NCBI RefSeq assembly: GCF_016904885.1
Contig: NZ_JADWYI010000001.1
Span: 2,976,001-3,040,000, forward strand
Direction of reading: 5' to 3'
Origin: Archangium primigenium
Lineage (GTDB): Bacteria > Myxococcota > Myxococcia > Myxococcales > Myxococcaceae
Length of the DNA stretch: 64,000 nt
Made by a program: the position numbers and the translations under genes. Below the pieces are notes generated by a model. That model was not told the DNA's origin and ran no database searches. It worked only from the letters and a program-made list of their open reading frames with translations. This document shows, piece after piece, positions 1 to 64,000 of the stretch. Each line of letters begins with the position of its first letter. The stretch's first letter is position 1.

Positions 1-470
1 GGCAGGTGGGCGCCTTCTGCATCGACGAGTTCGAGTTCCCCAACCAGGCGGGCGTCGCGCCCCGGGTGGGCGTGTCCTGGCAGGACGCGCGCAACGAGTG
101 CGCGAAGATGGGCCGGCGCCTGTGCTCCGAGGAGGAGTGGGAGAAGGCCTGCAAGGGCCCGGGCAACCTGCGCTTCCCCTACGGCACCGCCTTCGAGGCG
201 CGCCGGTGCAACACCGAGGGCAATGCCGGGGACCGGGCGCGCTCGGGTGCCTTCACCACGTGCCGCTCGGGCTACGGCGTCATGGACCTGTCGGGCAACG
301 TGGCGGAGTGGACCGAGTCCGAGTTCGGGGATGCCCGGGGCCGGGTCCAGAAGGGAGGCTCCTTCAGCCGGCAGGAGATCTCCGCGCGGTGTGCCTCCCG
401 GGCGAGTGGAGAGCCGGAAGTGACGTCGGGTGAGGTGGGGTTCCGCTGCTGCATGGGGGTGAAGCGATGA
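1..470 (+). CDS. SUMF1/formylglycine-generating-enzyme-like domain protein (5' end cut by window)
   Basis: The frame is open from the first base, so the true start lies upstream and only the last ~155 residues are seen. They carry the C-terminal core of the SUMF1/FGE-sulfatase fold: a V-S-W-x-D-A stretch, the R-R-L-C-S-E-E-E-W-E block, G-V-M-D-L-S-G-N-V-A-E-W and the closing G-G-S-F...G-F-R-C. In true formylglycine-generating enzymes this fold converts a sulfatase cysteine to formylglycine. In myxobacteria most copies are divergent paralogues, some fused to kinases, so enzymatic activity is not assured. The extra cysteines suggest a secreted or lipoprotein form. The stop overlaps the next start by 4 bp (ATGA), implying translational coupling. 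The family call is firm; the role is not. Confidence 0.85.
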   Translation, partial: QVGAFCIDEFEFPNQAGVAPRVGVSWQDARNECAKMGRRLCSEEEWEKACKGPGNLRFPYGTAFEARRCNTEGNAGDRARSGAFTTCRSGYGVMDLSGNVAEWTESEFGDARGRVQKGGSFSRQEISARCASRASGEPEVTSGEVGFRCCMGVKR

Positions 471-1411
471 CGCGTTGGGGCCTGCTGCTGGTGTGGCTGG
501 TGGTGCTGCCGTGGGAGGCGTCCGCGCAGGCGGCGCGCCCGAAGGTGGTGGTGGTCAAGTCCTCCGGGCTCGCGTCGTACGCCTCGGTGGTGGCGGGCTT
601 CAGCGCCGAGGTGCGCGCCGAGGTGTCGGAGGTGGTGCTGGAGGACAGCGCGCAGGCGGCCTCGCGCGCCCTGCAGCGCATCGCGGCCCAGAAGCCCGCG
701 CTGGTGCTCGCCATCGGCCCCCTGGCGGCCAACTCCGCCCGCCGCGCCCTGGAGAAGGACGTGCCCGTCCTGTTCGCCATGGTGCCCTACTACGAGAAGT
801 ACGGCCTGGAGGGGCCCAACCTCACGGGCATCGCGCTCACCAGCGACTTCCGGCCCGAGCTCTCCTCGCTCAAGGCCCTGTCCGGCTCCATCAAGCGCGT
901 GGGCATCCTCCACGATCCGCGCTTCTCCGCGGGGCTGGTGGAGTCGGCGCAGTCGGCGGCCTCCGCCCTGGGCATGTCCATCGTGTCCCTGGAGACGGAT
1001 GGCCAGGGCAAGCTCGACAAGGTGCTCGCCAACGCCAAGGACAAGGTGGACGCGATGCTGATGGTGGCCGACAAGACGGTGGGCAACGCCGCCGTGGTGC
1101 AGGGCCTCATCACCTTCTGCGCCGCCCAGCGGCTGCCGCTCGTGGGCCTCACCCCCAGCCAGGTGAAGGAGGGCGCCACCCTGGCCCTCGCGCCGAGTCC
1201 CGTCACCATCGGTCAGCAGGCGGGACGGCTGGCCAACCGCATCATCCATGAACGGATCGACCCGGGCGCGCTCGCCGTGTCGCAGCCCGAGGGTCTGGAC
1301 ATGGCCGTCAACCTCTCCGCCGCGAGCAAGCTCGGAGGCTCCAAGGACGCGGTGCTGGAGCTGCTGCGCTTCGCCGCCAAGCGGGACTTCCCCGTGAGGG
1401 TCTTCGAGTGA
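467..1411 (+). CDS. ABC-transporter-type substrate-binding protein (TrpX/ABC_sub_bind family)
   Basis: A 314-residue protein with an N-terminal signal peptide (hydrophobic residues 5-15, likely cleavage after A-S-A near residue 20). The body is a two-lobed periplasmic binding fold of the ABC_sub_bind type. Family features visible are an early VVVVKSSG strand, an A-I-G-P-L-A-A-N-S segment, and a V-G-I-L-H-D-P-R-F-S turn starting the second lobe. Relatives bind small ligands such as tryptophan or other amino acids. No permease or ATPase lies nearby in view, so it may act as an orphan or sensory binding protein. It overlaps the SUMF1-like gene by 4 bp and purB by 4 bp, so the three genes look like one transcript. 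Confidence 0.82.
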   Translation: MTRWGLLLVWLVVLPWEASAQAARPKVVVVKSSGLASYASVVAGFSAEVRAEVSEVVLEDSAQAASRALQRIAAQKPALVLAIGPLAANSARRALEKDVPVLFAMVPYYEKYGLEGPNLTGIALTSDFRPELSSLKALSGSIKRVGILHDPRFSAGLVESAQSAASALGMSIVSLETDGQGKLDKVLANAKDKVDAMLMVADKTVGNAAVVQGLITFCAAQRLPLVGLTPSQVKEGATLALAPSPVTIGQQAGRLANRIIHERIDPGALAVSQPEGLDMAVNLSAASKLGGSKDAVLELLRFAAKRDFPVRVFE

Positions 1412-2721
1412 TTCCGCGCTACAGCCGCAAGGAGATGTCGTCTCTCTGGACCGACGTGGCCCGCCTGCGCCGCTGGCGCGACGTGGAGCTGGCCGCCCTG
1501 GAGGGCATGGTGGAGGCGGGCATCGCGCCGCGCGAGGCGCTCGCCGACTGCCTTGCGCGCGCCGGGGACTTCTCCGAGGCGGACGCCGCGCGCATCGAGG
1601 AGATCGAGCGCACCACCAAGCACGACGTCATCGCGTTCCTCACCTTCATGGAGGAGCGCATCGGCCCGAGCGCGCGCTGGCTGCACCTGGGCATGACGTC
1701 CTCGGACGTGCTGGACACGTCCCTGGGCATGGCGCTGCGCGAGGCGGCGGAGCTCATCCTCCAGGGCGTCACCCGGGCGATGGCCGCGGTGGAGAAGCGC
1801 GCCTTCGAGCACCAGCGCACGGTGATGATGGGCCGCAGCCACGGCATCCACGCCGAGCCCATCACCTTCGGCCACAAGCTGGCCATCTGGTACGACGAGC
1901 TGCGCCGCGCCCGGGTGCGGCTCGAGCACGCCCGGGACACCATCTCCGTGGGGATGATCTCCGGCGCGGTGGGCACGTTCGCGCACCTGCCGCCCTCGGT
2001 GGAGGAGTTCACCTGCCGGAAGCTCGGCCTGTCCCCCGCGCCGGCCTCCAGTCAGATCATCCAGCGCGACCGGCACGCCGAGTACTTCTCCGCCCTGGCG
2101 CTCCTGGGCGCGAGCCTGGAGAAGTTCGCCGTGGAGATCCGCCACCTGCAGCGCACCGAGGTGCGCGAGGTGGAGGAGCCCTTCACCGCGGGCCAGAAGG
2201 GCTCCTCCGCCATGCCCCACAAGCGCAACCCCATCCTCACGGAGAACCTCTCCGGCCTGGCGCGGCTGTTGCGCGGCTACGCGGTGAGCGCCCTGGAGGA
2301 CGTGGCGCTGTGGCACGAGCGCGACATCTCGCACTCGTCCGTGGAGCGCGTCATCGGGCCGGACGCCACCATCGTGGCGGACTTCATGCTGCACCGCTTC
2401 TCCGGGCTGATGGAGAACCTGCGCGTCTACCCCGAGCAGATGAAGAAGAACCTGGAGCTGCTCGGCGGGGTGGTCAACTCGCAGCGGATCTTGCTGGAGC
2501 TCGCGCGCAAGGGCATGGACCGGCAGGCCGCGTACGTCATCGTCCAGCGCAACGCCATGCGCATGTTCGAGCACGGTGGCACGTTCCGCGAGGCGCTCGC
2601 CCAGGACGGGGACTTGCTCGCGGTGATGACGCCCGCGGAGATCGAGGCCTGCTTCTCGGCCGACTACCACCTCAAGCACGTGGAGGACATCTTCCAGCGG
2701 GTGTTCGGCCGGCGCGCCTGA
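1408..2721 (+). CDS. purB: adenylosuccinate lyase
   Basis: A 437-residue cytoplasmic enzyme of purine synthesis. It cleaves SAICAR to AICAR plus fumarate, and adenylosuccinate to AMP plus fumarate. It opens with the family's typical M-I-P-R-Y-S-R. The fumarase/ASL signature [11 protein letters not shown] is near residues 269-279, the T-S-S-D-V-L-D segment near 93-99, and [10 protein letters not shown] holds the catalytic His region near 142. Length matches the bacterial family. The GTG start lies inside the stop of the substrate-binding-protein gene (GTGA overlap). purC, the preceding pathway step, lies immediately downstream in convergent orientation. Confidence 0.97.
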
Positions 2722-2727
2722 GGGGTG

Positions 2728-2751
2728 GGGCCCCGGTCCGGTCCGGGGCCC
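2728..2751. terminator. GC-rich hairpin between convergent purB and purC
   Basis: A perfect 9-bp inverted repeat, GGGCCCCGG and CCGGGGCCC, with a 6-nt loop sits in the 40-bp gap between the two convergent stop codons. It has no T-run, so it would be a non-canonical bidirectional terminator or an mRNA 3'-end stabiliser. Confidence 0.6.
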
Positions 2752-2761
2752 GCTGCTGGCA

Positions 2762-3721
2762 CTAGAGGTAGCCGCGGGCCTGGAGGTTCTTCTCCAGGCG
2801 CGCCTGCACGTCGCCGGGCGTGAGCACCAGGGGCGTGCCGGTGATCTGCTCGTAGGCCGCCAGGTACGTGCGCGCGGTGGACACGCGCACCTCCTCGGGG
2901 ATCTCCGGCAGGGGGCCGTGGCCCTGGAAGCCGCGCTCGCGGATGAGCCACTGGCGCAGGTTCTCCTTGTCGAGCATCCGCTGATCCTCGCCCCGGGACA
3001 AGCGCGCCTCGTACTCGTCCGCCATCCAGTAGCGGCTGGAGTCGGGCGTGTGGATCTCGTCGATCACGAACAGCTCGTCGCCCACCTTGCCGAACTCGTA
3101 CTTGGTATCCACGAGGAGGAGGCCCCGGGTGCGTGCCCACTTCTGGCCCTCGAGGAACAGGGCCCGGGCCGCCTCGGTGATGCGCGCCCAGTCGCGTGCG
3201 CTGGCGAGGCCGCGGGCGAGCAGCTCCTTCTCGGAGATGGGCTCGTCGTGCTGGCCCTTGGGCGCCTTGGTGGACGGGGTGAAGAGCGGGGCGGGGAAGG
3301 CCTCGTCCTTGCGCATCCCGTCGGGCAGGGGCAGGCCGTAGGCCGTGTGCGTGCCCTTCTGGTAGTCGCGCCACAGGCTGCCGGTGAGGTAGCCGCGCAC
3401 GACCACCTCCAGCGCGAAGGGCTGGCAGGCGCGCGCCACCGTCACGTTCGGATCCGGCACGTCCAGCACGTGGTTGGGCACGATGTGGCGCGTGCGCTCG
3501 AACCAGAAGTTCGTCAGCCGGTTGAGCACCTCGCCCTTGAAGGGGATGGTGGTCAGCACGTGGTCGAACGCGGACAGCCGGTCCGAGGTGACGAGGACGA
3601 GCCTGTCCCCCTGGCGGTAGGTGTCGCGCACCTTGCCCTGGTAGTGCTGGCCGAGGGAGGACGGGAGCTGCGGACGCCCGAGCGTCTGGGACAGCTGGGC
3701 GTGGAGTGCGGAGGTGGTCAC
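2762..3721 (-). CDS. purC: phosphoribosylaminoimidazole-succinocarboxamide synthase (SAICAR synthetase)
   Basis: A 319-residue ATP-dependent ligase that joins aspartate to CAIR to make SAICAR, the substrate of the neighbouring PurB. The start is taken as the GTG at 3721 because the family-typical opening G-K-V-R-D-T-Y follows about 30 residues later. The frame is open further upstream, but that part has no family similarity. Visible motifs are the SAICAR synthetase signature V-V-R-G-Y-L-T-G-S-L-W near residues 107-117 and D-T-K-Y-E-F-G near 217. Length matches the longer bacterial/yeast-like form (about 300 residues) rather than the short E. coli form (about 237). Confidence 0.96.
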   Translation of the reverse strand: MTTSALHAQLSQTLGRPQLPSSLGQHYQGKVRDTYRQGDRLVLVTSDRLSAFDHVLTTIPFKGEVLNRLTNFWFERTRHIVPNHVLDVPDPNVTVARACQPFALEVVVRGYLTGSLWRDYQKGTHTAYGLPLPDGMRKDEAFPAPLFTPSTKAPKGQHDEPISEKELLARGLASARDWARITEAARALFLEGQKWARTRGLLLVDTKYEFGKVGDELFVIDEIHTPDSSRYWMADEYEARLSRGEDQRMLDKENLRQWLIRERGFQGHGPLPEIPEEVRVSTARTYLAAYEQITGTPLVLTPGDVQARLEKNLQARGYL

Positions 3722-3771
3722 GGCGGAGGGCGCCTCGGCCCCGGCATGGGGCGGCAAAGGCGCTCCGGACT

Positions 3772-4359
3772 CTACTGGACCGCGCCCGGCAGGGAAGCGG
3801 GACCGTAGGCCGCCGCCATGTAGAGGAACGCGGGGTTGATGCGCAGGTTGCCGTCCACGTAGGCCGCCGCGTACGGCGCGCTGGAGGCGCGATCCACCTG
3901 CACCATGCCCTGGGGCTGGATGTGCCAGTGCGCCAGCAGCGTGCGCGCCACGAGCTCCGCCACCTCGCGCTCGGACAGCCCCTGCAGGCTCTCGCGGCGA
4001 TCCTCCTGCCAGCGCTCGCCCGCGCGCCCATCGAAGCTCAGCTGCAGCGGCGCGCCCGCGTCCGGCGCCTGGAGCAGGTCCGTTCGGGCCTCGAAGCCCG
4101 GGGCCGCCACCAGCTCGCCGCCCACGCTGATGGGAAAGAGCATGGGCGCCTGCGCCGCCTGGCCCGCCTCCGACTCGGAGATGCGTGCCACCTCGCGGTA
4201 GAGGTCCAGGCGCGTGGCGGGGTTCTCGAACTCCAGCAGTTCGGGGGGATTGGTGAGGGCCTGGCGCGCACCAGGAGCCGCGCGCACGGGCACGCCCCCG
4301 ACGCCACAACCCGTCAGGACCACGAGAGAAAGGATCAAGCCAGGGATCCAGCGCCGCAT
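3772..4359 (-). CDS. conserved lipoprotein of unknown function
   Basis: A 195-residue protein beginning M-R-R-W-I-P-G with a short hydrophobic segment ending L-T-G-C, a good lipobox with Cys18 as the lipidated residue. The mature part has no domain I recognise. It contains a His-Trp-His run (A-H-W-H-I-Q) and a C-terminal stretch N-P-A-F-L-Y-M-A-A-A-Y. The start at 4359 is chosen because it places the lipobox correctly, although the frame stays open far upstream across trmJ. Its promoter region is shared with the divergent trmJ, whose start is only ~50 bp away. Likely periplasmic or outer-membrane; function unknown. Confidence 0.75.
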   Translation of the reverse strand: MRRWIPGLILSLVVLTGCGVGGVPVRAAPGARQALTNPPELLEFENPATRLDLYREVARISESEAGQAAQAPMLFPISVGGELVAAPGFEARTDLLQAPDAGAPLQLSFDGRAGERWQEDRRESLQGLSEREVAELVARTLLAHWHIQPQGMVQVDRASSAPYAAAYVDGNLRINPAFLYMAAAYGPASLPGAVQ

Positions 4360-4410
4360 CCGGGGGAATATACCGATGCACCCCGGGCTCGGGAAGCTAA
4401 ACTCAGGCCC

Positions 4411-5196
4411 ATGCTCGCGGCGGCGAACCTCACCGTTGTCCTTCATCAGACGAGATCTCCCGACAACCTGGGCGCCGTGGCCCGGTTGATGGCCAATTTT
4501 GATTTTTCCCGGCTCGTGCTCTCCGAGCCCACGGCCCATGTCTTCCAGGGCGCCGAGCGCATGGCGGTCAAGGGTCAGGCGGTGCTCGCGGGGGTGACCG
4601 TGGTCCAGAGCCTGCCCGAGGCGCTCCAGGACTGCGTGTACGCGGTGGGCACCACTTCTCGCACCCAGATCGAGGGCCGCGCGCCGTCGCTCACGCCGGA
4701 GGAGGCGGTGGCGCGGCTGGCCGAGCAGAGCCAGCGGGGGCGGGTGGCGCTGGTGTTGGGCGGCGAGCAGCGGGGGCTGTCCAACGAGGAGCTGGCGTTC
4801 TGTTCGGATCTGCTCGTCATCCCCACGGGGCAGGTGCAGCCCTCCATGAACCTGGCCCAGGCGGCGGCGGTGCTGCTCTACCTGTGCGCGCGGGCGGGTC
4901 AGGCGCCCAGCGGCCCGGCGCCGCGGCTGCGGGAGGAGCCGGGCGCGCGCATGGGCACGGTGGGGGCGCTGGGCGAGCGCATGCGCCAGGTCTTCCTGGA
5001 GGCGCAGTTCCTCAACCCCCAGGCGCCCGAGCACGTGCTGCGCGAGCTGGAGCGCAGCCTCTTGCGCGCGGAGTTGACGCAGCGCGAGGCGGAGCTGTGG
5101 CTCACCGCCTTCAAGCACGTGTCGCGGGTGATGAAACGCGAAGGGGGCGCTCCCCGAGAGGAAGCGCCCCCTGGACACCCCGGACGGGGAGTCTAG
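4411..5196 (+). CDS. trmJ: tRNA (cytidine/uridine-2'-O-)-methyltransferase, TrmH/TrmJ family
   Basis: A 261-residue SPOUT-class RNA methyltransferase. The three knotted-fold motifs are visible: motif 1 (S-P-D-N-L-G-A-V-A-R) at residues 16-25, motif 2 (L-V-L-G-G-E-Q-R-G-L) near 112-121, and motif 3 (P-S-M-N-L-A-Q-A) near 139-146, which together bind S-adenosylmethionine. The ~100-residue C-terminal extension is typical of TrmJ, which methylates position 32 of several tRNAs. The ATG at 4411 is chosen because the conserved N-terminus begins there. The last 18 codons include a strong palindrome (5142-5172), and the TAG stop overlaps the stop of the convergent downstream gene through a CTAG palindrome. 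Confidence 0.92.
   Translation: MLAAANLTVVLHQTRSPDNLGAVARLMANFDFSRLVLSEPTAHVFQGAERMAVKGQAVLAGVTVVQSLPEALQDCVYAVGTTSRTQIEGRAPSLTPEEAVARLAEQSQRGRVALVLGGEQRGLSNEELAFCSDLLVIPTGQVQPSMNLAQAAAVLLYLCARAGQAPSGPAPRLREEPGARMGTVGALGERMRQVFLEAQFLNPQAPEHVLRELERSLLRAELTQREAELWLTAFKHVSRVMKREGGAPREEAPPGHPGRGV
5142..5172 (-). terminator. hairpin in the trmJ tail, likely serving the convergent small gene
   Basis: A perfect 10-bp inverted repeat (AGGGGGCGCT and AGCGCCCCCT, 11-nt loop) lies inside the last codons of trmJ. It is only about 20 nt beyond the stop codon of the minus-strand gene at 5193, so it is well placed to terminate that gene, although no T-run follows. Confidence 0.5.
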
Positions 5197-5456
5197 GCCG
5201 CGGCCTTCTTGTAGGTCTCGTCGTAGTGCTTGGTGCACAGGCCGCCCTTGTCCGTCTTGGTGCGGCACTCCGGCTTGGAGCAGGTGCGGTAGCGCGAGTG
5301 GGGCAGGTCGCCCTGGCGCCACTTCTTGAAGTGGAAGAAGCAGTAGCTCTTGGCGCGGTAGGGGCGCTTGCAGCCCTCGACGCTGCAGGCCTTCTTGCCG
5401 TTGCCCTTGGCCGTGCGCGGCCAGCTCTTCAGGGTCGTCTTCTGTGCTTCAGCCAT
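5193..5456 (-). CDS. small basic protein with two identically spaced Cys/His knuckles
   Basis: An 87-residue lysine-rich protein. Two C-x4-C-x9-C-x2-H motifs have identical spacing (Cys24, Cys29, Cys39, His42 and Cys59, Cys64, Cys74, His77), so it should bind two zinc ions. I do not recognise a named family. The basic charge and duplicated CCCH pattern suggest nucleic-acid or ribosome binding, which is inference. The start is set by the ATG at 5456 with an AGGAG site 7 nt upstream. The gene stands alone, convergent with trmJ. A strong ribosome binding site and a compact lysine-rich make-up fit a highly expressed protein. Confidence 0.82.
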   Translation of the reverse strand: MAEAQKTTLKSWPRTAKGNGKKACSVEGCKRPYRAKSYCFFHFKKWRQGDLPHSRYRTCSKPECRTKTDKGGLCTKHYDETYKKAAA

Positions 5457-5574
5457 GGAATTGCTCCTGTTGCATCGCTGCGGAGGTGATGCGCAAGGAG
5501 CGTCGTGTAGCGCTGGCTCTAACGGAACGCAAGGAGGCAGGCGGGGAGCCAGGCCCTGCCCGCCGCCGTCCGCC

Positions 5575-6780
5575 TCAGGGCGAGACGGCCTTGGCCGGCG
5601 GCACGGGCGGCCCCAGGGGCCCACTGCCTCCCGTGCCCGCCTGCTCGTCTGCTGGGGTCTCGGGCTGTACGTGGCGCGAGGGGGTGGTGGTCTTGGCGGA
5701 GAGGGCCGGGGTCTCGCCGGGCTGGTCCTCCAGCCGCACCCGCATGCGCAGGGGGTGCTCGCCGCGCCGCACCCGCAGCGTCACGTTGCCGCCCACGCCC
5801 CGCACCGCCACCTGCCAGCGCAGGTTGTGGGCGCGTTGAATCTGGGAGGTGTCCATGCCCTCGATGACGTCGCCCACCTGGAGCCCGGCGCGCGAGGCGG
5901 GGCCTCCGTCCAGCACCTCTGACACCACCACGCCCCGGGGGCGCACCAGCCCGTAGGCCTCCACCACGTCCGGCGTGCAGTCCTGCACGGAGACGCCCAT
6001 CCAGCCCCGGCGCACGCGGCCGTACTTGCGCAGGTGCGGCAGCACCGCCTTGGCGATGTCCACGGGGATGGCGAAGCCGATGCCCTGGCCCGCGACGTTG
6101 ACGGCGTTGGCGACCGCCACCACCTCGCCGTGCAGGTCCAGCACCGGCCCCCCCGAGTTGCCCGGGTTGATGGACGCGTCCACCTGCATGTAGTCGAAGT
6201 CGCCGTCGCGCCCGCTGGGCGTCACGTCCGTGCGGCCCTTGGCGCTCACCACGCCCGCGGTCACCGAGTGCGTCAGGCCGAACGGGTTGCCGATGACCAC
6301 CACCCACTCGCCCACGTCCACGCGCGTGGCGGAGGACAGCTTGAGCACCGGCAGCTTGTGCGGGGCATGGATGCGCAAGAGCGCGAAGTCCGTGCGGGTG
6401 TCCTCGCCCACGAGCTCCGCCTCGTACTCCTCGGCCTGGCCGTGTCCCGAGTACACCGAGATGCTGATGTCCTCGGCGCCCTCGATGACATGGGCGCTCG
6501 TGAGGATGTAGCCGTCCGGGTGGATGATGAAGCCCGAGCCGATGCCCTTCTGCGTCTCGCCCTCCGAGCCGGGCGTGGGGTTGGGCTGTCGGGTGGTGAT
6601 GGACACCACCGCGGGCAGCGCGGCCGTGGCCACCTGACTCAGCGCGGAGCGCTCCTGTCGGACCGACCGCTGCCGGGAATCCTCCCACAGCTTGTCCGCC
6701 CGCTCGGCGGCTCTTCCCCAGGCTGGCGCGCCGAGCAGCGTTGCCAGCGCGACACCCTTCCACCACCGTCCACCGACCAT
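5575..6780 (-). CDS. HtrA/DegP-type trypsin-like serine protease with PDZ domain
   Basis: A 401-residue exported protease. A signal peptide spans residues ~1-25 (A-W-G-R-A-A cleavage region). The S1C protease domain (~45-250) has the full triad: His97 in T-S-A-H-V-I, Asp131 in T-D-F-A-L-L-R and Ser209 in G-N-S-G-G-P. One PDZ domain follows (~265-355), then a Pro/Thr-rich tail. DegP/DegQ proteins degrade or refold damaged envelope proteins. A single PDZ domain makes it DegS/HtrA-like in layout, but the signal peptide looks cleavable rather than a membrane anchor. The gene downstream on the same strand is the small cys-rich gene (gap ~120 bp). Confidence 0.93.
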   Translation of the reverse strand: MVGGRWWKGVALATLLGAPAWGRAAERADKLWEDSRQRSVRQERSALSQVATAALPAVVSITTRQPNPTPGSEGETQKGIGSGFIIHPDGYILTSAHVIEGAEDISISVYSGHGQAEEYEAELVGEDTRTDFALLRIHAPHKLPVLKLSSATRVDVGEWVVVIGNPFGLTHSVTAGVVSAKGRTDVTPSGRDGDFDYMQVDASINPGNSGGPVLDLHGEVVAVANAVNVAGQGIGFAIPVDIAKAVLPHLRKYGRVRRGWMGVSVQDCTPDVVEAYGLVRPRGVVVSEVLDGGPASRAGLQVGDVIEGMDTSQIQRAHNLRWQVAVRGVGGNVTLRVRRGEHPLRMRVRLEDQPGETPALSAKTTTPSRHVQPETPADEQAGTGGSGPLGPPVPPAKAVSP

Positions 6781-6857
6781 CGTCCCGCCTCCGGACCACC
6801 CGCCTCGTCACAACCTAGGGAGGCGGCCCCCGGAGGGGAAGCGGGCTCGGGGGACAG

Positions 6858-7175
6858 TTACTTCTTCTGGGCGATGAGGCGATCAATCGCCGCCCGATCC
6901 TCGTGGGTGATGCGCTCGCGCGGCGCCGGGGGAGGGGCCGGAGCCACCGCCGGAACCACCTGCTTCGTCGTGCGCTTGACGGCGCTCTCCGCCTGATCCA
7001 ACGCGTCCGTCAGCCCGTTCTTCACCCGCTCCACCCGTGTCGGGGGCTGCACGTTGCGCTTCCACGTGCGCTGGGCGAGTTCCACCGGCGTGCGGCCGTC
7101 GATCTCCACCGTCGCCAGACCCACCCCGAGTCCCACCGCGCAGGCCGTCCAGATCAGGAACTTCAGGAAACCCAT
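6858..7175 (-). CDS. small membrane-anchored hypothetical protein
   Basis: A 105-residue protein starting M-G-F-L-K-F-L-I-W with a single hydrophobic segment (residues 3-22) ending near A-T-V-E-I. It could be a signal anchor or a signal peptide. The rest is charged and probably helical, with an Ala/Pro-rich stretch (V-V-P-A-V-A-P-A-P-P-P-A-P) near 73-84 and a basic C-terminus. No family is recognised. The start has a GGAGG site upstream in the 100-bp divergent region shared with the CFI-box gene. It lies 77 bp upstream of the HtrA gene on the same strand and could be co-transcribed with it. Confidence 0.75.
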   Translation of the reverse strand: MGFLKFLIWTACAVGLGVGLATVEIDGRTPVELAQRTWKRNVQPPTRVERVKNGLTDALDQAESAVKRTTKQVVPAVAPAPPPAPRERITHEDRAAIDRLIAQKK

Positions 7176-7277
7176 TGTTCACACCCTCCTACCCCGTCAT
7201 ACATTTGGTGGACCGAAGGGGCCAGTTTCCGGCGGAAGCGGGGGAAGGACGCTGACAGGGGAGGGGGGCTGCCCGTA

Positions 7278-8360
7278 ATGTGCGCCGCCTTGCAGCCCGA
7301 AGACTTCCTCCAGGCGGCCCGTGCGCGGGCCGAGACCCTTTCGCCCCCGCGGGCCCAGGAGGCGCGCGAGCAGTTGCGTGCCCTGGCCCTGGGCCTGTTC
7401 TCCCGGATTCCCGAGCCGCCGGTGTACCACCGCGCGGGTGACCCGGCGCGTCAGCAGGCCGAGGCGCTCTTGCCAGAGGTGGAGAAGGTGCTGGCGCTGG
7501 GGCTGGCGGTGCGGCGCGACTCGGGGGCCTGGGAGGCGGGGGACAAGCTCATCGCCGCGCTCGAGCGGCATGGCGAGGCGCTGTGCCTCACGGGGGATGG
7601 GCGGCTCGCGCAGGCCGAGGAGGCGTGGCGGCACGCCATGGATCTGGAGCGGCTGGCGCATCCCCTGCGCGCGTTCGGCGCGAGCCCGCGCGGCGTGGAG
7701 CCGGTGTTCGATCGGACGACGGGCGCTTCCCGGTTCGACCCGCGCGAGGAGCCCGTGGCGCGGCTCAAGCTCGTGTGCCCCAACACGGGCTGCAAGCGCG
7801 TCAACGAGTATGGCTACGTGCCGGGCCCGGGGACGCGCCCCTACGTGTGCCCCGCCTGCCGCACGCCCTTCCTGGCGTACTTCGGTGAGCTGCGCGGGCT
7901 GGAGATCGAGCACAAGAGCAGCTCGCGGCGCTTCCTGTTCACGGTGGCGGAGATCCGCGGCTCGGGCGTGTCGCGCGTCGAGTTCGAGGAGGCGAGCGGC
8001 GATGAGTTCCCGGCGGCCCGCGGCGATCTGCTCGTGTTCCTCTACACCGAGGCGCGCGAACTCAAGGCGGTGGTGAACCAGACGAACCAGCGGCTGATGT
8101 GGATCTCCCCCGCCGGCTCGTGCTTCGTGGTGACGGCGGCGTTCGGCGAGGGCGCGCCGGAGCTGGTGGCGTTCCGGGCGTTCCGGGACGAGGTGTTGCG
8201 CCGGCATGCCTGGGGACGGGGCTTCATCCGCGTCTACTACCGGCATGGACCTGGACTGGCGCGTTGGGTCGTGGCCCGGCCGTGGGTGCGCCGCCAGGTG
8301 CGGCGGGCGCTCGGGCGGGTGCATGGCGTGTTGCGCACGACGAGGAGTACACACACATGA
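7278..8360 (+). CDS. zinc-ribbon protein with CFI-box C-terminal domain
   Basis: A 360-residue protein. The N-terminal half is helical. A zinc ribbon (C-x4-C ... C-x2-C in V-C-P-N-T-G-C and Y-V-C-P-A-C) lies near residues 168-198. A beta-rich segment follows. The C-terminus has a C-F-V-V-T-A-A-F-G motif near residue 283 followed by F-R-x-F-R-D-E-V-L and an Arg-rich tail, the pattern of CFI-box-CTERM domains (usual form C-F-I-A-T-A-A-Y-G). The function of that domain is unknown. The start at 7278 is inferred because the open frame upstream shows no sensible protein. It overlaps the thioredoxin gene by 4 bp (ATGA). Confidence 0.78.
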   Translation: MCAALQPEDFLQAARARAETLSPPRAQEAREQLRALALGLFSRIPEPPVYHRAGDPARQQAEALLPEVEKVLALGLAVRRDSGAWEAGDKLIAALERHGEALCLTGDGRLAQAEEAWRHAMDLERLAHPLRAFGASPRGVEPVFDRTTGASRFDPREEPVARLKLVCPNTGCKRVNEYGYVPGPGTRPYVCPACRTPFLAYFGELRGLEIEHKSSSRRFLFTVAEIRGSGVSRVEFEEASGDEFPAARGDLLVFLYTEARELKAVVNQTNQRLMWISPAGSCFVVTAAFGEGAPELVAFRAFRDEVLRRHAWGRGFIRVYYRHGPGLARWVVARPWVRRQVRRALGRVHGVLRTTRSTHT

Positions 8361-8935
8361 CGGAGCCGCTGAATTCGGACGCCGGGTCACCCCCACCGGC
8401 GCGGCATGGGTGGAGCAAGGTGGTGCTGGTGGTGACGGCGCTGCTGGGCCTGGCGGGGCTGTCCTACCTGGGCGTCCAGCAGGCGCTCCGGGCCCGGCTG
8501 GCCTCCAACGGGACCGTGGCCCCCGCGGTGAAGATGCAGCGCTATGAGAAGGGCACCCTGTCGCTCGCGGACCTCGAGGGCAAGGTGGTGATGCTGGACT
8601 TCTGGGCGACCTGGTGCGCCCCGTGCCAGGCCGAGATGCCCTCCCTGGTCAAGCTGGCCAAGGAGTACGAGAGCAAGGGCCTCGTGTTCGTGGCGGCCAG
8701 CCGGGACGACATGCCGGACGCGCCCCTGTTCGTGCAGGAGTTCATCCTGAGCCGCATGCCGGACCTGGCGCCCTACGTGGTGTTCGCCCCGGACGAGATC
8801 GCCGCCACCTTCCAGGTCACGGCCCTGCCGACGCTCTACTTCCTCGACCGCCGCGGACAGGTCGTGGACGCCCAGCGCGGCATGTTGTCCGAATCAGAGC
8901 TGCGCCAGCGCATCGAGCGCGCTCTCCAGCACTGA
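8357..8935 (+). CDS. TlpA/ResA-like membrane-anchored thioredoxin
   Basis: A 192-residue thioredoxin-fold protein with an N-terminal membrane anchor (residues ~22-40). The redox site W-C-A-P-C has Cys87 and Cys90, preceded by D-F-W-A-T. The cis-proline loop is A-L-P-T-L-Y near residue 156. Such proteins reduce or isomerise periplasmic disulfides, for example during cytochrome c maturation. The ATG overlaps the stop of the CFI-box gene, so the two are translationally coupled. The partner has both a zinc ribbon and a CFI-box cysteine, which makes a redox relationship conceivable but unproven. A repetitive GC-rich block starts ~130 bp after the stop. Confidence 0.88.
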   Translation: MTEPLNSDAGSPPPARHGWSKVVLVVTALLGLAGLSYLGVQQALRARLASNGTVAPAVKMQRYEKGTLSLADLEGKVVMLDFWATWCAPCQAEMPSLVKLAKEYESKGLVFVAASRDDMPDAPLFVQEFILSRMPDLAPYVVFAPDEIAATFQVTALPTLYFLDRRGQVVDAQRGMLSESELRQRIERALQH

Positions 8936-9065
8936 GCAGGGTAGGCACACCGGTCTTCGCGGCTGAACTCACCTGCGAAGACCGGCTCCCCAACCCCGTC
9001 CCCCAACTCCCCTTGAGCCGTATCGTCGAAGGGCTCTCGCCCCGCGCGATGGTCGTCCTCATTGC

Positions 9066-9372
9066 TGCGCCCCGCGTACCGCCCCGTACTGCCCAACCGA
9101 CCCGCCCATACTGCCCCGTACTGCCCGACCGACCCGCCCGTACCGCCCAACCAACCCGCCCGTACTGCCCGACCGACCCGCCCGTACCGCCCGACCGACC
9201 CGCCCGTACTGCCCAACCGACCCGCCCGTACTGCCCCGTACTGCCCGACCGACCCGCCCGTACCGCCCCGTACCGCCCGACCGCCCGACCGACCCGCCCG
9301 TACCGCCCGCCCAACCCGACCGACCCGCCCGTACTGCCCCGTACCGCCCGCCCGTACCGCCCCGACCGACCC
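9066..9372. repeat. ~22-bp GC-rich tandem repeat array
   Basis: About 300 bp are built from imperfect copies of a 22-bp unit whose halves are CGTACTGCCC and GACCGACCCGCC (variants with AACCGA and CGTACCGCCC), interspersed with truncated 10-12-bp half units. Because 22 is not a multiple of 3 and the unit has no stop, long spurious open frames appear on both strands. The array fills most of the 658-bp gap (8936-9593) between the thioredoxin gene and the next lipoprotein gene. I see no gene in the rest of that gap. Confidence 0.88.
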
Positions 9373-9593
9373 ACTCCGAACTTCGCGTCGACCCCTGTCG
9401 ACCGCGAGGATGGCTATAGCATTCGCCGTGCCGGAGGCCTGGCGCGCCCCCGTCCTCGTGATTTCAAGGGGATGGCGGAACAGGAGCCCCTGGGGTGGGC
9501 CTCCGGGACGTCCCCCCTCCAGAAAAAAGTGCTGTGGGATGGACGGGGGCCTGCACTCTTGGGGGGATTGGCCAATGTGGCAGGCTCTGCGCC

Positions 9594-10058
9594 ATGAACC
9601 GTTCCGCTCTCACCCTGTGGCTGTTCGTGTCGTGCGCCGTGGCGTGTTCCCGCCAGGTGGAGTCCTCCGCGTTGGCGCTCCGGTACGAGCCGCCCTCGGG
9701 CATGCGCCTGCTCTCGGAGGACGCCGGCGTGCCCGCGGAAGCCCGCTTCGAGGGCGGACTGCGGGTGCGCTCGGTGCCGGGCGCGCCGTTGCGCCTCGAC
9801 GCACCTCCCGCCGAGGTCCTCCAGGCGGCCGGCCTCCAGGAGGACGGCTACCAATCCCTCACCGCCACCCAGGGCACGCTGTCCGCGGGGCCCGTGGCCC
9901 GCCATGAGTTCCGGCGGGGCCCGTCGCGGATGCTGCTCTACATGGTGCCCCGCGAGGACCGCTGCGTGTTCGTCATCTACGCCGCGTCCGAGCAGGACTA
10001 CGGGCGGGGACTGGCCCGGGTCGAGCGCTCGCTGTCCACGCTCGCCTTCACCCGCTGA
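9594..10058 (+). CDS. small lipoprotein of unknown function
   Basis: A 154-residue protein with a short signal sequence ending V-A-C-S, giving a lipobox with Cys18. The mature part is a mixed alpha/beta domain with no motif I recognise. It ends with A-S-E-Q-D-Y-G-R-G-L-A-R-V-E-R-S-L-S-T-L, a pattern seen at the end of many PsbP/DUF1795-like small lipoproteins, but that likeness is weak. The ATG at 9594 is chosen because it places the lipobox correctly. It is convergent with the OmpA-family gene, separated by 15 bp and a hairpin that spans both stop codons. Confidence 0.75.
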   Translation: MNRSALTLWLFVSCAVACSRQVESSALALRYEPPSGMRLLSEDAGVPAEARFEGGLRVRSVPGAPLRLDAPPAEVLQAAGLQEDGYQSLTATQGTLSAGPVARHEFRRGPSRMLLYMVPREDRCVFVIYAASEQDYGRGLARVERSLSTLAFTR

Positions 10059-10075
10059 GCCCCCGCCCGGGGCTC
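10057..10075. terminator. hairpin across two convergent stop codons
   Basis: GAGCCCC and GGGGCTC form a perfect 7-bp stem with a 5-nt loop. The stem overlaps the TGA of the lipoprotein gene and reaches the stop of the convergent OmpA-family gene. It may act as a bidirectional terminator; there is no T-run. Confidence 0.5.
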
Positions 10076-11852
10076 ACTTCGCCTCGGGCTTCTTCTCCTG
10101 GGGGACGATGCGCGGCGCGGTCTGCACCTCGGACTTGATGAGGCGGAACTCGACGCGGCGGTTCTTCGCGCGTCCGAGCGGCGTGGTGTTGGTGGCGATG
10201 GGCCGCATCTCGCCGAAGCCCTTGGCGCGCAGGCGCGAGGCGTCGATCCCCTTGGACACGAGGTAGTCCATGACGGACTGGGCGCGCCGCTGCGAGAGGC
10301 TCAGGTTGAGCGAGTCCGAGCCGATGTCATCCGTGTGGCCCTCGATGAGCACGGGGCCGAGCTCCGGGTTGCGGTCGAGCACCGTGGCCACCTCGTCGAG
10401 CAGCTTGAGCGACTGCTTCTGGATGGTGGCCGAGCCCGTCTCGAAGAGGATGTTGCCCTTGATGCGGATGCGATCCGACTCGATGACCACCAGGGGCGGG
10501 TTGTCGATGGGGCAGCCGTCGTTCTCGGGCGGACCGGACTCGTCGGGGCACTTGTCCACGTTGTCGGGGACCTCGTCGCCGTCCGTGTCGGGGCAGCCGT
10601 CGTAGCCCTTGGGACCGGGCTTGGTGGGGCACTGATCGATGCCGTCGGGCACGCCATCGCCGTCCGTGTCCAGGCAGCCCTGGTGGGCCGCGACGCCGGC
10701 GGTGTTGGGGCACAGATCCTCGCCGTCGCTGATGCCATCGCCGTCGTTGTCGGGATCCGGGCAGCCGTCCTCGTCCTGGAAGCCGTCCTTGTCCTCGGGC
10801 TCGTTCGGGCACCGGTCGCGCGAGTCGGGCACGCCGTCGCCATCCGAGTCGAGGAAGGGGGCCTCGTAGCGCACGGAGAAGAGGACGCGCACGTCCTCGC
10901 GCCCGTAGCCGCTGCCAATCGTGACGCCCCGGCCCACGGCCAGCTCCACGCCCCAGGGGCCGTACACCCGGGCCCGCGCGCCGCCGAGCACCTCCCAGGG
11001 CGTCTTGAGCGAGTCGGCCTGGCGGAAGTTGAAGGGGGCGGAGGCGGGCGTGGCCAGGTGCGTCTCGAGCATCGCCTGCACGTCGGTGAGGGGGCCCACG
11101 TCGGGCAGGTCCACGACGGCGCCCGCGCCGAACGTCACCTCATGGCCCACGTAGAGGTTGAGGTACTGGCCGGGCCGGGGCCGCAGGCGCATGCCCACGT
11201 TGCCAATGAGCCGCACGGGCCCGAAGGCGCGCTCCACGGCGAGCCGGGGCGCCACGAGCACGCCGCGCTCGCCGAGGAAGCTCTGGCCGTCACCGGTGGG
11301 CAGCCGCACCTCGGTGGTGAGGGCGAGGCCCACGGGGAAGTCCTCGGGCAGCAAGAGGAAGAAGCGCGGGAGCACCCGCACGTCGCCCAGGCCCCAGCGG
11401 CGCACGCCCGCCGCGCCCGGGAAGTCCGGGGCGTTGAGCGTGTCGCGCAGCAGCTGGAAGTTGTCCCCCTGCACGAGCGTGAAGGGCAGATCCGCGGCGA
11501 CTTCCAGCCGGCGGTGCAGCTGCCAGGCGAAGAGCGCGTGGGCATCGAGCCGGTAGGGCAGCAGGTTGCCCAGCTTCTCGTCGCCCAGCCGCAGCGCGAG
11601 CACGCCGTGGTTGTAGTCGAACAGCAGCGCGCCCCGGAGGCTGTCGGCGTACTCGGGCGAGGCGCCTTCCAGGGCGATACCGCTCTTGTGCGCGGGCGTG
11701 GCCTTGAGCGGAACGGCGTCGAAGCCGCGCACGAAGGGATCTTGCTGCGCCCGCGCGGAGACGCCCACCAGCACGAGGAACACCACCGCGAGTCGAATGA
11801 CCGTGCGTCGCAAGGACCGCTCCCGGGCAAAGGGGCCCGGAAATCCGGGCAT
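10074..11852 (-). CDS. outer-membrane OmpA-family protein with thrombospondin type-3 repeats
   Basis: A 592-residue protein. The N-terminus has a signal peptide ([12 protein letters not shown]). The start may be the ATG at 11852 or a downstream TTG just before R-R-T-V-I-R, which would give a more usual short n-region. Residues ~40-330 form a beta-rich domain likely to be a membrane barrel. About residues 335-455 hold calcium-binding thrombospondin type-3 repeats (D-x-D-G-D-G-x-x-D and D-x-C-P). The C-terminal ~110 residues are an OmpA peptidoglycan-binding domain ([11 protein letters not shown]-x-R-R-A-Q-S-V). It probably ties the outer membrane to the wall. Confidence 0.93.
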
Positions 11853-11933
11853 TGAACCCGACAGGCTCTACCACTGCCTCCCCGGGGGGAGGAAGAAAAC
11901 CCCCGGGGAAAGCGTCCTGGCTACAACGGGACG

Positions 11934-13544
11934 CTACTTCTCCATGAATGCGCGCGCGGGCACGATCCGGACGGCGTCGGGCCGCACGGGCAGTGGCAGC
12001 GCGCCCACGGCCTTGTCCTCTTCCAGGAGCGCGGGGGCCTTGGGCGAGGCGTAGGTGATGGTGGAGGGCGACGGCTCGCGCAGCTGCTTCGCGAGCCCCT
12101 CGGCGTCCTCGGTGACGAAGGCGAAGTTGAGGGCCTCGGGCCGGAGCTGGCGCTTCACCGCGGCATGCACGGACTCGGGCGTCATCTTCGCGAGCGCGGC
12201 GCGGTACTGCTCCAGGTAGTCCGGCGTGCCGTAGAACAGCGAGTCGATGGCGTAGCCCAGCCGCCGCTGATCCGTCTGCTCCCACAGGCGCGTGTAGCCC
12301 AGGAGGAAGTCGCGGCTCAGCCGGAACTGCTCGGCGGGAATGCCCTGCCGCACCATCCGATCGAGGAAGTAGACGGCCCCGCGCGTGGCGAACATCCCGT
12401 TGACGGGCACCACCGGGCGGATCCACACGGAGATGTCCTGCTGGGTGCGCGCCACGTTGGTGCGGTTGTAGGTGGTGCCGGAGTCCTGGATGAAGTGCTC
12501 GGCGTAGGCGTAATCGCCGTAGTTGAGGCCCCGCTTCTCGCGCAGCTCGTTGAAGAGCACGCCGCCGAGCTGCCGGTGCTCGCCGAGGTACGACAGGGCG
12601 AAGGAGACGGGGAAGAAGTCCGGATCGCCCCGGCGCAGGGGCGTGACGTAGCCGAGCGACACGCCCGTGGACAGCGTGGGCTTCTGCACGACCACGGCCC
12701 GGCCGCCCTGGGTGGACACGGGGGGCAGCTCCACCCGGGGGGCGCCCGTGGCGGGCAGCGCGGACAGGCGGGCGACGACGTCCTTCTGCAGCGCCTCGTC
12801 CACGCCGCCGGCCAGCCCGATGACGAGCCGATCCTGGGTGAAGACGCGCGCGGCGTGCGCCTTCACGTCCTCGAGCGTCAGCGACTCCAGGCCCTTCTCG
12901 GTGCCGCCCACGAAGTGGGCATAGGGGTGGCCCTCGAACAGGAGCGCGTCGAGCGCCACCTTGCCGAGCGTCTCGTCGTCCTCGGCGCGCAGCCCGTTGC
13001 GCAAATCACTCAGGGCGCGGGTGCGCAGCCGCTCGAACTCCTGGGGCGACCAGCGCGGGTGGAGCAGCACGTCGGTGAACAGCTCCAGGAAGGGCGGCAG
13101 GAAGTCCTTGTGGACACGGCCCGCGAAGACGGTGAACTCCTTGTCCGTGGAGGCGTTGAACTCGGCCGCCATGGGGAAGAGCGTCTCGAGCACCTGGGCG
13201 GAGGTGAGCTTCTGCGTGCCGCCCTCGGCGAGCACGGTGGCGGCGAGCGCGGTGAGGCCCTCCTTGCCCCGGGGGTCGTCCACCGAGCCCGTGTGGAAGA
13301 CGAGCCGGAAGCTCACCAGGGGGCTGGCGGGGTTGGCCTGGACCACGAGCCGGGCGGGCTCGGGCGTCCGCAGCGGCCGGGCGGGCACGGTGGCGGGGAC
13401 GGCGGGCGTCTCGGCGGCGGCCTGGGTGGGCGCGGGCGGCGGAGGCGGCGGCGCGGGCGGCGCCTCCGCGCGGGGCGTGGTGGCGCAGCCGCCGAGGCTC
13501 AGCGCGGCGAGGAGGACGAGGGAGGGAACACGGGGGGAGCGCAT
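11934..13544 (-). CDS. M16-family zinc-protease-like lipoprotein lacking the catalytic motif
   Basis: A 536-residue M16 (pitrilysin/insulinase-like) protein. It has a lipobox (L-G-G-C, Cys20) and a long Pro/Ala linker (residues ~25-60), then two M16 lobes. The catalytic H-x-x-E-H motif is absent; the corresponding helix reads T-A-L-A-A-T-V-L-A-E-G-G. The second lobe keeps the R-G-L-N-Y-G-D-Y-A-Y segment that provides the Arg/Tyr pair in M16B/C non-catalytic subunits. It is therefore likely the inactive partner of the active protease encoded just upstream. Its ATG overlaps the upstream stop by one base (TGATG), consistent with 1:1 coupled translation. Confidence 0.92.
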   Translation of the reverse strand: MRSPRVPSLVLLAALSLGGCATTPRAEAPPAPPPPPPAPTQAAAETPAVPATVPARPLRTPEPARLVVQANPASPLVSFRLVFHTGSVDDPRGKEGLTALAATVLAEGGTQKLTSAQVLETLFPMAAEFNASTDKEFTVFAGRVHKDFLPPFLELFTDVLLHPRWSPQEFERLRTRALSDLRNGLRAEDDETLGKVALDALLFEGHPYAHFVGGTEKGLESLTLEDVKAHAARVFTQDRLVIGLAGGVDEALQKDVVARLSALPATGAPRVELPPVSTQGGRAVVVQKPTLSTGVSLGYVTPLRRGDPDFFPVSFALSYLGEHRQLGGVLFNELREKRGLNYGDYAYAEHFIQDSGTTYNRTNVARTQQDISVWIRPVVPVNGMFATRGAVYFLDRMVRQGIPAEQFRLSRDFLLGYTRLWEQTDQRRLGYAIDSLFYGTPDYLEQYRAALAKMTPESVHAAVKRQLRPEALNFAFVTEDAEGLAKQLREPSPSTITYASPKAPALLEEDKAVGALPLPVRPDAVRIVPARAFMEK

Positions 13545-14914
13545 CACTTCTGGCCTCCGGCCGGGGCGGGCGTGAGGGTGAGCACGGTGCGGTTGGCGGC
13601 GGTGAGGTGGCGGCGGGCGAAGGTGACGAGGTCCGAGGGCTTCACCTCGGATACCTTCTGCAGGTGGCGGCCGAGCGCGTCGGGGGCGCCGTAGATGCCC
13701 GCGTACCAGGAGACCTGGAGCGCGACGTCCTTGGCGGTCTCCATGCCCATGAGCAGGCCGTAGCGGGTGTTGCTCTTGATGCTCTCCACGCGGGCGGCGT
13801 CCACCTTGCCGGTGACGAGCTCCTTCACGGCGGCGTTGAAGGCGGCGCGCACGGGGGCCAGGCTGGCCTCGTCGCTCAGGAGCGCCTCGACGCTGAAGAG
13901 GCTGGGGTCTCGGTGGAGCGAGGCGTCCGGGGTGAGCTCCTGGGCCTGCTGCTTGTCGAGCACCAGGGACTTGTAGAGGGGGCTGGTGGGGCCCACGAGG
14001 TAGCTGCCGAGCACCTCCTGGATGGCGGCGTTCGCGGTGTCGAGCTTCGCGGCCGGGGTGTGCCAGGCGTACACGAGCCGGGGCTGGGTGCTCTGGGGCC
14101 AGTCGACGTGCACGGAGCGCTCCTGGGTCTGCGAGGGCTCGGTGGGCACGGTGACGGAGCCGCTCTGGCGGTCCCACGGGCCGTAGTGCTCGCGCACGCT
14201 GGCCATCAGCGCGGCGTCATCGAAGTCCCCGACGATGACGAGCAGGACGTTGTCGGGCGTGTACCAGCGCTCGAAGAAGGTCCGGCTGTAGTCGTAGGCC
14301 TTGGGCATGGCCTTGATGTCGTCGTAGTAGCCGAGCGTGGTGTGCCCGTAGGGGTGCTTGGTGAAGGCGGTGCGGGCCACCTCCTCGGCCACCTTGAGGC
14401 CAGGGGAGGCCGCGTTCTTGTGGTACTCGCCGAGCACGGCGAGCGCCTCGGTCTGGAAGGACGGCTCGGAGTACTCGAGGTGGCGGAAGCGGTCGGCCTC
14501 GATCTCCACGAGCTTGCCGAGGCCCGCGGTGGGCCCGTACGAGTAGTAGACGGTGATGTCGTCGGTGGTGAAGGCGTTGTCGTCGAAGCCGTAGGTGGCG
14601 ATGACCTTCTCGCGCTCGCCCTCGGGGTGGTTCTTCGTGCCCTTGAACATCATGTGCTCGAAGAAGTGGGCGAAGCCCGTGCGGCCCGGCTCCACCTCGT
14701 TGCGCGAGCCCACGCGGACCACGGTCTGGTAGGCGATGAGGCCCGGCGAGTTGAAGGGCACGCGGATGACCGTGAGCCCGTTGGGCAGGCGGTCGACCTG
14801 CATGGGGTAGGGGAAGAAGGAGGCGGCGGCCGGCTCGGCGGCGGCCACGGGGAGGGCCACCCCCATCAGCAGGAGCAGGAGCGGGATGAAGCGATGTCGC
14901 ATGCGGGTCCTCAT
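13544..14914 (-). CDS. M16-family zinc metalloprotease, catalytic subunit
   Basis: A 456-residue exported peptidase. The signal peptide covers residues ~1-26 (A-L-P-V-A-A-A). The inverted zinc motif H-F-F-E-H is at residues 83-87, with a downstream E-I-E-A-D-R segment supplying the distal zinc-binding Glu. Two M16 lobes follow. M16 enzymes degrade peptides inside a closed chamber and often work as a catalytic/non-catalytic pair, and the downstream gene supplies the second member. A second ATG four codons in (M-R-H-R-F-I-P) is an equally good start. A 200-bp non-coding gap separates this gene from the divergent ssrA. Confidence 0.94.
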   Translation of the reverse strand: MRTRMRHRFIPLLLLLMGVALPVAAAEPAAASFFPYPMQVDRLPNGLTVIRVPFNSPGLIAYQTVVRVGSRNEVEPGRTGFAHFFEHMMFKGTKNHPEGEREKVIATYGFDDNAFTTDDITVYYSYGPTAGLGKLVEIEADRFRHLEYSEPSFQTEALAVLGEYHKNAASPGLKVAEEVARTAFTKHPYGHTTLGYYDDIKAMPKAYDYSRTFFERWYTPDNVLLVIVGDFDDAALMASVREHYGPWDRQSGSVTVPTEPSQTQERSVHVDWPQSTQPRLVYAWHTPAAKLDTANAAIQEVLGSYLVGPTSPLYKSLVLDKQQAQELTPDASLHRDPSLFSVEALLSDEASLAPVRAAFNAAVKELVTGKVDAARVESIKSNTRYGLLMGMETAKDVALQVSWYAGIYGAPDALGRHLQKVSEVKPSDLVTFARRHLTAANRTVLTLTPAPAGGQK

Positions 14915-15041
14915 GTCGCTGAAGCCCCCACCGGAGGGGGGCGCCCCGGAACCCTACAGCCTGGTTGCTATTCCCACGAACGGACGAGCGGGCGGGGGGT
15001 CCAGGACGTCACGAAGCCGCCACTCGGGGGTGTCAGGAGGA

Positions 15042-15069
15042 TTGACGTGCCGCCGTCAGCGGTTAAGGT
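15042..15069 (+). promoter_or_regulatory. candidate promoter of ssrA
   Basis: TTGACG (15042-15047) and TAAGGT (15064-15069) with a 16-bp spacer resemble a housekeeping promoter. Transcription would begin about 40 bp upstream of the mature tmRNA 5' end. The -35 is strong and the -10 is weak. Confidence 0.45.
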
Positions 15070-15117
15070 AGGTGGAGCAGCGAAGAGGTAGAGCAGTGGC
15101 CGTACGAAGTCACGACC

Positions 15118-15479
15118 GGGGGCGACCTGGTTTCGACGGGGGCATGGAAGTTCGAGACGCGTGCCGAGCATGTTGGTCGCTCGTAAAAACGCCCAACACA
15201 GACACAAAAGCCAACGACAACGTTGAGCTCGCGCTGGCTGCCTAACTAGGCGGTTCTTGGTGCGCGGTCCTCCTGCTCTCGGCCCGTGGGGTGGGGTAGG
15301 ACCGTCATAATGCGGGCTGGCCGTCGAGTGAGCCTGGGCGCTCGACGGTGAGATCTTCCAGGACCGGCTCACAGGATTCCGTCCGTGGAAGCCTGGGGGA
15401 CGTAATAAAGCGCGGACTACGCACGTAGGGTCGAAGAACGGAAGGCTTTCGGACGCGGGTTCGATTCCCGCCGCCTCCA
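15118..15479 (+). ncRNA. ssrA: transfer-messenger RNA
   Basis: tmRNA rescues stalled ribosomes. The 5' end GGGGGCG pairs with CGCCTCC at the 3' end to form the acceptor stem (with one G-U pair), and the tRNA-like 5' segment G-A-C-C-T-G-G-T-T-T-C-G-A-C is typical. The T-arm GCGGGTTCGATTCCCGC is at 15455-15471. The tag reading frame ends ANDNVELALAA then TAA (15210-15245); the exact resume codon is inferred. CCA is not fully encoded (the DNA reads CTCCACAC). The 3' 25 bp of the RNA also belong to the left copy of the island's flanking repeat, so the present 3' end was probably supplied by the incoming element. Confidence 0.95.
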
Positions 15480-15525
15480 CACGTAGAAGCCCAGCAACCT
15501 CACCGGGTCGCTGGGCTTTTTTTTG
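15455..15525 (+). repeat. left copy of ssrA 3'-end direct repeat (putative attL)
   Basis: 71 bp that recur at 24473-24543. The first 29 bp (15455-15483) are identical in both copies, and the rest, covering the terminator, differs at three positions. The 29-bp core spans the T-arm and 3' acceptor strand of tmRNA, a classic integration target of tyrosine-recombinase elements. Confidence 0.85.
15488..15524 (+). terminator. ssrA: ssrA terminator (left, element-derived copy)
   Basis: Rho-independent. AGCCCAGC and GCTGGGCT form the stem, followed by eight T residues. A longer 12-bp stem is spoiled by one A-C mismatch, unlike the right copy. Confidence 0.85.
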
Positions 15526-15629
15526 CCCTCGTTTTCGCATGTGCCCGCGGTGTGGGTCTGATCCGCTTTTGGGACTGGCCCGCTTTTGTGGACATACCTC
15601 GTAAGTCGGCTACACGGGAGGTAGTGTCC

Positions 15630-15941
15630 ATGGAACGAAGGAAGAGGCGCAGCTTCAACGAGGAGTTCAAGGCCGAGGCGGTCCGACTGGTGCGCGAGGG
15701 CGGCAAGAGCGTGCCTCAAGTGGCCAGGGACTTGGACCTGACGGATTCGGCCCTGCGCAACTGGGTGAGGCAGGCGGAGGTGGACGAGGGCAAGGGCCCG
15801 GCGGGCGCGCTCACCACGGCCGAGCGGGAGGAATTCGCACGGCTGCGCAAGGAGGTGCGCCAGCTGACGATGGAGCGTGACTTCCTAAAAAAAGCGGCGG
15901 CCTTCTTCGCGAAGGAGGGCTCGACGTGCAGTTCGAGCTGA
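15630..15941 (+). CDS. IS3-family transposase OrfA
   Basis: A 103-residue helix-turn-helix protein (M-E-R-R-K-R-R-S-F-N-E-E-F-K...), with the HTH around residues 25-50 and a leucine-zipper-like segment after (E-F-A-R-L-R-K-E-V-R-Q-L-T-M-E-R-D-F-L-K-K). It recognises the terminal repeats. Codon pair AAA-AAA at 15888-15893, preceded by A and followed by G, forms a slippery run. A -1 slip there joins the frame directly to OrfB without a stop, giving the OrfAB transposase. The ATG at 15630 matches the family N-terminus. Confidence 0.9.
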   Translation: MERRKRRSFNEEFKAEAVRLVREGGKSVPQVARDLDLTDSALRNWVRQAEVDEGKGPAGALTTAEREEFARLRKEVRQLTMERDFLKKAAAFFAKEGSTCSSS

Positions 15942-16801
15942 TGGACGCGCAGAAGGCCCACTTCCCCGTGAAGTTCATGAGCCAGCAGTTGGGGGTGTCG
16001 CGCTCGGGCTACTATGCGTGGCGAGGGCGCCCGGAGTCCGCGCGGCGGGCGTCGGACCGTGCACTGTCCGAGGAAGTCACCCGGGTGCACCACGCCAGTC
16101 GCCGCACGTACGGCAGCCCGCGAGTGCATGCGGAGCTGCGAGCCCGCGGCCAGCGGGTGAGCCGCAAGCGCGTGGTGCGGCTCATGCGCGAGCAGGGCCT
16201 GGCCGCACGCAGGCGGCGGCGCTACGTGGTCACCACGGACTCGCGCCACCACCAGCCCGTGGCGCCCAATGTGCTCGCGCGGGACTTCTCTCCGGCGCAA
16301 CCCAACACCACCTGGGCGACAGACATCACGTACGTCGGCACGCGCGGGGGATGGCTGTACCTGGCGGTGGTGCTCGACCTGTTTTCGCGCAGGGTGGTGG
16401 GCTGGTCCATGAGCAATGCCATCGATCGGCACCTGGTGCTGGCCGCCCTGGATATGGCGCTCGAGGGCCGTCAGCCCCCACGCGGGCTGGTGCACCACTC
16501 GGACCGGGGCAGTCAGTACGCCAGCGAGGACTACAGACGTGCCCTGGCGACACGGGGCATTGAGTGCAGCATGTCGCGCAAGGGCAATTGCTGGGACAAC
16601 GCCGTGGTGGAGAGTTTCTTCAGCACCCTGAAGCAAGAGCTCGTCTACACCACGGACTTCACCACGCGCGCGCAGGCCCGGCTGGCCCTCTTCGAGTACA
16701 TCGAGGCCTTCTACAACCGGCAGCGTCGCCACTCGACCCTGGGCTATGTCAGTCCTGTGGCTTTTGAGCTTGCGGCCTTACCGCAGAAGTTGGCAGCATA
16801 A
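15926..16801 (+). CDS. IS3-family transposase OrfB (DDE integrase domain)
   Basis: A 291-residue catalytic half with the retroviral-integrase fold. The acidic triad is complete: Asp133 (A-T-D-I-T-Y-V), Asp193 (H-S-D-R-G-S-Q-Y) and Glu229 (N-A-V-V-E-S-F), with 35 residues between the last two, i.e. DD35E. It is translated mainly as an OrfAB fusion by -1 frameshifting upstream at ~15887-15893. Its own GTG start at 15926 overlaps orfA. The frame is intact, so the element could be active. Confidence 0.94.
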   Translation: MQFELMDAQKAHFPVKFMSQQLGVSRSGYYAWRGRPESARRASDRALSEEVTRVHHASRRTYGSPRVHAELRARGQRVSRKRVVRLMREQGLAARRRRRYVVTTDSRHHQPVAPNVLARDFSPAQPNTTWATDITYVGTRGGWLYLAVVLDLFSRRVVGWSMSNAIDRHLVLAALDMALEGRQPPRGLVHHSDRGSQYASEDYRRALATRGIECSMSRKGNCWDNAVVESFFSTLKQELVYTTDFTTRAQARLALFEYIEAFYNRQRRHSTLGYVSPVAFELAALPQKLAA

Positions 16802-16826
16802 CCCCACTGTCCACGTCAGCGGGCCA

Positions 16827-17228
16827 AGCTCAGGCAGGAAGCGCCACTTGTTGGTGGACACCCTGGGGCTGCTACTCGTCGCGTGGATGACGACAGGGGA
16901 CGTGCAGGACAGGGACGCGACCCCTGCGGTGTTGCCTCTGGCGGCGCAACAATATCCTACGCTCAAAAAAGTCTGGGTGGATGGCGGCTACACTGGGCCG
17001 AAAGTTCAAGCAGTGGCCCAGGAGAGCGGCATTGACGTCGAGGTGGTGAAGCGCTCGGACCAGGCGAAGGGATTCGTTCTCCTTCCCAAACGATGGATTG
17101 GAGAGAGGACCTTTGGATGGCTGAACCGGCAGCGGCGCCTTTCAAAGGACTACGAGCGCCAAGAGTCTTCCTCCGAAGCGTTCATTCAACTCGGCATGAT
17201 CGACCTCATGCTCCGGCGCCTCGCCTGA
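16827..17228 (+). pseudogene. IS5-family transposase, 5'-truncated
   Basis: 133 codons of the C-terminal half of an IS5-type transposase, beginning right at the end of the IS3 element. It reads G-R-K-R-H-L-L-V-D-T-L-G-L-L-L, then the second catalytic Asp in W-V-D-G-G-Y-T-G and the catalytic Glu in W-I-G-E-R-T-F-G-W. The N-terminal half with the first Asp is missing and is not found on the other side of the IS3 element, so the IS3 insertion was accompanied or followed by deletion. Non-functional. Confidence 0.85.
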
Positions 17229-17447
17229 CTGCCCCACTTCAACACCCTCTCAGTTCCAGCAAGCTCATGCTCTTTCAACCCATGAGCCCCGACGGTTTCT
17301 TCCGAGCCGTGAATCAGTAGCTCTTTCCTGGCCGCTGCTTGGGGCGCCTCGTTCGTCTCTTCCGTACCTGCTTGGGTGAACTCCTTGGCTCCTTGCAGAC
17401 GGCGGCTTGATACCAGTCAGAAAGTGCGAAACTCTAACTCAGTATTA

Positions 17448-17482
17448 ATAGGGGAGACAGGCCCCACACCTGTCTCCCCTAT
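17448..17482. repeat. 13-bp perfect hairpin in an otherwise empty gap
   Basis: ATAGGGGAGACAG and CTGTCTCCCCTAT flank a 9-nt loop (GCCCCACAC). It lies in the 308-bp gap 17229-17536 between the truncated IS5 transposase and the 3' end of the lipase gene. I see no gene in that gap. It could terminate the lipase mRNA or be a REP-like palindrome. Confidence 0.65.
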
Positions 17483-17536
17483 CAATTCCGTCGCTCGTGT
17501 GCGCCCTAGGCCAAGAAACTGGGCATTACTTAACAT

Positions 17537-20500
17537 CTACCAAGGGCAGTCAACGACCTCAACCGTACGAGTTACTGGCAGAGAACTGTTTCCACCACTG
17601 TCCCGTACCTCGTAAAGCACAGTATATGTGCCTTGGGACCAACCATTCACGTACCCTGTCGTCGCCACGGTTGGCTCCACGTTGCCGTAGCATGCGTCAA
17701 ATGCCTCAACCCCAGGATCCTCCCACCAACTTCCGCACTGATGCGTCATATGAGCAGGTCCCCTAAGCTTCAGAGTCGGAGGTGTTTGATCATCCACATG
17801 CACCCAACGGACAGCACTTGCCGTGAAGCCGGCGGTGTTCCACGCGATATATTCTACTGGGTATGAGCCCTCTGCCCAAGTATTCGGACCTGGTCCGTAG
17901 TCATCGGGGTCTTGTGTACCCGGGATGCCGTCTCCATCATCGTCTCCAGAATTGTATCGGTGTACCTGCAATGGTCCACATGAATCCCACGCTTGTGCGC
18001 CGGGGTCTACCCAAGTGTCCCTGCCACACTCCAAAGAGATGTGACTATCACCATTGAGCACGAGCGTTGATTCGCTTGGATCGATCACCATGATCATAGC
18101 TTCGCAAGAAGACGACAACCCTGATGAATCCGTGCAGGTCAGCGTTACCAAATGAGAGCCCACTGGATAGGGCCCAACTGGTGTCTGAATACATGAAAGC
18201 GTGTCTTCCGGATCTGGATCGTAGGAACCATTATTCACTGAATCCTTCAACCCACATGCCGCCGGCATTGTCACATCGCGGCAGCGCGCTATGGGTGACC
18301 GGTTCTCCTTCGCAAGGAGTATTTCCACAGAGGCTTCTGCAATGACGGAATTACCTTCGGGATCGGCTACTTTTACACGAACTGTCTGAAGCCCCACCGG
18401 AGCATGGATGTAGGGCGTGAAAGTGACCGACTGTCCCGACACTTCGAAAATCCCATCAGCGTCGAGATCCCATGAATAGTCGAGGACCTCCCCTTCTGGA
18501 TCAATACCAATCGCTGTCAACGCAACGGAACCACCGGCACGGACGCGGAATGGTCCTTCGATCAGAACGAGCGGAGTTCCGCGCATAGGCGCAAAGCTTC
18601 GATATGTATAACTCTGGGTCGAGTGGGCGAGGCGAATCTCCTGGCTCAACAAAGGAGCCGCTCGCGAATCGAGAAGCCTCACGTTCCGGACAGTATAGGG
18701 ACCATCCATCTTCGACCGATAGATATCCTCGGCACGGAAGCGCAGTTCCACATCATTCGTGCCGCGCCGGGCTGGTACGGAGACGCTCGACCTTGCTACG
18801 ACACTACCATCCGAACCCGTCAGCTCGGCGAAAGCTCCAAGTTCCCCGCCTTCGTAGTCAGAAATCACCCTCAAGGAGACAACCAGTGCACTATTTAGTT
18901 CCACGACGTCGGCGCGAGGAAGAGCGCGATCCGTATGCCCGTGTCCCAGGCGAACTGCTGTCGATTGAACTTGGACGAACTCGCGTCCACCGCGTTCGAA
19001 GGCAACGCCATCGGATCGCTGACCTGTCATGGACCAGTCGAAAGCCACGTAACCCGATGGCCCCGAAACCACATACTTGGCCTCGAATTCGTTGGCGCTG
19101 AGGCGGGTCAGGCTTATCACTTCCGAATTGCCGCCGGGGTATTGTACCTTCACCTGAACATTGGCATCCAGCACCGGCTCTGAAAGACTCACGCGCAGTG
19201 TGGCTATGGTGCCAATTTCATATGAAATTCGATCGCTTGAGAATCCGGCCGAAAGAGGACTGTCGAATCCAGCCGCTGTTGTAACGGATGCCCCTTCAGC
19301 AGGGAGGTCATCAAGCCCATCCAGGACGATCTGCCACGTGCCCGGACGGGTTGCGGGAAAATAGTATACCGCCTGCATCGAATCCCCAGAGTATACAACT
19401 GTATCTGGAGTCGGCTCCGTTACCACTACAGCATCAGACTCATCGGTCTCTGCTTGGATCGAAGCGGCGTATGCAGGATCGATAACCTTTCCTGTTGGGT
19501 CGATGAGCGTAAAGTTGACATGGCCCTCAGTCCAGGAAGAAGAGAAGGCTGTTGCCCCCCCTTCGATATAAACGGAACGAACCCTATGTTCACCAGGCCG
19601 GAGGATGGTCTGCGCAACACGCGAAAGCTGATCGAGATTGGGAGCAGGTAAAAGCTCTTCATCATTCGCCGCCGCACTTTTCAGGCTCGCAAGACTCAAG
19701 CCTAGACAAGAGAGAGGTGGACCCCAACTGCGAGCACCGCACGTGAGTGCACTGCGGTCGAGTAACAGTTTCTTGGAGCATTGTGCAAACCCTTCCTGCG
19801 AAACCCCGCCGTCCCACGAGTGATAATCGCGTCCCCCAAGCATAGGGGCCGAATGCACCTCACGTGTGAGGTAACGATCAATATTGCTTCCAAGCATCCC
19901 GGATGCGCTACAAGTTTGAATGAAACCATCATCCGGCCCGAGGATCAAAACGCCCGTCGCCCAACCTCCGGCATTTCGGAAGCTCAAGTCAGGCCAGGGA
20001 ATCTTGAGGAGGCATATTTTCTTGCCAAAGATTTTGAAACACACTTTTTTGTGCGTCCACATAGGGGCGTCGCCCGCGATCAAGTGGTAGTCGACACCAT
20101 CCCGCTTGTAATGTGTCAAATTAAAGAGTGCCATTCCCGGCTTCGTCATCTGGCAGACGGCATCAGGACGTGGCAGCACGTAACAACCAAGCGCAAGAAG
20201 CGATGGAGTGCCAAGATGAGGACTTCCATAGGTGAAAATTTGTGAGACATCTCCCTCGTACATGCCTCCCTCTAAATAGGAGCGCGCCACCAGACCACCC
20301 ATACTTTGCCCATAGAGAATGACTTTCTCGCGGCCTGTTAGTTTTTTGGCGGCAGTGATCCCTTCTTTGACTCGTTTGGCATTAACACTGAAAGGAGGGG
20401 TCCATAGCGGACTGGTTTGCAGGTTAACGGAAACGGTATAGTACCCTCCTCCACTAAATTCATTAGGTAGTCTTGCAAAGTCACTTGGTCCCGAGGTCCA

Positions 20501-21565
20501 TCCATGCACAAAAACGATTGGGTCGCGATCCCAACCCGTGACCCCCACTCTCGTGCGCGGCTCAGTTTGTGTTAGGGATTTCGTATAGTTATCGTTTTGG
20601 TATTGGGCGGAGCCAAAAGCCCATCCATCAAGCGTTGCCCGCACAGTATAAGTGCCCAATGGCAGGTTTGAAAACACCCGGCATCCAGATGCATCTGTAT
20701 CCCCACCCAGGCCAGGTCCCACCTCTATCCATGCCTTTTTTTTGATGAGCTTGTTAGTTAATTCAGCCGTCCTGCCACTGACACATGCGGTGATTTGACC
20801 CGTGGACGCAGTGCCACGACCAAAGACCGAGGCGAGGTCCTCTTTTGTGATGGCCCGATCGAACATCGCTGCTTCGTCAATGGCTCCTGAGCCATTGCGA
20901 AGGTCGCAGCAACTGTCGCTACCAAACCACACATCAATGAGCCCGGAGAAAGACCTTCTGCTGGCTGGATATGAACTGGTCGAAACAATCTCTCCGTCGA
21001 GCACCAAAGAAGCGGTCTGAGCAAATTCATCGTATATAATCCCGTACTGATGCCAGTGGGTTATGTCAGCGACATTTAGCGTGCCAACACGTTCATAGTC
21101 GGTAGGGCCCTGCTTGCCAATTATGTAGAGTCCAACGGTTTTCTTACCCTGATCTGGATGGATTATGAAGCCGTTTGGAGAGCGTGAACTCCAAATCCAT
21201 CCATAGTCGTTCCACTGCGTTGTGTTGGAGCGGGCCCACACCAAGGCGGTAAAGCTACGCTTGACAGGTATGTTGAGCGCCTGGGCATGACCATTGCGGC
21301 CGTCCACGGCCATTGCCGTGTTGCCATCGCCAGCAATGCCTGGCACTCCCTGTGTGGTCGAGCCAAGATAGACTCCGTGGAAGCCATTGATCGATGAGTC
21401 GGACATCGTCGATGCACCACGGGGCTCACCAAAACGCCAGTAGGCGGTTGGTTTTTGTGCGATGATGTCGACTGGATTTGGCGCTTGCGCTTGCGCTCGC
21501 GCCAAGAAAACAAGATTCGTCAATAGAATAAGGCAAATGTACAACAGGGGACTTGCTCTGCGCAT
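17537..21565 (-). CDS. secreted multidomain LamG-lipase-PKD-HYR-DUF5011 protein
   Basis: A 1342-residue exported protein. The ATG at 21565 has an AGAGGG site 8 nt upstream and gives a good signal peptide (L-L-Y-I-C-L-I-L-L-T-N-L-V-F-L-A-R-A); earlier in-frame codons do not. Domains in order: LamG/concanavalin-like lectin (~38-245); a carboxypeptidase-regulatory-like beta domain (~255-320); an alpha/beta-hydrolase lipase (~346-590) with V-F-V-H-G-W, nucleophile Ser421 in G-Q-S-M-G-G and probable Asp545/His582; Ig-like regions; a PKD-like domain (~1000-1090); a HYR-like domain; and two DUF5011 repeats at the C-terminus. It probably hydrolyses an ester while bound to a surface or glycan. Lower GC than neighbouring genes marks it as acquired cargo. 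Confidence 0.9.
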   Translation of the reverse strand: MRRASPLLYICLILLTNLVFLARAQAQAPNPVDIIAQKPTAYWRFGEPRGASTMSDSSINGFHGVYLGSTTQGVPGIAGDGNTAMAVDGRNGHAQALNIPVKRSFTALVWARSNTTQWNDYGWIWSSRSPNGFIIHPDQGKKTVGLYIIGKQGPTDYERVGTLNVADITHWHQYGIIYDEFAQTASLVLDGEIVSTSSYPASRRSFSGLIDVWFGSDSCCDLRNGSGAIDEAAMFDRAITKEDLASVFGRGTASTGQITACVSGRTAELTNKLIKKKAWIEVGPGLGGDTDASGCRVFSNLPLGTYTVRATLDGWAFGSAQYQNDNYTKSLTQTEPRTRVGVTGWDRDPIVFVHGWTSGPSDFARLPNEFSGGGYYTVSVNLQTSPLWTPPFSVNAKRVKEGITAAKKLTGREKVILYGQSMGGLVARSYLEGGMYEGDVSQIFTYGSPHLGTPSLLALGCYVLPRPDAVCQMTKPGMALFNLTHYKRDGVDYHLIAGDAPMWTHKKVCFKIFGKKICLLKIPWPDLSFRNAGGWATGVLILGPDDGFIQTCSASGMLGSNIDRYLTREVHSAPMLGGRDYHSWDGGVSQEGFAQCSKKLLLDRSALTCGARSWGPPLSCLGLSLASLKSAAANDEELLPAPNLDQLSRVAQTILRPGEHRVRSVYIEGGATAFSSSWTEGHVNFTLIDPTGKVIDPAYAASIQAETDESDAVVVTEPTPDTVVYSGDSMQAVYYFPATRPGTWQIVLDGLDDLPAEGASVTTAAGFDSPLSAGFSSDRISYEIGTIATLRVSLSEPVLDANVQVKVQYPGGNSEVISLTRLSANEFEAKYVVSGPSGYVAFDWSMTGQRSDGVAFERGGREFVQVQSTAVRLGHGHTDRALPRADVVELNSALVVSLRVISDYEGGELGAFAELTGSDGSVVARSSVSVPARRGTNDVELRFRAEDIYRSKMDGPYTVRNVRLLDSRAAPLLSQEIRLAHSTQSYTYRSFAPMRGTPLVLIEGPFRVRAGGSVALTAIGIDPEGEVLDYSWDLDADGIFEVSGQSVTFTPYIHAPVGLQTVRVKVADPEGNSVIAEASVEILLAKENRSPIARCRDVTMPAACGLKDSVNNGSYDPDPEDTLSCIQTPVGPYPVGSHLVTLTCTDSSGLSSSCEAMIMVIDPSESTLVLNGDSHISLECGRDTWVDPGAQAWDSCGPLQVHRYNSGDDDGDGIPGTQDPDDYGPGPNTWAEGSYPVEYIAWNTAGFTASAVRWVHVDDQTPPTLKLRGPAHMTHQCGSWWEDPGVEAFDACYGNVEPTVATTGYVNGWSQGTYTVLYEVRDSGGNSSLPVTRTVEVVDCPW

Positions 21566-21975
21566 GATGACGGCCCTCTGATTTACCAATTCGAACATGC
21601 ATGTCTGAGCGCCTCCGGCCGTGTGATTGGAAGAAAAAACGGCCGAGGTGGGCTCATGCTTGAACGGTAAAATACACCAAGAATAATTATTCACCAACGG
21701 TGAAGGCCGCAAACTTCCAGGCTTGTTCTTTTTCATGGACCTCCAATATTTTGCATGCTTAGCATTGCTGCGTCAGGGACCCAGCAGGTGCGCGATGCAA
21801 CTTGCCGGGTGATGTAATGGGCGCTGGGTGTTGGAGCGGTGACAGCAGGGGCAGCGCGGCAACCAAGTGGCAATCACCCGGGCTATGGCAATCCGCGCGG
21901 TGATGAAGCTGTCGTGAAGGTGGCGCTCATTCACGGCTCGGGTGGATCAGTCGGGGGACCAAGAAGCGCCAATTA
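21566..21975. other. intergenic region upstream of the lipase gene
   Basis: About 410 bp, less GC-rich than the chromosome around the island. It should contain the lipase promoter, but I cannot pick one convincingly. No gene is visible. Confidence 0.5.
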
Positions 21976-22026
21976 GAGAGCCTAACTTAACTTGCGGAGT
22001 AGCCTGGGCGTAACCACCTTGGAGGT

Positions 22027-22428
22027 ATGGCCAGAGAACTGCTGCCGGACGTCCTGTGGGTGCGCGTGAAGGACCTGCTGCCCGTCCATCCTCCTCAACC
22101 CAAGGGCGGGCGGCCCTGGAAAGAGGACCGGCTCGCGCTGCGCGGCATCATCTTCGTGCTCAAGGCCAACATCCCCTGGGAGTTGCTGCCCGCCGAGGTG
22201 TTCGGCGTGTGCGGCATGACGTGCTGGCGACGCCTACGCGACTGGGCCGAAGCGGGAGTGTGGGAACGCCTCCAGCGACTGCTGGAGGCGGAGTTGGGAG
22301 GCCAGGACCTGATTGACTGGAAACGAGCCGCCATCGACTCCACGTCGGTGCCGGCAAAAAGGGGGGTCTACTCACCGGCCCCAACCCGACGGACCGAGGG
22401 CGTCCGGGCAGCAAGCACCACCTGGTGA
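22027..22428 (+). CDS. IS5-family transposase, first frame
   Basis: 133 codons. The N-terminal DUF4096-type DNA-binding region (G-G-R-P-W-K-E-D-R...L-L-P-A-E-V-F-G) is followed by the first catalytic Asp in A-A-I-D-S-T-S-V-P-A-K. After AAAAAGGGGGG (22356-22366) the family sequence continues in the -1 frame (K-K-G-G-L-L-T-G-P-N-P-T-D-R-G), so a -1 slip here makes the full transposase. The last ~20 codons of this frame are not family-like. Confidence 0.85.
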   Translation: MARELLPDVLWVRVKDLLPVHPPQPKGGRPWKEDRLALRGIIFVLKANIPWELLPAEVFGVCGMTCWRRLRDWAEAGVWERLQRLLEAELGGQDLIDWKRAAIDSTSVPAKRGVYSPAPTRRTEGVRAASTTW

Positions 22429-22820
22429 CCGACGGCGCGGGCCTGCCGCTGGCCGAGTCCCTCACTCCGGCCAACACGCATGACAGTCGTGAGGCGCTGC
22501 CGCTCGTGGACGAGATTCCTCGCGTGAAGTCGCCGCGGGGCGCGTCGCGCAGGCGGCCCGGCAAATTGCATGCGGACAAGGGCTACGATTATCCGCGTGT
22601 GCGCCAGGGACTGCGTCAGCGGCACATCCAACCGAGGATTGCTCGCCGGGGCGTGGAGTCCTCCACTCGCCTGGGCCGCCACCGGTGGGTGGTGGAACGG
22701 ACCTTTGCTTGGTTGAAGTTCTTTCGCCGCCTCGTCATCCGCTACGAAGTGCGCGACGACATCCACTTCGCCTTCCTCCAGCTCGCCTGCTGCCTCATCC
22801 TCATCCGGAGGTTGAGTTAG
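22425..22820 (+). CDS. IS5-family transposase, second frame
   Basis: 131 codons from a GTG start, with the matching frame extending back to ~22357. It holds the rest of the IS4/IS5-type DDE domain: the second Asp in L-H-A-D-K-G-Y-D-Y and the Glu in W-V-V-E-R-T-F-A-W-L-K, plus the conserved end F-L-Q-L-A-C-C-L-I-L-I-R-R. It is functional only if joined to the first frame by frameshifting, which is the usual arrangement in IS427-type elements. Confidence 0.88.
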   Translation: MTDGAGLPLAESLTPANTHDSREALPLVDEIPRVKSPRGASRRRPGKLHADKGYDYPRVRQGLRQRHIQPRIARRGVESSTRLGRHRWVVERTFAWLKFFRRLVIRYEVRDDIHFAFLQLACCLILIRRLS

Positions 22821-22849
22821 GCTCTCTTAGTTGGAGTACGGCCTGGGGT

Positions 22850-23190
22850 CACGAGCTGAAGCCGCGCCAGTTCAGGGAGGAACTGGTTGTGCGTGGCACG
22901 GCGGCGCAGCAAGCGCCACAGTCGCTCAATGGGCTGTAGTTGGGGGTTGTAGGGCGGCAATCGATAAAGCTTCATGTGAGGACAGCGCTTCAAGACCCAG
23001 TCCACGGGTCGTCTGCGGTGCCAGGCGCGTTGTCGATGACGAGCAGAACCTCGGGGTAGGCTTCGGCGGGACAGGCGCGGGAGACATCCAGCAGGTGGTT
23101 GCAGAAAGCCAGCTGCAACCGCTTTGTCCAAGGGGACCAAACCGAGCGGACGCGCCTGAACTCGCCCGGACAGATGAGCGCTCCGTTATC
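22850..23190 (-). pseudogene. IS630-family transposase remnant, frameshifted and truncated
   Basis: Reading on the minus strand, one frame carries the second-Asp region (E-V-L-L-V-I-D-N-A-P-G-T-A-D-D-P-W) and another carries the third motif (Y-R-L-P-P-Y-N-P-Q-L-Q-P-I-E-R-L-W). The two belong to one DDE domain split by a frameshift near 23000. The N-terminal part is missing. It lies between the IS427-like element and the intact IS630 element, which is on the other strand and of a different subtype. Confidence 0.8.
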
Positions 23191-23235
23191 ATAGGAAAAA
23201 TGGGGATGTGCCTCTGGTCCCTAAACGACGGGCCG

Positions 23236-24437
23236 TGATTCTCGAACGGCCTGGAGGGTAGGCAGGCCAGGGGTAGGCCGCAGAGGGAAGGAAGAGGGAG
23301 AGACCCGACTCGTTCGGCTTTGTGTGCGCAAGAACCAGAAGACGAGAAGAGCCCTCCCTCAAGGCAAGGTGGTGCTGAGGCTGAGGGCGGGCCAGAGGAG
23401 AAAGCTGCTGCGGTGGGCGGAGAAGAAGGGCTGCCCGCTGACCTTGCGACGTTGCATGGCGGTGGCGAAGGTGGGCCAGGGGCTGTCGTACCGGGCGGTG
23501 GCTCGCGAGTTGTTGTGCTCGGTGTCCACGGTGGCGGATGCCGTGCGGCGCTACAAGCAGACAGGCCGCCACGGACTGCTGGACAGAAGAGCGGGCAATG
23601 GCCGACGCAAGGTGGGCGAGCCCTATGAGGCTCAGCTGAAGCAAGTGCTGGAGGGCACGCCCCAAGACATGGGGTGGTTGCGCACGACGTGGACGCGCGA
23701 ATTGCTGGCGTGCGAGTTGGAGCGGAGAGGTCTGCCTCGGGTATCGGTGACGAGCGTGGGCCGAGCCCTGGAGCGAGTCGGCGCGAGCCTCAAGCGGCCT
23801 CGACCCGTCGTGCTGTGTCCATGGCCCGCGCCCCGCCGCGCTCGCCGCGTATGGCAGCTCAAGTGCCTGGCGGCCCATGCCACGGCGAACGAGCCTGTCT
23901 TTTATGAAGATGAGATGGATGTGCACCTCAACCCCAAGCCAGGCTGGGACTGGATGCTGCCCGGCCACAGGCGACTGCTGGTCACGCCCGGGAATAATCG
24001 CAAGGGGTATGTCGGGGGGGCGCTGGAGTCCAGGACGGGACGCCTCACCTGGGTGAAAGGCGCGAACAAGACGAGTGACCTGTTCATCGAGCTGCTGCAC
24101 GCGCTTGTCCAGGAGCATCCGCGGGCCACGCGACTGCACGTCATCCTGGACAATGCCTCGATGCACCACGGCCAGAAGACAAGACGTGCACTCGCGGCGC
24201 TGGGAGGGCGGGTCGTGCTGCACTTCCTGCCGCCCTATTGCCCCTCGGCCAACAAGATTGAGCGGGTGTGGTGGGACGTCCACGCCCACGTCACTCGGAA
24301 TCACCGTCGCGCGAACCTGGACTCCCTTCTGGGCGATGTGGACGCCTACCTCGCAGGCCGCAACGTCCACGCCACCTCTCATCCAACCCTGCGCAGCGGG
24401 TATGCCCCCCTTGCCGCATAGGGTCGTTCGGGAATCA
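23236..24437 (+). mobile_element. IS630-family insertion sequence (~1.2 kb)
   Basis: Imperfect 16-bp inverted repeats, TGATTCTCGAACGGCC at 23236-23251 and the complement of TGATTCCCGAACGACC at 24422-24437 (14 of 16 match), bracket one transposase gene. The TA target duplication expected for the family is not obvious at these limits, so the exact ends may differ by a few bases. The right end lies 35 bp from the right ssrA repeat. Confidence 0.72.
23324..24421 (+). CDS. IS630-family transposase
   Basis: A 365-residue transposase. The N-terminal winged HTH region (residues ~40-90, S-Y-R-A-V-A-R-E-L-L-C-S-V-S-T-V) is followed by a DDE domain with Asp196 (F-Y-E-D-E-M-D), Asp276 (V-I-L-D-N-A-S-M-H-H) and Glu313 (S-A-N-K-I-E-R-V-W-W). 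The triad and length are intact, so it is probably functional. The stop overlaps the beginning of the right inverted repeat, as is common in compact insertion sequences. Confidence 0.93.
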   Translation: MRKNQKTRRALPQGKVVLRLRAGQRRKLLRWAEKKGCPLTLRRCMAVAKVGQGLSYRAVARELLCSVSTVADAVRRYKQTGRHGLLDRRAGNGRRKVGEPYEAQLKQVLEGTPQDMGWLRTTWTRELLACELERRGLPRVSVTSVGRALERVGASLKRPRPVVLCPWPAPRRARRVWQLKCLAAHATANEPVFYEDEMDVHLNPKPGWDWMLPGHRRLLVTPGNNRKGYVGGALESRTGRLTWVKGANKTSDLFIELLHALVQEHPRATRLHVILDNASMHHGQKTRRALAALGGRVVLHFLPPYCPSANKIERVWWDVHAHVTRNHRRANLDSLLGDVDAYLAGRNVHATSHPTLRSGYAPLAA

Positions 24438-24472
24438 TGAGCGGTCGTTTAGGGCGCGCGGTTCTGCCGCCA

Positions 24473-24543
24473 GCGGGTTCGATTCCCGCCGCCTCCACAC
24501 GGAGAAGCCCAGCAACCTCACCGGGTTGCTGGGCTTTTTCTTT
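24473..24543 (+). repeat. right copy of ssrA 3'-end direct repeat (putative attR)
   Basis: Matches 15455-15525: 29 identical bp (T-arm and 3' acceptor strand of tmRNA), then the terminator with three differences. No tmRNA body precedes it, so this should be the original chromosomal 3' end left behind when the element integrated. Confidence 0.85.
24506..24543 (+). terminator. orphan ssrA-type terminator (right copy)
   Basis: AGCCCAGCAACC and GGTTGCTGGGCT form a perfect 12-bp stem with a 6-nt loop, followed by TTTTTCTTT. It now follows the IS630 element and not an RNA gene. Confidence 0.85.
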
Positions 24544-24559
24544 GCCCCGAACCGATAGG

Positions 24560-25438
24560 TCAGGGGCTCTCGCCACGCAGGAGCCGTGCCTCGTCCGCAT
24601 AGCCGCACGGGCCTTCCTCGCGCAAATGCGGTTCTCCCTCCGTGAGCTTGATCTTCCCCTTGTCGAGAGCCGCCCGGACCCTCCGCCTCCAGCCTTTGAA
24701 ATAATCGCTGGAGGGCTCGCACCGGGGATCTCCATACTTCACCTCGGCCACGAGCTGTTCTTCTTCAATCTTGAGGGACTCGAGCTCCGAGGCATCCGTG
24801 GGACCGGAATACGTCTTGGAATCCAGGAGCCGTCGCTTCTTGTCCACCCCGAAGTAGAGCGCCTTCACGTTGAAATAGGAACTCCCGAAGTCTCCCTGCT
24901 GTGACCAGTAGTAACTGAAGGTCAGCGCGATGAGTGTGCTCTTGCCCTGGACGACTCGCTCGGTGCGCTCGATTTTCCAGCGAACGGGCTCGCCGTCATC
25001 ATTGCTGGTGGCCTCCGCCATCTGGGGACAATCCAGCGCGGGGAGGTCATGCGTCGGCGCATACTTCACGGTCCGCGTGTAGACCTCCGGGGCGAGGGCC
25101 TGGAAGACCTTCAACAACGTCGTCTCCGCCTTGGGACAGACGCCGAGCGCGACGACGAAGAAGCCCGGCTTGAGGCCCTCGATGCGCGCACTTTCCAGCA
25201 CCTGGGGTTCGAGCGTGAGCACGGACTCGAGCACCCGTTGATAGGCCGCGAAGTGCTTCTTTTGGGCCTCGGCCTCGGCCCGGGTGGCCCCGCCCGACCA
25301 GACGAACAGCTCGCCTTGCACCTGGGGCGATTCATTCGTCTCGGGCTCGGGAGGCGGAGGGGAACTGGCCCAGGCCAGGCGCGCCGTGAGAAGCAGCAGG
25401 CCTCCCAGGAGTGAATGAGCGCTCGTTCTTCGTGGCAT
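24560..25438 (-). CDS. exported protein of unknown function
   Basis: A 292-residue protein starting M-P-R-R-T-S-A-H-S-L-L with a signal peptide ending A-W-A near residue 24, then a Pro/Glu-rich linker and a mixed alpha/beta domain. I recognise no family. The ATG at 25438 has GGAGG about 6 nt upstream, which decides against the in-frame codon at 25471. Four cysteines in the mature part could form disulfides. It is the first chromosomal gene right of the island and converges on it. About 260 bp separate it from the divergent lipoprotein gene at 25701, and I see nothing else in that gap. Confidence 0.72.
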   Translation of the reverse strand: MPRRTSAHSLLGGLLLLTARLAWASSPPPPEPETNESPQVQGELFVWSGGATRAEAEAQKKHFAAYQRVLESVLTLEPQVLESARIEGLKPGFFVVALGVCPKAETTLLKVFQALAPEVYTRTVKYAPTHDLPALDCPQMAEATSNDDGEPVRWKIERTERVVQGKSTLIALTFSYYWSQQGDFGSSYFNVKALYFGVDKKRRLLDSKTYSGPTDASELESLKIEEEQLVAEVKYGDPRCEPSSDYFKGWRRRVRAALDKGKIKLTEGEPHLREEGPCGYADEARLLRGESP

Positions 25439-25700
25439 GGACGACCTCCGGCTGAGTGGGGTGGGCGCCATCCTGGTCTACTCGGCGGCGTATAGGCAGG
25501 ACAAAGGCCGTGTTGAGGGGAGAGGGCTGGTGCGGAGAGGCCGAGGAGGGCCTGACGGGGGCCGGTCGAGCCGTGAGCCGGTCGGTGGAGATGGCTGCGC
25601 GAGCCCTTGAGGAAAATCTTCGTGCCCACGCCGCTGTCCACCGAATGTCGTGACAGAACGAAGGGCGGGAGTCGCGCGGCGGAAGAGCTAGGATGTCCGG

Positions 25701-26399
25701 ATGATCCTGAACTTCCCTTCACTCCGCTTCCTCCTCCTGACCTGCGCCCTGTCCACCGGGTGCGGCGACTCGCCCACGAGCGGTGACTCGCCCACGAGCG
25801 GCGACTCGCCCACGAGCACCGGCCTGCCCATTGCCGAGGCGCGCGCCCTCGCCAAGGGCACCCAGGTAACCGTGGAAGGGTACGTCACGGTGGCGCCCGG
25901 CACGTTCGTGTCCGCCATGAACAACGAGGGCTTCGCCATCCAGGACGCCACCGGTGGCATCTACGTGAAGCTGGCCCAGAAGCTCGACTTCGGCGTGGGG
26001 ACCCGGGTGCGCGTGACGGGCACCCTGAAGGACGAGGCCCAGCTGCGCATCCTGGAGAGCGAGCCCGCCTCGGTGGAGAAGCTGTCCGGCACCCAGAAGA
26101 TCGAGAGCCGGGACGTGACCACCGGCGGCATCAACGAGTCCACCGAGGGCCTGCTGGTGCGCGCCTCCGGCAACGTGACGCGGATCTTCGAGGATGACTC
26201 GCCCTACGGCTACAAGCTGTACTTCAACGACGGCTCGGGCGAGGTGCAGATCTTCGTCCACGTCTCGGCGGGATTCGAGCCCGACCGGTTGCGCGCCATC
26301 ACCGCGGGGCAGCACCTCCAGGTGACAGGCTTCTCCACCCAATACAAGACCACCTACGAGCTGGCTCCGCGACAGCCCTCGGATCTGGTGGTGCAGTAG
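25701..26399 (+). CDS. lipoprotein with OB-fold-like repeats
   Basis: A 232-residue lipoprotein with the lipobox at S-T-G-C (Cys21). Directly after it is a low-complexity linker of three G-D-S-P-T-S units encoded by an 18-bp tandem repeat (25764-25817). The mature part has two beta-rich OB-fold-like segments (V-T-V-E-G-Y-V-T...I-Y-V-K and V-R-A-S-G-N-V-T...Q-I-F-V-H), as seen in bacterial exported nucleotide- or ligand-binding OB proteins. The ligand is unknown. The ATG at 25701 gives a proper signal sequence. Downstream is a decayed hydrolase copy. Confidence 0.78.
   Translation: MILNFPSLRFLLLTCALSTGCGDSPTSGDSPTSGDSPTSTGLPIAEARALAKGTQVTVEGYVTVAPGTFVSAMNNEGFAIQDATGGIYVKLAQKLDFGVGTRVRVTGTLKDEAQLRILESEPASVEKLSGTQKIESRDVTTGGINESTEGLLVRASGNVTRIFEDDSPYGYKLYFNDGSGEVQIFVHVSAGFEPDRLRAITAGQHLQVTGFSTQYKTTYELAPRQPSDLVVQ
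25764..25817 (+). repeat. three 18-bp in-frame tandem repeats
   Basis: GGCGACTCGCCCACGAGC occurs three times (the middle copy has GGT for GGC), encoding G-D-S-P-T-S three times in the lipoprotein linker. Copy number probably varies between strains. Confidence 0.9.
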
Positions 26400-26499
26400 C
26401 GCGGGCCGCCACGGGGGCGGGCGCGGCTATCAGGCCACCCATACCAGACAGCCCAGCACGCCGAGGCCCCCCCCGTTGAACACAGAGAGCGCTCAAGGG

Positions 26500-26845
26500 C
26501 TTCGAGGTGGCTTTTCTTGCCCGCGTTGTCTTCAAGTGCCCTCGGGGTGGGCCGTAGATCGACAGGATGGGGACACGCGTCAGCCTCGGCGCGAGTGCCG
26601 GGAGGCTCCATCCGGGCCCCTGGGAGAGGAGCTCGTCGGCGGTGCTCTCGGGGGTGGCGCCGTACAGGGCGCGTCCGAAGTCGCTCAGGTTGGCGACCAT
26701 GTGGGCGCGGCCGTTGGGTCCCGCCGTGCTCGCCCTGGCGGCGCTGCGGGCGATGTACCGCCTGCGCCAGGTCGAGGTTGCGCTCGTTGCCCGGCAGGCC
26801 ATGCAGCAGGAGCATCGTGGGGTGCGGCCCGCGCCCCGCGTGTCC
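26500..26845 (-). pseudogene. decayed duplicate of the alpha/beta-hydrolase gene at 32403-33344
   Basis: 26557-26756 is nearly identical to ~32598-32794, and 26757-26838 to 33064 onward. About 269 bp between those parts of the parent (32795-33063, including the G-H-S-M-G-G nucleophile region) are missing, which also shifts the frame. On the other side the similarity jumps from the parent's downstream flank straight into its coding region, so a second deletion removed the 3' coding end. It cannot encode a hydrolase. It fills most of the 534-bp gap 26400-26933. Confidence 0.88.
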
Positions 26846-26933
26846 GGGCGAGGTCAGCGCCGCTGGCAGGGCCGTGGGATTGACCGTGCCAACGGTCCGG
26901 GTGCAAATCGCGCAAACAACCTGGAGGACCCCG

Positions 26934-27296
26934 ATGCACGCCTACCTGCTCTTCACCCTGCCCCTGCTGCTGGCAGCGGCCGAGGCCCCATCGCTCGAGG
27001 GCCACTGGACCGTCGACCTCTCGGTCAAGAAGGACGAGCCCTATACCCGCCCGATGACGCTGAAGCTCGCGGCGGACGGCACGGTGTCGGGCAGCTTCTA
27101 CGACAGCAAGATCCTCGCGGGCCGGTGGAAGACGGCGCGCGGGCGCACCTGCGTCAGCTTCCGCACCACCGACGGCGCTGGCCCGTATCACACCGCCGCC
27201 TGCCTGGTCGGCGACACCGTGCAGGGCCAGACCTGGGCCGAGCACCGCGATTTCCTCTTCAACTGGAACGCGGTGCGCGCGCCCGCGACGCCGTGA
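26934..27296 (+). CDS. small exported protein of unknown function
   Basis: A 120-residue protein with a clear signal peptide (M-H-A-Y-L-L-F-T-L-P-L-L-L-A-A-A-E-A). The mature part is a small beta-rich domain (S-L-E-G-H-W-T-V-D-L-S...G-T-V-S-G-S-F-Y-D-S), reminiscent of lipocalin- or META-like small barrels with one pair of cysteines. No firm family. The ATG is supported by GGAGG about 7 nt upstream. The open frame further upstream is accidental. Confidence 0.78.
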   Translation: MHAYLLFTLPLLLAAAEAPSLEGHWTVDLSVKKDEPYTRPMTLKLAADGTVSGSFYDSKILAGRWKTARGRTCVSFRTTDGAGPYHTAACLVGDTVQGQTWAEHRDFLFNWNAVRAPATP

Positions 27297-27456
27297 GCCC
27301 GGTGCGCGCCGACGCGCTCACCGCCTCGCCGGTATACACGGCGACCCCATCTTCCGGCAGGGAGCCTGGGAACGACTGATTGGGCTGGAATCCGCTCAGA
27401 GGCGGGTCAAGCCTCACCCTGCAGGTGAGCCGCTGGTGCTGTCCTATGCTCTCCGG

Positions 27457-30400
27457 ATGGACGACACGCTGGAGGAGGCGATCGAGGACGTCGAGCGGCA
27501 CCGGGCGCTGGTGCGCGGCAACCCGGACGCCGATGGCCTGCGCCGTCTCGCCACGAGCCTCGCGAACCTGGGCAGGACGTTGTACGCCTTGGACAGGCGC
27601 GAGGAGGCGTTGCCCGTCTTCCAGGAGGCGGTGGACGTGCTCCGTTCGCTGGTGCCGCTCAATCCGACGGGGCTCCAGTCCGGGATCGTCTGGCTCACTT
27701 TTTCCCACCTGGTCGACGCGCTGCTCGCGCGGGGCCAGTACGAGGAGGCGCTGAAGTGGGCGGCCGGGGCCGTCGAGCTCTGGTGGGCGATGGCACAGTC
27801 CCTCCGGCACGGCCGGGTGGACGACGACATGACCATGGATCTGTTCGTGAACCTCGCGCGCCTCGGCATCCAGCTTCCGCACACCGTGTTGAAGCACCTG
27901 GGCGGACACGCCGGGCCGCTGGCGGGGCGAGATTCCGCGGCGCTCCTTCTCGGCCTGGCGGGCCAACTCAACCAGCTGGCCAGTTGGTCCACCCTGGGGG
28001 GCGAGCTCGAGGTGGCGCCCGCCGCGTGGAAGGAGATGCACCTCTTCTGGTACGGCGAGAGCGCGGTCTCCAATGAGGAGGGGTCGGCCGCATGGTTCGC
28101 GATCCTCCTCTTCCTCGCGGCGCTCCAACCCGGCCCGGCCGAGCCCCTCGGCCAACTGGGCTCGCTCTGGAACACCTTCGGGGCGCGGCACCTGGTGGAG
28201 TCCCTCGCCGGGGAGGCGGTGGAGCTGTGGCGGGCCCTGGCGCGGCGCAACCCCGAGGCCTTCCACCCCGGACTCGCCGACAGCTTCACCCACCTGAGCA
28301 GGGTCCTGGACGACCTGGAGAGACACGAGGAGGCGCTGGCGTCCGCGCAAGGCGCGGTGGAGCTCCGGCGCGAGCTGGCACGGCGAGACCCCGAGGCCTT
28401 CCTGCCCGGCCTCGCCTCGAGCCTCGTCACGCTGGGCCACAGGCTGCACGGGACGCAGCGGCACGACGAGGCGCTGACGGCCGCCCGGGAGGCGGTGGAC
28501 CTGTACCGCGCCCTGGCGCAACGCGACCCAGACACCTTCCAGCCCGGCTTCGCCCTGAGCCTCCGCGGCCTGGGCGACAGGTGGGAGGACTCGAAGCACC
28601 CGGAGTCGCGCGAGCAGGCACTGACGGCCACCCGGGAGGCGGTGGACCTGTACCGCGCCCTGGCGCGGCGCGACCCCGATGCGTTCGTGCACCACCTGGC
28701 GGACAGCCTCCTCGTCCTGGGCCACCGCTCGTACGAGACGGCGCGATACGAGGAGGAACTGCAGGCGACGGGCGAGGCCGTGGAGCTGCGCCGGGTCTTC
28801 CGGGCCCACCGCGACCCGAACGTCTTCCTGTCCGACCTCGCCTCGAGCCTCCGCGTCCTGGGCGACAGGGCGAGCCGGCAGGGCAGGCACGAGGCGGCGC
28901 TGAAGGCCACGCAGGAGGCGGTGGACCTGTGCCGCACCCGGACCCAGCTCCATCCGCACGGGCCCGGGCTCGCCCTCGCCTCGAGTCTCAACGACCTGGT
29001 CCACAGGTTGCGCGTCCTGGGGCGGCACGAGGAGGCACTGAAGACCGCGGCCGAGGCCGTCGAGCGCTGCCGGGCACTGACGCCACCCATCGAGCCGAAC
29101 AACAGCGTCCACGACCAGGACATCAAGGCGAGCCTTCCCGTCGTGGGCAGGAGCCTCGAGACGCTGGAGGCCCTGTTGATGGACCTGGGCGGACGCGCCG
29201 AGGCGCTCACGGCCGCGCCCCAGGCGGTGGAGCTTTCGTGGGCCCTCGCGCCGCACGGCTCCGCGGGGTTGCTGTCCACCCTGGCGGGCCAGCTCAACGA
29301 TCTGGCCGAGGGGTTGTACAAGGCGGCGGCGCTCCCCCGCCTGGCGAAGGACTTGAACACGGTGTCGGTCGTCGACCGCGTGGCCTCGGCCGCGTGGATG
29401 GCGGTGCGCCTCTTCCTCGCCGCGCTCCCTCCGGGCCCGGCGGGCGGCCTTGGCCGCCTGGGCTCGCTCTCGAACACGCTGGGGAGGCACCCGGAGGGGC
29501 CCGCCGTACGGGAGGCGGTGGAGCACTGGCGTGCCCTGAGCCAGCACCATCCCGAGGCCTTCAACCACGGACTGGCCGACAGCTTCGGCTTGCTGAACGC
29601 CTCCCTGTTCGCGAGAGGGCAGCGTGAGGAGTCGCTGCCGCTCGCGCGAGCAGCGGTGGAGCTCCGGCGCGAGCTGGCACGGCGAGACCCCGAGGCCTTC
29701 CCGCCCGGCCTCGCCTCGAGCCTCGACGTGCTGGGCCACAGGCTGCACGGGACACGGCGGCACGAGGAGGCGCTGACGGCGACGAGCGAGGCCGCGGCGC
29801 TGTACCGCGCCCTGGCCGGAAGAGCGCCGGACGCCTTCCGGCCCGCCCTCGCGTCGCTCCTCCAGCGTCAGGGTGACACGCTGAAGGAACTGGAGAGGCA
29901 CGAGGAGGCGCGGCCAGTCCTCGAGGAAGCGGTGAACCTGTACCAGCAACTGGTGGCGCACGTGCCGGGTGAGTACCAGCCGGACCTCGCCGCGAGCCTC
30001 CACTCGCTGGGCGCGACGCTGAGCCGCCTGGAGCGGCACGAGGAGGCGCTGGCAGCCGCACAGGAGGCGGTGAACCTGCGCCGCGAGCTGGCGCGCTACG
30101 ACCCCGGGCAATACTGGCCCCTCCTGGCGGACAGCCTCGAGCTCCAGTGGAGTACCTTGCTCGAGCAGAAGAGGTGCGAAGAGGCGCTGCCAGCGGCGGT
30201 GGAGGCCGTGGAACTGCACCGGGCCCTGGCGCGACAGAACCCCGAGCGCATCCCGTCCGACCTCGCCGTGAGCCTCAGCTCCCTGAGCTCGACGCTGGGG
30301 GGGATGGAGCGGTGCGAGGAAGCACTCGCCCCCGCTCACGAGGCCATCGACATCCTCTGGCCCCACCTGGAGCACCACTCCAAGTACGCGGCGGTCATGG

Positions 30401-30525
30401 CCCTCCTGCTCTCCGCCCTGCGGATTCTCTACTCCGCCCTCGAGCGGCCACTGCCCGCCGAGCTCCAGGAGCGCGGGGCTACCCTCGAGCGCCTCCAGAA
30501 GCAGGCACGCGCCCTGGCGTCATGA
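27457..30525 (+). CDS. large tetratricopeptide-repeat protein
   Basis: About 1022 residues made almost wholly of degenerate TPR units of roughly 40-48 residues (A-L-x-x-A-x-E-A-V-x-L-x-R-x-L-A-x-R-x-P-x-x-F-x-P-x-L-A-x-S-L). The helical arrays are interrupted by two non-TPR inserts around residues 130-240 and 570-690. There is no signal peptide or membrane segment, so it is probably a cytoplasmic scaffold. A GTG at 27436 is an alternative start. The opposite strand is also open over nearly the whole gene, an effect of GC-rich codon use. The TPR pattern on this strand decides the call. Partner unknown. Confidence 0.88.
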   Translation: MDDTLEEAIEDVERHRALVRGNPDADGLRRLATSLANLGRTLYALDRREEALPVFQEAVDVLRSLVPLNPTGLQSGIVWLTFSHLVDALLARGQYEEALKWAAGAVELWWAMAQSLRHGRVDDDMTMDLFVNLARLGIQLPHTVLKHLGGHAGPLAGRDSAALLLGLAGQLNQLASWSTLGGELEVAPAAWKEMHLFWYGESAVSNEEGSAAWFAILLFLAALQPGPAEPLGQLGSLWNTFGARHLVESLAGEAVELWRALARRNPEAFHPGLADSFTHLSRVLDDLERHEEALASAQGAVELRRELARRDPEAFLPGLASSLVTLGHRLHGTQRHDEALTAAREAVDLYRALAQRDPDTFQPGFALSLRGLGDRWEDSKHPESREQALTATREAVDLYRALARRDPDAFVHHLADSLLVLGHRSYETARYEEELQATGEAVELRRVFRAHRDPNVFLSDLASSLRVLGDRASRQGRHEAALKATQEAVDLCRTRTQLHPHGPGLALASSLNDLVHRLRVLGRHEEALKTAAEAVERCRALTPPIEPNNSVHDQDIKASLPVVGRSLETLEALLMDLGGRAEALTAAPQAVELSWALAPHGSAGLLSTLAGQLNDLAEGLYKAAALPRLAKDLNTVSVVDRVASAAWMAVRLFLAALPPGPAGGLGRLGSLSNTLGRHPEGPAVREAVEHWRALSQHHPEAFNHGLADSFGLLNASLFARGQREESLPLARAAVELRRELARRDPEAFPPGLASSLDVLGHRLHGTRRHEEALTATSEAAALYRALAGRAPDAFRPALASLLQRQGDTLKELERHEEARPVLEEAVNLYQQLVAHVPGEYQPDLAASLHSLGATLSRLERHEEALAAAQEAVNLRRELARYDPGQYWPLLADSLELQWSTLLEQKRCEEALPAAVEAVELHRALARQNPERIPSDLAVSLSSLSSTLGGMERCEEALAPAHEAIDILWPHLEHHSKYAAVMALLLSALRILYSALERPLPAELQERGATLERLQKQARALAS

Positions 30526-30602
30526 GGCCCCACGGGCCGCACGTGAGCCGCGAACGGCCCGGGGCCGCCACGCTCTCGCGGGCCACGCTCAAGGAACCCT
30601 GG

Positions 30603-30899
30603 ATGACAGCAGGGGCTGTCCTCTTGGACTCGACAAGGGAACAGGTGGATCTAGCCGCCTTCCAGCCCACCCCCATCCTGGGTACTGAAAGGGAGCCGGG
30701 GCAGGTGGTCCACGAGAAGATGGAGCGCTTCGCCGAGCGCATCCGGCTGCTCTTCGGAGAGGCGCCGATGACGCCCGAGGAACAGGTGTACCTGGCGGTG
30801 GCGCTCGGTGGGCTGCGCAACGCGGCGGCCTGGTTCCCCGCGTTCTCGGATGCCGACCTGAACCAGTACCTGATGTCCGCCGCCGAGCGAATGCCCTGA
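30603..30899 (+). CDS. small hypothetical protein
   Basis: A 98-residue acidic protein, M-T-A-G-A-V-L-L-D..., with a mostly helical C-terminal half (E-E-Q-V-Y-L-A-V-A-L-G-G-L-R-N-A-A). No family recognised. It follows the TPR gene by 77 bp on the same strand and may be co-transcribed. An AAGGA-like site lies 9 nt before the ATG. Codon bias supports a real gene, but support is modest. Confidence 0.55.
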   Translation: MTAGAVLLDSTREQVDLAAFQPTPILGTEREPGQVVHEKMERFAERIRLLFGEAPMTPEEQVYLAVALGGLRNAAAWFPAFSDADLNQYLMSAAERMP

Positions 30900-30989
30900 C
30901 GTGCCGCGCCGTGGGCGCGCCGCTAGCAGGCGCCCCCGGCGAGGGACGCCGCGGGCTCGGGGCTTCGCGTGAAGCGGGGCCACGTCGGG

Positions 30990-32177
30990 TCAGCGTGCGG
31001 TCGCGGCGGCGAGCTCGCTCTTGGCGGCCATTCCCATGAAGGGGACCAACCGTTGCTTGAACATCTCTTGGAATGCGGAGCGGGTGTCCCTGGAGGCCAG
31101 CGTCTGGATCTCGAAGAGGACCTCGTAGGCCGTCACGTGTTGGAACCCGACCTGGGTGAAGAAGGACTCGTAGTCATGAACACGCCCGATCGAGGGCTCG
31201 AAGGTGCCTGGCACCTCGATGTTGGGCAGTTGCGTGTAGGGACCGGGAAGGGCGCCGCCGGCCAGCGAAAGCAGGACGGCGCCGTTGATGTCATTCGCGA
31301 GCTTCGAGGGGACCTGTCCCTCATCCCAGGTCGCGGGATAGAGGGAGGGAATCCGCCGGAGCATGTCGGTGACCCATGCATGCGGAATGGCGTCGAGGTT
31401 GTTCCAGATGTTCTGGTTCCAGGCATAGTGGGGCTGGGGCAGGTTCAGGCTGACCGGCGGAAATACCTGGGAGAAGAACTGGGAGAGGCCCTGGTTGCCA
31501 GGAGTGGGACCGGCCACCGGGAGCACGTAGACGTGGCCCCATTTCCCGGTGCTGAACTGCCCGCCCGACGGATTGAACAGGGCCAGGGCGAGCGTCGGCG
31601 CCAGCGCGCCACCCAGACTGTGGCCGCCGAAGATGAGCGTCTTTGACTCCGTCGCGCTCAGCGAGTGCAGAAACTCCACCAAGCCCTTGTGGGTCGCCGG
31701 GTCCTTCATCCCCAGCAGGGAGTTGACGCCCAACGCGGTCCCCTTCGAGACAACGGGCCAGGGTTTGATGCCCGAGGGCACTCCGTAGGGCTTCAGCGAC
31801 GGGAACGCCTCTGTCCAGAGCTTCGTGGTGTTGACGCTGAGGTCCTCGGTTTTCTGATCATACTCCGAAGACATGTTGGTCCCCGCGATGGCGACGACGT
31901 AGACGGACTGGTCGGGGCTCGCAGCGACGTACATGACGTTGTCCGCGTAGCTCGTCTCGCCGGGCTGATGCTCGAAGACAGCAGGGCCCCAGACGAGCGA
32001 CCACTGACCCTCCATGGCGGCCTGGATGTCCGGCTGGGCCAGGAAGTGGGTGAGCTTGGTTTTCTGCTTCTGGGCCAGCGTGCTTTCGTCGCCCTGCGTG
32101 GCGCCCAAGCCACCGGACTCGTAGGTAAGGAGATAGGCCTTCTGACAGAGATTGAGGGGCTGGATGGTGGATGACAT
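30990..32177 (-). CDS. class 3 lipase family protein
   Basis: A 395-residue alpha/beta hydrolase of the Lipase_3 type. The nucleophile elbow is G-H-S-L-G-G with Ser187, and the early strand I-A-G-T-N provides the oxyanion turn near residues 97-101. No signal peptide is visible (M-S-S-T-I-Q-P-L-N-L-C-Q-K-A), so it is cytoplasmic or exported by a non-Sec route. Substrate unknown; the family acts on acylglycerols or phospholipids. About 225 bp without a gene separate it from the next same-strand gene at 32403, and this gap should hold its promoter. Confidence 0.85.
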   Translation of the reverse strand: MSSTIQPLNLCQKAYLLTYESGGLGATQGDESTLAQKQKTKLTHFLAQPDIQAAMEGQWSLVWGPAVFEHQPGETSYADNVMYVAASPDQSVYVVAIAGTNMSSEYDQKTEDLSVNTTKLWTEAFPSLKPYGVPSGIKPWPVVSKGTALGVNSLLGMKDPATHKGLVEFLHSLSATESKTLIFGGHSLGGALAPTLALALFNPSGGQFSTGKWGHVYVLPVAGPTPGNQGLSQFFSQVFPPVSLNLPQPHYAWNQNIWNNLDAIPHAWVTDMLRRIPSLYPATWDEGQVPSKLANDINGAVLLSLAGGALPGPYTQLPNIEVPGTFEPSIGRVHDYESFFTQVGFQHVTAYEVLFEIQTLASRDTRSAFQEMFKQRLVPFMGMAAKSELAAATAR

Positions 32178-32402
32178 GGAGCCTTCCGCAAAGGTTTGGA
32201 GCCGCTTCGCGCCATGGGGTGCGCGATGGGGCGACAGTGCAGAAGACGAGCCAGCACCGCCGGCCGAGGGAGTTCCTCTCCTCGACTCCGACCATGAAGC
32301 AGGCTTCGCCTGGGAAACCGGCGTGTCAGCCCTCCGCGCCGACGTGTCAATTCCCCGGCTGACCCATCAGCGGCTCAAGCCCACTTTTTGCCAGCGTTTT
32401 CC

Positions 32403-33344
32403 TCAGGTCCCCTCGGGAGGGGCCGAGGGCTCGCGCGGCCGCTCCAACCAGCGCACCAGCTCGCGCGCCAGTTCAATCCGGTGATCGGCGAAGGCATGGT
32501 CGCTGTCGAGCTCGGCCGTGTCGACTCGCGCGCCGGCCTCGCGCAGGGCCTCGGCCACGCGCTTGTTCTCGGTCGCGCTGCCATGGGTGGCGTAGATCGA
32601 CAGGATGGGGACACGCGTCAGCCTCGGCGCCAGTGCCGGGAGGCTCCATCCGGGCCCCTGGGAGAGGAGCTCGTCGGCGGTGCTCTCGGGAGTGGCGCCG
32701 TGCAGGGCGCGTCCGAAGTCGTTCAGGTTGGCGACCATGTGGGCGCGGCCGTTGGGTCCCGCCGTGCTCGCCCTGGCGGCGCTGCGGGCGATGTTCCAGG
32801 CGTCCAGCAGGACCAGCCCCGCCAACGGCGGCTGGCTGTCGTGTTCGGCCGCCGCCTCGTGCGCCGCCGCGTAGCCACCCATCGAGTGGCCGGCGATGAC
32901 CAGTCGATTCACGTCGATGCCATGGGCGCGGATCGCCTCGGGCGAGCGGAGGAACGCCATGGCGGCGGCGGTGTCCTCCAGGCCGTGGGCGATCGAGAAG
33001 TCGCCCTCGCTGCCCCAGGCCCCTCGATAGGTGAAGGTCAGGACGTTCCACCCGGCCCGGCGTACCGCCTGGGCCAGGTCGAGGTTGCGCTCGTTACCCG
33101 GCAGGCCATGCAGCAGGAGCATCGTGGGGTGCGGCCCCGCGCCGCTGGCCAGGAAGAAGAGGGCGTTCATCCGCGAGCCGTGGCTCTCGATGAGCAGTTG
33201 CTGGTTGCGGGCCGGGTGCGCGGTGTCGCGCGGCGGGTCGACCACGGCCCTGTCCCCGGGTGCGCCCGCCGGCTTCGTCCCGGAAGCCAGCGGAGTGCAG
33301 GAAAGCAGCGCGAACGAGGCCAGGGTCACGGTCAGCTGTTTCAT
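32403..33344 (-). CDS. alpha/beta-hydrolase lipoprotein (dienelactone-hydrolase-like)
   Basis: A 313-residue hydrolase. The signal sequence ends L-L-S-C (Cys16 lipobox). Motifs: H-G-L-P-G oxyanion turn near residue 79, nucleophile elbow A-G-H-S-M-G-G with Ser154, and probable catalytic His in D-S-D-H-A-F near residue 285. The ATG at 33344 has GAGGA upstream. This is the intact parent of the decayed copy at 26500-26845. Substrate unknown. Confidence 0.87.
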   Translation of the reverse strand: MKQLTVTLASFALLSCTPLASGTKPAGAPGDRAVVDPPRDTAHPARNQQLLIESHGSRMNALFFLASGAGPHPTMLLLHGLPGNERNLDLAQAVRRAGWNVLTFTYRGAWGSEGDFSIAHGLEDTAAAMAFLRSPEAIRAHGIDVNRLVIAGHSMGGYAAAHEAAAEHDSQPPLAGLVLLDAWNIARSAARASTAGPNGRAHMVANLNDFGRALHGATPESTADELLSQGPGWSLPALAPRLTRVPILSIYATHGSATENKRVAEALREAGARVDTAELDSDHAFADHRIELARELVRWLERPREPSAPPEGT

Positions 33345-33427
33345 GGAGCGTCCTCTCCGCCGCGAACGCCACGGGCGGGCTCCAGAGCATAAGGCGTTGG
33401 ACGCGCGGCGGGGTGGTAGACAGTCCC

Positions 33428-33889
33428 ATGCGCCTCCAGTCACTCGTGCTCGCCCAAGGCGGTTTCGACCACGACATCTTCATTCCCGTGGCCCCCGAGG
33501 CCGTCCTCGCGCTGCTCTCCCGGCCCCAGGAGTGGATCCGCCTCCAGCCCCTCGTCATCGCCATCGACGAGGAGCCGCGTGCCCCGGGGATGCTCCGCAT
33601 CACCGACCGACACACGATCGGAGGCCTCACGTTTCGGGCCCGGTACCGGGCCCAGGTGGTTCCGGTCGCCGGCGGGCTCGATGGACACGCGTGGAGTTTT
33701 CCCTTCATCCACGTGCTCAACCGCTACCGCTGGCACGCCCAGGAGGGGGGAACCCTGCTGCGCGAGACCACGACCATCGAAGCGCCGCGTCCGCTGCTGG
33801 GCTTCACCGTGAAGACCGCTCGGGCGGCGCACGCGAGCCTGTTGGCGAACGTGAAGCAGGCGCTCGTCGAGCGGAGCGGTGCGCGATGA
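33428..33889 (+). CDS. SRPBCC/START-like domain protein
   Basis: A 153-residue protein covering a single SRPBCC (Bet v 1-like) hydrophobic-cavity fold: a leading strand D-H-D-I-F-I-P-V-A-P-E-A-V, a helix around L-L-S-R-P-Q-E-W, several antiparallel strands and a long C-terminal helix. Members bind lipids or polyketide-like molecules, or act as cyclases. It is divergent from the hydrolase gene (83 bp between starts) and convergent with the sigma factor gene (5 bp between stops). Ligand unknown. Confidence 0.78.
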   Translation: MRLQSLVLAQGGFDHDIFIPVAPEAVLALLSRPQEWIRLQPLVIAIDEEPRAPGMLRITDRHTIGGLTFRARYRAQVVPVAGGLDGHAWSFPFIHVLNRYRWHAQEGGTLLRETTTIEAPRPLLGFTVKTARAAHASLLANVKQALVERSGAR

Positions 33890-33894
33890 GGTGC

Positions 33895-34773
33895 TCAGGA
33901 CGGGGTTTCCAGGCCCAGGGTCCGGAGGAGCGCGCGCAGCTTGTCGGGGTTGCGCGTGATGTAGATGGCGACGATCCGGCCCGCGTCGATGGCGAGGGCC
34001 GTGCTCTGCCATGACCCATCGGGCTCGGCGGTGATGAAGCCGGGCAGCCCGTCGATCTTCCCCTCGTACACGAGGCGTGAGGCGTCGGGTCCCATGCGCT
34101 GGAAGATTCCCGCGGCGAAGCGCAGGTTCTTCTCCAGCCCGTAGATGGGGTGGAGGGCCGCCTTCGTTTTGCCTCCGCCGTCGGCGTAGAGGACCACGTC
34201 CTGGGTGAGCAGCGCCTGGAGCGCGCCCACGTCCCCGCTGCGGGTCGCGGTGAAGAACGCGGAGGCCAGCTCGCGGCCCTGGTTCTCGGTGACGGGGAAG
34301 CGGGGCCGGGCGTCGCGCACGTGGCCGCGCGCCCGGCTGGCGAGCTGCCGACAGGCGGCGGGGTCTCGGCCAATGGCACGCGCCACCTCGTCGAAGTCCA
34401 TGCCAAACACGTCGTGGAGCAGGAAGGCGGCCCGTTCCAGCGGTGACAGGCGCTCCAGGGCCATCATCAGGGTCAGCGTCAAGTCGTCACCTTCCAGGGG
34501 CTCGACGATGGGCTCGGGCAGCCAGGTGCCCATGTACTGCTCATGCCGGACTCGGGCGGACTTCAGGACGTCCAGGCACAGGCGCGTCACCGTGCGCACG
34601 AGCACGGCGCTCGGGTCCCGGATGGCGGTGCGGTCCGTCTGGTGCCAGCGCAGATAGGCTTCCTGCACCACGTCTTCCGCCTCCGCGGCACTGCCCAGCA
34701 TCCGGTAGGCGATGCGGAGCAGGCGCGGGCGGAGCGGGTCGAAAGCGCCCGGGGAGAGGTCGTCAGGCGGCAT
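33895..34773 (-). CDS. ECF41-type RNA polymerase sigma factor with SnoaL-like C-terminal domain
   Basis: A 292-residue extracytoplasmic-function sigma factor. Region 2 (R-I-A-Y-R-M-L-G-S-A-A-E-A-E-D-V-V-Q-E) and region 4 (L-S-P-L-E-R-A-A-F-L-L-H-D-V-F) are clear. The ECF41 hallmarks are present: W-L-P-E-P in the linker (~83-87), D-G-G-G-K (family D-G-G-G-R) in the C-terminal SnoaL-like extension, and N-P-D-K-L near the end. In this group the fused domain, rather than an anti-sigma factor, controls activity. Its start lies 11 bp inside the end of the upstream carboxymuconolactone decarboxylase gene, so the two are one transcript. A matching promoter lies upstream of that gene. Confidence 0.93.
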   Translation of the reverse strand: MPPDDLSPGAFDPLRPRLLRIAYRMLGSAAEAEDVVQEAYLRWHQTDRTAIRDPSAVLVRTVTRLCLDVLKSARVRHEQYMGTWLPEPIVEPLEGDDLTLTLMMALERLSPLERAAFLLHDVFGMDFDEVARAIGRDPAACRQLASRARGHVRDARPRFPVTENQGRELASAFFTATRSGDVGALQALLTQDVVLYADGGGKTKAALHPIYGLEKNLRFAAGIFQRMGPDASRLVYEGKIDGLPGFITAEPDGSWQSTALAIDAGRIVAIYITRNPDKLRALLRTLGLETPS

Positions 34774-35224
34774 CACTGCGCGAGGCGACCGGATGGATGT
34801 GCCGGAAGCCGACGGCAATCCGGTTCCAGGCGTTGATGAGGGAGATCGCCAGGCTCAACTTCACGGTCTCCTGCTCGGAGAAATGCGCCCGGACCGCGGC
34901 GTAGTCCGCGTCCGGCGCGTGCGTCTGGGACACGAGCGTGAGGGCCTCGGTCCAGGTCATGGCGGCCCGCTCACGCTCGGTGTAAAGGGGCGATTCGCGC
35001 CAGGCGCTCAGCAGGTAGATGCGCTCCTCCGTCTCGCCTTGCGCGCGGGCATCCCGGGTGTGCATATGGAGGCAGAAGGCGCATCCGTTGATCTGCGAGG
35101 CGCGGATCTTCACCAGTTCCAGCAGGCTGTGCTCCAGCCCGCAGTGGGCGATCTTCTCGCTCAGGGTGAGCATGACCTTCATCAACTCCGGCTCGGCGGT
35201 CCAGGCATTCAGTCGGGCGTCCAT
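34763..35224 (-). CDS. carboxymuconolactone decarboxylase/AhpD-family protein
   Basis: A 153-residue all-helical AhpD-like protein with the redox motif C-A-F-C-L-H-M-H (C-x2-C-x3-H) near residues 48-55. Such proteins act as alkylhydroperoxidases or decarboxylases. It is the typical partner gene and main target of ECF41 sigma factors. A strong AAGGAG site precedes the ATG at 35224. The gene overlaps the sigma-factor gene by 11 bp and is led by a promoter matching the ECF41 consensus. Confidence 0.92.
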   Translation of the reverse strand: MDARLNAWTAEPELMKVMLTLSEKIAHCGLEHSLLELVKIRASQINGCAFCLHMHTRDARAQGETEERIYLLSAWRESPLYTERERAAMTWTEALTLVSQTHAPDADYAAVRAHFSEQETVKLSLAISLINAWNRIAVGFRHIHPVASRSDAA

Positions 35225-35256
35225 GGGGGGCTCCTTCTCCGTGGGTTCGCCCCCAG

Positions 35257-35283
35257 GACGAGACACCCGACGCCGCTGTGACA
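35257..35283 (-). promoter_or_regulatory. ECF41-type promoter
   Basis: On the minus strand: TGTCACA (35277-35283), a 16-bp spacer, then CGTC (35257-35260). This equals the consensus known for ECF41 promoters. It lies ~33 bp upstream of the carboxymuconolactone decarboxylase start, implying that the sigma factor drives its own two-gene operon. Confidence 0.82.
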
Positions 35284-35300
35284 TGGCTTTTCCGCCGAAT

Positions 35301-36308
35301 TTATCCGCCTGCTGCCCGCTCAGGAGTCTCGCGTGACCCCCCACCGTCGACGACGAAGCGGCTGCACCTCAGCGACCAGAAATAGTTGGCCAGGTACCAG
35401 ACCTTCAGCCCGTGCAGGTAAAGCCGGGTGTCCTCGTTCGAGGCGCGGGGGTCTCGCCCCAGCTCGCGTGCGCTCCTCTCGAATTCCTCCAAGCGGGATT
35501 TGATCCAGTCGACCGTTTGGCGAATCGCCTCCTGCTCCGAGTGGCCGCGTCGGTTCATGAGGATGATCACGATGTTGTGGACGTCTCCCTGCTCCATCTC
35601 CTTTGGGAACGAGACGAGGTCGTTGGACAGGGTGATGATCTCCGACGAGAGATACTCGAGGCGTCGGAGCCTGGAGTCCGTCAAGTCCAGATGATCGCAG
35701 CGGACCCCCGCCGCGGGGACGATCAAATCGAAGCACGGATGGGCCGCTCCCGTGTGCTGTCTTTTCTCCAGGTACTCCTCGACGTCAGGACAATACCCGA
35801 TGCGGCGGTTGTGTGTCTCCCACTCGTAGGACTCGAGGTAGTCGCTCACGTGCCCCGCGAAGCGCGCCTGCATGCGCGGACGGGTGACGGCCCGCAGTCT
35901 GGACCAGATGTCCTGCAATCCGGATTGAAGGGTTCGCCCCGGGACCTCGCGCGTTGTCCCGAGGGGGTCGCTCAGGATCGCCAACAGGCTCTCCCTGGAG
36001 CGTCTGGCCTTGTGTGTGCTGTGACCGTCGGCGCCATCATCGAATTGATCATCATACTCGAACAGCCAGGCCATCCAATCATGGGCCAGGAGCAGGTGGT
36101 CGCGAGCCGCCGTGGGGTAGGCCATGGCCGCGAACAAGGGGACCGCGATCCGTTGATGGCGCTCACGGCGGCCCGGCTTGTCCGTCTGCCCGACCCTGTC
36201 CAGCCAGCCATCCGTTTCATGGCAGATCCCTGGGTAATGCGTGTTGATGGGGGGAGCATCTCCCCAGGGGACGGTCTCCAGGGCCTGGTAAATCAACTGC
36301 GGGTTCAT
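35301..36308 (-). CDS. class I terpene synthase
   Basis: A 335-residue terpene cyclase. The metal-binding motifs are both present: the aspartate-rich D-D-Q-F-D-D at 86-91 and the NSE triad N-D-x-x-S-x-x-K-E (Asn229, Ser233, Glu237). An R-Y-like C-terminal region lies near the end. It ionises a prenyl diphosphate (most bacterial enzymes of this size use farnesyl diphosphate) and cyclises it; the product cannot be read from sequence. The ATG at 36308 has GGGAG 5 nt upstream. A cytochrome P450 gene lies 37 bp upstream on the same strand, forming a minimal terpenoid cluster. Confidence 0.93.
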   Translation of the reverse strand: MNPQLIYQALETVPWGDAPPINTHYPGICHETDGWLDRVGQTDKPGRRERHQRIAVPLFAAMAYPTAARDHLLLAHDWMAWLFEYDDQFDDGADGHSTHKARRSRESLLAILSDPLGTTREVPGRTLQSGLQDIWSRLRAVTRPRMQARFAGHVSDYLESYEWETHNRRIGYCPDVEEYLEKRQHTGAAHPCFDLIVPAAGVRCDHLDLTDSRLRRLEYLSSEIITLSNDLVSFPKEMEQGDVHNIVIILMNRRGHSEQEAIRQTVDWIKSRLEEFERSARELGRDPRASNEDTRLYLHGLKVWYLANYFWSLRCSRFVVDGGGSRETPERAAGG

Positions 36309-36345
36309 TCGAACTCCCAAGACAATAGGGGGTGAGGGAATCTCG

Positions 36346-37695
36346 CTAGCTCCGACGCGTGACCCGCATCCTCAAGTGCTTCGGTGTCAACGAGACATGA
36401 GCGGGGGCGGGTTCGACCGGCCCGTTCTCCACGTCGCGCACCTCCCATTTCGAGGCGATCGTCGCCAACGTCAGCATGACCTCGGTCAAACCAAGCATTT
36501 CACCAATGCAGCGGCGAGCCCCTCCGCCGAAGGGGACGAAATTGCTCATCGCCAGATCCTTGGAGCGCTCCGGGAGCCACCGGTCCGGATCGAAGAGGTC
36601 CGGCTGTGGGAAGGCGCTGGGGTTGCGGTGCAGCAGGTACGGGCTGTAGGCGATGCCGGTTCCCTGTGGAAGCAGATACCCACCCAGGACGGTTTCACGC
36701 ATCGTGACCCGCGTGAAAATCCAACCCGGTGGATAGAGGCGCAGCGTCTCCATGACGATCCTGCGTGTTTCCTTCAAATGGGGAATGTCATCCCACTGCG
36801 CGTTTCGTCCTTGGAGGACGCTGTCCAGTTCGGCGTGAAGTCTCCGGGTGATGTCTGGATGAAGGCTCAGCAGGTAGAGCGCCCAGCACAAGGTCGCGGC
36901 CGACGTTTCGATTCCAGCCAACAGCAGGGTCGTGACTTGATTGTGGACCTCCCGAGGGGATAGTCCTGCCTTCTCCTCTTCATCCTTTTCTTTGAGGAGC
37001 ATGGACAAGACGTCCTCACGTTCCACACCCGTATTCACATACGCGTCGATGATCTTGCGTATCTCCTCATGGAGGATCGCGATCGACTGCTTGTAACGGA
37101 GGTTGCCTGGAATGGGCAGCAGATCGAAGATCAGCCCCGGCCCCACCGTCCGGACGAAGAGACCGTTGAGATAGACGGACAAGGCCTCGGACACCCGGGC
37201 AATGGAGGCGTCGTCCATCTCCGCCGAGAACATCGAGCGGGCGGAGATCCGAGAGACGATGTGGTAGGCGGCGGCCTTGATGTCGATCCGCCTGCCATCC
37301 TCCCAGCCACGGAGCGCCTCCTCGACGACGCCGGCCATGCCCACCGAATAGGCCTTGAGGGCGTTCCTGTTGAAGGAGGGCTGGATCAAACGACGCTGCC
37401 TCTTGTGCAGCTCCGATTGGCTCGTGAGCAGTCCCGCGCCCGTCAACTCGCTCAGCTTTTCGTACAGCCCGCCTCCTTTGTCGAAGGTCGTGCTGTCATT
37501 CAACATCTGTCGTGTGAGTTCGGCATCGGTGACCACGACCAGGGGCATCTGCCCGATATAGACACGGACCAGTCCTCCGACCTCGGCCAGCGAGCAGAGA
37601 AACTCACGCGAGCGGTTGAGCAGTGGCAACGAATGCCCGAGTAAAGGTAGCCGAGCGGGGGCCGTCGGAACTTGCAAGAGAGACGCTTGTGTCAT
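36346..37695 (-). CDS. cytochrome P450
   Basis: A 449-residue soluble P450. I-helix A-G-I-E-T-S near residues 269-274, E-T-L-R (ExxR) near 332-335, and the heme loop F-G-G-G-A-R-R-C-I-G with thiolate ligand Cys396. No membrane anchor. It likely oxidises the product of the terpene synthase encoded 37 bp downstream. The start is taken as the ATG at 37695, as the conserved N-terminal P-x-x-P-L-L-G-H follows; the upstream ribosome site is weak. No ferredoxin or reductase gene is nearby, so redox partners must come from elsewhere. Confidence 0.93.
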   Translation of the reverse strand: MTQASLLQVPTAPARLPLLGHSLPLLNRSREFLCSLAEVGGLVRVYIGQMPLVVVTDAELTRQMLNDSTTFDKGGGLYEKLSELTGAGLLTSQSELHKRQRRLIQPSFNRNALKAYSVGMAGVVEEALRGWEDGRRIDIKAAAYHIVSRISARSMFSAEMDDASIARVSEALSVYLNGLFVRTVGPGLIFDLLPIPGNLRYKQSIAILHEEIRKIIDAYVNTGVEREDVLSMLLKEKDEEEKAGLSPREVHNQVTTLLLAGIETSAATLCWALYLLSLHPDITRRLHAELDSVLQGRNAQWDDIPHLKETRRIVMETLRLYPPGWIFTRVTMRETVLGGYLLPQGTGIAYSPYLLHRNPSAFPQPDLFDPDRWLPERSKDLAMSNFVPFGGGARRCIGEMLGLTEVMLTLATIASKWEVRDVENGPVEPAPAHVSLTPKHLRMRVTRRS

Positions 37696-37949
37696 GCCTG
37701 CACAACCAATCCCAGACCGTGGTCGGTTGCAAGAAAGAAGCGGGGGACACCGATCGCGGAGTCTGGGTTTCATGTTTCCCATCAAAAGATTCGATGGATG
37801 GATGTCCATGCGGCTCCCTCCGCGGTTCCGCTTCCCCTGGGGTTGACGAGCGGTGTCTGGCATTCCGAGCCGCATGCGCTTGCCGTGGGCATGTCCGCTC
37901 CGACCCGTCTCCGTAGGCGAAGAGAGGCACCAGCCGTTGCCGGTCGGAG

Positions 37950-38135
37950 TCGGCTGGCGCTTTGCCCTGGGCGACTCGTAACTCGCCCGGGCCCTCGCGA
38001 GCAGGCACGCACGGCCCGCGCATGGCTGGACCGTCCAGGCGCTCGCCGGGCAGGCGCACATGTCGAGGCGTCCCTGCCGTCGAGCGGTTCCGAAAGACGT
38101 TTGGAGCGTCCCCAACGGATTATTATTTCACGGCT
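37950..38135 (+). pseudogene. AraC-family regulator remnant
   Basis: One frame reads L-A-R-A-L-A-S-R-H-A-R-P-A-H-G-W-T-V-Q-A-L-A-G-Q then A-H-M-S-R-R, the first HTH of an AraC/cupin regulator. After a frameshift another frame continues R-F-R-K-T-F-G-A-S-P-T-D-Y, the second-HTH end. A TAA interrupts the first frame just before it. The rest of the gene is absent. It lies in the ~535-bp gap 37696-38230 between P450 and the next gene; nothing else is recognisable there. Confidence 0.55.
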
Positions 38136-38230
38136 GAACGGACCCTTGCGGTCCAAACGGATTCACCCGCGGGCAACACCTTGTGCACAGCGGGGAGCAA
38201 CTTGGGCTCTCATCCGCCGAGAATCCGTGC

Positions 38231-39049
38231 ATGAGGATTCTCGCTCCCGCCCATCACGCTGCTCCCGTCCACCCCAACGCCCCCAAGTCGAAGGGCCCGA
38301 CGGACTTCAAGATCGGCTCGTTCAACGTCCTCGGCGCCAGCCACACCGCGCCCGGTGGGAACAAGGCGTCCCGCCCCTCCGGCGTGGAGCGGATGAAGCT
38401 CGCCGCGCAGGCGATTCAGCAGCACAAGCTGGACGTCATCGGCTTCCAGGAGTTCGAGCCGAGCCAGCGCAAGGCGTTCATGCACGACACCCGGAACCAG
38501 TTCGACATGTACCCGGGGAAGTACGGGGGCGCGGACCCGGTGAACTCGGTCGCGTGGCGCAAGGACACGTTCGAGTTCGTGAAGGGGACGCACGTGACCG
38601 TCCCGTACTTCGAGGGCAACAAGAAGCAGATGCCGGTGGTGCTGCTGAAGAGCAAGGAGACCGGGCAGAAGGTGTGGGTGATGAACGTCCACAACCCGGC
38701 TGACACCAAGAGCCACCCGCACAACGAGAAGAACCGCGACATCGCGACCGCGAAGGAGATCGCGTTCATCAAGCACCTGGAGAAGACGACCGGCCATCCG
38801 GTGATCCTGACGGGTGACATGAACGAGAAGGCGGAGGCCCGGCAGCACATCACGAAGGGCACCGACATGGAGGCGGCGATGAATGGGAAGAACCCGCGCT
38901 CGCATCAGGTGGGGATCGACTGGATCTTCGGGTCGCCCTCCGTGCACTTCGACGGCTATGACCGCGACACCAGCAACAAGGTCCGGCGCGCGAGCGACCA
39001 TCCGCTGATCTACAGCAACGTGCACATCCCGGCTGGCAAGAAGAAGTAG
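38231..39049 (+). CDS. endonuclease/exonuclease/phosphatase-fold protein
   Basis: A 272-residue EEP-superfamily protein (relatives include DNase I, exonuclease III and inositol phosphatases). Motifs in order: G-S-F-N-V-L-G, G-F-Q-E-F-E (metal-binding Glu), V-M-N-V-H-N-P, T-G-D-M-N-E, I-D-W-I-F and A-S-D-H-P (catalytic Asp-His). All catalytic positions are present. No signal peptide is evident, and the N-terminal 35 residues are Pro/His-rich. Substrate cannot be decided; a secreted nuclease-like toxin or a cellular phosphodiesterase are both possible. It is convergent with the PH-domain genes. Confidence 0.88.
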   Translation: MRILAPAHHAAPVHPNAPKSKGPTDFKIGSFNVLGASHTAPGGNKASRPSGVERMKLAAQAIQQHKLDVIGFQEFEPSQRKAFMHDTRNQFDMYPGKYGGADPVNSVAWRKDTFEFVKGTHVTVPYFEGNKKQMPVVLLKSKETGQKVWVMNVHNPADTKSHPHNEKNRDIATAKEIAFIKHLEKTTGHPVILTGDMNEKAEARQHITKGTDMEAAMNGKNPRSHQVGIDWIFGSPSVHFDGYDRDTSNKVRRASDHPLIYSNVHIPAGKKK

Positions 39050-39093
39050 TGCCCCGCGCTGTGCTTGTGTTGCTGACGTGGCCCTCCGGGTGA

Positions 39094-39846
39094 TCAGTCC
39101 GAGCGGGCGCGCAGCCGCGCCACGTGAGAGGCGATCTGCCGGAGCGCATCCAGGTGGGCGGGAGACCAGGTGGGCGAGGCCCCCGAGGGCGGGGTCGGCA
39201 CGTCGTGATCGTCTCCGAGCCCGGCCGAGCGCGAGGCGCGCACCCGGTTCATGATCTGCTCGCGCAGGGCCGCCGGGTTCTCGATGCCCGCGAGCAGACC
39301 GACGTGGCTGGCCTGCTCCAGGTTCTGCTGGGGCCCGCCGCCGCCGCCGCCCGCTGTTTCGATCACCAGGTCCGAGAAGTCGAAGACCCGCTGGAGGGGT
39401 CCCTGGGAAATCTTCACGTTCTGCACGTTGTCGAAGGTGATGGTGGTCTCGTGCAGCGTCCACACGCCCCGCCGGATGCGCAGGGCGCGGTCGGAGAGCA
39501 CGTACCAGGTGGTGTCGAAGCCCAGGTGGATGGACACGTACCCGACGAGCCCGAACAGGACGACGAGGCCGAGCACGGGAACGAGCATCCAGGGCCGGAT
39601 GGACGAGGTCAGCAGGAGCGGCGCGCCCACGACGCCGATCGTGAGCAGCGTGCTGAGCATGCCGAGCCAGAAGGACACCTTGCGGTAGCGCAGCCAGCCC
39701 GTGCACGGCCGCAGGGAGACGACCTGGGTACCGGAGGCGGTGGGCAGCACCGGGGGCTGGTCGGGCACGTGGAAGAGGTCCGTCAACACGGCCCAGAGGC
39801 CCTGGTAGATCCAGGCGGAGGCCTGCCTCGTGCGGGGCGGGGTCAT
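39094..39846 (-). CDS. PH-domain (DUF304/bPH2) membrane protein
   Basis: A 250-residue protein with two close transmembrane segments (~60-80 and ~85-105), followed by a bacterial PH-like domain (~110-200; Y-V-L-S-D-R-A-L-R-I-R-R-G-V-W, then I-T-F-D-N-V-Q-N-V). A Gly-rich stretch and a Pro/Ser tail close it. Similar YdbS/YdbT-like proteins sit in the inner membrane with unclear function. It is translated after the sister PH gene with a 4-bp overlap (ATGA). Confidence 0.85.
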   Translation of the reverse strand: MTPPRTRQASAWIYQGLWAVLTDLFHVPDQPPVLPTASGTQVVSLRPCTGWLRYRKVSFWLGMLSTLLTIGVVGAPLLLTSSIRPWMLVPVLGLVVLFGLVGYVSIHLGFDTTWYVLSDRALRIRRGVWTLHETTITFDNVQNVKISQGPLQRVFDFSDLVIETAGGGGGGPQQNLEQASHVGLLAGIENPAALREQIMNRVRASRSAGLGDDHDVPTPPSGASPTWSPAHLDALRQIASHVARLRARSD

Positions 39847-40376
39847 GGCGTGGAGTCCTTCCGGGCGGGCAGTGACGAGACGACGACCTCCAGGTCCGAG
39901 GCGATGCGCCGCAGCAGCGCCAGGGCCTCGTCCGCGGAGGGCGCGGACTCCGGGAGCGCGGGAGCCTCGGGCTTGTCGAGCCCCTTGGCGCCGCGCATCT
40001 TCATGTAGAGGAAATCGCGCAGCGGCTCGAACTCGAGCAGTCCCTCGATCTGCATCTCCGGGGTGGCGCTGCCGCTGGCGGTCTGGATGCTGATGGTGGC
40101 CAGGCCCATCCAGCGCTGGAGCAGGTTGCGGGTGACGTGGATGTCCTGGATGCGCCGGTAGGTGAGGTGCACCTCGCGCCGGAACAGGATGCCCCAGCTC
40201 ATCGAGAACCCGTCGTCGGTGAAGGCGTACTGGAGCGTCTGGTAGCGAAAGAAGCTCACCAACCAGACGACGGGGAAGGCGGCCAACGTGGCCAGGGACA
40301 CGAGGGTGTAATAACCGAGCAGCACGGGCGCAGGCCGGGTGAGGCCGCGCGGATCGAACGCGGGAGGAGGCGCCAT
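39843..40376 (-). CDS. PH-domain (DUF304/bPH2) membrane protein
   Basis: A 177-residue sister of the downstream gene: a short hydrophobic segment (~22-42; L-V-S-L-A-T-L-A-A-F-P-V-V-W-L-V-S-F-F), then the PH-like domain (Y-A-F-T-D-D-G-F-S-M-S-W-G, Y-R-R-I-Q-D-I-H-V-T-R). The start is the ATG at 40376, after which the membrane segment is correctly placed. The two genes overlap by 4 bp and presumably encode interacting subunits, as in YdbS/YdbT-like pairs. A GGAGG site precedes the start. Confidence 0.85.
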   Translation of the reverse strand: MAPPPAFDPRGLTRPAPVLLGYYTLVSLATLAAFPVVWLVSFFRYQTLQYAFTDDGFSMSWGILFRREVHLTYRRIQDIHVTRNLLQRWMGLATISIQTASGSATPEMQIEGLLEFEPLRDFLYMKMRGAKGLDKPEAPALPESAPSADEALALLRRIASDLEVVVSSLPARKDSTP

Positions 40377-40439
40377 GGGTCCAGCCACTCTACCCGGCCC
40401 GGACCTCCTGTCGCACGACGGTGGGGTATATTGTTTGGG

Positions 40440-42518
40440 ATGAGCGCTACCGTCACGGAAGACCCCGGGGCGACAGTCGTGCGGAACGTGTGCCCGCATA
40501 ACTGTCCGGACACATGTTCCATGCTGACCACGGTCAAGGCTGGCCGAGCTGTCGAAGTCCGAGGGAATCCCGACCATCCGACGACTCGGGGCTTCCTCTG
40601 CGCGAAGGTCTCTCGGTACCTGGAGCGGACCTATCATGCCGGCCGCGTGCTCCACCCGATGCGCCGTGTGGGCGCGAAAGGTGAGGGACGCTTCGAGCGG
40701 ATCTCCTGGAAGGAGGCGCTCGACGAGATCGCGCACCGGTTCAAGGGCATCATCGCGCAGTGGGGGCCGCAGGCCATCCTGCCGTACTCGTTCAGCGGCA
40801 CGCTCGGGCTGCTGCACAACAGCTCGATGGATCGACGGTTCTTCCACAAGCTCGGCGCCTCGCTCCTCGATCGCACCATCTGCGGCTCCGCCGGCGTGGT
40901 CGGCATGGCCTACAGCATGGGGAGCTCCATGGGCATGGATACCGAGAGCTTCGAAGGCGCGCGCACGATCCTCCTGTGGGGCACCAACACGTTGACCTCG
41001 AATCCCCACCTCTGGCCGTTCGTCACCGCGGCGCGCAAGAGAGGGGCGCGGGTGATTGCGATCGATCCACGCAAGACGCGGACCGCGGAGCAGTGCGACG
41101 AGCATATCGCGCTGCTGCCGGGCACTGACGCCGCGCTGGCGCTCGGGATGATGCACGTCATCTTCCGCGACGGGCTGGGCGATGAGGACTACATGGCCCG
41201 CTACTGCGTGGGTCGGAACGAGCTGGCGGCGCGCGCCGCCGAGTACCCGCCCGAGCGGGTGGCGGCCATCTGCGGGATTCCAGCGGCATCGGTCGAGGCC
41301 CTCGCGGTTGAATACGCGACGAGCAAGCCCGCGGCCATCCGCCTGAATTTCGGGATGCAGCGCCACACGGGCGGAGGGATGGCGGCGCGCGCCATCACGT
41401 GCTTGCCCGCGGTGACCGGCGCCTGGCGCTCCGCCTCGGGGGGGGTCCAGCTATGGACCTTCGAAACCTTTCCGCTCAATCACGCCGCGTTGCAGCGTTT
41501 CGATCTGATCCCGCCCGGCACCCGCACGCTCAACATGGTCGAACTCGGGCGGATCCTCACGGAGGTCTCCGACCCACCCGTCAAGGCCCTGTTTGTCTAT
41601 AATTCGAATCCCGCCAGCGTGGCTCCCGACCTGGAGCGCGTCAAGGCTGGGCTCCAGCGCGAGGATCTCTTCACGGTCGTTCACGAGCAGTTCCACACGG
41701 ACACGGCCCACTTCGCGGATCTCCTCCTCCCGGCGACCACTCAGCTCGAGCACGTGGACATGCACGCCGGGTACGGTCACCTGTATGTCATGTGGAACGC
41801 GGCGGCGATCGCGCCACTCGGCGAGGCCGTCCCGAATACGGAACTCTTCAGAAAGCTCGCGGCGCACATGGGCTTCAGCGAGCCGTGCTTCCAGGACAGT
41901 GACGAATCCATGGCCCGGCAGGCGCTGCACGGTGAGCACCCATGGCTTTCGGGCATCTCACTCGAGCGCGTTCAAGCCGAGGGCTCGGTGCGCCTGAATG
42001 TGCCGACGCCGTTCGCCCCGTACGCCGAAGGAGGCTTCTCGACGCCCTCCGGCAAGTGCGAGTTCTTCTCCGCGAGGATGGCCCGCGACGGCCATGACCC
42101 GCTGCCGACATGGACTCCCCCACGGGAGAGCAGCGCTTCGAGCCCCGAGCTCTTCGCACGCTATCCGCTGGCGCTCATCTCACCGCCCGGTCATTACTTC
42201 TTGAACAGCACGTTCAGCAATGTGCTGACGCGCTTCGAGAAGGGCCCGCGGCTGGAGATCCATCCCACCGACGCGGCGGCGCGCGCGATCCTCAACGGCC
42301 AGAGGGTCCGTATCCGGAATGATCGCGGCGCGTTCCTGGCCGAGGCCTCCGTGACGGAGAGGGCGCGGCCGGGGGTGGTTGTCGCTCCGTCGCTCTGGTC
42401 AAGCGCGCTCACCCCTGATGGGCGGAACGTGAATCACACGACTTCGCAGGCGGTGACCGACATGGGCGGCGGGGCGACGTTCTACGACAACCTCGTGGAG
42501 GTCGAGGCCGTGGGCTGA
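40440..42518 (+). CDS. molybdopterin-dependent oxidoreductase (DMSO reductase superfamily)
   Basis: A 692-residue enzyme. N-terminal 4Fe-4S site C-P-H-N-C-P-D-T-C ... G-F-L-C-A-K (four Cys, residues ~18-54), followed by the bis-MGD-binding domains and a C-terminal molydopterin-dinucleotide-binding barrel. No Tat twin-arginine signal, so it is cytoplasmic. The substrate cannot be read; related proteins include formate dehydrogenase-, nitrate- and thiosulfate-type enzymes. It stands alone, without an electron-transfer subunit. The ATG at 40440 immediately precedes the iron-sulfur motif. The base composition is slightly less extreme than neighbours, a possible sign of transfer. Confidence 0.92.
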   Translation: MSATVTEDPGATVVRNVCPHNCPDTCSMLTTVKAGRAVEVRGNPDHPTTRGFLCAKVSRYLERTYHAGRVLHPMRRVGAKGEGRFERISWKEALDEIAHRFKGIIAQWGPQAILPYSFSGTLGLLHNSSMDRRFFHKLGASLLDRTICGSAGVVGMAYSMGSSMGMDTESFEGARTILLWGTNTLTSNPHLWPFVTAARKRGARVIAIDPRKTRTAEQCDEHIALLPGTDAALALGMMHVIFRDGLGDEDYMARYCVGRNELAARAAEYPPERVAAICGIPAASVEALAVEYATSKPAAIRLNFGMQRHTGGGMAARAITCLPAVTGAWRSASGGVQLWTFETFPLNHAALQRFDLIPPGTRTLNMVELGRILTEVSDPPVKALFVYNSNPASVAPDLERVKAGLQREDLFTVVHEQFHTDTAHFADLLLPATTQLEHVDMHAGYGHLYVMWNAAAIAPLGEAVPNTELFRKLAAHMGFSEPCFQDSDESMARQALHGEHPWLSGISLERVQAEGSVRLNVPTPFAPYAEGGFSTPSGKCEFFSARMARDGHDPLPTWTPPRESSASSPELFARYPLALISPPGHYFLNSTFSNVLTRFEKGPRLEIHPTDAAARAILNGQRVRIRNDRGAFLAEASVTERARPGVVVAPSLWSSALTPDGRNVNHTTSQAVTDMGGGATFYDNLVEVEAVG

Positions 42519-42551
42519 GCGGGAACGCCGTGGGGCGGCCCTCGCGCTGGC

Positions 42552-43313
42552 TCAGATCTGGGCGACGCCGCCATCGACGAACAGCTCGACGCCGTTGACG
42601 TAGCTGCTGTCGTCCGAGGCGAGGAACACGGCGACCTTGGCCATCTCGTCGGGGTCCGCCATCCGGCCCATGGGGATCATGTTGGCGAACTGCTCGTAGA
42701 CCTCCTTCGCGTGCGCCTCGCCCCCGGCGAGCGTGTGCAGGGTATGCATTCCCGGCGTCCGGGTGGCGCCCGGGCTGAGGACGTTGACGCGGATGGGGCG
42801 GCCCTTCAGGTCGAGGATCCAGTTGCGGGCGAAGCTGCGCACGGCCGCCTTGGTCGCGCTGTAGACGCTGAACGCCGGCGTGGCCATGACGCTCGTCGTC
42901 GAGCCGTTGATGATGATGGAGGCCCCCTCCCGCAGCAGCGGCAGTGCCTTCTGGACCGTGAACAGCACGCCCTTGACGTTGGTGTTGAAGGTGTCGTCGA
43001 AGTGCTTCTCCGTGATGGTGCCCAGGGCGGCGAACTCCCCCGTGCCCGCGTTGGCGAAGACGATGTCCAGGGCGTCCGCCTTCTGCTTCACCACCTCGTA
43101 GAGCCGGTCGATGTCGGCCAGCTTGGACATGTCGCCCTGGACGCCCGTGGCCTGGGGACCGATCGCCTTCACCGCGGCGTCCAGCTCCGCCTGACGGCGG
43201 CCCGTGATGAAGACCCGCGCCCCCTCGGCGGCGAAACGCTTCGCCGTGGCGAGCCCGATTCCCCCATTGCCACCCGTCACCACGGCCACCTTGCCCTGCA
43301 GTTTGTTGCTCAT
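42552..43313 (-). CDS. short-chain dehydrogenase/reductase
   Basis: A 253-residue classical SDR. The NAD(P) motif T-G-G-N-G-G-I-G is at 13-20, N-A-G at 88-90, and the catalytic Ser138, Tyr151 and Lys155 (Y-S-A-T-K) are present. R39 in T-G-R-R favours NADPH. Substrate unknown. It is divergent from a LysR-type regulator (127-bp spacing), the usual arrangement in which the regulator controls the reductase. Confidence 0.93.
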   Translation of the reverse strand: MSNKLQGKVAVVTGGNGGIGLATAKRFAAEGARVFITGRRQAELDAAVKAIGPQATGVQGDMSKLADIDRLYEVVKQKADALDIVFANAGTGEFAALGTITEKHFDDTFNTNVKGVLFTVQKALPLLREGASIIINGSTTSVMATPAFSVYSATKAAVRSFARNWILDLKGRPIRVNVLSPGATRTPGMHTLHTLAGGEAHAKEVYEQFANMIPMGRMADPDEMAKVAVFLASDDSSYVNGVELFVDGGVAQI

Positions 43314-43403
43314 CGTCGTGTCTCCCGGTCCTGGGCGAGGGCAGTCCGTCGCCTGTGGGAGGTACTTAACGGGGAACGATTGGCCCCACGGGTGGCGTTT
43401 ATG

Positions 43404-43417
43404 GGAACCTGCGTTCC
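43404..43417. promoter_or_regulatory. inverted repeat upstream of the LysR gene
   Basis: GGAAC and GTTCC form a perfect dyad with a 4-bp centre, followed by another GGAAC at 43424-43428. It lies between the divergent SDR and LysR genes and is a candidate regulator site, though very close to the LysR start. Confidence 0.5.
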
Positions 43418-43440
43418 TGAATTGGAACGCCGAGGGCCGG

Positions 43441-44352
43441 ATGCGGGACTTGAACGACATGTACTTCTTCACCGAGGTGGTCTCGAACGGAGGCTTCGCG
43501 CCGGCGGGCCGGGTGCTGCGGCAGCCCAAGTCGAAGCTCAGCCGCCGGGTGGCGCGGCTCGAGCAGAGCCTCGGGGTGCGGCTGATCGAACGCTCCTCGC
43601 GCAGCTTTCGCGTCACCGACGTGGGCCAGGCCTTCTACGACCACTGCCAGAACGTGCTGGCGGAGGTGAACCGGGCCGAGGCCGTGGTGGCCGCCACCCA
43701 GGGCGAGCCGCATGGGACCGTCCGGTTCAACTGCCCCCTGGGCCTCGTCGATTCGCTGGGGTGCCTGCTCGTCAGCTTCATGAATCGCTACCCCCGGGTG
43801 AACCTGCAGGTGGTGGCCACCAATCGGCGGGTCGATCTCATCGCCGAGCGCATCGACCTCGCGCTGCGCGTGAGCCCCCTGATGGATACCGACGCGGCCT
43901 TCACCGTGCGCAAGCTCCTGGAGAGCAACTGCATCCTCGTCGCATCGCCGACGTGGGCCCAGCGCCTCGCGGGGCGAGGCGTGGAGGAGCTGGCGTCGGT
44001 GCCCACCTTGAGCCTTTCCGAACACGAAGGGCAGGACACCTGGGCGTTCCTGGGGCCCGAGCAGCGGACGTTCACCCTGCAGCACAAGCCCCGCCTGTCC
44101 TGTGGAGATGGCCCGACCCTCCGCTCGGCGGCGATCGACGGGCTCGGGGTCGCCCTGTTGCCCGAACCCCTCTGCGGCGCCGCCGTGCGCTCGGGCCAGC
44201 TCGTCCGGGTGTTCCCCGACTGGCACACCCAGCAGGGCCTGGTCCACCTCGTCTACACCAGCCGCCGGGGCCTTCCCCCCCCGGTGTCCGCGTTGATCGC
44301 GCACCTGACGGAGCATGTCCGGGGGTTGACGTGCGCGAGGACGGAGCCCTGA
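43441..44352 (+). CDS. LysR-family transcriptional regulator
   Basis: A 303-residue LysR protein. The winged HTH (residues 1-60) reads F-F-T-E-V-V-S-N-G-G-F-A-P-A-G-R...S-K-L-S-R-R-V-A-R-L-E-Q-S-L-G-V-R-L-I-E-R, and the effector domain follows from ~90 (G-T-V-R-F-N-C-P). It is of the group that usually controls quinone- or electrophile-responsive reductases. It is divergent from the SDR gene and probably regulates it and itself. The effector is unknown. Confidence 0.93.
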   Translation: MRDLNDMYFFTEVVSNGGFAPAGRVLRQPKSKLSRRVARLEQSLGVRLIERSSRSFRVTDVGQAFYDHCQNVLAEVNRAEAVVAATQGEPHGTVRFNCPLGLVDSLGCLLVSFMNRYPRVNLQVVATNRRVDLIAERIDLALRVSPLMDTDAAFTVRKLLESNCILVASPTWAQRLAGRGVEELASVPTLSLSEHEGQDTWAFLGPEQRTFTLQHKPRLSCGDGPTLRSAAIDGLGVALLPEPLCGAAVRSGQLVRVFPDWHTQQGLVHLVYTSRRGLPPPVSALIAHLTEHVRGLTCARTEP

Positions 44353-44422
44353 GCTCGGGGCTGGGCCGCCCGCTGGGAGGCCACCCGTATCCCGTCAGGG
44401 CCAGGTCTTCTCGCCGGTGGGC

Positions 44423-45157
44423 TCAGGACGCCGGGTCATCCAGTTCGGGGTAGCGGCGGAAGATGCCCTGCTCGTTGAACGGCTGGGCGCGGGGGGAGTT
44501 CTTGTACGCGGCGATGCGGGGGCGCTCCGCGACCCGCTGACGCAAGGCCATGACGCCCGGGAACCGGGGCGCGACGCGGCGCATGGCGTTGGGAAAGGCA
44601 TACGTCAGGCCTTGCACGAGCTGGAACAGCGCCAGCTCCGGGTAGCTGAAGTCCTGGCCGAGCAGGTACTTGCCCCCTCCCTGGGGATTCTCCTGGAGGA
44701 CGCGCTCGAAGTAGCCCAGGTACTTCGGAAGGCGGTGGGCGCGGAAGTCCTCGGCGCGAGCCCTCGCGACCTCCTTCTGCTCTTCGTAGTACTTCATCAC
44801 GGCGACAGGATGGTGGGTGTCGTGTGCCTCCGCGACCGCGTCCGCGATCGTGAGCTGCAATTGGCGCGCATGCAGACACGAGGTCTCGTCGGAGGGGACG
44901 AGACCGAAACGTTCGCCCAGATAGGAGCAGATGTTGGCGGTCTGGGAGAGCACGAGGTCACCCACCTTCAACAGAGGCGGCGCGTAGGCGGGCACGGGGC
45001 CCCGGCCCACCCGGTCCATGACGGCCTTGCCCCCCTCCTGGGAGGACATGCCCACATCCACCCAATCCGCGCCGGCCTCTTCGAGCACCAGTCGCACGAA
45101 CTCGCCCCGGCCGGGGATGCCGGGCCAATAGTACAACTCGAACTTCACGTCGCTCAT
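44423..45157 (-). CDS. glutathione S-transferase family protein
   Basis: A 244-residue GST. The N-terminal thioredoxin-like domain opens F-E-L-Y-Y-W-P-G-I-P-G-R-G-E-F-V-R, with a cis-Pro region V-P-A-Y-A-P-P and L-S-Q-T-A-N-I-C-S-Y, and the helical C-terminal domain follows. The Tyr near residue 9-10 fits the alpha/mu/pi/sigma-like activating tyrosine. It is the last gene of a probable leftward operon araC - hydrolase - GST. GAGGAG lies ahead of the ATG. Likely role: conjugation of reactive electrophiles. Confidence 0.93.
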   Translation of the reverse strand: MSDVKFELYYWPGIPGRGEFVRLVLEEAGADWVDVGMSSQEGGKAVMDRVGRGPVPAYAPPLLKVGDLVLSQTANICSYLGERFGLVPSDETSCLHARQLQLTIADAVAEAHDTHHPVAVMKYYEEQKEVARARAEDFRAHRLPKYLGYFERVLQENPQGGGKYLLGQDFSYPELALFQLVQGLTYAFPNAMRRVAPRFPGVMALRQRVAERPRIAAYKNSPRAQPFNEQGIFRRYPELDDPAS

Positions 45158-45246
45158 CTGGACTCTCCTCGCGTGGGCGTGCTGGCCGCCACGCCTGGTG
45201 GGCTCACCCGGCACTCCATCAACCGCGGGAGCGCCGTGAAAGCGAA

Positions 45247-46188
45247 TCAGCCCCGACTCCCACCGAGATCTGCCGCGTAGAACGGCGCCAGCCGGGCGAT
45301 GGCCTGATCCACGTACTCGGCCTTGCTGTACAGGTCGTAATGGCCCGCGCCCTCGACGACGAAGAACTCCTTCTGGGTGCGCGCGAGGTCGAAAAGCGTC
45401 TGGCCGTCTTCGTAGGAGCCCGTGATGCCGATGCGACCGCCGACGATGACCTGGAGCGGCTGCGTCAGCAGCTCGGGCACGAGGTGGAAGGCGTCGAATC
45501 CCAACAAGGCCCCGAAGCTGCGGAAGTAGACGCGGTTGGTGGAGTTCGTGTGGCGCCAGGGCGGCGTCCGGTAGAACCTGATGGCGTCGAGCACGTCGGG
45601 ATCGGTGACTCCGGCGGCTTGTGCTTCTTCCAGGGTATCGGGAATCCAGGGGTCGCGGCGCTGCGCTCCGCCCCGCGCCTCGAGCGTCCGCTGCTGTCCG
45701 ACCGCATCGAGGATTTTCAGGACGTCCGCCATCGGCTGCATGCGCCGGAACGCCCGACCGATATTGCTGGCCACCACCGTGCCCACCGCCTTGAACCGAT
45801 GTTCGGTCAAAGCGGCGTTCACCGCATAGCCGCCCCCCGCGCAGATACCGAGCAGGCCGACACGGTTCTCGCCGACGTAGGGCAGCGTCATGAGGAAATC
45901 GACGGCGCAGCGAATGTCCTCCACGCGCGCTGACGGATCTTCCAGATCGCGGGGGTGGCCATCGCTTTCACCCTGGTAGGAAGGATCGAAGGTGAGCGTC
46001 ACGAACCCACGGGCCGTCAGCCTGTCCGCGTAGATCGCGCCGATCTGCTCCTTCACGCTGCTCCCAGGCGTGGCGAGGACGATGGCCGCATGGGTACCGG
46101 CCTCGTCGAAGCCCTCGGGGAGGCGAAGGACACCCGCGAGGGTGAGGTTTCCGTTCCTGAACGAAATGCTTTTCAGCACGTGCGCCAT
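45247..46188 (-). CDS. alpha/beta hydrolase with a cysteine at the nucleophile position
   Basis: A 313-residue hydrolase. The elbow reads G-I-C-A-G-G-G with Cys116 instead of Ser, as in dienelactone-hydrolase-type enzymes. His298 (G-A-G-H-Y-D-L) is a good catalytic base. No signal peptide. It overlaps the end of the upstream AraC gene by 16 bp and is followed after 89 bp by the GST gene, so the three probably form one detoxification-type operon. Confidence 0.88.
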   Translation of the reverse strand: MAHVLKSISFRNGNLTLAGVLRLPEGFDEAGTHAAIVLATPGSSVKEQIGAIYADRLTARGFVTLTFDPSYQGESDGHPRDLEDPSARVEDIRCAVDFLMTLPYVGENRVGLLGICAGGGYAVNAALTEHRFKAVGTVVASNIGRAFRRMQPMADVLKILDAVGQQRTLEARGGAQRRDPWIPDTLEEAQAAGVTDPDVLDAIRFYRTPPWRHTNSTNRVYFRSFGALLGFDAFHLVPELLTQPLQVIVGGRIGITGSYEDGQTLFDLARTQKEFFVVEGAGHYDLYSKAEYVDQAIARLAPFYAADLGGSRG

Positions 46189-47063
46189 CCCGTTGCTTCT
46201 CCTGGTGCGACAGGCTCCCGCCTGTCGTTCGGTGATGAATGCGGCGGCGTGGAGGCTTCCGACTGGGCAGGAGGCCGAAGCACGCCACGGAACCGTGGGT
46301 CATTCGGCGTCTTCGCATAGCGCGCGGGCGTCGTCCCCACGAGTCGCCGGAAGTGACGTGTCAGCTGCGCCTGGTCGTAGAAGCCCACCAAGGGGGCGAG
46401 TTCGGAGGGCCTCACCCCGCGGTGGAGCAGTTCCTTCGCACGGGCGACGCGCAGATGCGTGAGGTACGCGTGCGGAGGCATCCCGACCTGTGCGCGGAAG
46501 GCACGGCACAGATGGAACTTGTCGAGCTTCGCGTGCGTCGCGAGTTCCTCCAGGGAGATCGATTCCTCGAGGTGCTCGTGGATGAACGCCAGCGCGCGTC
46601 GCACGGGACGCGAGGGGTCCGACCGTGTGTCGCGGGTCGCCCCCAGCGCCTGGAGGGCCTCCGCGAGCGCCACCTCCAGCGTGAAGCGGTCCTCGCCGGA
46701 ACAGGCCGCGTCGAGCAGCCGATGGAAGGGCGCGGCGCGAGGGTCACCGGGCTCGAACTGGGGCGTCACCACGGCGTCTGTCTCGCGAACGACCCGGGCC
46801 ACGTCGTCCGTCGGCAAGAGGACGACGCTGAAGACCGTGGGTCCGCGATGCCGCAGGTGGCGCACCACGTCGCCGGGCCGCTTCAGGAGGATGCATCCGG
46901 ACACCGAGCGCCGGATACACCCGCCGCCCCACCACTCGGTGTCGCCCTCGTCGATGCGCCCGATACCCCAGTGTTCCTTGATGCCGGTATGCAGCGATGT
47001 CGTCATGCCGCGCATCACGCGCAGGCCGGGAAGCGCGGCGGGAAGCTCGGTGAAGCTCTCCAT
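46173..47063 (-). CDS. AraC-family transcriptional regulator
   Basis: A 296-residue regulator. N-terminal cupin-like effector domain (~1-140) and two C-terminal HTH motifs (~165-265), ending in the typical G-F-Y-D-Q-A-Q-L-T-R-H-F-R-R-L-V-G-T-T-P-A-R-Y. It begins a likely operon with the hydrolase and GST genes and is divergent from an aldo/keto reductase gene. A 16-bp perfect inverted repeat in the 106-bp intergenic region is its probable binding site. Confidence 0.93.
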   Translation of the reverse strand: MESFTELPAALPGLRVMRGMTTSLHTGIKEHWGIGRIDEGDTEWWGGGCIRRSVSGCILLKRPGDVVRHLRHRGPTVFSVVLLPTDDVARVVRETDAVVTPQFEPGDPRAAPFHRLLDAACSGEDRFTLEVALAEALQALGATRDTRSDPSRPVRRALAFIHEHLEESISLEELATHAKLDKFHLCRAFRAQVGMPPHAYLTHLRVARAKELLHRGVRPSELAPLVGFYDQAQLTRHFRRLVGTTPARYAKTPNDPRFRGVLRPPAQSEASTPPHSSPNDRREPVAPGEATGWRTC

Positions 47064-47094
47064 CGGCGCAGTGTAGCGCGACCCCCGCCCGGGG

Positions 47095-47137
47095 CTTGGC
47101 GTTTCTTGGCGCGGCGTTCGTGCCAAGAAACGCCAAG
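47095..47137. promoter_or_regulatory. long perfect inverted repeat, probable AraC operator
   Basis: CTTGGCGTTTCTTGGC and GCCAAGAAACGCCAAG, separated by 11 bp. Each arm contains CTTGGC twice, 10 bp apart, i.e. one helical turn, the geometry expected for the two HTH motifs of an AraC monomer. It lies between the divergent araC and aldo/keto reductase genes, ~32 bp from each start. Confidence 0.82.
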
Positions 47138-47169
47138 TCCGGGGCGCCGCGCATCCGTAGAGAAGGGCC

Positions 47170-48117
47170 ATGAGCGAAAAACAGCGGATCGCCTTGGGTT
47201 GCATGGGGATGTCTGGGGTGTACGGCAAGACGGACGACACGAAGAGCATCGCCGTCATCCACGCCGCCATCGCGCACGGCATCACCCTCCTGGACACCGG
47301 TGACTTCTATGCCTCCGGACACAACGAGCTGCTCATTGGCAAGGCCATCGCTGGCCGCCGGGACAAGGTCCAGCTCTCCGTGAAGTTCGGCATGATGCGG
47401 GGGCCCGACGGTGCCCCCGTGGGGGTCGACACACGGCCCGCCGCGGTGAAGAACTTCCTGACCTACTCGCTGATGCGGCTTGGGACCGATCACGTCGACG
47501 TCTACCGCCCGGCGCGTCTGGATCCCACGGTGCCCATCGAGGACACCGTTGGCGCCATCGCGGATCTGGTGAAGGCCGGCTACGTCCGGAAGATCGGTCT
47601 GTCCGAGGTCGGCCCGGAGACCCTCCGCCGCGCGGCGAAGGTGCATCCGATCGCCGACCTGCAGATCGAGTACTCCCTCGTCAGCCGCGATCCCGAGGAC
47701 GCCATCTTCCCGATCCTCCATGAGCTGGGCATGGGCGCCACCCTCTACGGTGTCCTGTCTCGGGGCTTGCTCCCGGCGAGCCCGCTCCAGCCGGGAGACG
47801 CGCGGGCCCACATGCCGCGCTTCAGTGGGGACAACGCCGCGGCGAACGCCAGGCTGGTCGCGGCGCTGCGGGACCTCGCGGAGAAGTGGGGCCTGTCGCC
47901 CGGGCAACTGGCGATCGGGTACGTGCTCGGCAAGGCGCCGCGCTTCACGCCGACACTGGGCATGCGCACCCTGGAGCAGCTCGACGAGGCACTCGCCGCG
48001 AAGCCGTTGACCGCGGACCAGATCACGCAGGTCGAGAAGCTTGTCCCACGCGGTGCCATCGCGGGCACACGCTACCCGGCCGCGCACATGGCCCACCTCG
48101 ACAGTGAGCGTCGCTAG
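47170..48117 (+). CDS. aldo/keto reductase lacking the usual catalytic histidine
   Basis: A 315-residue TIM-barrel reductase. Asp42, Tyr47 (L-L-D-T-G-D-F-Y) and Lys72 (S-V-K-F-G) of the catalytic tetrad are present. The fourth position, usually His in Y-x-x-H-R, reads Y-R-P-A-R, so Ala115 replaces it, as in a subgroup with the L-Y-Q-P-A-R pattern. Probably NADPH-dependent; substrate unknown. It is divergent from the AraC gene across the long inverted repeat. Confidence 0.9.
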   Translation: MSEKQRIALGCMGMSGVYGKTDDTKSIAVIHAAIAHGITLLDTGDFYASGHNELLIGKAIAGRRDKVQLSVKFGMMRGPDGAPVGVDTRPAAVKNFLTYSLMRLGTDHVDVYRPARLDPTVPIEDTVGAIADLVKAGYVRKIGLSEVGPETLRRAAKVHPIADLQIEYSLVSRDPEDAIFPILHELGMGATLYGVLSRGLLPASPLQPGDARAHMPRFSGDNAAANARLVAALRDLAEKWGLSPGQLAIGYVLGKAPRFTPTLGMRTLEQLDEALAAKPLTADQITQVEKLVPRGAIAGTRYPAAHMAHLDSERR

Positions 48118-48236
48118 GGCGGTACGCGGCTTCACAGGGCCGGAGTGAGCGACATCACACCTCGGGGAAGGGGGCCTTGTATGCTCTCGACCTCCCCCCG
48201 GCCCGTGGGCAGTGCCCACTCCTGAAAAGACCTCTC

Positions 48237-48917
48237 ATGTCCTACGCGGCGCTCCTCGTCCATGTCCCCATGTTCTCCTCGCTCGGCCCCGAGGACCTGG
48301 AGCAGCTCTCCGCGGTCCTGCAGCCCTGGCGCTACAGCAAGGGGGAGGTCATCTTCCATCAGGGCGACGTGGCGACGGCACTCTACATCGTGCGCAAGGG
48401 CGAGGTGTCCATCCGGCTGAGCACCTCGGAGGGCAAGGAGCGGCTGCTGACGCTGCTCAAGCGGGGGGACTCCTTCGGTGAGATGGCGCTGCTGGACGGC
48501 GAGCCGCGCTCGACGGACGCGGTGGCCCGGGAGGAGACGTCGGTGCTGCGGCTGCAGCGCGAGGACTTCCAGCGCTTCGTGGAAACGCGCCCCTGGGTGG
48601 CCATGCGCATGCTGGCCGAGATGAGCCGGGTCATCCGCCGGATCACCCGGCGCGTGTATGACGCGAGCTTCCTGGATGCGCGCTCGCGCCTGGCGCGGGT
48701 GCTGCTGGACATGGTCGAGGAGCAGGGCGGGGCGGCCGCTCAGGAAGCGGTGCTGGCCTCCCAGTTGACCCAATCAGACCTCGCGCACCTGTGCGGACTG
48801 ACGCGCGAGAGCACCAACAAGTGCCTGCGTGCCATGGCGCGTGACGGCATCCTGTCCTACGAGGACGGCCGCATCACGGTGCTGAAGGTCACGGAGTTGC
48901 GCGCCAACGCGGACTGA
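48237..48917 (+). CDS. Crp/Fnr-family transcriptional regulator
   Basis: A 226-residue regulator: cyclic-nucleotide-binding domain (~5-120) with F-G-E-M-A-L-L-D-G-E-P-R-S-T-D in the phosphate-binding cassette, where R-S matches the cAMP phosphate-contacting pair, then a winged HTH (~150-220; T-Q-S-D-L-A-H-L-C-G-L-T-R-E-S-T-N-K). The cassette is complete, so ligand binding is plausible. There are no Fnr-type N-terminal cysteines. It is convergent with the FHA-GAF-cyclase gene (8 bp between stops), which makes a functional link conceivable. Confidence 0.93.
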   Translation: MSYAALLVHVPMFSSLGPEDLEQLSAVLQPWRYSKGEVIFHQGDVATALYIVRKGEVSIRLSTSEGKERLLTLLKRGDSFGEMALLDGEPRSTDAVAREETSVLRLQREDFQRFVETRPWVAMRMLAEMSRVIRRITRRVYDASFLDARSRLARVLLDMVEEQGGAAAQEAVLASQLTQSDLAHLCGLTRESTNKCLRAMARDGILSYEDGRITVLKVTELRANAD

Positions 48918-48925
48918 CGGCCGAC

Positions 48926-50515
48926 TCACGTTCCAGACGATTCCCGCCACTCCAACCGGTGCAGGCTCAGGGCTTCCTGCTTGCCCTTCACCCAGGTGGC
49001 GGGCAAGGGGTGGGCGGGCCAGGCGCGATCCTTCCACCGCTCGAAAGTGGTGGCGTTCATGCAGATCTCCCCGTCCCCCGCGGCGGAGCACACCCGGCTG
49101 GCGACGTTGGTCGCATCCCCGATGGTGGCGTACTGCAGGTATTTCTCGGAGCCGATGTTGCCGGCCGCCACGCGCCCCGTGTTCAGGCCCACGTGGATGT
49201 TCAACTCGGGCCGACCCTGGGCCCGCCAACGGGTGTTGAGTTGGGCCAGGGCTTGCTGCATCTCCACCGCGGCGCGCACGGCCCGGTCCACGTCATCCCC
49301 ATGGGAGAAGGGCGCGCCCCATACCGCCATCAGCGCGTCGCCGATGTACTTCTCCAGCGTGCCCTCGTACTTGAAGACGATCTCCGCCATCACCGGGAAG
49401 TAGTCATTGAGCAACTCCACCACCTGCCGGGGCTCCAGCGTGGAGGAGAGCGCGGTGAAGCCACTGATGTCGGAGAAGAGCACGGTCACCTCCGTCTCCT
49501 GGGTCTCCAGCGAGCCGCCCCGGGCCATCCGCAGCTTCTTGAGCGTGGTGGGCGGGAAGAAGCGCATCAGCACGGCCTCTTCCTCGAGCCGCCGCACCAG
49601 CAGCGCGTTGTCGATGGCGATGGCCGCCTGATTGGCGAAGGCGGTGAGGAACTCCAGATCCTCGTCGGTGAAGCCGTTGGGGCGGGTGAGGTTGTCCACG
49701 TACAGCACGCCCAGCACCTCGTCGCGAGGCTTGAGCGGGGCACACATGGAGGACTGGATGGACTGCCGCATCACCGACGAGGCCGCGTCCAGGCGGAGAT
49801 CCCGCCGGGCATCGGCGAAGAGCGCCGCCACGCTCTGCGTCCGCGTGTAGTCGACGATGCGCTGGCTGTAGAAGGCGCCCGAGGGTTTTTCTCCCGTGGA
49901 CAGGCGCGACACGCGCGGCGTGAGCCTCCCCGTGGCGGGGTCCGCCATCAGGAGGGCGGCGCGGCTCACGTCCATGATCTGGAAGAGCAGCTCCAGGATG
50001 CGCTCCAGCAAGGCATCGAGGGAGCCTGGCGAGGAGAGCAACTGGCTCACCTTGAGCAGCACCTGGAGCTTGCTCTGGGCCCGCTCTGCTTGCTCCGTGG
50101 GCCGCACCCGGATGGCGGACTGGTCCAGACGCTCCGCGCGCCGATCCAGCAGGTCGTCCATCGGGCCTGGGAGCAGCTGGGTGCGAAGGGACCGCAGCTG
50201 GGTCGATGACAGGTCCAGGGGCAGTTCGTGCGCGGTGGGGACGAGCTTGAACCGCACCTCGCCACACCGGAACGCCCCGCCGTCCTTCAACTCATGGCGG
50301 CTGATTCGCTGCTCGTCGACGAATGTCCCATTCTTGCTGTTCAGGTCGACCAGCACGACCCGCTCGTCCTGGCGTTCGAGCTGCGCATGCCGCCGCGAGA
50401 GGCTCTTGTGCAGGATGCACAAGGTGCTCTCCTCGGTGCGTCCGATCGTCACGGGGCCTTCGGGGAGATCGAACACCTGCTCGTCCGTCAGCCCTGGATT
50501 CATGATGAGCTGCAT
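48926..50515 (-). CDS. FHA-GAF-class III nucleotide cyclase
   Basis: A 529-residue signalling protein. FHA domain (~15-95; I-G-R-T-E-E-S, S-L-S-R-R-H, N-S-K-N-G-T) to bind phosphothreonine; GAF domain (~165-310); class III cyclase domain (~345-515). Both metal-binding Asps are present (F-S-D-I-S-G-F-T and K-Y-I-G-D-A), with the transition-state Asn and Arg in A-T-N-V-A-S-R. The position that selects the purine reads Ala in Q-Y-A-T-I-G, so adenine specificity is uncertain. The start is the ATG at 50515. It follows the kinase-cyclase gene by 14 bp on the same strand. Confidence 0.93.
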   Translation of the reverse strand: MQLIMNPGLTDEQVFDLPEGPVTIGRTEESTLCILHKSLSRRHAQLERQDERVVLVDLNSKNGTFVDEQRISRHELKDGGAFRCGEVRFKLVPTAHELPLDLSSTQLRSLRTQLLPGPMDDLLDRRAERLDQSAIRVRPTEQAERAQSKLQVLLKVSQLLSSPGSLDALLERILELLFQIMDVSRAALLMADPATGRLTPRVSRLSTGEKPSGAFYSQRIVDYTRTQSVAALFADARRDLRLDAASSVMRQSIQSSMCAPLKPRDEVLGVLYVDNLTRPNGFTDEDLEFLTAFANQAAIAIDNALLVRRLEEEAVLMRFFPPTTLKKLRMARGGSLETQETEVTVLFSDISGFTALSSTLEPRQVVELLNDYFPVMAEIVFKYEGTLEKYIGDALMAVWGAPFSHGDDVDRAVRAAVEMQQALAQLNTRWRAQGRPELNIHVGLNTGRVAAGNIGSEKYLQYATIGDATNVASRVCSAAGDGEICMNATTFERWKDRAWPAHPLPATWVKGKQEALSLHRLEWRESSGT

Positions 50516-50529
50516 GGGGCGGGGCTTCC

Positions 50530-52530
50530 TTAGCGGGTGTTGTCTTCCTTCTTGGCCACGAGCCTGGCGGGCACGTGCACGTGCGGCACGTTCTCCTCGA
50601 TGGAGGCCGTCCGATCCGCGCTGGAGACGCGTTGTTCCCGACGGGCCACGACCTCCTGCACGCCCAGGGGCAGGGCGGAGCCGGGGATGAGCCTCGACCC
50701 GAGCGCCCTGCACTCGAATTCCTCCTCCACGCGCGCTTGGAGGTGCTCGGCGATGAGGAGCTGGTCCTTGTCGGCGAGCACCGCCAGCCGGGCCGCGGTG
50801 TTCACCGTCGTGCCGAGCACCGTGTAGTCCAGCTGGCCCAGCCCCTTGGCGCCGATGCTGCCGCAGATGAGCTCCCCGGAGTCCAGGCCCATGTTCACCC
50901 CATGGACATAGGGGGAGTCCTCGCCATACCGGAAGGCCATGGCGCGCAGCTGCAGCCGGGCCGCGAGACAGGCTTCCAGACCCCGGCGCAGATGCCCCGG
51001 GCCCTGGAACACGGCCATCACCGCGTCGCCCACGAACTTGTCCACGAGGCCCCCGCGCGCGAGCAGCTCGGCGACGATGACCTCGAAGTTGGCATTCAGC
51101 CGGCGGATGACGGCCTCGGGCTGGGCCTTGCCCGTGATGGGCGTGAAGTCCTTCAGGTCCAGGAAGGCCACCGTGGCCTCCATGCGCTCGCCGTCCACCA
51201 GATCGGGGCCGAGCATCAACGGCGCCATCCGATCGAGGATGCCCCCATTCACGAACATCCGCAGCAGGTGGTTCTCCTCGGCGGAGCGCACCATCTGCCG
51301 CAGCTCGGTCACTTGCTTGAGTGCCTTGGTGAGCGTGGCCTCCAGATCCTGGAAGTCGATGGGCTTGACGAGGAAGTCGAAGGCCCCGTGGTTCATCGCC
51401 ACCCGGATGTTGCCCATGTTGCTGTAGGCCGAGACCATGATGACCTTGGCGAGCGGGTTCACCTCGCCCACCCGCGCGAGGAACGTGAGCCCGTCCATGC
51501 GCGGCATGTTGATGTCGGAGAGGATCACCTGGGTGTCGGGGTGCTGGCGCAGCTTCGCCAGGGCGTCCTCGCCGTCACTGGCGAAGACGAACTCGTAGAC
51601 GGCATCACGCAATTGCTTGCGGAAGCGCTGACGCATCAGCAGCTCCACGTCGGGCTCGTCGTCGATGACCATGATCTTCGCGGCCCGGGCCGGACGGCTC
51701 TTCTCCAACAACTCGGCGAAGGCCGAGGCCAGCTCCCGCGCGGACTGGAACCGCCGCGAGGGCTCGACATGCAGGGCGCGCGCGAAGAAGGCATCCACGC
51801 CCTGGCCCAGCTCGGGCACCCATTGCGAGGGGGGCTCCGCCACGGCGCGGCCTCGGCTCATCTCGCCGAGGGCATCCGCGGAGAAGGGAAAGCGACCGGT
51901 CAAGGCCCGGTAGGCCACCACCGCGAACGACCACAGGTCCGTGCGGTGATCGACCCGGGCGTCGCCCCGCATCTGCTCGGGGCTCATGTACCGCAGCGTG
52001 CCCATCACCTGGCCCGGCTGCTCGGACGAGGATGAGGATGCGCCGCCCTCCCACCGGGCCAGTCCGAAGTCGAGCACCTTCACCACTTCCTCGCCATCGC
52101 CCCGGGCGAGGAAGAGGTTGGCGGGCTTGAGATCCCGGTGGATGACGCCGGACGCATGCGCCGAGGCGAGCGCGCGGGCGATCTGGTTGAGCAACGAGGC
52201 GACCACGGCGGGCTCCAGACGCCCCTGCCGCTCGAGTCGTGCCTCGAGGTCTTCCCCCTCGAGCAACTCCATCACGATGTAGGGCGTGTCACCATCCACG
52301 CCATAGTCGTGGACCTGCACCACATGCGGATTGCGCAACTGCGCGATCGCCATCGCCTCCCGCTCGAACTGATGACGCGCGGAGTAGGAGTCGATGCGCT
52401 CGGGTGCCATCAGCTTGAGCGCGACCCGTCGCTTCAACTGGGAATCGAGCGCGACCCAGATGGCGCCCATCCCACCGCCCGCGATCTTGCGCTCCAACTG
52501 GTACCTGCTCCCGATACGGCGAAAGGACAT
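50530..52530 (-). CDS. Ser/Thr kinase - response-regulator receiver - cyclase fusion
   Basis: A 666-residue protein. Kinase domain (~10-270) is complete: G-loop A-G-G-G-M-G, V-A-L-K, H-R-D-L-K-P-A-N, D-F-G-L-A, S-P-E-Q. A REC domain follows (~285-405) with phospho-acceptor Asp in I-L-S-D-I-N-M-P and Lys in L-V-K-P-I-D. Then a class III cyclase-like domain (~450-620): F-L-D-L-K-D-F-T, D-K-F-V-G-D-A and D-Y-T-V-L-G-T-T-V-N-T-A-A-R, all key residues present. The start at 52530 is chosen because the kinase fold begins there; an upstream extension is possible. Joins eukaryote-like phosphorylation, two-component signalling and cyclic-nucleotide synthesis. Confidence 0.92.
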   Translation of the reverse strand: MSFRRIGSRYQLERKIAGGGMGAIWVALDSQLKRRVALKLMAPERIDSYSARHQFEREAMAIAQLRNPHVVQVHDYGVDGDTPYIVMELLEGEDLEARLERQGRLEPAVVASLLNQIARALASAHASGVIHRDLKPANLFLARGDGEEVVKVLDFGLARWEGGASSSSSEQPGQVMGTLRYMSPEQMRGDARVDHRTDLWSFAVVAYRALTGRFPFSADALGEMSRGRAVAEPPSQWVPELGQGVDAFFARALHVEPSRRFQSARELASAFAELLEKSRPARAAKIMVIDDEPDVELLMRQRFRKQLRDAVYEFVFASDGEDALAKLRQHPDTQVILSDINMPRMDGLTFLARVGEVNPLAKVIMVSAYSNMGNIRVAMNHGAFDFLVKPIDFQDLEATLTKALKQVTELRQMVRSAEENHLLRMFVNGGILDRMAPLMLGPDLVDGERMEATVAFLDLKDFTPITGKAQPEAVIRRLNANFEVIVAELLARGGLVDKFVGDAVMAVFQGPGHLRRGLEACLAARLQLRAMAFRYGEDSPYVHGVNMGLDSGELICGSIGAKGLGQLDYTVLGTTVNTAARLAVLADKDQLLIAEHLQARVEEEFECRALGSRLIPGSALPLGVQEVVARREQRVSSADRTASIEENVPHVHVPARLVAKKEDNTR

Positions 52531-52774
52531 GCGCCATCCATCCAGATCCGACGACCCGGCCTCCGGCTCCGAGACAGTGAGAGTGGTTGAATCCAGCTCC
52601 CCCTCGGGCCTTCTCGAACGGGCGCATGATGGCACAAGTGCTGGCAGGGCGGTGAGAGGGGGCCTCCTGGGTAGGCTGCCCTGGTTCACCAAGCGATCAG
52701 GCGAGGGGCGCGAGCCTCCGGGGGCCAGGGGGTCTTGACGCCACGGGCGCGTGGCACCCGGCGCGGGAGCGCGT

Positions 52775-53182
52775 TCAGCTCATCTTCTCCAACAACATCC
52801 GCAACTCTTCCTGCTGCGCGGCGCTCAGGCGGCCCAGCCGCTCACCGAATGCGCCCGACAGCAGTGTCAGGCCTTGATTCATCACCTTGCGCCCGGCGGG
52901 GGTGAGCCGCAGCCGGTGGCGCCGCATGTCCTCGGTGTCGATCTCCCGGCTCACGAAGCCCGCGGCCTCCAGTCGCTTCACGTACACCGTCACGGTGGGC
53001 TTGGGCATGCTCAAGGTCGCCGCCAGCTCCGCGGGGTAGGGGTGCTCCTCCAGCGCCGCGAGCACGAACAATTCCTTGGTCTCCACCCCCAGCGCGACGA
53101 TGTCCGGGGTGACGTGGGAGATGACCGACATCAGCAGTCGGTACTTCAGCGACCAGATCTTCGCCGGATCGATTTTCGACAT
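52775..53182 (-). CDS. MarR-family transcriptional regulator
   Basis: A 135-residue winged-helix protein. The HTH-wing region reads Y-P-A-E-L-A-A-T-L-S-M-P-K-P-T-V-T-V-Y-V-K-R-L-E, then G-F-V-S-R-E-I-D-T-E-D-M-R-R-H-R-L-R-L-T-P-A-G. The ATG at 53182 is preferred; a TTG nine codons upstream would lengthen it. It is divergent from an aldo/keto reductase gene, and an AT-rich palindrome lies between them, so it is probably a repressor of both genes. Confidence 0.92.
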   Translation of the reverse strand: MSKIDPAKIWSLKYRLLMSVISHVTPDIVALGVETKELFVLAALEEHPYPAELAATLSMPKPTVTVYVKRLEAAGFVSREIDTEDMRRHRLRLTPAGRKVMNQGLTLLSGAFGERLGRLSAAQQEELRMLLEKMS

Positions 53183-53217
53183 GGTTCCGTTGCGCGGGAA
53201 ATGGTTCAAGATTAAAT

Positions 53218-53235
53218 TGATTCAAGGCTGAATCA
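53218..53235. promoter_or_regulatory. inverted repeat, probable MarR operator
   Basis: TGATTCA and TGAATCA with a 4-bp centre form a perfect dyad in the 93-bp gap between the divergent marR and aldo/keto reductase genes. The adjoining bases (53203-53217) are A/T-rich, unlike the surrounding DNA, and hold a partial second copy. Confidence 0.75.
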
Positions 53236-53275
53236 TTTTGGCCCCTCCCACGGTAGCACGACCTCAGGAGTTCCC

Positions 53276-54361
53276 ATGCCTCTCGATCATTATGTGACGC
53301 TCGGCCGTTCGGGCCTTCGCGTCAGCCCGCTGTGCCTCGGAGCGATGACGTTCGGTGAAGACCTCGGCTGGGGGACGAGCGTCGAGGAGTCCCAGCGGAT
53401 CATGGACCGGTACATCGAACTGGGCGGCAACTTCATCGACACGGCGAACCTCTACACGAAGAGCCATTCCGAGAAGATCATCGGCGACCACCTCGGACGC
53501 CACCCCGCCCGGAGGGATCGCCTGGTCCTCGCGACCAAGTTCAGCGGCAACCTCTACCCCGGGGATCCGAACGGCGGCGGCTCCGGCCGCAAGTCCATCA
53601 TCGCGGCGTGCGAGAACTCGCTGCGTCGTCTGCAGACGGACTACATCGACCTGTATTGGCTGCACAACTGGGACATGCACACGCCCATCGAGGAGACGAT
53701 GGCCGCGCTGGAGGATCTCGTGCGCGCGGGCAAGGTGCGCTACCTCGGGGTCTCCGATACGCCCGCGTGGAAGATCGTGGAAGCCAACATGCTGGCGCGC
53801 TTCCGTGGCTGGTCGGCGTTCATCGGCCTGCAGATCGAGTACTCGCTGCTGGAGCGCACCGTGGAGCAGGAGCTGGTGCCGATGGCGCGCGAGTTCGGTC
53901 TGGGCATCACGCCCTGGTCGCCGCTCAAGAGCGGCGCGCTCAGCGGCAAGTACACGCGCGCGAACGCGGGACAGCTCAAGGGCGACCGGGGCTTTTTGCT
54001 GGACTCGTTCCTGAACGAGCGGACCTACGCCATCGTGGACGCGCTGGAGGTCATCGCCCGGGCGCACGAGAGCACCGTGGCGCGTGTGGCGCTGGCGTGG
54101 GTGCAGTCACAGCCGGGCGTGACGTCCACCATCATCGGGGCGCGGCGGCTCGCGCAGTTGGAGGACAACGTGAAGGGGTTGGATGTGCCGCTCACGGCCG
54201 AGGAGCGGGGACGCCTCGATGCGCTCACGAAGCCCACGCTGGGCTTCCCCCAGAGCATGCAGCCCCTGTTCCCCGCCCTCCACAATGGTGGCACGACGGT
54301 GAATGGCATCTCCGCGCCCGCGTTCTCCTTGGGCTTCCAGAAGGGCGACGCGCCCCACTGA
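53276..54361 (+). CDS. aldo/keto reductase
   Basis: A 361-residue TIM-barrel NADPH-dependent reductase with a complete catalytic tetrad: Asp and Tyr in F-I-D-T-A-N-L-Y, Lys in A-T-K-F-S-G and His in Y-W-L-H-N-W-D. The C-terminal cofactor-binding region reads S-T-I-I-G-A-R-R. Substrate unknown. It is divergent from the MarR gene and likely regulated by it. Confidence 0.94.
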   Translation: MPLDHYVTLGRSGLRVSPLCLGAMTFGEDLGWGTSVEESQRIMDRYIELGGNFIDTANLYTKSHSEKIIGDHLGRHPARRDRLVLATKFSGNLYPGDPNGGGSGRKSIIAACENSLRRLQTDYIDLYWLHNWDMHTPIEETMAALEDLVRAGKVRYLGVSDTPAWKIVEANMLARFRGWSAFIGLQIEYSLLERTVEQELVPMAREFGLGITPWSPLKSGALSGKYTRANAGQLKGDRGFLLDSFLNERTYAIVDALEVIARAHESTVARVALAWVQSQPGVTSTIIGARRLAQLEDNVKGLDVPLTAEERGRLDALTKPTLGFPQSMQPLFPALHNGGTTVNGISAPAFSLGFQKGDAPH

Positions 54362-54398
54362 CGGCGGAGGGCCGGGGCGCGACGCGGAGGGCGGCGTT

Positions 54399-55376
54399 CT
54401 ATCTGGCCAGCAGCCGTTCGAGCCACGCCTCGCGTGCCGCGTTCGCGGCTCGCGAGATGGCGGCATCCGGCGCCATCTGGCTGAAGCCGTGGAACGCGCC
54501 GCCCCAGACGTGAAGCTCCGCGTCACCACCGGCGGCCCAGATCGCGCTGGCATACGCGACGGCCTCATCGCGGAAGACCTCCGCCGACCCCACGTCGATG
54601 AACGTGGGCGGCAGGCCGCTCAGGTCGGTGGCCCGGGCGGGGGCCGCGTAGCTCGACACCTCGGCCGTTCCCCGTCGGTCTCCGAGCAGGGCGGTCCATC
54701 CCGTGAGGTTGCTGACGCGGTCCCAGATGCCAAGGCCCTGCATCTGGTGCGACGACACGGTCTCATTGCGATCGTCGATCATCGGGCACTGGAGGAGCTG
54801 ACCGAATACCGGGGGGCCGCCGCGGTCGCGCGCCAGCAGGGTGGTGCCCGCGGCGAGGCCTCCTCCGGCGCTTCCGCCAAAGACGACGAGCCGCTCGGGT
54901 TGGATCCGCAGCTCCCGGGCGTGCGCGGCCATCCATGCGAGTCCCGCGTAACAATCCTCCACCGGGATGGGATCGGGGTTCTCGGGCGCCCGTCGGTATT
55001 CGACCGTCACACAGACCGCGTCGAACTTCAGGGCCCAGGCCACGAGGTCGGTGGCGCCCGCGAAGCGGTTGGCCATGACCATGCCCCCGCCGTGGATGTG
55101 ATAGATGCCCGGCCCCGGCCGGACATGGTCCTTCCGGGAGATCACCGACACGGTGATGTCCACCCCTTGGTCGCCGGGCAGGGTGAAGTCGACGCACTGG
55201 ACCGGCCGATCCCCGATCTGCTCGGCGATAGAGGGGATGGGCAGGGCGCGGTACCGCTCGATCTGCTCGGCCGTCATGTGGACGGGGGCGAACGCGGTGA
55301 ACGTCGGAAGAATCCGGGCCAGCTCGGGCTCGAACGGAGGCGGTGGGGGCGCTTGCTTGGGGGGAGGCATGCTCAT
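54399..55376 (-). CDS. hormone-sensitive-lipase-type alpha/beta hydrolase
   Basis: A 325-residue esterase. H-G-G-G at 95-98 builds the oxyanion hole, Ser169 lies in G-G-S-A-G-G, and Asp (D-V-G-S-A-E-V-F-R-D) and His (A-F-H-G-F) complete the triad. A Pro-rich N-terminus (residues 4-15) and no signal peptide. The start overlaps the GNAT gene stop by 4 bp (ATGA). These two and the cysteine-synthase-like gene appear to form one operon. Confidence 0.92.
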   Translation of the reverse strand: MSMPPPKQAPPPPPFEPELARILPTFTAFAPVHMTAEQIERYRALPIPSIAEQIGDRPVQCVDFTLPGDQGVDITVSVISRKDHVRPGPGIYHIHGGGMVMANRFAGATDLVAWALKFDAVCVTVEYRRAPENPDPIPVEDCYAGLAWMAAHARELRIQPERLVVFGGSAGGGLAAGTTLLARDRGGPPVFGQLLQCPMIDDRNETVSSHQMQGLGIWDRVSNLTGWTALLGDRRGTAEVSSYAAPARATDLSGLPPTFIDVGSAEVFRDEAVAYASAIWAAGGDAELHVWGGAFHGFSQMAPDAAISRAANAAREAWLERLLAR

Positions 55377-55918
55377 GAACCTCGGGGTTCGGGGATCCGC
55401 TCGAGCATCCGGGTCGGATCGCCTTTGTAGGTGCCGCGTGCGAACTGCTGGAACCCGCACTTGTGCGCCACGTGGAGGGAGGCCGCGTTCTCCGGGTGGA
55501 TGAGGCACACCACGCGCTCGGGTCCGAACCCGTCCTCCACCCAGCGCAGCGCGGCGCGCACGGCCTCCGTGGCGAAGCCCTTCCCGTGGGCCCACGGAGA
55601 GAGCACCCAACCGGCCTCCTTGGCGTCTCCGAGGGGCGGCTCGATGTCCCGCTGGAAGTTCGCGAGGCCCACCTCGCCGACGAACCGGCCCGTGCTCTTC
55701 TCGCGCACCACCCAGAACCCAAACCCCATGAGCTCCCAGTGGCCCACGTAGCGCAGCAGGCGCGCCCACATCTCCTCGCGGGTGGAGGGCTTGCCACTGA
55801 TGTACCGGACGACCGCGGGGTCACCCCACATCGCGAGCGCCTCCTCGAAGTCCTCGCGGCGGGGGCGGCGCAGCGTGAGTCGCTCGGTGTCAAGGGCGGA
55901 ACGGTCGGGGCCGGACAT
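55373..55918 (-). CDS. GNAT-family N-acetyltransferase
   Basis: A 181-residue acetyltransferase of the RimJ/RimL type (E-R-L-T-L-R-R-P-R-R-E-D). The acetyl-CoA-binding motif A is G-W-V-L-S-P-W-A-H-G-K-G-F-A-T-E-A, followed by N-A-A-S-L-H-V-A-H-K-C-G-F. It may modify a protein N-terminus or a small molecule. It lies between the cysteine-synthase-like gene (29 bp) and the hydrolase gene (4-bp overlap). Confidence 0.9.
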   Translation of the reverse strand: MSGPDRSALDTERLTLRRPRREDFEEALAMWGDPAVVRYISGKPSTREEMWARLLRYVGHWELMGFGFWVVREKSTGRFVGEVGLANFQRDIEPPLGDAKEAGWVLSPWAHGKGFATEAVRAALRWVEDGFGPERVVCLIHPENAASLHVAHKCGFQQFARGTYKGDPTRMLERIPEPRGS

Positions 55919-55947
55919 GGGTCCTCGTTCAACGACGGGTGGAAGGG

Positions 55948-56937
55948 TCAGACGGGCAGCGGCCGTACCTCGAGCTGCTTGGAGGCGAGGAAGTCCGGGT
56001 TGAACACCTTGGAGCTGTAGCGGCTGCCGTGATCACACAGCAGCGTGGCGATGCGCAGTCCCTGGCCCCGGTGACGCCGGGCCACCTCGTAGGCGGCGCG
56101 CACGTTGAGGGCCGCGGAGGTGCCCACCACCAACGCGTCCTCGCGCGCCAGGTGGTAGAGCATCTCCAGCATGTCCTGGTCGGACATGCGCAGGGCCTCG
56201 TCCACCCGCGCGCGGCGGAAGTTCTCCGTGAGGCGCATGATGCCGATGCCTTCCGTGATGGAGCTGCCCACGGTCTCCATGCGCCCCTCGCGTACCCAGC
56301 AGTAGAGCCCCGAGCCGGGCGGGTCCACCATCACCACGCGCAGCGCGGGGTTCTTCTCCTGGAGGTAGCGGCTCACGCCGGAGATCGTCCCGCCACTGCC
56401 CACGGAGCAGACGAGCACGTCGAGCCGCCCCTCGCACTGCTCCCACAACTCGGGCCCCGTGGTCTCGTAGTGGAAGTCCCCGTTGGCGGTGTTCTCGAAC
56501 TGGTTGGTCCAGAACCACCCCCGCTCCTCGGCGAGCACGCGGGCCCGGTGATAGAAGTGTCCGGGGTTGGAGAAGGGGACCGCGGGGACCTTGATGACCT
56601 CGACGCCCATGGCCTCCAGGTACTCGTACTTCTCGCGCACCTGGTTGTCGGGCATGGTGACGACGACGCGGTAGCCCCGCTCGCGCCCCAGCAGGCCCAG
56701 GCCGATGCCCGTGTTGCCGGCGGTGCCCTCGACGAGCGTGGCGCCCGGCACGAGCCGTCCCTCCGCCTCGGCCTGACGGATCATCCCCTTGGCGGCGCGG
56801 TCCTTGATGCTGCCCCCGGGGTTCATGAACTCGGCCTTGCCCAGGATGTCGCAGCCCGTGAGGCGCGAGAGCGAGCCGATGCGCAGCAAGGGCGTATTGC
56901 CAACCGAGTCCCAGAGCGAGCCGATGGGGGGCGCCAT
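55948..56937 (-). CDS. cysteine synthase family PLP enzyme
   Basis: A 329-residue fold-type-II PLP enzyme. Lys45 in N-P-G-G-S-I-K-D-R is the Schiff-base lysine, G-T-A-G-N-T-G-I holds the substrate loop, and G-S-G-G-T-I-S-G is the phosphate-binding loop. It may be a true O-acetylserine sulfhydrylase or a specialised paralogue that makes a beta-substituted alanine; the insertion G-W-F-W-T-N-Q-F-E-N is found in cysteine synthase/cystathionine beta-synthase types. It is divergent from the radical SAM gene (143 bp between starts). Confidence 0.93.
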   Translation of the reverse strand: MAPPIGSLWDSVGNTPLLRIGSLSRLTGCDILGKAEFMNPGGSIKDRAAKGMIRQAEAEGRLVPGATLVEGTAGNTGIGLGLLGRERGYRVVVTMPDNQVREKYEYLEAMGVEVIKVPAVPFSNPGHFYHRARVLAEERGWFWTNQFENTANGDFHYETTGPELWEQCEGRLDVLVCSVGSGGTISGVSRYLQEKNPALRVVMVDPPGSGLYCWVREGRMETVGSSITEGIGIMRLTENFRRARVDEALRMSDQDMLEMLYHLAREDALVVGTSAALNVRAAYEVARRHRGQGLRIATLLCDHGSRYSSKVFNPDFLASKQLEVRPLPV

Positions 56938-57080
56938 GTGTCTTCCTGACGAGGAGCGAGAGGGCCTCGGTTCTACCTCAACGCGATGGTTCCTCGCCTG
57001 GAGGGTGTGCGGGTCCAGGCGCACCCTTGGACGTACGGTCGAACGCCCACCAGACCCCGCCCGTGTGATACTCCCGCCCC

Positions 57081-58799
57081 ATGAATGGCCGTCGTGCCCT
57101 GTCTCCTGTCCTCCTCGTCGGTGCCGGAACCGGCGAGGCCACGTGCGGCATCCTCTACCTCGCGGGCTACCTGCGGCGGAACGGGGTCGAGGCCTTCGTG
57201 CGGTTGTACGACGGGGACCAGACGGAGGAGGAGGTGGCCCACTCCCTCGAGGTCCTCGTGGCCCGGGTGCGGCCCCGGCTCGTGGGCATCAGCCTCAAGT
57301 GGTTCCATCATGTCCACCGCGCCTTGCTCCTGGCGCGGACGCTGCGGCGGATCGACCCCGAGATCCAGATCGTCCTGGGCGGCAACACGGCGTCGTACTG
57401 GTGGCGGGAGCTGGACGCGTTCGATTGCATCGATCACATCGTCCTGGGGGATGGGGAGGTGCCGCTGCTGGCGCTCTGCCAGGGGCATCCCGCTCCGCCC
57501 AACTGCGTCACCCGCAAGCCGGACGGCACGCCCCGGCGCCTGCCCCTGGCGTACGTGCAAGGCGCCACGAACAGCGAGGACATCTATTACTCGCACTTCG
57601 ATGACATCTTCCTGAGCCAGCAGGACCGCCACGCCTTCTCCGGCTGGGTCGCGCCCGGCAAGGGCTGCGGCGAGAACTGCCTCTACTGTGGCGGGGCGCG
57701 CGGCAACCAGAAGGCGGCCTTCGGACGCGCGAAGCCGTTCCTGCGCTCCGAGGAGAGCGTGCGCCGCGACCACCAGGAGATCGCCCACCGGACGTGGCAG
57801 ATGCGCTACGACTTCTCGGGCAGCTCGGCGGCGTTTCTCCAGGGCACGTGGGCGGGGGTCGATCTCTCGCGCCACTCCTGCATGTACTTCCTGTGGGGCG
57901 TGGCCCGCATGGAGCTCATCGACGCGCTGGCCAGCACCTTCGACCATGTCCACATGGTGCTGGACATCGGCTGCTTCTCCGAGAAGCAGCGGCTCGAGCA
58001 GATGGGCCGGGGGCTCCTCAAGCCGTGCGCCTCCGATCAGCAGCTCCTCGACATCATCGACGCGTGCCAGCGCCACCCGAACCTGGACGTCGAGGTGTCC
58101 GGAATCGCGGGCCTGCCCTTCGCCAGCGCCGCCACGCTCAAGGAGGAAGTGCGCCTGGTGGAGCGCGTGATGAGCCTGGACTGTGGGGTGGGCTACCAGC
58201 GGCTCGAGGCGCAGCCCGGAGCGCTCGCCACGGAGCATCCCGCGCGCTTCGACATGGTGACCGAGGCGCGGACGTTCTCGGAGTTCCTCGAGTACTTCGA
58301 GCGGCGCGAGCCCGGTGACGTGTCCGTGCCGATGCTGCGCTTTCGCGATCCGGCGCTCGAGGCGGCGGTGCAGCGCACGACGGCGCACGTGGAGGCCCTC
58401 GAGTCCAAGCACAGCGAGGCCAAGCGGCGGGTCGTGGTCAACGGGCGCACGCGGCTCAAGAACACCGCGCCCGCGACGCTCCAGTTCAAGCTCGGGGAGT
58501 GGCTGGGGCCCCACCGGGTTCCCGCCCGGGTGGCGCAGGAGCCCGTGACCTATGTCCGCTCGGTGGACGGAACGGGCCTGGCCTGCGCGCCATCGCTCAA
58601 TCCCCGACGTTTCACCGATCCCACGTTGGATCAGGGCGACGATGGCCGCATCCTGTTGACCACGCTGGGCGTCTTCGCGCAGCCCACCACCGTCTCCCAG
58701 GCCGTGTCGCAACTGAGCGCGAAGCTGAGGCTCGACCCGCACTCGGCGCGAGACGTCATCGACCACCTCGTGGACGGTCGCTTCCTGCAGCCGGTGTGA
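57081..58799 (+). CDS. B12-binding-type radical SAM protein
   Basis: A 572-residue enzyme. N-terminal cobalamin-binding-like domain (~5-135; V-G-A-G-T-G-E-A...V-G-I-S-L-K...V-L-G-G-N), radical SAM core (~185-400) with the cluster motif C-x3-C-x2-C (Cys196, Cys200, Cys203), and a C-terminal ~150 residues that end in a small winged-helix-like region (L-D-P-H-S-A-R-D-V-I-D-H-L-V-D-G-R-F-L). The usual D-x-H-x-x-G B12 motif is absent, so cobalamin binding is uncertain. Related enzymes methylate or cyclise natural products. It is divergent from the cysteine-synthase-like gene. Substrate unknown. Confidence 0.9.
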   Translation: MNGRRALSPVLLVGAGTGEATCGILYLAGYLRRNGVEAFVRLYDGDQTEEEVAHSLEVLVARVRPRLVGISLKWFHHVHRALLLARTLRRIDPEIQIVLGGNTASYWWRELDAFDCIDHIVLGDGEVPLLALCQGHPAPPNCVTRKPDGTPRRLPLAYVQGATNSEDIYYSHFDDIFLSQQDRHAFSGWVAPGKGCGENCLYCGGARGNQKAAFGRAKPFLRSEESVRRDHQEIAHRTWQMRYDFSGSSAAFLQGTWAGVDLSRHSCMYFLWGVARMELIDALASTFDHVHMVLDIGCFSEKQRLEQMGRGLLKPCASDQQLLDIIDACQRHPNLDVEVSGIAGLPFASAATLKEEVRLVERVMSLDCGVGYQRLEAQPGALATEHPARFDMVTEARTFSEFLEYFERREPGDVSVPMLRFRDPALEAAVQRTTAHVEALESKHSEAKRRVVVNGRTRLKNTAPATLQFKLGEWLGPHRVPARVAQEPVTYVRSVDGTGLACAPSLNPRRFTDPTLDQGDDGRILLTTLGVFAQPTTVSQAVSQLSAKLRLDPHSARDVIDHLVDGRFLQPV

Positions 58800-58880
58800 G
58801 GCGTTTCCCAGGCGTCATGTCCCGACGCCGGGGGGTCGCTCTCCGGGCGGAGGACGATTCCAGGGGTTAGACTCCGCCTC

Positions 58881-61268
58881 ATGAACGCCAGCGCATCCAG
58901 CCGGTCGTCGATCGTCGTGGCGGAGCTGGGGCCCACGAATACGGGGAAGACGCACCGGGCCATCGAGCGCATGCTCGAGCACGACACGGGCATGATGGGG
59001 CTGCCCCTGCGCCTGCTCGCCCGTGAGGTCTACGACCGGGTGACCGCCCGGGTGGGCGAGGGGCGGGTGGCCCTGATGACGGGCGAGGAGAAGCGCCTGC
59101 CGCCCCGTCCGGACTATTGGATCTGCACCGTCGAGGCGATGCCGACCGACAAGGCCGTCGACTTCCTCGCGGTGGACGAGATCCAGCTCGCCGCCCACCG
59201 TGAGCGCGGCCATGTCTTCACCGACCGCCTGCTGCACGCGCGGGGTCTCCGGGAGACGTGGTTCCTCGGCGCGGACACGATGCGGCCCATGGTGCAGACG
59301 CTCATCCCGCACGCCTCGATGAAGCGCGCCACCCGGCTGTCCCAGCTGAGCTACACGGGCAGCCGCTCCTTGAAGAGCCTGCCGCCGCGCTCGGCCGTGG
59401 TCGCCTTCTCCGCGGACCGGGTGTACGAGTACGCCGAGTCGCTGCGTCGGCTCCGGGGCGGGGTGGCCGTGGTGTTGGGGGCGCTTTCTCCCCGGACCCG
59501 CAACGCCCAGGTGGCGATGTACCAGGCCGGCGAGGTGCAGTACCTCGTGGCGACCGATGCCATCGGCATGGGGTTGAACCTCGACCTCAACCACGTGGCC
59601 TTCGCGGCGCTCTCCAAGTACGACGGCGCCGAGCAGCGAGATCTCTTCCCGGACGAGCTGGCGCAGATCGCGGGTCGCGCGGGACGGCACCTGAACGATG
59701 GGACGTTCGGCACCCTGAACTCCGTGCCCGAGCTGCCGCCCCGGGTGATCTCCGCCATCGAGACCCACCGGTTTCCGGCCGTGCGCAGCCTCATCTGGCG
59801 CAACGCGTCGCTCGACTTCTCGAGCCCGGAGGCCCTGCTGGATTCCTTGTCCCGGGCGCCCCAACACCAGGCGTTCATCCGGGTGGAGCGCGCGGACGAC
59901 TTCGATGCCCTCCGGGAGCTCGCGCGTGTGCCCGCGGTGCGCGACGCCACGACCGATCGGGCCGGGGTCGAGCTGTTGTGGCAGGTCTGCCAGATCCCCG
60001 ACTTCCGCAAGGGGCTCTTCGGGCAGCACCTCACGCTCCTGCGCGAGACCTTCCTGCAGCTCTCCGAGGGCGATGGGCGGCTGGATCCCACCTGGCTCCA
60101 CCGGCAGGTGTCTCCGCTGGATGATGTGTCCGGAGACATCCACACGCTGATGGACCGGCTCGCCGCCATCCGCATCTGGACGTACATCAGCCATCGCTCG
60201 AGCTGGATGCACGACGCCGAGCACTGGCAGGAGCGCACCCGCCGCATCGAGGACGCCCTGGGGGATGCCCTGCATGAGCGGCTCGTGGAGCGCTTCGTCC
60301 AACGGGCCGCGCGCCGGAGTGCTCGCCGCTTCGTGCGGGCCTCGGCCCGGCCCCAGACGACCTCGGACAGTCCCTTCGCCCGTCTGGGCGCGCTGCTGGG
60401 CGAGATGCCGGGCCCGGACGGCACGATGACCGAGGAGCAATTCGTCCAGCGGGCGGTCGACGCGACCCACGACGCCTTCGAGGTGGACGCGCTGGGGAAC
60501 ATCTCGTTCGAGAGTCAGCCCCTGGCGCGCCTGGTGCGGGGAACGGACCGACGCTCCCCGCAGCTCGCGCTCGCGGAGCCCGAGGTGTGGACGGCCGGCG
60601 CGCGGCGGCGACTCGAGCGCCGGTTGCTGGCGTTGGCGCGGGACCTCGTCACGGAGGCCATGGGCGGTTTTCCCGCCGAGTCCCTGACGGGCGAGGGCCG
60701 CTCCGCGGCGACACGCGGGCTCGCCTACCGTCTGGCCGAGGGCCTGGGGGTCATTCCCCAATGGGAGGCCCGTGAGCAGTGGCGGCTGCTGGACGCGCAG
60801 GCGCGTGAGCACTTGAAGACGTTGGGGGTGCGCGAGGGGCGGCGCTACTTCTACGTCGCCGAGGCCCTCTCTCCCCGCGCGTTGGAGCGGCGCCGCATGT
60901 TGACGGCCCTGTTCCAGCAGACCCTCGCACCCAAGGGCGTTTCCCAGGAGCCCGTCCTCTCGGTGGCGGAGCTGGGGGGCCAGGGGGTGCGTGCCTACGG
61001 GTACGAGGTGATTGGCCCGGTGGCCCTGCGGATCGACATCCTCGAGCGGCTCGGTGAGGCCTTGCAGCAACGGCAGGGCGCGTCCCAGGCGCACCTGCTC
61101 CTGCGGGAGCTGCACCTGGAGGGCGGGGTCCGGGCCCGCGTGCTGCGAGAGCTGGGGGGACAGGCCGGGGGGGACGCGGTGAAACGGCGGCGCCGGCGGC
61201 GGGGCGGGAAGCCCCGGCCCGCGGCGCCGAGCCCCCCGCACCAGCCGTCCCTGGGCCCGGGCGAGTAG
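58881..61268 (+). CDS. Suv3-like DExH helicase
   Basis: A 795-residue helicase of the Suv3/MgpS type. Walker A G-P-T-N-T-G-K-T-H at 17-25, motif II D-E-I-Q (~98-101) and motif VI Q-I-A-G-R-A-G-R-H (~263-271) are present. A middle helical region follows, and a Lys/Arg-rich tail (K-R-R-R-R-R-R-G-G-K) ends the protein, suited to nucleic-acid contact. Mitochondrial Suv3 unwinds RNA in the degradosome, so an RNA role is likely. The ATG at 58881 is followed by the ATPase core at once. Confidence 0.92.
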   Translation: MNASASSRSSIVVAELGPTNTGKTHRAIERMLEHDTGMMGLPLRLLAREVYDRVTARVGEGRVALMTGEEKRLPPRPDYWICTVEAMPTDKAVDFLAVDEIQLAAHRERGHVFTDRLLHARGLRETWFLGADTMRPMVQTLIPHASMKRATRLSQLSYTGSRSLKSLPPRSAVVAFSADRVYEYAESLRRLRGGVAVVLGALSPRTRNAQVAMYQAGEVQYLVATDAIGMGLNLDLNHVAFAALSKYDGAEQRDLFPDELAQIAGRAGRHLNDGTFGTLNSVPELPPRVISAIETHRFPAVRSLIWRNASLDFSSPEALLDSLSRAPQHQAFIRVERADDFDALRELARVPAVRDATTDRAGVELLWQVCQIPDFRKGLFGQHLTLLRETFLQLSEGDGRLDPTWLHRQVSPLDDVSGDIHTLMDRLAAIRIWTYISHRSSWMHDAEHWQERTRRIEDALGDALHERLVERFVQRAARRSARRFVRASARPQTTSDSPFARLGALLGEMPGPDGTMTEEQFVQRAVDATHDAFEVDALGNISFESQPLARLVRGTDRRSPQLALAEPEVWTAGARRRLERRLLALARDLVTEAMGGFPAESLTGEGRSAATRGLAYRLAEGLGVIPQWEAREQWRLLDAQAREHLKTLGVREGRRYFYVAEALSPRALERRRMLTALFQQTLAPKGVSQEPVLSVAELGGQGVRAYGYEVIGPVALRIDILERLGEALQQRQGASQAHLLLRELHLEGGVRARVLRELGGQAGGDAVKRRRRRRGGKPRPAAPSPPHQPSLGPGE

Positions 61269-61295
61269 CCCGGGCCTCGCGGGACGGCCAGCGGC

Positions 61296-62315
61296 TCACT
61301 CGACCCAGTAGGTGTCGGTCAGCACGCTGAAGCCATTCTGCGTGTCCACGAAGAAGGCGACGCTGTTGCCGCTCCAGGGATCCTTCGCGTAGCTGTAGTA
61401 GCAGCCCTTGAAGGTGCGGCCCGTGATGCGCTCGTCGAGGTTCGCCATGCCGACGGAGACCACACTCGCGGGGATTTGATTGTTGCCGTTGGCGGACTTC
61501 ACCGTGCTGTCGACCTCGGCGCGGACCTCGGCGGCAGTGGCGAGGTACGGCCGGACCGTGGCGCCATGGGGAACGCTGCTCGCCTCGAGGCCGAAGCACT
61601 CGAAGCGGCCGACGCGGTAGGCGCGGCCGTCGCCGACCACGGTTTGCCACCAGTCGAAGTGGCGCTCCATCCGCGTGCCACCGTGGCCGCGATCACCCGC
61701 CGTGTTCACCGCCGAGATGAGCGCCTCGAGCGGACGGCTCAGCGTGGCCGAGTTGCGCAGGTTGCGCAGGCTCACGTCGCTGATGCCCGAGACGTTGGCG
61801 ATGGCCTGGACGGACGTGAACGGGCGCAGGTTGAGCAGGTTGGAGGCGCCATTCCAGGCGTTGGGCAGCACGTCGTGCAGCTCGGAGTCACTGATGCCGT
61901 TCACCAGCGACACGATCGCGGCGGCGTCATCGGTGGAGAGCGCGAGGCCATCCAGGATGCCCACGCAGCTCGCGCCGATGAGGCCCTTGGCGCGGGCGCC
62001 CGTGGCGAGCTGCTCGAGACGGGCGGGGCCGACCAGGCTGACCGAGGAGAGGTCCGTCAGGGAGACGAACGGCGACGTCGCGCGCCGGGCGATGAGGTTG
62101 TTGGCGACGTTGCTCGGGACGTACTGGTTGAGCGTCTGGAACGACGCCGTGTTCGCGAAGCCCAGGATGCCCTGACACTCGGGCGCGACATCCACGTCCC
62201 GGGTCGTGAGCGCGGCCTGCTGCTGGGCGAGCGGCTCGGCGGACGACTCGAGCTCGGGGCCACCACAGCCCGCGAGCAGGCTCAGGGAGACAAGGGCATG
62301 GCCAAGACGACGCAT
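61296..62315 (-). CDS. lipoprotein with helix-hairpin-helix-like region
   Basis: A 339-residue lipoprotein, lipobox L-L-A-G-C (Cys17). Residues ~40-200 contain repeated short helical units (for example I-L-G-F-A-N-T-A-S-F-Q-T-L and L-L-N-L-R-P-F-T-S-V-Q-A-I-A-N-V-S-G-I-S-D-V-S-L), like ComEA-type helix-hairpin-helix motifs. The C-terminal ~130 residues are a separate domain ending F-V-D-T-Q-N-G-F-S-V-L-T-D-T-Y-W-V-E. Function unknown. It lies between the helicase (convergent, 27 bp) and the spermidine-synthase-like gene (same strand). Confidence 0.8.
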   Translation of the reverse strand: MRRLGHALVSLSLLAGCGGPELESSAEPLAQQQAALTTRDVDVAPECQGILGFANTASFQTLNQYVPSNVANNLIARRATSPFVSLTDLSSVSLVGPARLEQLATGARAKGLIGASCVGILDGLALSTDDAAAIVSLVNGISDSELHDVLPNAWNGASNLLNLRPFTSVQAIANVSGISDVSLRNLRNSATLSRPLEALISAVNTAGDRGHGGTRMERHFDWWQTVVGDGRAYRVGRFECFGLEASSVPHGATVRPYLATAAEVRAEVDSTVKSANGNNQIPASVVSVGMANLDERITGRTFKGCYYSYAKDPWSGNSVAFFVDTQNGFSVLTDTYWVE

Positions 62316-62432
62316 GGGAAACTCCTCGGATGACAGCGTGGGGGATGGGTTGGATACACCAGATCCACGGAAGTCAGGAGTCTCATTGCTGGAGCGAATG
62401 TCGCCCCTTTTGTCACGAATGCGTGACGCGCG

Positions 62433-64000
62433 TCAGATGGAGCCCTCGAGCAGCCCGGTGAGATGGGGGACGGCCTTCGCGCCGTTGTTGTCGTCCACGA
62501 GCGCCGCGGCCAGGGTGTACTCGCGCAGGCGGCCCGTGTTGCTCTCCACGCCGGGAGAAGCGTCCGGGCCGGTGAGCCGCTCCGAGCAATCGTGGATGAC
62601 GCGGGTGTGGAGGTAGCGGGCCATCTCCGGGAAGAGCTCCGGCGCGGGCGCGCGCGCGGCCCAGGCGAGCACGTCCTGGCAATAGGCCGCGCCACCCTCG
62701 CCCTTCATGTAGGCGCGATAGCCCTTGAGCGTGGCGGACTCCTTGTCGCCCACCTGGGCGTAGTGGCGCGCGCTGATGAGACGCAGCGGCGGGTTCGTCT
62801 GCGCGTCCATGAGCCGCCGCCACTCGGGCCGATGGCTGGCCTGGTTGAGCGCCGCCAGGTAGTTCTCGAAGTTGCCCTTGAGCTGGAGCCTGTGCTCGGG
62901 CACCCACTCGTCGGTGAAGGGCGCGAGCTCGCGCCGGGCGTCGTCGATGGGGAAGAGCACGAGCGCGGTGAGGCCCACCGAGGCCCGCAGGTGCGGCTCC
63001 ACCCGGGGGTCCAGCGCCATGCGGGTGAGGCTCTGGCGCACCTGCGCCACGTCGGTCTTCTGGTTGAAGGCGTAGAGGTGGCCATGCTCGAAGAAGTCGT
63101 TCTGGAAGAGCGAGGCGAAGCCCACGTGGAGCAGCGCCGAGTGCAGGTGCCGCACCGAAACGAAGAGCGCCGGGTCCTCCGTGCCCGTGGTGACCTGGAA
63201 GTCCCACAGGTTGGTGTTCATCTGCATCACGCCGTCCGGGGCGAGCCGGGCGCGCGCCAGGGCGAAGAACTCCTGGGTGACGCAGTGGGCGGGGAGCTGC
63301 TCGCCGGAGAAGACATCCACGACGATGTAGTCGTACTGGCTCGTGTCCTCGCGCAGGAACAGCCGGGCGTCCTCCACCACGAACTTCACGTTGGGCGAGC
63401 GCAGGCTCGGCACGTAGCGCTGGGCCAGCTCCACGACCAGGGGATCGATCTCCACCGCGGTGATCTGGGCGTCGGGGTTGGCCGCCAGCAGCGCGCCCAT
63501 CGCACCCCCCAGCGCCGCGCCGAGGATGAGGTAGCGTTTGGCGCCTCGCGCCAGGCCCACGTTCACATACGCCGTGGTGAATTGATCCTTGAGGGGCCGG
63601 TTCGGGTACACCGTGGAGTGCACGTAGTCCCGCGAGGGCATGTAGTCGAGCCGCTCGTCGCCATCCGTGTCGGTCGACCGCAGGATCTTCACGTTGCCGT
63701 ACTGGGACTCGGCCTCGAACAGCACCTCCTGCCCGGCGGCGGAGGGGGCTGGTGCCCGCTCGTTCATCAGCACCGGCACGCCCACGCCGCCCACGAGGGT
63801 CAGGCTCGCGACGGCCACCACCGCGGTGCGACGGCGCAGCAGCACCAGGCCCACGGTGATGATGAACAGCATGGAGCCGATGAAGACCCCGAGCGTGCGG
63901 TGCGCGCCCCACAGGGGGATGAACACGAAGGAGGGGAGCAGGGTGCCGGCGATGCTGCCGACGTTGGACACGGCCATGAGGTTGCCCGCCGTGGCCCCCA
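62433..64000 (-). CDS. spermidine-synthase-like fused membrane protein (5' end cut by window)
   Basis: At least 522 residues; the open frame continues beyond the window edge. The visible N-terminal part has hydrophobic segments (the end of an MFS-like membrane domain), followed by a Rossmann methyltransferase-like spermidine synthase domain (~150-290; L-I-L-G-A-A-L-G-G, I-T-A-V-E-I-D-P, D-A-R-L-F-L, I-V-V-D-V-F-S-G). The remaining ~230 residues are helical. In these fused forms the polyamine activity is unproven. The glycine motif lacks the usual G-G-G-D-G. Confidence 0.88.
   Translation of the reverse strand, partial: GATAGNLMAVSNVGSIAGTLLPSFVFIPLWGAHRTLGVFIGSMLFIITVGLVLLRRRTAVVAVASLTLVGGVGVPVLMNERAPAPSAAGQEVLFEAESQYGNVKILRSTDTDGDERLDYMPSRDYVHSTVYPNRPLKDQFTTAYVNVGLARGAKRYLILGAALGGAMGALLAANPDAQITAVEIDPLVVELAQRYVPSLRSPNVKFVVEDARLFLREDTSQYDYIVVDVFSGEQLPAHCVTQEFFALARARLAPDGVMQMNTNLWDFQVTTGTEDPALFVSVRHLHSALLHVGFASLFQNDFFEHGHLYAFNQKTDVAQVRQSLTRMALDPRVEPHLRASVGLTALVLFPIDDARRELAPFTDEWVPEHRLQLKGNFENYLAALNQASHRPEWRRLMDAQTNPPLRLISARHYAQVGDKESATLKGYRAYMKGEGGAAYCQDVLAWAARAPAPELFPEMARYLHTRVIHDCSERLTGPDASPGVESNTGRLREYTLAAALVDDNNGAKAVPHLTGLLEGSI

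What the first reader, a model, noticed from the sequence alone, without database searches (positions are those of the whole stretch)
15455..24543. Genomic island integrated at the 3' end of ssrA, with reconstituted tmRNA end
29 bp covering the tmRNA T-arm and 3' acceptor strand are repeated exactly 9018 bp apart, with the terminator also duplicated (three differences). The right copy has a perfect 12-bp terminator stem; the left copy has a mismatch. This fits the left end being supplied by an incoming element that rebuilt ssrA, the right end being the old chromosomal 3' end. No integrase survives and four different insertion sequences fill the island, so mobility was lost.
Basis: partly seen in the sequence, partly recalled or inferred. 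Interest (0 to 1): 0.8.

Follow-up and report, generated by a model that had tools for sequence, protein, structure and literature searches.

The report
Decayed mobile island at ssrA gene
A 9-kb stretch next to a bacterial gene for ribosome rescue looks like the ruin of a mobile DNA element that once rebuilt the end of that gene, and it belongs to a family of elements whose copies of that gene end are scattered through the genomes of several related soil bacteria.

Summary
In detail: 29 nt of the tmRNA T-arm/acceptor plus a terminator recur 9018 bp apart, and the left terminator stem has a mismatch.

New evidence ties both ends to a dispersed element family. The left end matches integrase-bearing element ends for about 100 nt, then an IS3 interrupts it. 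Window 23126-23221 matches a recurrent right-end type (eight loci in two relatives), interrupted by an IS630 just before the right copy. No match to the family's integrases or excisionase-like protein remains.

The predicted empty site was not found: the gene at 24560 is not beside ssrA in any of 58 relatives searched, and DNA beyond it carries an island-associated repeat. "Old chromosomal end" is likely but unproven.

The larger result: the 25-nt ssrA core occurs 19-45 times in 8 of 59 genomes (control 0; 37 have one or two). Neighbouring cores share orientation in 36 of 39 pairs (four genomes). Upstream and downstream ends mix freely. At eight sites sister species match up to, or a few tens of bases before, the core's place and then share nothing. 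Some copies carry a tyrosine recombinase. How cores spread away from ssrA is unresolved.

The parts
15118..15482 (+). ssrA (tmRNA), intact, tag ANDNVELALAA
   Evidence: ARAGORN; Rfam RF00023 185 bits, model 1-374
15455..15483 (+). left core (attL): T-arm and acceptor 3' strand, 29 nt identical to the right copy
15455..15554 (+). element left end (type Y0): core, terminator and about 25 nt of further element sequence
   Evidence: aligns to integrase-bearing elements to position 100-101; positions 76-100 are 73-81% identical to six element ends
15555..16832 (+). IS3-type insertion sequence (ORFs 15552-15941 and 15926-16801) that cuts the left end
   Evidence: Pfam HTH_Tnp_1, rve; an 89% copy in relative G002 aligns to 15555-16832
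16833..17228 (+). fragment of an IS4/IS5-type transposase
   Evidence: Pfam DDE_Tnp_1 in ORF 16746-17228
17537..21736 (-). 1399-aa protein with LamG-like, PGAP1-like alpha/beta hydrolase, PKD and surface Ig-like domains; the only non-IS gene seen in the island
   Evidence: Pfam; matches in other genomes cover only its C-terminal part
21975..22827 (+). IS5-like element, transposase in two frames (22027-22428, 22425-22820), 24-nt inverted repeats at its ends
   Evidence: Pfam DUF4096 and DDE_Tnp_1; inverted repeat I4
22817..23140 (-). fragment of an IS630-type transposase
   Evidence: Pfam DDE_3 E 1.5e-6, 28.5 bits against a cut-off of 28.6
23126..23221 (+). element right end (type X3), cut by the following IS630
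   Evidence: matches the upstream flank of dispersed cores at 8 loci in G002 and G010, from 71% E 1e-4 to 87% E 9e-26
23219..24454 (+). IS630-type insertion sequence inside the right end (transposase 23324-24421)
   Evidence: Pfam DDE_3; 33-nt inverted repeats 23219-23251/24422-24454
24455..24472 (+). 18 nt that may be the rest of the X3 right end
   Evidence: inference from position: X3 matches stop about 23 nt before the core elsewhere
24473..24501 (+). right core (attR): 29 nt identical to the tmRNA 3' end
24502..24546 (+). right terminator, unbroken stem
   Evidence: folding; identities
24560..25471 (-). 303-aa protein of unknown family, immediate right neighbour
   Evidence: no Pfam or NCBIfam match; not beside ssrA in relatives
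25486..25614 (+). about 110-bp dispersed repeat, also part of another island-end type (Y2) 130-151 nt after a core

Best explanation
The 9 kb is a decayed integrative element of a myxobacterial family. A tyrosine recombinase joined a circular form to the 3' end of ssrA by strand exchange in or next to the T-loop (TTCGATT). The element's left end carried a spare tmRNA 3' end plus a terminator and so rebuilt ssrA; the displaced 3' end now marks the right border. Afterwards an IS3 element entered just past the left end, where the integrase lies in relatives, an IS630 element entered the right end, and the integrase and excisionase were lost. Shown: the repeat, intact ssrA, both element-type ends, no remaining match to the family's integrase, and the same left end with integrases in relatives. 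Inferred: the circular form and its chemistry, the exact crossover, the order of decay, and that the right copy is native.
For: Exact repeat with no chance expectation and full tmRNA. The left end aligns with integrase-bearing elements to about 101 nt, the right copy only to about 75 nt. In relatives a recombinase of 395-403 aa (Phage_integrase plus SAM-like domain) lies convergent to this left end, with an HTH_17 protein behind it in L050. The X3 right end lies at 23126-23221, next to the right core apart from the IS630. Y0 and X3 ends also bound a 12.3-kb block in G002. Same-orientation second cores lie downstream of ssrA in G001 (3.6 kb), G031 (10.9 kb), G010 (18.6 kb), G003 (20.1 kb) and G002 (30.3 kb), 5 of the 8 core-rich genomes. 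Left-half core variants follow the upstream end type (X1B GCGGG 10 of 10, X3 GCGGC 8 of 8, X1A ACGGG 8 of 11; X2 and X4 are mixed) while downstream ends vary.
Against: No empty site was found among 58 relatives, and the right neighbour gene is not beside ssrA in them. The right core here reads GCGGG, whereas all eight other X3 ends have GCGGC, so the crossover model is not perfectly met. No integrase is present to test. The nearest analogues at ssrA (G031, and the first element in G001) give no match to these integrases either, so the enzyme that placed them is inferred. In G017 the nearest second core (4.7 kb) is in the opposite orientation. G016 and G030 were not assessed at ssrA (truncated list; contig end).
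Confidence: 0.82

Rival explanations
1. The right copy is not the old chromosomal end but the junction between two tandem islands; the chromosomal end lies further right or has been lost.
For: Relatives carry several cores in a row after ssrA (G001: 3.6 kb and 12.8 kb; also G002 and G010). The DNA right of the window's second copy bears a repeat that is part of island end type Y2 at four sites, and no clear synteny with relatives was seen downstream.
Against: There is no third core in the window; the genome's other two cores lie about 0.5 and 3.7 Mb away. The right terminator is closest to those of two single-core genomes, though other native terminators are not closer than element ends.
Confidence: 0.35
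2. The second copy arose by duplication or homologous recombination between pre-existing dispersed cores, not by site-specific integration at ssrA.
For: Cores are dispersed in the family and could recombine. At one chromosomal site (S165, G002) the inserted block is flanked by a diverged duplicate of the gene end rather than by a second core.
Against: The own genome has only four cores. Both ends are of types seen in the element family, and neighbouring cores share orientation in 36 of 39 pairs, as attL/attR pairs do.
Confidence: 0.12
3. The repeat is a tRNA gene or tRNA-like gene unrelated to ssrA.
For: T-arms are similar among tRNAs; two own-genome matches at 76-79% lie in tRNA-Asp genes.
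Against: No tRNA at 24473 or elsewhere in the window. The match runs through the tmRNA acceptor strand and its terminator, 92% over 77 nt.
Confidence: 0.01

Closest known systems
tRNA/tmRNA-gene genomic islands as catalogued by Islander (PMC4383910, passages seen)
   Same: Intact tmRNA at one border, displaced 3' fragment in the same orientation at the other; the tmRNA gene is the most enriched target there
   Different: No integrase inside, so the Islander filter, which rejects candidates without an integrase reading frame, would drop it; in several relatives the core is dispersed far from ssrA
ssrA-specific genomic islands of Dehalococcoides (PMC3146451, passages seen)
   Same: Islands at ssrA, short direct repeats of its 3' end, insertion in the T-loop, tandem arrays, many islands without their own integration module
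   Different: That integrase is a serine recombinase (DsiB, CcrB homologue) and all repeats lie within 100 kb downstream of ssrA; here the enzyme of related elements is a tyrosine recombinase and cores are spread over whole genomes
Integrons with attC cassettes
   Same: Many modular DNA units bounded by one kind of site that can form a hairpin, fewer recombinases than sites
   Different: The recombinase scores far below the integron-integrase cut-off (54.3 versus 265 bits); attC sites were not searched for; core-to-core blocks are mostly 1.5-15.6 kb at scattered places
SitA toxin-immunity loci of myxobacteria (PMC5562445, passages seen)
   Same: Lipoprotein toxins with immunity genes on mobile DNA in the same bacterial group; [quoted passage not shown]
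   Different: The DUF6310/DUF5953 pairs seen between cores were not tested as SitA members; none was seen in the window island

Membership tests
tmRNA-gene genomic island (Islander definition) | intact tRNA/tmRNA gene at one border | tested here: met
tmRNA-gene genomic island (Islander definition) | displaced 3' fragment, downstream, same orientation, not inside a full tRNA gene | tested here: met
tmRNA-gene genomic island (Islander definition) | fragment does not overlap a conserved protein domain | tested here: inconclusive
   it lies outside the IS630 transposase ORF; the short ORFs that overlap it were not scanned
tmRNA-gene genomic island (Islander definition) | integrase gene inside or overlapping | tested here: not met
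   tblastn with three family queries, no match in 15001-25700; no Phage_integrase among the ORFs scanned
tmRNA-gene genomic island (Islander definition) | length 2-200 kb | tested here: met
   9018 bp
Myxobacterial T-arm-core element family (described here) | Y-type left end after the core | tested here: met
Myxobacterial T-arm-core element family (described here) | X-type right end before the second core | tested here: met
   interrupted by IS630 and with GCGGG instead of GCGGC in the core
Myxobacterial T-arm-core element family (described here) | convergent tyrosine recombinase at the left end | tested here: not met
   absent in the window; present in some but not most core-bounded blocks of relatives
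Dehalococcoides ssrA islands | serine recombinase DsiB | tested here: not met
   relatives carry PF00589 tyrosine recombinases at the matching end; DsiB itself was not searched for
Dehalococcoides ssrA islands | all repeats within 100 kb downstream of ssrA | tested here: not met
   cores spread over the chromosomes of G002 and G010
Integron | IntI-type integrase | tested here: not met
   TIGR02249 54.3 bits, cut-off 265
Integron | recombination of single-stranded folded attC sites | not testable with these tools
   only hairpin potential seen
Prophage | phage structural or replication genes in the element | tested here: inconclusive
   none among the 25 commonest Pfam families of 88 cargo proteins from relatives; rarer families are not listed and PHROGs was not run

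The most novel reading that the evidence does not exclude
In some large-genome myxobacteria the 3' end of ssrA has become a genome-wide docking site. Recombinases of one tyrosine-recombinase family, acting in trans on T-arm cores scattered at gene ends, insert and swap interchangeable blocks with shuffled left and right ends, including probable toxin-immunity pairs and kinase modules. This would be a cassette system of tRNA-like origin comparable in role to an integron. The window island would be a dead copy in a species that has lost or never had the expansion.
Probability: 0.25. Interest if true: 0.75.

Novelty: new variant of a known kind. Interest (0 to 1): 0.45.

Why it matters
Islands at ssrA are common, but a family in which the ssrA 3' end has multiplied to as many as 45 dispersed sites with interchangeable flanks did not appear in the listings of the eight paper searches made (open library only). 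If the sites are active, the system could explain part of the genome growth and gene turnover of these social bacteria, and would offer related recombinase sites as tools in a group that has few (the last point is from general knowledge). It also shows that island finders that demand an integrase miss such borders.

Tried and rejected
tRNA explanation of the repeat: rejected by ARAGORN on the window and on 40 loci; among the loci fetched for dispersed matches, tRNA genes lay at two own-genome places (tRNA-Asp) and one G002 locus (tRNA-Glu). Empty-site search with the neighbour gene (58 relatives) and with 20 kb of downstream DNA (8 relatives): no place with ssrA beside them. In one search one common gene (window about 33.9-35.1 kb, 79%) lies 38 kb downstream of ssrA in G025 in the same orientation, but its other matches lie far from ssrA, so I did not take it as synteny. 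Synteny of the window's right side by blastn and tblastn against ssrA regions of 14 relatives: none convincing. First genome-contig scan with the 303-aa protein gave no relative. Matching the window's only cargo gene to relatives: only its C-terminal part recurs. Phage or plasmid origin of the recombinase: all matches under 60% identity, the rows listed 28-30%, in 50,697 phage and 72,556 plasmid records. Literature on DUF2381/TIGR02268: no paper held. Core palindromes: stems of 8 or more pairs at 22 of 50 sites with unrepeated upstream flanks (12 of 50 have none), against 5 pairs at 27 of 27 ssrA loci; no explanation established.

Limits of the counts. The cargo tally used 88 of 131 predicted genes, from 18 of 19 blocks (L119 left out), choosing mostly longer ones and leaving out the integrases. 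End-type counts use 122 distinct core sites from all loci then held: they oversample G002 and G010, include 27 ssrA loci, may count near-identical sites in related records twice, and drop sites with under 120 nt of flank. Clusters are single-linkage, so Y0 lumps native ssrA terminators (11 ssrA loci) with element left ends. X1A and X1B are my split of one cluster by a motif. The orientation count uses 4 of the 8 core-rich genomes, two of them drafts, with up to 2 mismatches (3 in G002), and assumes independent pairs; lists of the others were truncated or not extracted. Flank comparison: ten flanks were searched; eight had orthologues; S154 and S169 had none; weaker or paralogous places, among them a 90% one for S171 in G003 without a core (L214), were left out of the pairwise test. 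Two of twelve prepared flanks were not searched.
Full report
OBSERVATION. The window holds one tmRNA gene, complete, at 15118-15482. The 28-nt word from its T-arm and acceptor strand is found twice in the window, at 15455 and 24473 on the same strand, and not again with up to 3 mismatches; shuffled sequence gives none. Reading side by side extends the exact match to 29 nt, and the ungapped repeat is 77 nt at 92% with spacing 9018. The terminator copies differ as described: the left stem has an internal mismatch (-23.4 kcal/mol), the right stem is unbroken (-31.8 kcal/mol).

CONTENT. Between the copies lie an IS3-type element (15555-16832), a DDE_Tnp_1 transposase fragment, a 1399-aa protein with LamG-like, PGAP1-like hydrolase, PKD and surface Ig-like domains, an IS5-like element in two frames, an IS630-type fragment and an IS630-type element ending at 24454. 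Tblastn with two integrase subtypes of the family described below and with its HTH_17 protein gives no match in 15001-25700.

THE LOST ELEMENT. Searching 59 genomes with the tmRNA region showed that the tail of the query (T-arm, acceptor, terminator) matches far more places than ssrA itself. Most loci fetched for such matches hold no tRNA gene. Aligned at the core, many share a long downstream stretch: for instance L047 and L050 are 95% identical over 2.0 kb starting at the core. That stretch encodes a convergent tyrosine recombinase of 395-403 aa (Phage_integrase, SAM-like N-terminal domain) and, in L050, an HTH_17 protein behind it, like an excisionase. The window's left copy matches these element ends for about 101 nt, where its IS3 begins; its right copy matches them only to about 75 nt, the end of the terminator. 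In a joint alignment, positions 76-100 of the left copy are 73-81% identical to six element ends at non-ssrA loci. Three ends that follow ssrA in relatives (G031, G017, G025) give 62, 38 and 54%, and six terminators taken as native give 27-58%. The right copy matches neither group there (12-38%). Within the terminator the right copy is closest to G034 and G019 (85 and 87%), in each of which the core occurs once; the other four native terminators give 66-77% and the element ends 72-83%.

THE RIGHT END. Upstream flanks of dispersed cores fall into recurrent types. One of them, X3, matches the window at 23126-23221 (eight loci in G002 and G010, from 71%, E 1e-4, to 87%, E 9e-26). The IS630 begins at 23219 and ends at 24454, and 18 nt later the right core begins. 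The simplest reading is that the IS630 entered the element's right end. Thus both borders of the island carry ends of the same element family. A 12.3-kb block in G002 (L169, cores at 1363 and 13686) has the same pair of end types. One detail does not fit: all eight other X3 ends have GCGGC as the left half of the core, the window has GCGGG.

IS THE RIGHT COPY THE OLD CHROMOSOMAL END? That was not found. At E 1e-15 the 303-aa protein has homologues in 2 of 58 other genomes (51% and 34% in G010, 32% in G030), not beside ssrA. DNA from 25480 to 45400 matches scattered places in eight relatives. Close to ssrA there are only copies of a repeat of about 110 bp (window 25486-25614) in G002 and G010; a common gene also lies 38 kb downstream of ssrA in G025. 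The repeat lies 130-151 nt after a core at four distinct sites among the loci held, as part of another end type (Y2), and elsewhere without a core that near. The ssrA regions of 14 relatives show no convincing synteny with the window downstream of ssrA. The right copy is therefore probably, not certainly, native; a junction with a second island remains possible. G001 shows such a tandem: ssrA, 3.6 kb, core, 12.8 kb with integrase, core.

A DISPERSED CORE FAMILY. The 25-nt core with up to two mismatches occurs 19-45 times in 8 of 59 genomes (G001 31, G002 37, G003 35, G010 41, G016 45, G017 19, G030 41, G031 22), 3-5 times in 3 (the window's own genome has 4), once or twice in 37 and not at all in 11; the reversed control pattern gives 0 in all 59. 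The eight belong to four genera of the window's family. Recombinase matches at E 1e-20 or better number 1-9 per genome in the seven genomes searched, fragments included, so most cores cannot have their own. Neighbouring cores within 20 kb have the same orientation in 36 of 39 pairs in G001, G002, G010 and G030 (binomial P 2e-8 if pairs are independent). End types mix: X1A at 11 sites meets eight repeated downstream types and one unrepeated; X1B at 10 sites meets five repeated types plus five unrepeated ones. For X1A, X1B and X3 the left half of the core follows the upstream type; X2 and X4 are mixed. This suggests strand exchange 3' of the fifth base of the core, in or just after the T-loop; the window's own GCGGG next to X3 speaks against it.

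MOBILITY AWAY FROM ssrA. Of ten cores with unrepeated upstream flanks, eight had orthologous places in sister species. In 16 pairwise comparisons the upstream DNA is 91-97% identical, over 1.4-1.7 kb in 14 and over about 120 nt in two at a contig end, up to the core or within a few tens of bases of its place; the 1.2-1.5 kb downstream shows no similarity at E 1e-5 in any of the 16. At several places the species all have a core or near-core but different DNA behind it (S153 in three genomes; S178, S181, S171); at others a species has no core there (S165 in G001, S159 in G003, S174 and S185 in G030). For S165 the gene that follows directly in G001 lies about 3.9 kb beyond the core in G002 and about 2.8 kb beyond it in G003. 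The far border there is not a second core; in G002 it is a diverged duplicate of the gene end. So the way these blocks arrive is not settled.

CARGO. Of 88 proteins scanned from 18 core-bounded blocks, 8 match protein kinases, 6 DUF2381/TIGR02268, 5 HTH_3, 3 DUF5953 and 3 DUF6310. In L159 a DUF6310 protein with what looks to me like a lipoprotein N-terminus neighbours a DUF5953 protein; L169 has the same order, its neighbour being 62% identical to that DUF5953 protein. This looks like a toxin with its immunity protein; the resemblance to SitA loci is recalled and was not tested. PADLOC matches in the part of the list shown were to kinase-type models.

WHO HAS IT. The genome-contig scan with the recombinase, which finds close relatives only, returned 25 loci: 22 from Myxococcaceae (Archangium, Hyalangium, Pyxidicoccus, Corallococcus, Myxococcus, Citreicoccus and one MAG) and 3 from elsewhere (44%, 30% and a short 57% match). 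In phage and plasmid collections all matches are under 60% identity, those listed 28-30%.

COMPARISON WITH PRINT. Islander describes this border pattern and finds tmRNA the most enriched target, but rejects candidates without an integrase (PMC4383910, passages). Dehalococcoides has tandem ssrA islands with T-loop insertion and 15 members without an integration module, but with a serine recombinase and with all repeats within 100 kb of ssrA (PMC3146451, passages). SitA loci outside Mx-alpha are said to be typically adjacent to other mobile elements (PMC5562445, passages). In a review of mobile elements in social diversification the terms tRNA, tmRNA, integrase and attachment site do not occur (PMC10047993, term search). 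No paper on dispersed ssrA ends in myxobacteria appeared in the listings of the searches made, which cover only the open library.

VERDICT. The finding is real and its main reading is probably right: a decayed integrative island that rebuilt ssrA. By itself this is a new member of a known kind. Its membership in a dispersed family with interchangeable ends is the unusual part and makes it a new variant. The mechanism of dispersal is the open question.

Noticed in passing
window 25486-25614; L189, L174, L163, L161 and others: A repeat of about 110 bp is dispersed in relatives; at four sites it is part of island end type Y2, 130-151 nt after a core, but it also occurs without a core that near, and in the window lies 5' of the 303-aa gene.
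   Followed up: partly
window 17287-17336 and 21907-21956: 50-nt inverted repeats (70%) bound the 4.7-kb unit with the 1399-aa gene, as if it were a composite unit between related IS ends.
   Followed up: no
L108 16282-17555 (G002): An 89% copy of the window's IS3 lies about 140 bp past the ssrA core in G002 too, in the opposite orientation relative to ssrA.
   Followed up: no
L045 2163 and 5039 (G002): The same terminator-bearing end type sits at tRNA-Glu with a tRNA-Glu T-arm and a second copy 2.9 kb away, with a short recombinase fragment (71%) beside it: the family may have been retargeted.
   Followed up: partly
dispersed cores with unrepeated upstream flanks, e.g. L154 1421, L153 1275: The core is often extended into a longer perfect hairpin (8 or more pairs at 22 of 50 sites, none at 12) although ssrA itself allows 5 pairs; reason unknown.
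   Followed up: partly
ssrA of G001, G002, G003, G010, G030: The sequence after ssrA differs between relatives: in G001-G003 it is of end types (Y3, Y4) that also occur after dispersed cores, and G010 and G030 share another (Y5, seen only at their ssrA); ssrA may use element-supplied terminators in several species.
   Followed up: partly
L119 6805-17708 (G031): A 10.9-kb ssrA island bounded by Y0 and X1A ends gives no match to the family's recombinases; by eye its reading frames include regulators and metabolic enzymes (not scanned).
   Followed up: no
window 57081-58799 and L120 3108-4820 (G031): An 83% identical gene lies about 34 kb from ssrA in G031 and about 42 kb in the window, but in the opposite orientation relative to ssrA.
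   Followed up: no
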